Positions 1 through 21,732 of a stretch of DNA of 21,732 nt are shown in pieces. Numbering within the stretch: the first letter of the stretch is position 1; each line of letters opens with the position of its first letter. Below the pieces are notes generated by a model, which was not told the origin of the DNA, did no database searches, and saw only the letters and a program-made list of their open reading frames with translations. Both the position numbers and the translations under genes were made by a program. Source of the DNA: a virus. Where the stretch lies: positions 1-21,732 of the IMG/VR virus record IMGVR_UViG_3300036715_002368; one strand, given 5' to 3'.

Positions 1-1157
1 CTAAAGGCGAGTATCAATATCAGATTGATGCTGTTCTAAATTGCGTCAGGCTTAATAAAGCCCTCGTCTTGTCACCTACTGGGTCTGGAAAAAGCCATAT
101 CATATATCTCATCGTTCGTTTCCTTCTTAGGTATACCGATGAATCGATTTTGATTTGCGTTCCCACAACGTCTCTTGTTGAACAGATGGTCGGCGACTTC
201 GCAAGCTATGTGAATGACGATTTTGATGTCGAAACGTCGATTGGTAAGATATATAGCGGAAAAGAAAAGATTACGAATAAGAGGGTTGTTGTTTCGACGT
301 GGCAGAGTATATATAAACTGCCGTCTGAGTGGTTTTCTAGATTCGGCGGCTTCGTATGCGACGAAGCTCATCAAGCAGACAGCGGGAGTATTACTAAGAT
401 TGTAGGCAAACTATCACACGCTCCATTTAGATTCGGGTTTACTGGGACACTTGATGGGAGCAAAACGCATGATGTGAGTTTGCGCGGGATGTTCGGGCCC
501 ATTATTAAAACCACAACGACAAAGAAGTTGATGGATGACGGCGTTTTATCGAAACTGAATATAGACGTCGTAATGCTTCGATATCGCGACGATGAATGTA
601 AATTTGTTTCAAAGAATTGTAAGAAATATCAAGATGAGATAGAATGGCTGGTGAGCAATGAAAGAAGAAATAAGTTTATTGTGGCAACCGCTTTCTCGCA
701 GCCTAATAATACTCTAGTTCTGTTTAATTTTGTCGACGGCCATGGCGAAGGGCTGTACAAATATGCACTCGACAAGGCGCCTGAATTCGGAAAAGAGGTG
801 TATTTTGTTCATGGCAATGTAAAGGTTGAAGAGAGAGAGCATATAAGGCGACTTGTAGAGAAGAAAGACAATATTATTATTTTTGCTAGCTACGGAACAT
901 TCAGCACTGGCATCAATATGAAGAATCTTCATACCGTCATATTTGCTCATCCATTCAAAGCTCGCATACGAAACTTGCAGTCGATCGGCAGATCTCTTCG
1001 CAAGAGCGGTGGCAAGGAGTCAGCGAAGCTGGTTGACATCGGCGACGATCTAACATATAATGGCAGACGCAATGTAACGCTCGAGCACCTAATCGAGAGG
1101 CTTAAAATTTATGAATCAGAACAATTCGAATACGTCGTCAGAAAAAGAGACCTCTGA
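1..1157 (+). CDS. uvsW: UvsW-type DNA/RNA helicase, 3' part (5'-truncated by window edge)
   Basis: The reading frame is open from base 3, so the gene enters from upstream; 384 residues are visible, roughly the last two thirds of T4 UvsW (about 587 aa from memory). It is an SF2 helicase that in T4 unwinds branched DNA and R-loops and supports recombination-dependent replication. Visible motifs, counted from the first full codon: Walker A SPTGSGKS at 24-31, DEAH at 120-123, motif III-like FTGTL, and the arginine motif QSIGRSLRK at 326-334. A TTG at 69 sits just before Walker A and is not the start, because conserved sequence (YQIDAVLN, LNKALVLSPTG) continues upstream of it. The end of the gene carries a promoter for the next gene, whose start overlaps it by 47 bases. 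Identification as UvsW rather than another SF2 helicase rests on the motifs plus synteny with gp55. Confidence 0.92.
   Translation, partial: KGEYQYQIDAVLNCVRLNKALVLSPTGSGKSHIIYLIVRFLLRYTDESILICVPTTSLVEQMVGDFASYVNDDFDVETSIGKIYSGKEKITNKRVVVSTWQSIYKLPSEWFSRFGGFVCDEAHQADSGSITKIVGKLSHAPFRFGFTGTLDGSKTHDVSLRGMFGPIIKTTTTKKLMDDGVLSKLNIDVVMLRYRDDECKFVSKNCKKYQDEIEWLVSNERRNKFIVATAFSQPNNTLVLFNFVDGHGEGLYKYALDKAPEFGKEVYFVHGNVKVEEREHIRRLVEKKDNIIIFASYGTFSTGINMKNLHTVIFAHPFKARIRNLQSIGRSLRKSGGKESAKLVDIGDDLTYNGRRNVTLEHLIERLKIYESEQFEYVVRKRDL
1033..1061 (+). promoter_or_regulatory. Sigma70-type promoter, perfect consensus, inside uvsW
   Basis: TTGACA at 1033-1038, 17-base spacer, TATAAT at 1056-1061. All 12 consensus bases match with optimal spacing. 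It lies inside the 3' coding end of uvsW and would start RNA near 1068, about 43 bases ahead of the gene at 1111. It probably drives the LSm-like gene, 55, 47 and 46. Confidence 0.8.
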
Positions 1158-1557
1158 AAATCCTCTTAGAATCATTAGTCTATCAAATGGCGCTATTGTC
1201 TTAGGCAAGGTCACTGCTATAAATCAGCATGTGGTTCAGCTTTCTTTCCCCGTTTCCCTAAATATGATTTTTGATGGGGATGGCGACATCGTGGGGACGA
1301 GTGTTATACCTTATTTGGCTCCTTTCTCTGTTTTGAGCCCTTTCTCGTCGGCAAACTTCAATATCAATCAAGTTGTTAGTTTTTCTGAGCCATCGCTCGA
1401 GATGGCGGATCAATATGAAGAAAGTTTGCGGAAATTCACCGAGCGATTTAACGAAAAATTGGAAAAAGCGCTGGACGATTCCTCTCATTCAGATGAAAAT
1501 TATGATGAACGTGCTGCTAAACATTGGATCGCTCCGAGCTCAAAAACCATTCATTGA
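1111..1557 (+). CDS. LSm/Sm-like small phage protein
   Basis: 148 residues. A polar Asn/Ser/Glu-rich N-terminus (1-18) is followed by a compact beta-rich region. This opens with RIISLSNGAIVLGKV and continues with QHVVQLSFPVSL and VIPYLAPFSV, the layout of Sm-fold proteins that T4-like phages carry between uvsW and gp55. The C-terminal 50 residues are charged and probably helical (QYEESLRKFTERFNEKLEKAL). It starts inside uvsW with a 47-base overlap. A GAGAGG stretch at 1095-1100 can serve as ribosome site, and a consensus promoter lies about 50 bases upstream. I do not recognise a specific function. Sm-fold suggests RNA or protein oligomer binding, but that is inference from pattern only. It is not UvsY: no resemblance to that recombination mediator was seen. 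Confidence 0.8.
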   Translation: MNQNNSNTSSEKETSENPLRIISLSNGAIVLGKVTAINQHVVQLSFPVSLNMIFDGDGDIVGTSVIPYLAPFSVLSPFSSANFNINQVVSFSEPSLEMADQYEESLRKFTERFNEKLEKALDDSSHSDENYDERAAKHWIAPSSKTIH

Positions 1558-1571
1558 GGGATCTATGATTT

Positions 1572-2018
1572 ATGACAAATCACTATGTAGATAATGCCAA
1601 GTTTCTCGAACTCATAAAAGATTATATAAAAGAACGAAAAAGGAGAGAGGCAGATGGTCTTTCTCCGCCCGAAATTCCGAATGAAATTGGCAGGATATTC
1701 ATACAGATTGCCACCAAACTAAGCCAGCGCTATAATTTCGTCGGTTACACATTCAAGGATGAAATGATCGGCGACGGTATACTGAACGCGGTTGAAGCTA
1801 TAAACGGGTTCGATCCAGAAAAAGGTAGCAAACCTTTTGCGTATTTCACTCAGGTTATTTTTTGGGCATTCGTTAGGCGCATTGAAAGCGAAAAGAAGGA
1901 ACACGCGTCTCGTATTAAAATGATGTTTGATGAAGACATTAATACATTTGATGTCCAAGACGGCGATAAGCATTCCATAAATCGCGATGACATTTATCTG
2001 TGGTATAACCAAGGGTGA
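1572..2018 (+). CDS. 55: gp55-like late-transcription sigma factor
   Basis: 148 residues, shorter than T4 gp55 (185). It replaces the host sigma factor on RNA polymerase so that phage late promoters are read, and in T4 it also binds the sliding clamp. Recognition rests on the central block: a YVDN/F start, KERKRREADG, IFIQIATKLS, YNFVGYTFKDEMIGDG, FDPEKGSKPFAYFTQVIFWAFVRRI and EKKEHASR, all of which parallel T4 gp55 and sigma region 2. The last ten residues, ending in DDIYLWYNQG, contain I-x-x-W-Y. This fits the hydrophobic/acidic clamp-binding tail known for T4 gp55. Start at 1572 is supported by GAGGGA at 1556-1561; an ATG at 1565 is in another frame and short. gp47 follows after 5 bases. 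Confidence 0.93.
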   Translation: MTNHYVDNAKFLELIKDYIKERKRREADGLSPPEIPNEIGRIFIQIATKLSQRYNFVGYTFKDEMIGDGILNAVEAINGFDPEKGSKPFAYFTQVIFWAFVRRIESEKKEHASRIKMMFDEDINTFDVQDGDKHSINRDDIYLWYNQG

Positions 2019-2023
2019 AATAG

Positions 2024-3091
2024 ATGAAGATTGCAATGATTACTGACATTCATTTTGGTGTCAGAAACGATTCTCATTTTTTTCACGACAATCTTTTCAA
2101 GTTCATTGAGGGTGTTTTCCTGCCATATATTGAAGAAAATGAGATAAAGACGCTTTTGATCTTGGGCGACACATGGGATCGCAGAAAGTATGTTAATTTC
2201 TATACCCTCAATGATGTCCGTAAGCGCTTTTTTGATAAATTGAGCCAATTGGGCGTTGCAGTGAAAATCATTTACGGCAACCATGATGTTTATTTCAAAA
2301 ACACCAATGACGTTAACAGCATCGATCTGTTGTTCGATTCATATCAGAATGTAGAGGTTGTCAACGATTATAAAGTCTTTGATTTTGATGGTCTTAAAGT
2401 TGGCATGATAAGCTGGATTCATAATGAAAATTTGGAAGAAAGTCTCGAATGGATATCAACTGTCGAATGTGATGTTCTATGCGGCCATTTTGAGATTAAG
2501 AACTTCGAAATGATAAAGGGGCAATATTGTGAACATGGATTCGAACCAAGTATTTTTGATCGCTTTGAGTATGTTTTTAGTGGTCATTTTCATGTCATAA
2601 ACAATGACGGCCGTATTTTCTACATAGGCAATCCCAATCAAACAAATTGGAGTGATTATGGGTTGAAAAAGGGGTTCCATGTTTTTGACACTGAAAGTCG
2701 TTCTATCAAATTCATTGAAAACCCTTTCACTGTCTATGAGAAATACCATTACGATGAATCGATTGATTTGCTGTCTTTTGATTATGACAGATTTGAGGAT
2801 AAAATTGTTCGCGTGTATGTGAATTCTTTTGATATTTCTAATCGACGCAAATTCGATTTGTTCATTGATAAGATTTCTCAAGTTTCATTTAGCGTTGATA
2901 TCCAAGAAATTGATCCTGCTTTTAATCAAATTGACCCTGACGGTGAAATTGAAGTGCAATATACTGATACCATGAGCTTGATCGAACAGTATATCGAATC
3001 GATTAATTCAGACGGAATTGACAAGAAAAAGCTTCGTTCCTACTTCAGTGATATTTACAATGAGGCTATCGAGAAAACGGTGACTGCATGA
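2024..3091 (+). CDS. 47: gp47 recombination nuclease subunit (Mre11/SbcD-like)
   Basis: 355 residues, close to T4 gp47 (339). It is the metallophosphoesterase nuclease half of the gp46/gp47 complex, which resects DNA ends for recombination-dependent replication and host DNA breakdown. Mn-binding phosphoesterase motifs are all present: D8-I-H10, GDTWDRR with D49, YGNHD with N86-H87-D88, then CGHFEI and SGHFH. The C-terminal 100 residues are variable and acidic, as expected for the part that contacts the ATPase. Start at 2024 has AAGGGTG at 2011-2017, 6 bases before the ATG. Its TGA overlaps the start of gene 46 (ATGA), a standard sign of translational coupling of the two subunits. Confidence 0.95.
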   Translation: MKIAMITDIHFGVRNDSHFFHDNLFKFIEGVFLPYIEENEIKTLLILGDTWDRRKYVNFYTLNDVRKRFFDKLSQLGVAVKIIYGNHDVYFKNTNDVNSIDLLFDSYQNVEVVNDYKVFDFDGLKVGMISWIHNENLEESLEWISTVECDVLCGHFEIKNFEMIKGQYCEHGFEPSIFDRFEYVFSGHFHVINNDGRIFYIGNPNQTNWSDYGLKKGFHVFDTESRSIKFIENPFTVYEKYHYDESIDLLSFDYDRFEDKIVRVYVNSFDISNRRKFDLFIDKISQVSFSVDIQEIDPAFNQIDPDGEIEVQYTDTMSLIEQYIESINSDGIDKKKLRSYFSDIYNEAIEKTVTA

Positions 3092-4812
3092 TTGTTTTTC
3101 ACACTATTCGATATAAAAACATTCTGAGTTTTGGTAATATGATGACCGAAATTCAGCTAGACAGAAGCCCGACAACTCTTATACAAGGCAAGAACGGCGG
3201 CGGAAAAAGCACTCTACTCGATGCTATCTGTTATGCTCTTTTCGGAAAACCGTTTCGCAAGATCAATCGGCCTCAACTGATAAATCACAAAAATAAGAGA
3301 GAGTTGCTAACGGAGATTGAATTCTCCGTTAAAGACGTTCGATATACGGTTCGTCGTGGCATGAACCCGCAGGTGTTTGAAATTTACCGTGACGGTGAGC
3401 TCATAAATCAAAATGCTGCGACGCGAGACTACCAAGAATACTTAGAAACGAACATTCTTAATTTCGATTATTCTGCATTTACGCAGATTGTTATTCTTGG
3501 TAAAGCGACATATGTCAGCTTTATGCGTCTAACGACCGATCAGCGTCGAAAGTTTATCGAAAGCATTTTGGGGTTGAATATTTTTAGCGCGATGGTTGAA
3601 GTTCATCGCGTTAAAATTGCGGATCTCAAAGAAAAGCTAAATGAAATCAAAGGAGCGATATCTGTTGCTAAAGAAAAGATCGATTTGCGAGAGAATTACA
3701 TACATAAACTTGAAGCTGATGTTATCGCAAAAAGAACGGATTTGATTGCTAAGATTGACGCTAATATTGAGTCTATTGAGAAAGAGATTAATGACATTGA
3801 ACAAAAAATTAATGAACTAGAATTATCTCGCAGACCAGTTGAATCAAGTGAAATTGATAATCTTGAAACTCGTATAAAGCAACTCAGCGGACTTATTGCG
3901 AAGAGCGAAGTGCGATATAATCAGATGCTGAAAGATGTGAAATTTTTTACAGATAATGATATCTGTCCAACCTGTAGTCAACCCATCGAGAATGATATAA
4001 AGCAGATAAAAATATCTGAGCTCGAAGGAAAAATGAAAGAGATTTCAGGTATTATTGATGATTTGAGAGAAAAGAGTTTAGAAGCGACATCCGCTTTAAG
4101 AGAAATTAATAGCGCGGTTGAAGCTAATCATCAAATAGGGAAGCAATTGTCGGCGTTAATTGCCAGTAAAGAAGAGAAGAATAGACAAATTTCTTCACTT
4201 ATTTCTGAGAAAAATAAAGAAAATGACGGCGATAGGGAAAAAATTGATCTCGAAAAGAAAGCGCTCGATGCTCTTCGCGACACTTATGAAAAGCTAGTTG
4301 ACAAGAAATCAGACCTGCTAGAGAAATTAGAGTACTTTGATTTGATTTCTAGCATGCTAAAAGATACTGGAATTAAGCGGATGGTTATTCGCAAGTATAT
4401 TCCGCTCATAAACAAAATAACAAACGATCATCTTAAGAACTTAGGCTTCTTTGTAAAATTCACCTTGGACGAAGATTTCAACGAAAAGATTTTGGCGCGT
4501 GGAATTGATGAGCTGAGCTACTTCAATTTCAGTGAAGGCGAGAAGCTCAGAATCGATCTTGCCATATTGATGACATGGCGAGAAATTGCTAAAATGCAAA
4601 ACAAGATGAGCACCAATCTTCTGATTTTTGACGAGATATTTGACAGCTCGATGGATCAAGCGGGTGTTGATGCCTTCGTCGAGTTGCTAGGCAGCATAAA
4701 GAATACCAATGTGTTTGTTATCAGCCATACGCCAGACAAGCTGGCGGACAAGTTTCGGAGCAGCATCAGCTTCGAAAAAGAGAACGGGTTCAGCAAGATC
4801 GCGGCTGCTTGA
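3088..4812 (+). CDS. 46: gp46 recombination ATPase subunit (Rad50/SbcC-like)
   Basis: 574 residues (T4 gp46: 560). SMC-type ATPase that partners gp47. Order of parts: N-terminal ATPase lobe with Walker A GKNGGGKST at 34-42; a long coiled coil from about residue 165 to 405, broken near its middle by a zinc hook CPTC (C293, C296); then the C-terminal lobe with ABC signature SEGEK from residue 482, Walker B LLIFDE with D515-E516, and an H-loop in VISHTPDK. The ribosome site is weak (CGGTGA near 3077), so expression probably depends on coupling to gene 47. The stop codon forms part of the -35 element of the next promoter. Confidence 0.95.
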   Translation: MIVFHTIRYKNILSFGNMMTEIQLDRSPTTLIQGKNGGGKSTLLDAICYALFGKPFRKINRPQLINHKNKRELLTEIEFSVKDVRYTVRRGMNPQVFEIYRDGELINQNAATRDYQEYLETNILNFDYSAFTQIVILGKATYVSFMRLTTDQRRKFIESILGLNIFSAMVEVHRVKIADLKEKLNEIKGAISVAKEKIDLRENYIHKLEADVIAKRTDLIAKIDANIESIEKEINDIEQKINELELSRRPVESSEIDNLETRIKQLSGLIAKSEVRYNQMLKDVKFFTDNDICPTCSQPIENDIKQIKISELEGKMKEISGIIDDLREKSLEATSALREINSAVEANHQIGKQLSALIASKEEKNRQISSLISEKNKENDGDREKIDLEKKALDALRDTYEKLVDKKSDLLEKLEYFDLISSMLKDTGIKRMVIRKYIPLINKITNDHLKNLGFFVKFTLDEDFNEKILARGIDELSYFNFSEGEKLRIDLAILMTWREIAKMQNKMSTNLLIFDEIFDSSMDQAGVDAFVELLGSIKNTNVFVISHTPDKLADKFRSSISFEKENGFSKIAAA

Positions 4813-4837
4813 CATCCTGTCCGTTCCATGCTATAAT
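4809..4837 (+). promoter_or_regulatory. Sigma70-type promoter, perfect consensus with extended -10, ahead of gene 45
   Basis: TTGACA at 4809-4814, 17-base spacer, TATAAT at 4832-4837, with TGC directly before the -10 (extended -10 type). The TGA stop of gene 46 (4810-4812) lies within the -35 box. RNA would start near 4844, about 32 bases before the gene 45 start. It probably serves the 45-44-62-regA-dut run. Confidence 0.85.
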
Positions 4838-4875
4838 GCAATTTCTTCGTTATCCTTTCTAGTGGAGATTAATCT

Positions 4876-5529
4876 ATGAAGCTTTCAAAACAAACCGTCG
4901 ACGTCCTCAAGAATTTCAACGGCATCAACCAAGGCATTCTGTTCCGCAAAGGCAATGTCATCAGGACCATGAGCGTCATGAAGAATATTTTTGCCACAGC
5001 GATCGTTGCCGATGAATTCCCTCGCGAGTTTGCGGTTTATGATCTCGGCGAATTTCTTTCGACTGTTAGCTTGTTTGACAACCCCGAGCTGCAGTTCAAA
5101 GATGAGCATTTCGTGATTTCTGAAGGGAACACAAAGGTTAAGTACTTTTATAGCAACCCTAGCGTTGTTGTGAGTCCGCCCGATAAAAGCATTGCTATGC
5201 CAGACCCCGATGCTACATTCACGATCACAAAAACGCAATTCGAGCAGATTTTGAAAGCTGCCGCTGTCATGCGCCTCAAAGATTTTGCGGTCAATGAGAG
5301 GGGTCTGCAAGTGTTCAATCGTAACAGTGTCGGTAATCAGTACACCGTTGAGACTGGCGTTGAATCTTCTGAGGATAAATTCGAATATATTTTGAAGGTT
5401 GAGAATCTGAAAATGATTCCAGCTGATTATCAAGTTGCTATCACCAAGAAAGGCATTGCACAATTCAAAGCTAGTGCGACTAAAGACACTCCTGAACTTG
5501 AGTACTTCATTGCGCTTGAAACTGATTGA
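4876..5529 (+). CDS. 45: gp45 sliding clamp
   Basis: 217 residues (T4 gp45: 228). Ring-shaped trimeric processivity factor for gp43, also needed for late transcription with gp55. Sequence features seen: an N-terminal MKLSKQTVDVLKNF helix with FNGINQGILFRKG, a DEFPREFAVYDLGEFLSTVSLF stretch that is the most recognisable gp45 block, and an acidic tail ending EYFIALETD. The call depends strongly on position directly before gp44 and gp62. GGAG at 4864-4867 supports the start, and a perfect-consensus promoter lies just upstream. The C-terminal tails of gp43, gp55 and possibly DpdA in this window are candidate partners. Confidence 0.93.
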   Translation: MKLSKQTVDVLKNFNGINQGILFRKGNVIRTMSVMKNIFATAIVADEFPREFAVYDLGEFLSTVSLFDNPELQFKDEHFVISEGNTKVKYFYSNPSVVVSPPDKSIAMPDPDATFTITKTQFEQILKAAAVMRLKDFAVNERGLQVFNRNSVGNQYTVETGVESSEDKFEYILKVENLKMIPADYQVAITKKGIAQFKASATKDTPELEYFIALETD

Positions 5530-5552
5530 TTTTTGATTAAGCGGAGAATATA

Positions 5553-6500
5553 ATGACAGATCGTGAAGAATTTTTGTGGGTTGAGAAGTATCGCCCTAAA
5601 ACGATTTCTGAATGCGTTCTTCCTGAACGCATGAAAGAATATTTCGCCGAAATGGTCAAGAAGGGCGAGCTTCAGAACATGCTTTTGGTGGGAGGGCCAG
5701 GAACAGGCAAAACGACTGTTGCTCGGGCTCTCTGCAATGAGTTGGGGCTTGATTACTTGATGATTAATGCGTCCGAGAACGGCAATATCGATGTTCTGCG
5801 CACGACAATTCGAAGCTTCGCGTCGACGATGTCGTTCACTAGCAGCTATAAGGTGGTCATTCTTGACGAGGCGGATTACTTGAATGCAAATTCAACGCAA
5901 CCTGCGCTTCGTAATTTCATTGAAGAGTTCAGCAAAAATTGTCGCTTCATCTTGACGGCGAATTATGCTAACAGAATCATCGATCCGCTGAAAAGTCGTT
6001 GCGCGGTCATTGACTTCCAATTTTCAAAAGAAGAAAAACAACAAATGGTCGTGTCATTCGACCGTCGCGTTAAGGAAATTCTCGAGAAAGAGGGAGTTTC
6101 TTATGACAAGAAAGTATTGGCCCAGGTTCTGGTAAAATACTTCCCTGACTTTCGAAAAATCCTCAACGAGCTGCAGCGTCACTCATCTGGCGGCGCCATT
6201 GAAGGCGCAGTTCTTACTAGTTTGAGCGATGACAGTATCAAGAAATTGTACGGATACCTTCGTGACACTACAAAATGGCCCGAAATGCGTAAATGGGTCG
6301 CCGACAATCTCGATAATGATTTCAATTTGATTTCTCGTGCAATTTATGAGCGCGCCGAGGATTTTGTTAAGCCTGGGAGCATTCCTCAACTAGTTCTAAC
6401 TCTTGCTCAATACGACTACAAGAATAGTTTTGTCATGGATAAAGAAATCAATTTGGTTGCTATGCTCACTGAAATAATGGCTCAAGTGGAGTTCAAATGA
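5553..6500 (+). CDS. 44: gp44 clamp-loader large subunit (AAA+ ATPase)
   Basis: 315 residues (T4 gp44: 319). AAA+ ATPase that, as four copies with one gp62, opens the gp45 ring and loads it at primer ends. Motifs: N-terminal WVEKYRPKTISECVLP, Walker A GGPGTGKT at 47-54, Walker B LDEAD with D105, sensor/arginine-finger SRC at 148-150 (LKSRCAVIDF), and the helical collar C-terminal part. GGAG at 5543-5546 gives the ribosome site, 6 bases from the ATG. The stop overlaps the start of gene 62 (ATGA), so the two loader subunits are coupled. Confidence 0.97.
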   Translation: MTDREEFLWVEKYRPKTISECVLPERMKEYFAEMVKKGELQNMLLVGGPGTGKTTVARALCNELGLDYLMINASENGNIDVLRTTIRSFASTMSFTSSYKVVILDEADYLNANSTQPALRNFIEEFSKNCRFILTANYANRIIDPLKSRCAVIDFQFSKEEKQQMVVSFDRRVKEILEKEGVSYDKKVLAQVLVKYFPDFRKILNELQRHSSGGAIEGAVLTSLSDDSIKKLYGYLRDTTKWPEMRKWVADNLDNDFNLISRAIYERAEDFVKPGSIPQLVLTLAQYDYKNSFVMDKEINLVAMLTEIMAQVEFK

Positions 6501-6892
6501 GTGAAAAATTATCCTTAATTGATTATCTCAATAACATAAATGAGAAGCAAGGCGGCGTTCTGCAATCATCTGATTTGAAAGATTACCAGCCGTACATTAT
6601 AAATCGTGCATTGAGTCAGCAAAAGGATCTTATTTATTTTGCGAACGAAATGAATACATTAAATAATGTTGACAAGGACATGCATTATGCGTTCTTGTAC
6701 TATGGTGTGCCAAAAAAGCGCCGATATGGGAAGTGGGCTAAGAATGAGGATGATAAAGAAAGTATTGCAATCATTCAAGAATACTATGGATACTCATATC
6801 AACGAGCTAAGGAGGTTCTACCTTTATTGATTAACAATATGGCTGAAATCAAGCAAAATCTTGAAAAAGGCGGAAAGGCGATGAAAAAATGA
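6497..6892 (+). CDS. 62: gp62 clamp-loader small subunit
   Basis: 131 residues, clearly shorter than T4 gp62 (187). Small subunit of the gp44/62 loader; it has no ATPase motifs. Recognition rests on the block RRYGKWAKNEDD near residues 75-86, matching the KRYGKWAK signature of T4 gp62. The VPKKRR lead-in and position between gp44 and RegA also support it. GGAG at 6488-6491 is the ribosome site. It ends with MKK-TGA where the regA ATG begins, a 4-base overlap. Confidence 0.9.
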   Translation: MSEKLSLIDYLNNINEKQGGVLQSSDLKDYQPYIINRALSQQKDLIYFANEMNTLNNVDKDMHYAFLYYGVPKKRRYGKWAKNEDDKESIAIIQEYYGYSYQRAKEVLPLLINNMAEIKQNLEKGGKAMKK

Positions 6893-7308
6893 CAGAAAGA
6901 GATGATATTCTTGAAAATTTTATTGAAATTGAATCGGTTGACAGCGATGAGTTTTTGAAAATCAAAGAAACTCTGACGCGAATTGGGCTGGCAAGTCGCA
7001 AAAATGGTAATGAGCGGCCAGTTCTTTGGCAAAGTTGTCATATCCTTCATAAAAAAGGTAGATACTATATTGTTCATTTCAAACAATTGTTTTTGCTTGA
7101 TGGGCGATATAATAAAACTGAAATTAGCTCGGAAGACCTTAGCAGAACTGCATTGATCGCGAATATGCTCAATCAATGGGGTCTTGTCAAGATTTTGAAG
7201 AAGGTTCCTGAATATGATCCTAAAACGAGAGTGACAGTCATTCCATTCAAAGAAAAAGATAAATGGGAATTGAAGTCAAAGTACAACATCGGAAAGAAGG
7301 TTGACTGA
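6889..7308 (+). CDS. regA: RegA translational repressor
   Basis: 139 residues (T4 RegA: 122), with about 15 extra acidic residues at the N-terminus. RNA-binding protein that in T4 blocks ribosome access on early mRNAs, including its own. Matching blocks are FLKIKETLTRIGLA, LWQSCHILHKKGRYYIVHFKQLFLLDGR, NQWGLVKIL, and the end VTVIPFKEKDKWELKSKYNIGKK. All are in the T4 order. GGAAAGG at 6872-6878 precedes the ATG, which overlaps the gp62 stop. It is likely to act on A-rich start regions such as those of its neighbours; that target set is inference. Confidence 0.96.
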   Translation: MTERDDILENFIEIESVDSDEFLKIKETLTRIGLASRKNGNERPVLWQSCHILHKKGRYYIVHFKQLFLLDGRYNKTEISSEDLSRTALIANMLNQWGLVKILKKVPEYDPKTRVTVIPFKEKDKWELKSKYNIGKKVD

Positions 7309-7309
7309 A

Positions 7310-7990
7310 ATGAATATGGCAAAGCGTCGAAATAATAAGCAAGAGACTGATGAAATTGATTTGGGAGTGGTTGAATTGAACGCTGTTTTTCCAGAAGATG
7401 CTAATGAGAGTAACACAATCAATGTTGGCGAAATGCTCGCTTCTTTCTCTGTTTCCAATAAGAAGATTGTTCCTGTAGGCATCTACAAATTGTATGATAC
7501 GGTCAAAACTCCTAGTTATGCGACTCCTGGTAGCGCTTGCTTTGACTTGTATGCTGATTTCACTGGCATCGAAACAGTCAAGGTTTATTCCTCGCATAAT
7601 ACAGAGACAGAACGGTTCGTTCAGAGTTTTGTAGAAAACGGGAATAGCAAAGGCGTTGTCATCGACTCGGGGGAACGAGCGCTCGTTCCCACTAATATCA
7701 TTTTCGATATTCCTGAAGGCTGGAAGATGCTAATCTATGCTAGGAGTGGGTCTGCGTTGAAGCAGGCGGCTGCTTTGGCGAACGGTGTTGGCGTGGTTGA
7801 CAGCGACTATGTTGACCCTTCATACGTCATCATTTTCAATCAAAGCAAACATCGCCTCGTTATTAAGCAAGGCGATCGTATTGCACAAGCTGAATTAGTT
7901 CCAGTAATTCAAGCTTCGTTCAATCTTCTTTCTAATGCCCCGTCGATTAAAACAAATCGTTCTGGCGGGTTTGGTTCAACTGGTAAGTGA
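7310..7990 (+). CDS. dut: dUTPase (deoxyuridine triphosphatase), elongated
   Basis: About 226 residues from the ATG at 7310, against the usual 140-170. Hydrolyses dUTP to dUMP and keeps uracil out of phage DNA. The five trimeric-dUTPase motifs appear in order: PGSACFDLYA, ARSGSALK, GVVDSDYVDPSYVIIFN, GDRIAQAELVPV, and the glycine-rich RSGGFGSTGK at the very end. The first 50 or so residues are an unrecognised polar extension. About 30 residues are inserted between motifs 1 and 2 (SSHNTETERF...VIDSGER). Motif 3 has YVDP where YRGE is usual. Start choice: TTG 7301, ATG 7310 and ATG 7316 are possible; GAAGG at 7296-7300 favours 7310. A perfect 20-base palindrome lies inside the inserted region. 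Confidence 0.9.
   Translation: MNMAKRRNNKQETDEIDLGVVELNAVFPEDANESNTINVGEMLASFSVSNKKIVPVGIYKLYDTVKTPSYATPGSACFDLYADFTGIETVKVYSSHNTETERFVQSFVENGNSKGVVIDSGERALVPTNIIFDIPEGWKMLIYARSGSALKQAAALANGVGVVDSDYVDPSYVIIFNQSKHRLVIKQGDRIAQAELVPVIQASFNLLSNAPSIKTNRSGGFGSTGK
7671..7690. repeat. Perfect 20-bp palindrome inside dut
   Basis: GGGAACGAGC at 7671-7680 is followed immediately by its exact reverse complement at 7681-7690. In RNA it could form an 8-bp stem with a GCGC loop; in DNA it could be a dimeric protein site. Function unknown. Confidence 0.7.
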
Positions 7991-7998
7991 GGTATAAT

Positions 7999-8289
7999 AT
8001 GGCAATTAAAGCAGTTTTCATGCAAATGGGTCTCGTCGTGGGCGACTTCGAGGAAGATATGGACGGGAATTTCAAAGTCAATAAGCCCGTTCTTGTGGTG
8101 ACGCAAAGGGATAATGCTTCTTTTGTTCCTTTTCTTGGAATGATGGAAGAGCAGAGCGTCACAATTAAGCTGAGCGATTGCTTCTTTGGACAGCCGTTTA
8201 CGCCTATTGTTGAGCTCAGAAATCATTACAATCAGATGTTCGGTTCAGGCATCGTTGAAGCGTCTGCAGGCTCTATTCAACTTGGTTGA
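7999..8289 (+). CDS. Second LSm/Sm-like small phage protein
   Basis: 96 residues from the ATG at 7999. GAGGT at 7989-7993 supports this start over the GTG at 7987. The protein is beta-rich: IKAVFMQMGLVVGDF, KPVLVVTQ, SFVPFLGMM, VTIKLSDC. It ends with ELRNHYNQMFGSGIVEA, a tail I associate with small Sm-fold proteins of T4-like phages, especially marine ones. It resembles the protein at 1111 in layout (basic entry strand, VGxh turn, VPFLxxM strand), so the two may be paralogues. Function unknown; an RNA- or protein-binding ring is a fold-based guess. Its TGA is inside the -35 box of the following promoter. Confidence 0.82.
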   Translation: MAIKAVFMQMGLVVGDFEEDMDGNFKVNKPVLVVTQRDNASFVPFLGMMEEQSVTIKLSDCFFGQPFTPIVELRNHYNQMFGSGIVEASAGSIQLG

Positions 8290-8313
8290 CAGCCTTTAGA
8301 ATTTTAATATAAT
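8286..8313 (+). promoter_or_regulatory. Sigma70-type promoter at the end of the second LSm-like gene
   Basis: TTGACA at 8286-8291, 16-base spacer, TATAAT at 8308-8313. All 12 bases match. The upstream gene's TGA (8287-8289) sits in the -35. The start point would be near 8320, inside the left arm of the adjacent hairpin. The target gene starts at 8402. Confidence 0.78.
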
Positions 8314-8370
8314 TGACCCTTCATATTGCAGCAAAAAGGTTAGATGCTTGTGAATTGAAGGGTCATTTTT
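8314..8370 (+). terminator. Intrinsic-terminator-like hairpin overlapping a promoter
   Basis: TGACCCTTCA at 8314-8323 pairs perfectly with TGAAGGGTCA at 8356-8365 across a 32-base loop that can itself fold (AGCA/TGCT). The right arm is followed directly by TTTTT (8366-8370) and more T-rich sequence. It would end read-through RNA from the dut block. RNA started at the overlapping promoter would lack most of the left arm and so escape termination. The long loop makes it less typical than a textbook terminator; a leader-RNA structure is an alternative. Confidence 0.6.
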
Positions 8371-8401
8371 GTTGTTATTCAATAAAGTTAGGGGCGCATA
8401 A

Positions 8402-8851
8402 ATGGCAAAATTTCGTAAAAAACCAGTGATTATTAATGCTGTTCAATGGACTGGTGATAATGTTGAAGAGATTGCTGCGTTTTGTGGCAGATGCGTGCAC
8501 ACGCCGATTGAGCGGTTTGAATCATTCGATATTCAAACGCTAGAAGGACCTCATCGAGTTAGCGTCAGGGATTGGGTTATCCGTGGCGTAAAGGGCGAAT
8601 ATTATCCGTGCAAGGACGATATTTTCAGGATGACGTATGACGAGGTTACTGACGACGTCAATGAAGGATACAAAGATAGAGTCAGATCTGAGAAGAGAGA
8701 CATCGATTTAAAGATTTCAAAACTTGAAGAATTTCTCAATTCAGATGCTTTTAATAATCTTCCTGAATATGAAAGAAATTTGTTGACTGAACAACTTTCT
8801 GTCATGGAACGATATCAGCTAATTCTTTTCCAGCGGATTGAGAATTTTTGA
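8402..8851 (+). CDS. Two-domain phage protein (PGDYG-like N-terminus plus helical C-terminus)
   Basis: 149 residues. Residues 1-82 match a very common small phage protein of unknown role. It starts FRKKPVIINAVQWTGDN, carries FDIQTLEGPHRV, and has the core DWVIRGVKGEYYPCKDDIF. Residues 90-149 match a second common phage module, a helical pair: DRVRSEKRDIDLKISKLEEFL, then NLPEYERNLLTEQLSVMERYQLILFQRI. The two are often separate proteins, so this looks like a fusion. TAGGGG at 8389-8394 is the ribosome site, and its own promoter lies upstream. Not a core T4 gene, so it was probably acquired. It ends 3 bases from the end of the convergent minus-strand gene. Confidence 0.82.
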   Translation: MAKFRKKPVIINAVQWTGDNVEEIAAFCGRCVHTPIERFESFDIQTLEGPHRVSVRDWVIRGVKGEYYPCKDDIFRMTYDEVTDDVNEGYKDRVRSEKRDIDLKISKLEEFLNSDAFNNLPEYERNLLTEQLSVMERYQLILFQRIENF

Positions 8852-8854
8852 TTT

Positions 8855-9298
8855 TCACTCATCAGGGTTGTCGATTTTAAACGAACGTGTTCTTTCTATA
8901 GAAACTGATTCATCTTCATCTCGGTAGTATCTTCCTCGATATCCTTGATATTCTTGATATCCTTTGTATCTATGGCTAATCCATTTACTAGCCACTGCAT
9001 TGCTTGCAACCACTCCGAGATAAATCACCCAAACAGCTTCTAGCACACCTGACACATTTCCGCTATTGAATAGATTAAGATTCAGAAATGCAACTGTTGC
9101 TGCGAAATATGCAACATTGCTCCAAAATTTGGTGTGACTTAGTCTATCATTTACATCATTCTTGAAAAGCTCAGTCATATCCATCTTTCTTCCCGCTTTT
9201 ATAATCACAATAAAAAGCATCGCTAGGAATAAAGTCAGGAATGCTGAGCTTATAATATTGAACGTGTTAGCCAAAATTTGGCTTAAATTTAAATTCAT
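8855..9298 (-). CDS. Small three-helix membrane protein, only minus-strand gene
   Basis: 147 residues from the ATG at 9296-9298. Three hydrophobic segments: about 14-34 (AFLTLFLAMLFIVIIKAG), 58-76 (VAYFAATVAFLNLNLF) and 84-102 (VLEAVWVIYLGVVASNAVA). A tyrosine/glycine-rich stretch (YKGYQEYQGYRGRYY) and a charged tail follow. The hydrophobic periodicity and good codon structure argue for a real gene, but no clear ribosome site precedes the ATG. A later start at the MDMTEL methionine has a GGGAAG nearby but would lose the first helix. The start is back to back with gp43A, whose GGAGG lies immediately beside it. Size and topology are compatible with a holin-like or inner-membrane protein; no function is assigned. 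Confidence 0.65.
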   Translation of the reverse strand: MNLNLSQILANTFNIISSAFLTLFLAMLFIVIIKAGRKMDMTELFKNDVNDRLSHTKFWSNVAYFAATVAFLNLNLFNSGNVSGVLEAVWVIYLGVVASNAVASKWISHRYKGYQEYQGYRGRYYRDEDESVSIERTRSFKIDNPDE

Positions 9299-9307
9299 GG
9301 AGGTTTG

Positions 9308-10780
9308 ATGAAAGAGTTTTATACATTTGTTGACCAGCAAGGCTCACGATTATTTCATCGCTACTGGGATGGCAGAGAGCGGAAACTCGAAGTTATTGAT
9401 GGATTCCCTATTGAGTTATTTATTGAAGGCAAGCGTAAAGATTCTAAAGGATTGCGCGGCGAAAGTTTGAGTAGAATAGAGTTTAGCGGCATTGATGACG
9501 CGCTGGAATTCATTCGCGAATACAAAGACATTTCCCCTATCCATGGTCAAACGAGTCTTCCGCATCAATTTATTGCGCATCGTTATCCTCGCGAAATCGA
9601 ATTTGATATTAGTAAGTTCGTTATTGCTAACATCGATATCGAAACAAAGTTTGATAATGGATTCCCGTCGCCTGATCGCGCTGACCAGGAAATCACTGCC
9701 ATCACATTGAAGTGTTTCGGAAAAGACAAGTTCGTGAGCTGGGGGACCAAGCCGTATAAGGTTAAAAATGACAGTGACGAGTATGTGTTGTGCGAAAATG
9801 AGAGCGATTTATTGGTCAAATTTGTCAATTACTGGAATCGTCTAAAGCCAGACATCATTACTGGTTGGAACGTTCAGGGGTTTGACGTCCCATATCTCGT
9901 GAATCGAATTACTAATGTTCTAGGGGAGAATGTTGCCGCTAAACTATCTCCTTTCCACCCTTATACGTCTCGCGTCTTCAATGAAATTGAAATCCAAGGC
10001 GAGCAAAAGAGCTATCGCATTCTTGGCATAACAGTATACGATTATTTGGAGCTATACAAGAAATTCAGCCCGAGAAAGCTCGAAAGGTATTCCCTTGATT
10101 TTGTCGCTCACGTTGAGCTCGGTGAACGCAAAATCAATTACTCCGAGTATGGTAACCTTATGGATCTTTATGAGACGAATTACGATTTGTTCATGGACTA
10201 CAACATCCATGACGCTCGTCTCGTTGAGAATATTGACAAGAAATTGAATTTCATGTTCTCTGCTCTAACAATGGCTTATATGGGTCATGTTCGTTTGCAT
10301 GAGATTTTTTCGCAAGTTCGTCTATGGGATACAATGCTCTATAATGAACTGAGGGCTGAAGGCGTTCAAATCCCGCCTCAAGTTCACCGAGGCAATGTTG
10401 ACGGGATTGAAGGCGCATTTGTTAAAGACCCGATTCCTGGTCTTTATAAATGGGTTGTTTCATTTGACTTGACGTCTCTATATCCCTCAATTATCATGCA
10501 GTACAATCTATCTGCTGAAACTGCAGTTGGTCCTGCGGTTGGGAACTTGGTTGACAAAATGGTCAATATGTCTTATGATACGTCCCATTTGAAGGCTGAA
10601 AATCTTACGATGACCGCTAACGGCGCAACATTTACTCGCGATTTCAAAGGCGTCATGCCTCGATTGGTTGAAAAGATGTTTAGTGGACGAAAGAAATATA
10701 AGAATATGATGCTCGAGACGAGAAAAGAGATTGAGAGCATTAAGGCTGAGATGATTAAGCGAGGTATCAAGTATGAATGA
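9308..10780 (+). CDS. 43A: DNA polymerase gp43, N-terminal half (exonuclease and palm motif A)
   Basis: 490 residues from the ATG at 9308; GGAGG at 9299-9303 rules out the TTG at 9305. Family B replicative polymerase. The N-terminal domain and the 3'-5' exonuclease are complete: Exo I with D110 and E112 (NIDIET), Exo II WNVQGFDVPYLVNRI, Exo III YNIHDARL. Polymerase motif A is FDLTSLYPSIIMQYN with D387. The protein then ends (KRGIKYE) in what is the fingers domain of T4/RB69 gp43, before motif B. The remainder is encoded by the next gene, starting in another frame with an 8-base overlap. Both parts together give about 912 aa against 898 in T4. No mobile element or intein lies between them. Confidence 0.95.
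   Translation: MKEFYTFVDQQGSRLFHRYWDGRERKLEVIDGFPIELFIEGKRKDSKGLRGESLSRIEFSGIDDALEFIREYKDISPIHGQTSLPHQFIAHRYPREIEFDISKFVIANIDIETKFDNGFPSPDRADQEITAITLKCFGKDKFVSWGTKPYKVKNDSDEYVLCENESDLLVKFVNYWNRLKPDIITGWNVQGFDVPYLVNRITNVLGENVAAKLSPFHPYTSRVFNEIEIQGEQKSYRILGITVYDYLELYKKFSPRKLERYSLDFVAHVELGERKINYSEYGNLMDLYETNYDLFMDYNIHDARLVENIDKKLNFMFSALTMAYMGHVRLHEIFSQVRLWDTMLYNELRAEGVQIPPQVHRGNVDGIEGAFVKDPIPGLYKWVVSFDLTSLYPSIIMQYNLSAETAVGPAVGNLVDKMVNMSYDTSHLKAENLTMTANGATFTRDFKGVMPRLVEKMFSGRKKYKNMMLETRKEIESIKAEMIKRGIKYE
10551..10579 (+). promoter_or_regulatory. Possible sigma70-type promoter inside gp43A
   Basis: TTGACA at 10551-10556, 17-base spacer, TATGAT at 10574-10579 (11 of 12 consensus bases). It lies about 190 bases before the start of the second polymerase half. 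It may be a chance match in coding sequence, but spacing and match are as good as for the better-placed promoters here. Confidence 0.45.
10761..10765 (+). promoter_or_regulatory. Ribosome-binding site for gp43B
   Basis: GAGGT lies 7 bases before the ATG at 10773 and inside the last codons of gp43A. It shows that the second polymerase half is independently translated, and that the split is a real gene arrangement and not a sequencing frameshift. Confidence 0.75.
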
Positions 10781-12041
10781 CATTAGCAAAATGTCCGATG
10801 ACGAGTTGCTGTCTTTGTATAAAGAAAAGAAAAATAAAGAAGCATCGCAAGAAGCGATGCAATTGGCATTGAAAATTGCTCTGAACTCTTTGTATGGCGC
10901 GCAAGCGAACCAGCATTTTCGATATTACTCGACTGATATTGCTGAAGGTATTACATTAACGGGTCAATTGACGATCCAATATATTTCGAATGCTATCAAT
11001 GAGTTTCTTAACTCGAAGCTAGGAACCATTGGTGTTGATTATGTAATTGCGAATGATACTGACTCGGCATATATTCGTCTCGATGCACTGGTCGAAAGAA
11101 TCGTTCCTAAAGATACGCCGACGCAGAAAGTGGTTGATTTCATTGACAAGTTTGCGTCAGTTGCTCTTGAGCCAATGATTTCGAAGAGATTTTCTGAGTT
11201 GGCTGATTATGTCAATGCTCTCGAAAACAAGATGCATATGAAGCGAGAAGCAATTGCCGACCGTGGTATCTGGCGTGCGAAGAAGAACTATATTCTTCAA
11301 GTATATGACAACGAAGGCGTTAGATATAATGAACCGAAACTAAAGACAGTCGGAATCGAAACGGCAAGGTCTAGCACTCCAGAAATTGTTCGAGATGCTC
11401 TTGAGGAATCTTTGACAATTCTTCTGAATGGGACTGAAGAAGAAACGCAGAAATTCGTGAAGGAATTTAGAGAAGTTTTCATGAATTCGCCTATTGAGGA
11501 TATTGCTTTTCCGAGAGGCGTTAGCGATATCGATAAATGGATTGACCTGAGTGGTCGAGAAATGTGGAAAACGGGTGCCCCTATTCACGTCAAAGCATCG
11601 ATTGTTTATAATAACAAACTTCGATCAACTGGTCTGCATAAGCGCTATCCTCTTATCAAAAATGGCGACAAGATTAAGTTTGTTTATCTCAAGATTCCAA
11701 ATCCTGTTAGAAATAATGCAATCGCGTTCACTGATTTTTTGCATCCTGAATTTCAACTTGAAAGCTATGTAGATCGTGAACTTCAATTCGAAAAGTCTTT
11801 TCTTGAGCCTCTCAGAAGTTTCACAGGAATCATGGGATGGAATACTGAGAAAGTCAACACAATAACTGGATTTTTCGGAGACGATGTTGCGCCGACTAAG
11901 GTGCAAGTCAGTCCCGTGACGATGAGCGAGTCGAGCAAGCCACCCTCAAAAAATGGGTTGACATGCGCCCAAGAATCGCCTAAAATTAAAACAAATTCGC
12001 GGCATCGGCGCTCGTCGGCTACGCTCGAAGGATTTTTCTGA
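10773..12041 (+). CDS. 43B: DNA polymerase gp43, C-terminal half (fingers, palm, thumb) with clamp-binding tail
   Basis: 422 residues. Motif B K34...NSLYG (38-42) and motif C with the catalytic D95-T-D97 are present, followed by the T4-type palm/thumb blocks RAKKNYILQVYDNEG and PKLKTVGIETARSSTP. It begins in the fingers tip, so it needs gp43A for the exonuclease and motif A aspartate. The usual gp43 C-terminal clamp peptide appears at 363-368 as TITGFF. A low-complexity extension of about 48 residues follows and ends in a second copy of the same type, TLEGFF, as the last six residues. A promoter for uvsX is embedded in the extension, which explains part of its odd composition. ATG overlaps the gp43A stop (ATGAATGA). 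Confidence 0.95.
   Translation: MNDISKMSDDELLSLYKEKKNKEASQEAMQLALKIALNSLYGAQANQHFRYYSTDIAEGITLTGQLTIQYISNAINEFLNSKLGTIGVDYVIANDTDSAYIRLDALVERIVPKDTPTQKVVDFIDKFASVALEPMISKRFSELADYVNALENKMHMKREAIADRGIWRAKKNYILQVYDNEGVRYNEPKLKTVGIETARSSTPEIVRDALEESLTILLNGTEEETQKFVKEFREVFMNSPIEDIAFPRGVSDIDKWIDLSGREMWKTGAPIHVKASIVYNNKLRSTGLHKRYPLIKNGDKIKFVYLKIPNPVRNNAIAFTDFLHPEFQLESYVDRELQFEKSFLEPLRSFTGIMGWNTEKVNTITGFFGDDVAPTKVQVSPVTMSESSKPPSKNGLTCAQESPKIKTNSRHRRSSATLEGFF
10842..10860 (+). repeat. 7-bp inverted repeat (mRNA hairpin) early in gp43B
   Basis: GCATCGC (10842-10848), loop AAGAA, GCGATGC (10854-10860). It lies 69 bases after the gp43B start codon, in codons for EASQEAMQ. No T-run follows, so it is not a terminator. 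Any regulatory role is speculative. Confidence 0.4.
11959..11987 (+). promoter_or_regulatory. Sigma70-type promoter inside gp43B tail, ahead of uvsX
   Basis: TTGACA at 11959-11964, 17-base spacer, TAAAAT at 11982-11987 (11 of 12). Start point near 11994, about 60 bases before the uvsX ATG. It lies in the weakly constrained C-terminal extension of gp43B. Confidence 0.72.
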
Positions 12042-12055
12042 AGAAAGGTTAATAG

Positions 12056-13138
12056 ATGTCATCGATTAATGAATTTTTGAAATTAACTGGAAATGAGTTT
12101 GCAAGTGTCGCTGAAGATGGCGTGACTGCTGGCGACGTGTCGGGATGGGTTGACAGTGGCAGCTACGCATTCAACGCTTTGTTGAGTGGGGATATCTACA
12201 AGGGATTCCCTGGCAATAAGATTGTGATTCTTAGTGGCGAGCCAAGCGTTGGGAAATCGTATTTCGCTCTTGCGGCTGCAAAGAACTTTTTGGAGCAGAA
12301 TAAAGATGGCATTGTCATCATGTTCGAGACGGAGAGCGCTCTCACGAAAGACATGCTGATCGAGCGCGAGATTGACGTTAAACGATTTGGTGTTGTCCCT
12401 GTTTCAACGGTTCAGCAGTTCAAGACGCAAGCTCTTCGAGTCGTTGACAATTACGAGAAACAACCTAAAAAAGATCGTCAACCGATTCTTTTCATTCTCG
12501 ATTCTCTGGGCATGCTGTCAACTGACAAGGAAATGGTTGACAGCGCAGAAGGTAAAGACACGAGAGATATGACGCGAGCTCAGCTGATTAAGGCCGCTTT
12601 CCGTGTTCTTACTTTGAAGCTGGGTCGCGCAGGGATTCCGATGCTCGTGACCAATCACGTTTACGAAGATGTCGGCGGCGGGCCATATGCTGCTAAAAAG
12701 CAAGCGGGCGGGAGCGCTGCTGTGTATGCTTCTAGTACAATTCTCACGCTGTCTAAAGCTAAGGACAGAGATGCAACTACAAATGAAGTGACGGGTGTGA
12801 TTATCACCGCAACCGCAACTAAGAGTCGTTTCACGAAAGAAAATAGCAAGGTTAAGTGTTTGATTCGTTTCGACGGAGGTCTAGACCGCTATTTCGGCAT
12901 GCTAGAATTGGCTGAAGAAGCTGGCGTTTTCAAAAAGGTGAGCACGAGATATGAACTAGAGGATGGCACCAAATTGTTCGGGAAAAACATTATGGAAAAT
13001 CCTGAGAAATATTTCACTTCAGACGTTCTTGAAAGGATCAATGATTATGTCAAACGAAAATTCTGCTACGGATCTGGAACCGACCAAACATACATTGATG
13101 AATCTCCTGAAGAAGAACAAGATAAAGGTGACATTTAA
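12056..13138 (+). CDS. uvsX: UvsX recombinase (RecA-like)
   Basis: 360 residues (T4 UvsX: 391). ATP-dependent strand-exchange protein that forms filaments on ssDNA and starts recombination-dependent replication. N-terminal part SGWVDSGSYAFNALLSGDIYKGFP matches UvsX. Walker A GEPSVGKS is at 61-68, a catalytic Glu sits in FETESA, Walker B in ILFILDSLGM, and a DNA-binding-loop-like region lies around GGGPYAAKKQAGGSAAVYASS. The C-terminus is acidic (ESPEEEQDKGD), as in other recombinases. AAAGGT at 12044-12049 supports the start, 14 bases after gp43B. The last 92 bases are also read in another frame by the following gene. One of only four genes here ending in TAA. Confidence 0.96.
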   Translation: MSSINEFLKLTGNEFASVAEDGVTAGDVSGWVDSGSYAFNALLSGDIYKGFPGNKIVILSGEPSVGKSYFALAAAKNFLEQNKDGIVIMFETESALTKDMLIEREIDVKRFGVVPVSTVQQFKTQALRVVDNYEKQPKKDRQPILFILDSLGMLSTDKEMVDSAEGKDTRDMTRAQLIKAAFRVLTLKLGRAGIPMLVTNHVYEDVGGGPYAAKKQAGGSAAVYASSTILTLSKAKDRDATTNEVTGVIITATATKSRFTKENSKVKCLIRFDGGLDRYFGMLELAEEAGVFKKVSTRYELEDGTKLFGKNIMENPEKYFTSDVLERINDYVKRKFCYGSGTDQTYIDESPEEEQDKGDI

Positions 13139-13325
13139 CAAATCAGATGGAACTGAACGAACTATGGTTTGCCTTCCATATGATGCAGTTCCACAGACCG
13201 AGCAAGTAAAAGATTCGAATCAGAAAAGAGAAAATAACCCGACGTTGGTTACTGTTTATGAGGAAGGTGTAGGCTGGCGCAGCTTCCATTCAACAAAAGT
13301 TATTTCATACGAGGTGATTGAATGA
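13047..13325 (+). CDS. Small SH3-barrel-like phage protein (DUF2693-like)
   Basis: 92 residues if started at ATG 13047, chosen because GAAAGGA (13031-13037) lies 9 bases upstream; ATG 13041 is too close. The core resembles a small beta-barrel family common in T4-like phages: IKVTFNKSDGTERTMVCLP, then TLVTVYEEGVGWRSFHSTKVISYEV. I know it as DUF2693-like; the function is unknown. The first 17 residues are polar. It overlaps the end of uvsX by 92 bases, long for this genome. An ATG at 13098 would shorten the overlap but has no ribosome site. It hands over to the next gene by an ATGA overlap. Confidence 0.78.
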   Translation: MSNENSATDLEPTKHTLMNLLKKNKIKVTFNKSDGTERTMVCLPYDAVPQTEQVKDSNQKRENNPTLVTVYEEGVGWRSFHSTKVISYEVIE

Positions 13326-13690
13326 CAATGAAAAAATTCATTATTCTGAAAGCGGAGACATATGAAGAAGAGGGCGAAGAGAAGTTTCGTTTCGCCGCTT
13401 CTGTTAACGATGACGACGATTTCTCGAATATAATTTTCTTCTTCGATGACTACAAGTTTTATCAGAAAGACGGGGATTTGTTGGCGCAGAGTCGCGTTCA
13501 TTTCGCTGAACAGATTGATGGTAAGCTGATTCCAATCGAAGGAGATGATTCTAGATATGATTCCCTAAAGGATATCAGCGCAAAAATTATAGAACAGGCA
13601 ACGGATATTTGCATACAAGAATATGAAAAAACTGCTGATAAGGTGGAATCGCTTCTTAAAAAGCCTCGTAGAAAAAAATCCGCTAAATAA
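13322..13690 (+). CDS. Unknown acidic protein with basic tail
   Basis: 122 residues, not recognised. Beta-strand-like segments at the start (KKFIILKAETY, FRFAASV) are followed by a Asp/Phe-rich patch (NDDDDFSNIIFFFDDYKFYQKDG). A helical stretch around KDISAKIIEQATDICIQEYEKTADKV comes next, and the protein ends in a lysine/arginine-rich tail (KKPRRKKSAK) that could touch nucleic acid. GAGGTG at 13311-13316 supports ATG 13322 over ATG 13328. Coupled to the SH3-like gene by ATGA overlap, so it is probably co-expressed with uvsX. Ends in TAA just before the folE leader. Confidence 0.72.
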   Translation: MTMKKFIILKAETYEEEGEEKFRFAASVNDDDDFSNIIFFFDDYKFYQKDGDLLAQSRVHFAEQIDGKLIPIEGDDSRYDSLKDISAKIIEQATDICIQEYEKTADKVESLLKKPRRKKSAK

Positions 13691-13694
13691 GTGT

Positions 13695-13713
13695 GCCATT
13701 TTAGTTTAATGGC
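13695..13713 (+). repeat. Small inverted repeat in the folE leader
   Basis: GCCATT (13695-13700), 7-base loop, AATGGC (13708-13713), in the 58-base gap between the 13322 gene and folE. No T-run follows. It could be an mRNA hairpin at the border of the deazaguanine cluster. No preQ1-riboswitch consensus was found around it. Confidence 0.35.
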
Positions 13714-13748
13714 TAATGTTTAATCCTGCGTTAGGAAAGGAAAAAGAA

Positions 13749-14420
13749 ATGAGTTTTCAAAAAACAAAAATTGATTCGAGTCTCGGCAAACGTGTTAACG
13801 AGTTTCTAAAAGCAAAGGGCGTCCAAACGCCTATGCGCGAAAATGAACTCACAAATCAACAAAAGATTGATATCATCGAGAAAAAGATGGCCGAAGCTTT
13901 GGAAGTGCTGGGCCTTGATTTGACTGATGATAGTCTCGCGGAAACACCTAAGCGAGTTGCGAAAATGTTTGTCAATGAGCTTTACTGGGGTCTCGAGCCA
14001 GAGAATTTCCCAAAGTGCACCACTGTTGAGAATCGAATGGGATATGATGAAATGGTGGTAGAGAAAAACATCACTGTCATGTCAGATTGTGAGCACCACC
14101 TTCGTCCCATTACAGGAGTTGCTCATGTTGCATACATCCCCAAAGGCAAAGTTCTTGGCTTGTCAAAGATGAACAGAATCGTCGAGTACTTTTCTCGCCG
14201 CCCTCAAATTCAAGAGCGTCTCGCGGAACAAATCTATCATGCTCTTGTCTATATTCTTGGCACTGAAGATGTAGCAGTGGTCATTGACGCTGAGCATTTC
14301 TGTGTTAAGCAGCGAGGGGTTGAAGATCATGGTAGCAATACTGTTACGAGCAAGCTAGGCGGAGAATTTAAGAAAGACCCTTCTGTGCGTGCAGAATTCA
14401 TGAGCATCATTCGCTCTTGA
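13749..14420 (+). CDS. folE: GTP cyclohydrolase I (FolE)
   Basis: 223 residues from ATG 13749, close to E. coli FolE (222). AGGAAAGG at 13733-13740 supports this start; an in-frame ATG at 13716 lacks a ribosome site. Converts GTP to dihydroneopterin triphosphate, the first step to folate and to 7-deazaguanines. Zinc ligands are present: C114 and H117 in SDCEHHLRP, and C185 in EHFCVKQRGVED. The C114-C185 distance is the same as C110-C181 in E. coli. TPKRVAKMFVNELYWGL and GLSKMNRIVEYFSRRPQIQERL are also family hallmarks. First gene of a six-gene 7-deazaguanine cluster; queC follows after 7 bases. In this context it feeds DNA modification, not folate. Confidence 0.96.
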   Translation: MSFQKTKIDSSLGKRVNEFLKAKGVQTPMRENELTNQQKIDIIEKKMAEALEVLGLDLTDDSLAETPKRVAKMFVNELYWGLEPENFPKCTTVENRMGYDEMVVEKNITVMSDCEHHLRPITGVAHVAYIPKGKVLGLSKMNRIVEYFSRRPQIQERLAEQIYHALVYILGTEDVAVVIDAEHFCVKQRGVEDHGSNTVTSKLGGEFKKDPSVRAEFMSIIRS

Positions 14421-14427
14421 GGTGATT

Positions 14428-15159
14428 ATGAAAGATGTGTTTTTGAATGAGTTTCCATCCGCGAAAAAAGCGGTTGTGGTGATGAGCGGCGGCATGGATA
14501 GTGCCATTGCCGCCAGACTTTCTGTCGAGAAACTGGGCCCTGAAAATGTTCATGCCTTGAGTTTCTACTATGGGCAGAAGCAGAGCATTGAATTGGACAT
14601 GGCAAAGATCAATGCTGAAAAATTGAAGCTCGCCAAGCATACGTTGGTTGACATTACATTTCTCGGAGATATGGTTCGAGGTGTGAGCGCTAACATTTTG
14701 GGCGGCAAAGATATGCCTACAATTCGAGATATTCTCGGCGACCCTCAGCCTGTTACCTATGTTCCAAATCGAAATGCAATCCTTTTGATGATTGCGTCGA
14801 GCTATGCAGAAGCCAATGACATTGATCTCGTCGTTACAGGTCTGCAAGCGCAGGACGAGTATTCGTACTGGGATACCACGCCGTCTTTTGTGAAAGCCGT
14901 CAATGAAGTTCTGACTCTGAATCGACAAAACAAGATTCGAGTACATGCTCCGTTCATGGGCAAGAACAAATCTCAAGAAATCTCTGCGCTTCTTGAGATG
15001 GATGGCAATATCGATTTGCTGAAAACGACGATCACATGCTATAATCCTAAAGTGGACATCAGCTGCGGAAAATGTCCAAGCTGCGCTGAGCGAATCGCAA
15101 ACTTCAAGAAAGCAGGACTGGTCGACCCGATCAAGTATGCAATTGACATTAAGTGGTGA
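14428..15159 (+). CDS. queC: 7-cyano-7-deazaguanine synthase (QueC)
   Basis: 243 residues from ATG 14428 (a GTG at 14422 is in frame but overlaps the ribosome site GAGGTG, 14419-14424). ATP-dependent enzyme that turns 7-carboxy-7-deazaguanine plus ammonia into preQ0. PP-loop SGGMDS is at 20-25, with YYGQKQSIE and VPNRNAILLMIASSYA typical of QueC. Zinc ligands C204, C213, C216 and C219 are in the final TCYN...CGKCPSCAER block. Its product is the substrate for QueF or for direct insertion by DpdA. The amidotransferase gene follows after 6 bases, which fits an ammonia-supply partnership. Confidence 0.96.
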   Translation: MKDVFLNEFPSAKKAVVVMSGGMDSAIAARLSVEKLGPENVHALSFYYGQKQSIELDMAKINAEKLKLAKHTLVDITFLGDMVRGVSANILGGKDMPTIRDILGDPQPVTYVPNRNAILLMIASSYAEANDIDLVVTGLQAQDEYSYWDTTPSFVKAVNEVLTLNRQNKIRVHAPFMGKNKSQEISALLEMDGNIDLLKTTITCYNPKVDISCGKCPSCAERIANFKKAGLVDPIKYAIDIKW

Positions 15160-15165
15160 TGCATT

Positions 15166-15780
15166 ATGTGTGGAATTTTTTGCAGCTTTGACAGCAAGAA
15201 AGCGAAAGAGCTTCTGACGCTAAATAGTTATAGGGGCTCTCATAGTTATAGCTTCACCGTTGTCGGCGATGAACCGATTCGAGGTTTAGGCGAATTTGAC
15301 GTCTCATTGCTTGATAAAGACGGCTATAAGATCTGCCATGTCCAAGCTCCGACGACAGAGGCGAGGGGATATGATTCAATTCATCCTGCTGAATTCGATG
15401 GCATGCGACTTTGGCATAACGGTATCGTGAAAGACTTCGACGTCAAGCGACTTCAACAAAAGTATGGCGTCGATACTTCTTGGGATACCATGCTGATTCT
15501 CTATGAGCTTTCTTCTGCGAATTGGGAAGAGAATTTGAGCGAAATAAACGGCAGTTTTGCTTGTATTCTTCAAGAAAACGGCATGGTTTATGCTTTCAGA
15601 AATGAGATTTCGCCTCTGTTTTATGACAACGAAATGAATATAAGCAGCGTTATTTTTAACGATTCTCGACCTCTCCCACCTAATCGAATGTTCGTTCTTG
15701 ATCTTGGAAGAAGAAAGATTGAAGATATTGGGTGTAGCTTTAAAACGAAAGAAAATCCTTACTATTTTGGAGATGAATGA
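15166..15780 (+). CDS. Stand-alone class II glutamine amidotransferase (Gat), deazaguanine cluster
   Basis: 204 residues, a complete Ntn-type glutaminase domain and nothing else. Cys2 (MCGIF) is the expected nucleophile after Met removal. RGSHSY at 23-28, NG at 85-86 in LWHNGIVKDF, D107-T108, INGSFACIL and FRNEISPLFYD follow the asparagine-synthase-type N-terminal domain order. It lacks any synthetase domain. Placed directly between queC and queF, it matches the Gat part of the fused Gat-QueC enzymes that make archaeosine-type bases in archaea and some phages. Here the two are separate. It probably delivers ammonia to QueC or converts the 7-substituent to an amidine or amide (inference). The stop overlaps the queF start. 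Confidence 0.85.
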   Translation: MCGIFCSFDSKKAKELLTLNSYRGSHSYSFTVVGDEPIRGLGEFDVSLLDKDGYKICHVQAPTTEARGYDSIHPAEFDGMRLWHNGIVKDFDVKRLQQKYGVDTSWDTMLILYELSSANWEENLSEINGSFACILQENGMVYAFRNEISPLFYDNEMNISSVIFNDSRPLPPNRMFVLDLGRRKIEDIGCSFKTKENPYYFGDE

Positions 15781-16700
15781 TGGAAACTAAAGATATGAAT
15801 GAAATCGCGGCTCGTTCTTTGGGCAGCAGCAACTCTTACGCCGTTTACACCGATAAATTTGATTCCAGTCTTTTGAATCCTTTGCCTAGAGCCTTGGCTC
15901 GTCAAGGCTGGGGAATTACAGGGAAAGAATTCGTCGGCGTGGATGTTTGGCATTGCCACGAAGCAACATTTCTTCTAGACAATGGATGTCCTGTCGCGGG
16001 AACTCTCAAATTTGTTTATGAATCTAACACCGATTTCGTGGTCGAGAGCAAGAGCGCTAAACTCTATCTGAATTCATTTGATATGTGTAAAATGGGCGCA
16101 ACTGTAGAAGAGGCAATTGCTAATTATGAAAAGCAGGTTTCTGTTGATCTTTCTAATACAGTTGATGGTCATGTTGACGTGAAATTCTTCAGTAGTATTG
16201 ATTACGCAAACAGCGAAATCAGTGTCCCTTTTGGCATATACTATGATGATTTGTTCAAATTGATTGGCGTCGAAAATATTGAAAAAATGGTTTTCGATGA
16301 TTATCATGCGAAAGAAAATCATATTAGTGTGAACGATGGCGAGCAAATGCTTAAAGTGTTCACAAATGTTTTGCGCTCGCGCTGCCGCCATACGAAGCAA
16401 AAAGATACTGGGACGGCATTCATCTATCGTAAAAGCGATCACACGGCTATCGACCCCTCTAGCTTGCTTCGTCAAATTGTGAGCTTGCGAGAAGTGAATG
16501 AATTCCACGAATTCTGCGCAGAGAAAATTTTCGTTGACATTTTGAATAAATCTCGCGAAAATGATGAAATCATGGTGGCTCTGATGTATTCTCGCCGAGG
16601 CAGTCTGGACATCAATCCTATTCGAGCAACTAGCTTTGATTTGATTCCGCCTGAGCTCTATATTGCGAATCGTCTGACTGAAAAAACGCAAGGTCAGTAA
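15777..16700 (+). CDS. queF: preQ0 reductase QueF, bimodular (E. coli type)
   Basis: 307 residues (E. coli QueF: 282). NADPH-dependent reduction of the nitrile of preQ0 to the aminomethyl of preQ1. The N-terminal half has the NADPH motif ESKSAKLY at 90-97 in the QueF context KLYLNSF. The C-terminal half has C203 (thioimide nucleophile) and D210, seven apart as C190/D197 in E. coli, then H244-E245 in NEFHEFCAEKIF, and RRGSLDINPIRA. All catalytic residues and the NADPH motif are intact, so this reads as a true reductase, not the QueF-L amidinotransferase. Between the halves about 100 residues are divergent. ATG 15777 overlaps the upstream stop; ATG 15780 has better spacing from GGAG (15769-15772). 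Confidence 0.92.
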   Translation: MMETKDMNEIAARSLGSSNSYAVYTDKFDSSLLNPLPRALARQGWGITGKEFVGVDVWHCHEATFLLDNGCPVAGTLKFVYESNTDFVVESKSAKLYLNSFDMCKMGATVEEAIANYEKQVSVDLSNTVDGHVDVKFFSSIDYANSEISVPFGIYYDDLFKLIGVENIEKMVFDDYHAKENHISVNDGEQMLKVFTNVLRSRCRHTKQKDTGTAFIYRKSDHTAIDPSSLLRQIVSLREVNEFHEFCAEKIFVDILNKSRENDEIMVALMYSRRGSLDINPIRATSFDLIPPELYIANRLTEKTQGQ

Positions 16701-16718
16701 TAAAAGCCGAGGAAATAC

Positions 16719-18029
16719 ATGGAATTTCGTTACGTTTTTAGTGCGCCAGCAATGCTTCGTTTGATGCCTAGTAGTTGGGAAAAAGAAAATCCCGATGAAC
16801 ACGCAAAAAGCGCTTGCATGGTTAAAGAGGGCATGCAGCGTCTAAGGAAAGACGCTGCAGATAGAATCCCTGAAATGAAATTTGGCATCGATATTCTTTT
16901 CAATGCTTACACTGAAAAAGAGACTGGCGCATGGCTTAGGAAGCATGACACTTTCGGCTTTGAAAAGCTATACGCCGACTCTGGTGGATTGCAAATTGTT
17001 ACTGCTGGGAAGAAAGTCGACGATGCGTTGAAATCTGAAATTTATTCGATTCAGAGTAATGCGGATTTTGCCATGTGTTTTGACGAAATTCCTGCTAGCA
17101 CTGTTGGTGTTGCTGATTCTAAGAGCAATCGATCGCAGACTGGAAATAAGCTATATCATCCCACACGCAAAAAAGAAACTGCAATAAAAACCGCTAATAA
17201 TATTCGTGAGCAAATTGAAATTCTAGATAAACTGGGAACTAACACAAAAGTTCATTACATTATTCAAGGCAATACTCACCAAGATATGTATGAGTGGTTC
17301 GACGATGGCTCGAAAATCTTAACTGATTCGCATTTTGGAAAGGTTGGCGGCGTTGCTTTGGCTGATACGTGTATGGGCAACGGTCCTATGGAATCTATTG
17401 ATATGCTTGTCGCATACCACAGAATCCATAAAGAATTTGGATATGAAAAAGTCAAAAATCATGTTCACTTGCTGGGGCTAGGGAGCGTAAGACGATTGTT
17501 GCCCGCCATCTATTTGATGAATAGCGAATTTTTGCCTAAGGATTTGACGATTAGTTTCGATAGCACCACATTTAGCATGAGCTATTTCATGGGTCGTTTT
17601 ATTGATAGCAATGGGAATAAAATTCAAGGCGACCCCAGAGAGATTCGTCGCATGTTTCATATGGTATATCAATATTTTGGGGACATCTATCGAAAATATG
17701 TCCCTGATCTCGATGAAGATCATTTCATCGATCATGTTTCAAGTGAAATTAGAAGTGTTGCTGACACTCTCAATAATGCTCGTTCTGACATTCGAGCTCT
17801 TGTTAGAGCAAACATTACACTCACCAATTGCTGGCAAATTCTTGGATTTATTGAGCAAGTGAAGAAAATCATTGAAATTTCGAAGCATGACAATACACCT
17901 CTAGGTATGTTGAAATATGTGAAAGATTTCGATGATTATTTGCATTGGCATAGAGAATTCAGTCATTTCGTCCCCAGCAAAAGAATTAATCGCGAAAGCG
18001 GCGCCTGCCTTGACAATTTCTTTGTTTGA
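16719..18029 (+). CDS. dpdA: DpdA, DNA 7-deazaguanine transglycosylase (TGT family)
   Basis: 436 residues. Swaps guanine in DNA for a free 7-deazaguanine base. It has TGT-fold signatures: D87 in YADSGGLQ (tRNA-guanine transglycosylase DSGGFQ), CFDEIP, YIIQGNTH, KVGGVALADTCMG, HLLGLGSVRRLLPAI, and the likely nucleophile D281 in ISFDSTTFS. The CxCxxC zinc site of tRNA-type TGTs is not visible, consistent with the phage DNA-acting branch. The last nine residues (GACLDNFFV) contain L-x-x-F-F, like the clamp-binding tails of gp43B. GAGGA at 16709-16713 is the ribosome site. The queE promoter overlaps the stop codon region. A tRNA-acting TGT is the alternative but does not fit the lost zinc site and cluster. 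Confidence 0.92.
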   Translation: MEFRYVFSAPAMLRLMPSSWEKENPDEHAKSACMVKEGMQRLRKDAADRIPEMKFGIDILFNAYTEKETGAWLRKHDTFGFEKLYADSGGLQIVTAGKKVDDALKSEIYSIQSNADFAMCFDEIPASTVGVADSKSNRSQTGNKLYHPTRKKETAIKTANNIREQIEILDKLGTNTKVHYIIQGNTHQDMYEWFDDGSKILTDSHFGKVGGVALADTCMGNGPMESIDMLVAYHRIHKEFGYEKVKNHVHLLGLGSVRRLLPAIYLMNSEFLPKDLTISFDSTTFSMSYFMGRFIDSNGNKIQGDPREIRRMFHMVYQYFGDIYRKYVPDLDEDHFIDHVSSEIRSVADTLNNARSDIRALVRANITLTNCWQILGFIEQVKKIIEISKHDNTPLGMLKYVKDFDDYLHWHREFSHFVPSKRINRESGACLDNFFV

Positions 18030-18038
18030 TGCTAAAAT
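18010..18038 (+). promoter_or_regulatory. Sigma70-type promoter with extended -10, ahead of queE
   Basis: TTGACA at 18010-18015, 17-base spacer, TAAAAT at 18033-18038 preceded by TGC (11 of 12 consensus bases plus extended -10). The dpdA stop (18027-18029) is in the spacer. Start point near 18045, about 23 bases before the queE ATG. Likely serves queE and gp41. Confidence 0.75.
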
Positions 18039-18067
18039 TTTTAGTTCATTTATAGGGGATAGTATTC

Positions 18068-18961
18068 ATGAAAATCAGAACGAGTGAGGTATTTGCAAGT
18101 TTTCAAGGAGAAGGGCTGCATGCTGGTGTTCCAAGTCTGTGGATTCGTTTCTTCGGATGCAATCTAGAGTGCAATGGATTCGGACAGAAAGACCCTTGTA
18201 ATCCAGAAACGTATGTTCTGCCATATAAAACTATCGATATCAGTGATATAAAGCGAATGGAAGACTTGCCCGTTTTCCAATACGGTTGTGACTCTAGCTA
18301 CAGTTGGAGTGCCAAGTATAAGCATTTAGCTAAGGATTGGAGCGTGGTCAATTTGATTGATGAATTGCATAGACTTGGTGCAGAAAGATTTGGGATGGTT
18401 GATGGATGGTTTAATCATCGAACAAAACAGCCAATTCAACTCTGTTTCACTGGCGGCGAGCCTATGATGCATCAAAAAGCCATTGTAGCAATTCTTAATG
18501 AAATCCAAGAACAATATGGCGATTTTGGTCCTGATTTAGTGACCATTGAGACGAATGCGACGCGTCATCTCACCGATGAACTTAAGGAACGACTCGAATG
18601 CAGAGACTTCAAAATTAATTTCGCCTGCTCACCCAAGCTATTTTCTGTCAGCGGCGAAAAGGGCGCCGTTAACTTGGACGTCATTGAAGAATATATGAGC
18701 ATATCGCATTCTGGTATTCTGAAGTTTGTGGTGAATGGAGCTGAAGAATGCTGGGATGAAATTGACGGGTACATGGACGAGCTTGTCGATCTTCTCGCTC
18801 AGAATCCGAATTGGAGTTTGTGGGCAATGCCTGTAGGGGCTACAAAAGAACAACAAGAGTCGCCTACTGTTGCTGAAATCGCAAATGAGGCAATGCGTCG
18901 CGGATTTAATATCGCGACTCGAAATCACACTTATGTTTATGGCAATGTGGTGGGTAGCTAA
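18068..18961 (+). CDS. queE: 7-carboxy-7-deazaguanine synthase (QueE), radical SAM, with cluster-loop insertion
   Basis: 297 residues, longer than the usual 210-250. Radical SAM enzyme that contracts carboxytetrahydropterin to 7-carboxy-7-deazaguanine. N-terminus SEVFASFQGEGLHAGVPSLWIRFFGCNLEC is typical. Iron-sulfur ligands are C31 and C35 (CNLEC). The third is best assigned to C74 in YGCDSSYSW, which corresponds to the usual CDTxYxW, leaving 38 residues between the second and third cysteines instead of two. C44 (KDPCN) is an alternative. The SAM-binding TGGEP is at 128-132. AGGGGA at 18054-18059 supports the start. It has its own promoter and is separated from queC by three genes. It ends TAATG, overlapping gp41 by one base. 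Confidence 0.92.
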   Translation: MKIRTSEVFASFQGEGLHAGVPSLWIRFFGCNLECNGFGQKDPCNPETYVLPYKTIDISDIKRMEDLPVFQYGCDSSYSWSAKYKHLAKDWSVVNLIDELHRLGAERFGMVDGWFNHRTKQPIQLCFTGGEPMMHQKAIVAILNEIQEQYGDFGPDLVTIETNATRHLTDELKERLECRDFKINFACSPKLFSVSGEKGAVNLDVIEEYMSISHSGILKFVVNGAEECWDEIDGYMDELVDLLAQNPNWSLWAMPVGATKEQQESPTVAEIANEAMRRGFNIATRNHTYVYGNVVGS

Positions 18962-20337
18962 TGGATGTCACTAATGAGAAACTCATTCTTAGTTCTCTAG
19001 TCGTTGATGATGATTATGTTCGTCAAGTTCTGCCATTTTTGCAAAGTGAATATTTTAATGACAAGATAGAGCGTTCTGTATTCGAGACAATTCGGTCCTA
19101 TATCCATGAGTACAATACTTTGCCGAATAAAACGACTCTCTTGGTTGATATTCGAAGTCATGAAAAGCTAAACGAAAAAGAAGTCGCTGAAGCAGAAAAC
19201 GTCGTCAGAGAAATATTTGATATTGACCGCCCTTCGGATTCGAAATGGCTCATTAAGAAAACAGAGGAGTTTTGCCAAGAGAAGGCGGTATATAATGCAA
19301 TCATGAAGGCGATTGCTATATATGACGGGACAGAGAAAACTGTGACCCCTCATGCAATCCCCGATATGATTAAGGATGCGGTAGGCATTAGCTTTGATAG
19401 TCATATCGGCATGGATATGTATGATGATGCTGGTGCTCGCTATGATTACTATACTCTTCCTAGCAGTAAGATTCCATTTGATATTGAAATTCTGAATGAA
19501 ATTACCAATGGCGGTGCTGGCAGAAAAACGCTGAATGTTTTTGTCGCTGGCGTGAACGTCGGTAAAACTTTGTCATTGGTCCATTTAGCGTGCGCATATG
19601 CTCGAGCTGGGCTTAATGTTCTTTACTTCACTATGGAAATGCGTGAAGAGGAAATTTTGAAGCGAATGGACGCCAATATGCTGAAAACTCCGATTAATAA
19701 ACTCGAGGAGTTTGGTCGCGATGCGTTCATTGATAAGGTTGAGAAACTAAGGGCTAAGTCTTATGGTAAGATTAAGGTCAAGGAGTATCCGCCTGGAGCA
19801 GCTCATGCTGGTCACTTTAAGCATATTATCGGTGAATTGAAAATGAAGCAGCGGTTTGTCCCTGATGTCATAATGGTTGATTATATCGGGATTACTGGTA
19901 GTGCTCGCATGAAGCTTGGGCAGCAGAATAGTTATTTCTATTTGAAGGCAGTTGCAGAAGAACTTAGAGCATTGGCTGTTGAAACCGATACGGTTCTTTG
20001 GACTGCTATGCAGCTAACTAGAACGGGTATAACAAATACCGATGTTGAAATTACAGATGTCTCGGAATCTATGGGTATTCCCGCTACTGCTGACTTCATG
20101 TTATCAGTGACTAGAACAGAAGAGCTCGACGGGTTGGGGCAAGTTCTATTGAAACAACTCAAAAATCGTTATGGGAATAAGACAAACAAGTTGAGATTCG
20201 TCGTTGGCATTGATCTTGATAAGCAGACGCTATATGACGTGAACCAAAGCGAACAAGATGATATTGTTGTAAGTCAACAAGTTTCTACATCCAATGTTGG
20301 CAGCCTTAAAGATAAATTCAAGAAATTGAACGGATGA
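18961..20337 (+). CDS. 41: gp41 replicative DNA helicase (DnaB-like)
   Basis: 458 residues (T4 gp41: 475). Hexameric 5'-3' helicase that opens the fork and carries the gp61 primase. An N-terminal helical domain (EKLILSSLVVDDDYV, EYFNDKIERSVFETI) is followed by the RecA-like domain. Walker A GVNVGKT is at 197-203 (T4-like GVNVGK), then YFTMEMREEEILKRMDAN, Walker B IMVDYIGI with D307, and AVAEELRALAVETDTVLWTAMQLTR typical of DnaB family motif H3/H4. The C-terminal tail ends VGSLKDKFKKLNG. Starts at the last base of queE (TAATG), with GGTGGG a few bases upstream, so it is co-transcribed with a DNA-modification gene. Confidence 0.95.
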   Translation: MDVTNEKLILSSLVVDDDYVRQVLPFLQSEYFNDKIERSVFETIRSYIHEYNTLPNKTTLLVDIRSHEKLNEKEVAEAENVVREIFDIDRPSDSKWLIKKTEEFCQEKAVYNAIMKAIAIYDGTEKTVTPHAIPDMIKDAVGISFDSHIGMDMYDDAGARYDYYTLPSSKIPFDIEILNEITNGGAGRKTLNVFVAGVNVGKTLSLVHLACAYARAGLNVLYFTMEMREEEILKRMDANMLKTPINKLEEFGRDAFIDKVEKLRAKSYGKIKVKEYPPGAAHAGHFKHIIGELKMKQRFVPDVIMVDYIGITGSARMKLGQQNSYFYLKAVAEELRALAVETDTVLWTAMQLTRTGITNTDVEITDVSESMGIPATADFMLSVTRTEELDGLGQVLLKQLKNRYGNKTNKLRFVVGIDLDKQTLYDVNQSEQDDIVVSQQVSTSNVGSLKDKFKKLNG

Positions 20338-20377
20338 AGCTCATAAATAATCATATTCATATTAAACGAGAATACAG

Positions 20378-21484
20378 ATGCTAACATTTGAACAGTTTCT
20401 GCTTCTTGAGGGCGGCAATGTGGTAATTGACGATCACGAGGCAGAAAGAATTGATTTAAGAAAAATTAATAGAACAGAAATCGTTAAAGATTTAACTGTT
20501 GGCCTGGATGCAATAAATCGTGCATTTGAAAAGAAGCATGGGTTGCCGCTTTGGAATGACGATCTTTTCAAATCAAAAGAATTTTTGAGCGGCAGTGCAT
20601 TCCATTTTTTCGATTTGAAAAATATTGACGACGAAAAATTTAAGAAGGTTAAGCCTTCTGTTGGAGATATTGATACGCAGGTTGACGGCAATTTTGACTC
20701 GCGCATTGTCGAATTCTTGAATTCGATTAAAGGCAAGAGTTTCGGGCCATTGACTTTTATCGGATATAAAACGAGCGCTGGTCAGCATATAACGTTATGG
20801 CGCCTGGATAAATTTGACATGAACATTCAGATTGACATGGAAATGGTTGAATTTGGCTCCGATGGTAAGCCGACTCCTTGGGCTCAATTCAGCCATTCGA
20901 GCTCATGGAAAGACCTTCAGCAAGGCTTGAAAGGCGTGGCGCATAAGTATCTCATGCAGGCAATAAATGCTCGCAATTTGCTTGACATGGTCATAAAAGC
21001 CAAAACGCCGAAAGGTAAGGACAAGGTGACAAGGAGCACTCCTTTGACTTTTTCGGTCACGAATGGGCTTCGCAATCGTCTTGAGCCAGTGCGTGATGAT
21101 AAAGGCAATCATGAAAAAGTCAATGGATTGCCTGCTTATCGCGAGCTCAGTACATCTGAAAGTCAAGGCAGCACGGACTTGAATTATATTTTTAGCGCTT
21201 ATTTTGGTAAAGAGCCCACTAAAAAAGACATCGAAGACATGGGTAGCTTCGTCGGTCTTCTTGAGTTGATTAAGAAGCATTTCAGCAAAGAAGAGCAAAA
21301 AATGGTCGTTGATGGGTTCATGAATAAATTGTGGGGCCCAGGTGCGCAAGGATTATATCGCGGCGATAAGGAACGCGACTTTGACGAAAAAATGGTCATG
21401 GCAAGGCAACTTTTGAATGCTCTTGGCGGGTCTATTGACAATTATTTCGATATGATTGAAACTTACTATAAGACGTATAAATGA
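20378..21484 (+). CDS. Pol-beta-type nucleotidyltransferase with capsid-targeting-like N-terminus
   Basis: 368 residues, no family name recognised. The N-terminus MLTFEQFLLLEGG resembles the capsid-targeting peptide of T4 internal head proteins (MKTYQEFIAE), with an L-L-E cleavage-like site at 9-11 for a gp21-type protease. The catalytic pattern of Pol-beta nucleotidyltransferases follows: G72-S73 in LSGSAFHFFD, D97-I-D99 in VGDIDTQVD, and the third acid D153 in NIQIDMEMVEF. The rest (about 170-368) is charged and unassigned; GLRNRLEPVRDDKG and LWGPGAQGLYRGDKERDFDEK look like conserved patches. Ribosome site is weak (GAGAA, 20368-20372). The gene overlaps the next one, and the pair probably work together. 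Function could be RNA or nucleotide modification. Confidence 0.75.
   Translation: MLTFEQFLLLEGGNVVIDDHEAERIDLRKINRTEIVKDLTVGLDAINRAFEKKHGLPLWNDDLFKSKEFLSGSAFHFFDLKNIDDEKFKKVKPSVGDIDTQVDGNFDSRIVEFLNSIKGKSFGPLTFIGYKTSAGQHITLWRLDKFDMNIQIDMEMVEFGSDGKPTPWAQFSHSSSWKDLQQGLKGVAHKYLMQAINARNLLDMVIKAKTPKGKDKVTRSTPLTFSVTNGLRNRLEPVRDDKGNHEKVNGLPAYRELSTSESQGSTDLNYIFSAYFGKEPTKKDIEDMGSFVGLLELIKKHFSKEEQKMVVDGFMNKLWGPGAQGLYRGDKERDFDEKMVMARQLLNALGGSIDNYFDMIETYYKTYK
20709..20726. repeat. Short inverted repeat in nucleotidyltransferase gene
   Basis: TCGAATTC, 2-base spacer TT, GAATTCGA. Arms of 8 match perfectly. In coding sequence for VEFLNSI; probably a by-product of codon choice, listed only for completeness. 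Confidence 0.3.
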
Positions 21485-21732
21485 TGCTAAGTTTCAAGGA
21501 ATTCATTCGCGAGAATGTTGCAACCACAACCCGTCAAGGCATCACGCATCTTCAGGATATGAAGCCTGAAGAATTTGTTGCGTGGGTTAAAAGTGTAAAA
21601 GCTGCTGGCGGCATTCTTTCGAACTATAAAACAGTTATGAAGATAGACGGCCTAGGCGCTCGCTTTGGTCGCGATCTCAATGGAAAAATATTCTTCGAGG
21701 GCAGCCGAACGGGGCCAGTTTTTGACAGCGGG
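21481..21732 (+). CDS. Rnl2-like ligase/nucleotidyltransferase with capsid-targeting-like N-terminus (3' end missing)
   Basis: 84 residues visible, running off the window. The N-terminus (from the second Met at 21484) MLSFKEFIREN aligns position by position with the T4 internal-protein targeting peptide MKTYQEFIAEA, and I-R-E fits the gp21 cleavage consensus (I/L-x-E). A helical linker follows (DMKPEEFVAWVKSVKAAGG). Then comes a candidate ligase motif I, K54-I-D-G57 (MKIDGLGARFGRD), and about 16 residues later GSRTGPVF. This parallels KIHG followed by KRTGPI in T4 RNA ligase 2. Lys54 would carry the AMP. Coupled to the nucleotidyltransferase gene by overlap (ATGATG / TGA), with no clear ribosome site. 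A DNA ligase or other KxDG enzyme remains possible because the later motifs are outside the window. Confidence 0.7.
   Translation, partial: MMLSFKEFIRENVATTTRQGITHLQDMKPEEFVAWVKSVKAAGGILSNYKTVMKIDGLGARFGRDLNGKIFFEGSRTGPVFDSG

Follow-up and report, generated by a model that had tools for sequence, protein, structure and literature searches.

Two overlapping genes at the right end of a 21.7-kb IMG/VR contig from a T4-like phage (the window, that is, the whole stretch of 21,732 nucleotides analysed) encode a nucleotidyltransferase (NTase) of the Pol-beta type and an enzyme with the RNA-ligase fold. Both enzymes begin with a predicted T4-like head-packing tag, which makes it probable that a ready-made repair kit is injected with the phage DNA. 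On balance, we read the pair as a packaged, protease-processed and injected module for the repair of nucleic-acid ends, with RNA as its most likely substrate. RNA-repair NTase-ligase pairs and the T4 internal head proteins are both already known; within the open-access literature, we found no paper on packaged RNA-repair enzymes with a capsid-targeting leader.

Gene layout and closest relative

Reading of the ORFs of the window identified UvsW, gp46/47, the clamp, the loader, DNA polymerase, UvsX, 7-deazaguanine genes and gp41; the contig does not span the head genes. The initial annotation had placed two overlapping genes at 20378-21732, and both ORFs are present: the NTase gene is complete (20378-21484, 368 aa), and the ligase gene starts at 21481 and is truncated by the contig end after 84 aa, the two sharing the four bases ATGA (21481-21484). 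The closest relative, a 126-kb contig (L002/G001), carries both genes complete and is, over the shared parts, 78% identical to the window in the NTase and 88% in the ligase. Since the ligase gene of the window runs off the contig end, motifs III-V were read in the full-length ligase of L002 (11104-12000, 298 aa). Features of the window are as follows.

20378 to 20410, + strand: NTase leader MLTFEQFLLLE, predicted capsid-targeting, with a gp21-type cut L-L-E/G (pLDDT below 50; leaderless homologs start M/GGN at the same boundary)
20411 to 21484, + strand: Pol-beta/PolX-like NTase, predicted mature part from Gly-Gly-Asn (phrog_19290; invariant G72-S73, D97, D99 and D153; AF2)
20666 to 20674, + strand: codons of the NTase catalytic D97-x-D99 (invariant in 19/19)
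20834 to 20836, + strand: third catalytic Asp of the NTase, D153 (invariant in 19/19)
21481 to 21513, + strand: ligase leader MMLSFKEFIRE, predicted gp21-type cut I-R-E/N ([LIV]xE end in nearly all stand-alone relatives; equivalent interdomain site in fusions)
21514 to 21732, + strand: RNA-ligase-fold enzyme, 5' part only (88% identity to L002; AF2 of the L002 protein; Foldseek)
21640 to 21651, + strand: ligase motif I K-I-D-G with the nucleotidylation lysine (K and D in 22/22, G in 21/22 of the alignment)

Directly upstream of gp41 and the pair, the window holds a 7-deazaguanine DNA-modification set (13716-18961) of FolE-, QueC-, amidotransferase-, DpdA/transglycosylase- and QueE-like genes. 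G001 encodes 14 tRNAs and a tmRNA; the latter (L055:5478-5802) is permuted and of the betaproteobacterial type (RF01850, 128 bits; RF04321), which hints at a betaproteobacterial host.

The two enzymes

Scans of the NTase and the ligase with Pfam, PHROGs and NCBIfam returned no functional name, and sequence profiles against PDB chains found nothing for the two proteins. The NTase matched PHROG 19290 (unknown function, E 5e-37) and no Pfam or NCBIfam model. Its residues G72-S73, D97-x-D99 and D153 are invariant across all 19 aligned sequences. Its AF2 model has a mean pLDDT of 92.2, with values below 50 confined to the leader (residues 1-11). Using Foldseek, we obtained Pol beta (2van), Pol mu and AsfvPolX as the best enzyme matches to this model in the PDB, with probabilities of up to 0.97. 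The match to Pol beta (probability 0.97) has an E value of 0.017 and no NTase match lies below 0.001, and thus the protein is a divergent member of the Pol-beta superfamily. These motifs and the predicted Pol beta/X fold bear out its first description as a Pol-beta-type NTase with GS, DID and a third Asp. RlaP (PF10127) was tried as the family of the NTase and rejected, the profile matching none of five phage records at E<=10 while hitting four control genomes. A scan with one short pattern, which reaches close relatives only, found no relative in about 85,000 species genomes of bacteria and archaea.

The ligase had been described as an Rnl2-like KxDG enzyme, to be read further for motifs III, IIIa, IV and V. 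Its K-x-D, R, E-x-S-R, motif III Glu, F-V, motif IV E-G and motif V Lys are invariant in all 22 relatives, and the Gly of motif I K-x-D-G is kept in 21 of them. Motif V reads K-x-T in 22/22 and not K-x-K, the second Lys being absent; on this ground the window-type ligase is assigned to neither the Rnl1 nor the Rnl2 family. The AF2 model of the L002 ligase (mean pLDDT 92.1) was matched by T4 Rnl1, T4 Rnl2 and Naegleria and archaeal RNA ligases at ranks 1-13, with probabilities of 0.99-1.00 (T4 Rnl1, E 2e-4, probability 1.0; T4 Rnl2, E 2.4e-4); DNA ligases also match, at lower rank. The ligase class thus agrees with both motifs and fold, with T4 Rnl1 and Rnl2 as top PDB matches, and structure prediction yields a Pol-beta-type and a ligase fold for the pair, each at a mean pLDDT of 92. 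Pfam RNA_ligase (PF09414) gave no match for the window-type ligase and a weak one (E 0.003) for the Campylobacter-type partner.

Pairing and the third enzyme

We found the NTase adjacent, nearby or fused at 45 of 45 usable metagenomic ligase loci, out of 47 in total, those with enough sequence being counted. The NTase also occurs in 38 GenBank phage records (16 Stenotrophomonas, 15 Campylobacter, 6 Vibrio and 1 Xanthomonas), and a ligase partner is present in the same groups at the same counts. These partners are of three types: the window type in Xanthomonas phage X1, a diverged type in the 16 Stenotrophomonas phages and, in all 21 phages of Campylobacter and Vibrio, a ligase fused to an adenylyltransferase. 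In Campylobacter phage CP220 the NTase and ligase genes lie about 66 kb apart, the ligase gene near the portal gene, and thus the pairing is not merely a matter of neighbourhood. Treating the fusion-type and window-type ligases as one family found no support (hhalign probability 5%), and they are not detectably related beyond the superfamily; their pairing with one NTase family is therefore read as replacement. For the NTases of L020, L021, L024, L031 and L034, no ligase of these types was found in the flanks examined.

The initial annotation had proposed a unit of two enzymes. The pairing stands, with near-perfect co-occurrence in relatives (45/45 usable loci, 38/38 GenBank records), but the unit is usually a trio, as an HxGH enzyme nearest to NMN adenylyltransferases (NCBIfam E 4e-7) is adjacent or fused in most loci. 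At some loci, e.g. L084, L087 and L088, its profile did not find it in the sequence. One lineage carries a P-loop kinase of the AAA_33/zeta type with the leader MSFIGLLTE (L033:7203-7724) between the NTase and the ligase-adenylyltransferase fusion, possibly an end-healing kinase.

Leaders and the predicted processing boundary

The cleavage rule of T4 is known in the form [LI]-x-E. T4-type prohead proteases cleave after Glu (PMC5694885), and in T4 an N-terminal targeting peptide of about 10 residues is removed by gp21 (PMC9958956). The leaders of the window end in the same manner (NTase, MLTFEQFLLLE/GGN; ligase, MMLSFKEFIRE/NVA), as does that of the CP220 NTase (MKLSELMFILE/GGN), and the [LIV]-x-Glu boundary is, judged from sequence, the cleavage rule of the T4 prohead protease gp21.

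Among 41 non-redundant NTase copies (<=90% identical), the boundary reads [LIV]xE/GGN in 32, M/GGN in eight and LLC/GGN in one, the M-GGN start being that of the NTases of Xanthomonas phage X1, Vibrio phage Va1 and Stenotrophomonas phage Mendera. On the NTase tree the leader state changes about six times in the most parsimonious reconstruction; at least four of these changes are required by supported branches, and in none does the boundary shift. Leader sequences vary widely while the boundary stays fixed, and all 31 stand-alone NTase leaders end in [LIV]xE, whereas after shuffling 1.7 leaders do so on average and 8 at most. That the E before GGN is a mere conserved residue of the protein was judged unlikely, since leaderless copies place their start Met there. 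Stand-alone ligases almost always have a leader of this kind; there is none in L016, and X1 is ambiguous (MLVAE).

Furthermore, Peptidase_S77, the gp21 family, was identified in 12 of 13 large records including G001, the thirteenth being a 107-kb fragment. NTase-ligase fusions (L084-L086) and NTase-ligase-adenylyltransferase fusions (L019, L091-L102) have an [LIV]xE site just before the ligase domain (LDE, VTE, INE, LAE or IFE). In G001 the leader pattern occurs in four of 156 ORFs, with 0.48 expected from shuffled N-termini, and thus exceeds chance; the four encode the NTase, the ligase, a 1327-aa ART/PARP-like protein and a 494-aa AAA protein. The boundary fixed through at least four tree changes, the sites in fusions and gp21 in the same genomes together support the earlier proposal that the leader common to both enzymes targets them to the capsid in the T4 manner and is then cleaved.

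Several individual loci deviate. The sole exceptions to the E/GGN rule are L077, L078 and L081, which read GYGQPQLLLC/GGN after a longer N-terminal stretch; at the boundary, LLE and LFE stand in L079 and L080, which are closely related to them. In L024 (4660-7206) the NTase frame extends about 447 residues upstream with INE directly before GGN, possibly a further polyprotein. The NTase of L025 (5998-7209) starts M-GGN and has the C-terminus RILE/MSFLEFLEERGF; here a C-terminal targeting tail may replace the leader. The leader of the L025 ligase is long and contains LNE and ITE sites.

Lineages without leaders

The initial annotation had both enzymes targeted to the head. In the lineage of the window both leaders are present, but this is not a general trait: both are absent in Va1 and Mendera, a leaderless pair also occurs in L029, the X1 pair probably lacks leaders as well, and in the Campylobacter phages (e.g. 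CP220) and L016 the leader is on the NTase only. Since some Vibrio, Stenotrophomonas and probably Xanthomonas phages lack leaders, head targeting seems to be a lineage-specific elaboration that was gained or lost around a constant repair pair, and the enzymes would also work unpackaged or targeted otherwise. In the accessible part of the report on a CP220 virion gel, where only major bands were cut, the protein is not among the 11 identified bands (PMC2853527).

Proposed function and alternatives

In the mechanism that we propose, the Pol-beta-type NTase would add or replace nucleotides at a broken end and the RNA-ligase-type enzyme would seal it, the module usually being completed by the NMN-adenylyltransferase-like enzyme encoded next door or fused. 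The NTase and the ligase would be synthesised late, as precursors bearing a targeting peptide at the N-terminus, and would enter the prohead core, where gp21 would cut after [LIV]-x-Glu, freeing both and leaving Gly-Gly-Asn as the new NTase N-terminus. The processed enzymes would be ejected with the phage DNA and would repair ends before phage gene expression, the likeliest being RNA ends, e.g. of tRNA cleaved by host anticodon nucleases. Packaging and cleavage of the pair are highly probable in our estimate, and nucleic-acid end repair is its probable function. If repair is the function, RNA is somewhat better placed than DNA as the substrate, and use against host defence is a tentative proposal. 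Several observations tilt the balance towards RNA: the nearest matches of the ligase are RNA ligases, a DNA ligase is encoded separately in relatives (CP220, G001), a P-loop kinase accompanies the set in one lineage (L033), and G001 has 14 tRNAs and a tmRNA. The G001 DNA ligase is an ORF with a PF09414 match (10115-10609), of the replication type by our reading of the ORF. It might also be that the whole trio is injected pre-made, in some lineages as a polyprotein cut inside the head, undoing host RNA damage before phage transcription, with Gly-Gly-Asn release perhaps switching the NTase on. The third enzyme of such a kit could conceivably be the one that supplies nucleotides.

DNA could instead be the substrate of the packaged enzymes, which would then repair nicks or gaps of the incoming phage DNA by filling and sealing them, or help to circularise or protect its ends. 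DNA polymerases (beta, mu and AsfvPolX) are the best enzyme fold matches of the NTase, DNA ligases match the ligase model too, more weakly, and a location in the head puts the enzymes on packaged DNA. However, the 13 best ligase matches are all RNA ligases, neither an AP endonuclease nor a DNA-binding domain was found with the pair, and several relatives (G001, CP220) already have a replication-type DNA ligase; we consider DNA repair unlikely, although it is the strongest of the alternatives. A cytoplasmic pair made during infection, its leader a translational or evolutionary relic without a targeting role, would fit the leaderless pairs of Va1, Mendera and L029 and the position of the genes, which lie between replication and baseplate genes and not in a head operon. 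We regard it as improbable, as the [LIV]xE/GGN boundary stays exact through repeated gain and loss, cleavage-type sites are found inside fusions, the leader is limited to four of 156 ORFs, one of them ART-like, and it is unstructured in the AF2 model.

Moreover, the trio might be injected to make or transfer a nucleotide group for another purpose, such as the nucleotidylation of host proteins or chemistry related to NAD. The third enzyme, nearest to NMN adenylyltransferase (NCBIfam E 4e-7), is indeed fused in several lineages, and myoviruses commonly package NAD/ADP-ribose enzymes (PMC9503650). However, a ligase whose RNA-ligase motifs are intact is always part of the set, and L033 adds an AAA_33/zeta-type P-loop kinase in the way that end-healing kinases accompany RNA ligases, which makes this purpose very improbable.

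The phage RNA repair enzymes known so far are thought to be made after infection has started, which leaves a gap for host anticodon nucleases. If our reading of the pair as an injected end-repair module is true, a packaged repair set would close this gap, and the known injected cargo of phages, so far inhibitors and ADP-ribosyltransferases, would come to include repair enzymes. The pattern of leader and site is of general use for predicting head-packaged effectors of T4-like phages, and the exact boundary together with the polyprotein versions makes the packaging idea directly testable.

Comparison with known systems

RlaP is an NTase of the Pol-beta superfamily that is found with RNA ligases and proposed to restore lost nucleotides before ligation, according to the accessible part of a 2021 report (PMC7824862). 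The NTase studied here is likewise associated genomically with a ligase (45/45 loci, 38/38 records), but it has no PF10127 match and its partner lies outside Pfam RNA_ligase. In the accessible part of the same report, a leader, processing sites, fusions and an adenylyltransferase partner as seen in the present system are not described for RlaP (PMC7824862). Since the NTase fails the RlaP profile, we see it as working like RlaP and do not assign it as a member of that family. With T4 Pnkp/Rnl1 and Rnl2 the pair shares the ligase fold and motifs, and Rnl1 and Rnl2 are the top PDB matches of its ligase; identity, however, is about 13%, motif V reads K-x-T, and the ligase has a dedicated NTase partner with a targeting leader. 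The Pol X and DNA ligase of African swine fever virus similarly combine a compact Pol X-type polymerase with a ligase, and AsfvPolX and AsfvLIG are among the fold matches, whereas the present ligase is closer to RNA ligases, there is no AP endonuclease and no sequence relationship was detected.

The T4 internal head proteins (IPI-IPIII, Alt) have a leader of about 10 residues cleaved by the prohead protease (PMC9958956, PMC5694885), to which the predicted removable leaders of the present proteins correspond. The pair matches them in every sequence feature tested (a leader ending [LI]-x-E and a gp21-type protease in the genome), but its cargo is a polymerise-and-seal set, sometimes made as one polyprotein. 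T4 Alt is a packaged ADP-ribosyltransferase that gp21 cuts at both ends (PMC5694885), and the leader-bearing ART-like protein of G001 resembles it. This 1327-aa protein (L054:9295-13278; G001 109295-113278), a candidate packaged ADP-ribosyltransferase, starts with the leader MRFEDFIKHLQE, matches PF00644 weakly (E 5e-5) and has a second leader-like stretch, RILSFKEFLRE/AMTPG, at residue 1228. The 494-aa AAA protein of G001 (L054:15168-16652; G001 115168-116652; PHROG 1250) has the leader MFSFKKWLTE; its PHROG 1250 relatives include nrdC.10-annotated genes of Aeromonas phages, and its homolog in phage X1 adjoins the NTase and has no leader. In addition, the adenylyltransferase of the closest relative (L002:11997-12914) contains an internal leader-like KSFEEWLAE and, after it, a long tail rich in Asp and Glu, which might be a cleavable targeting tail.
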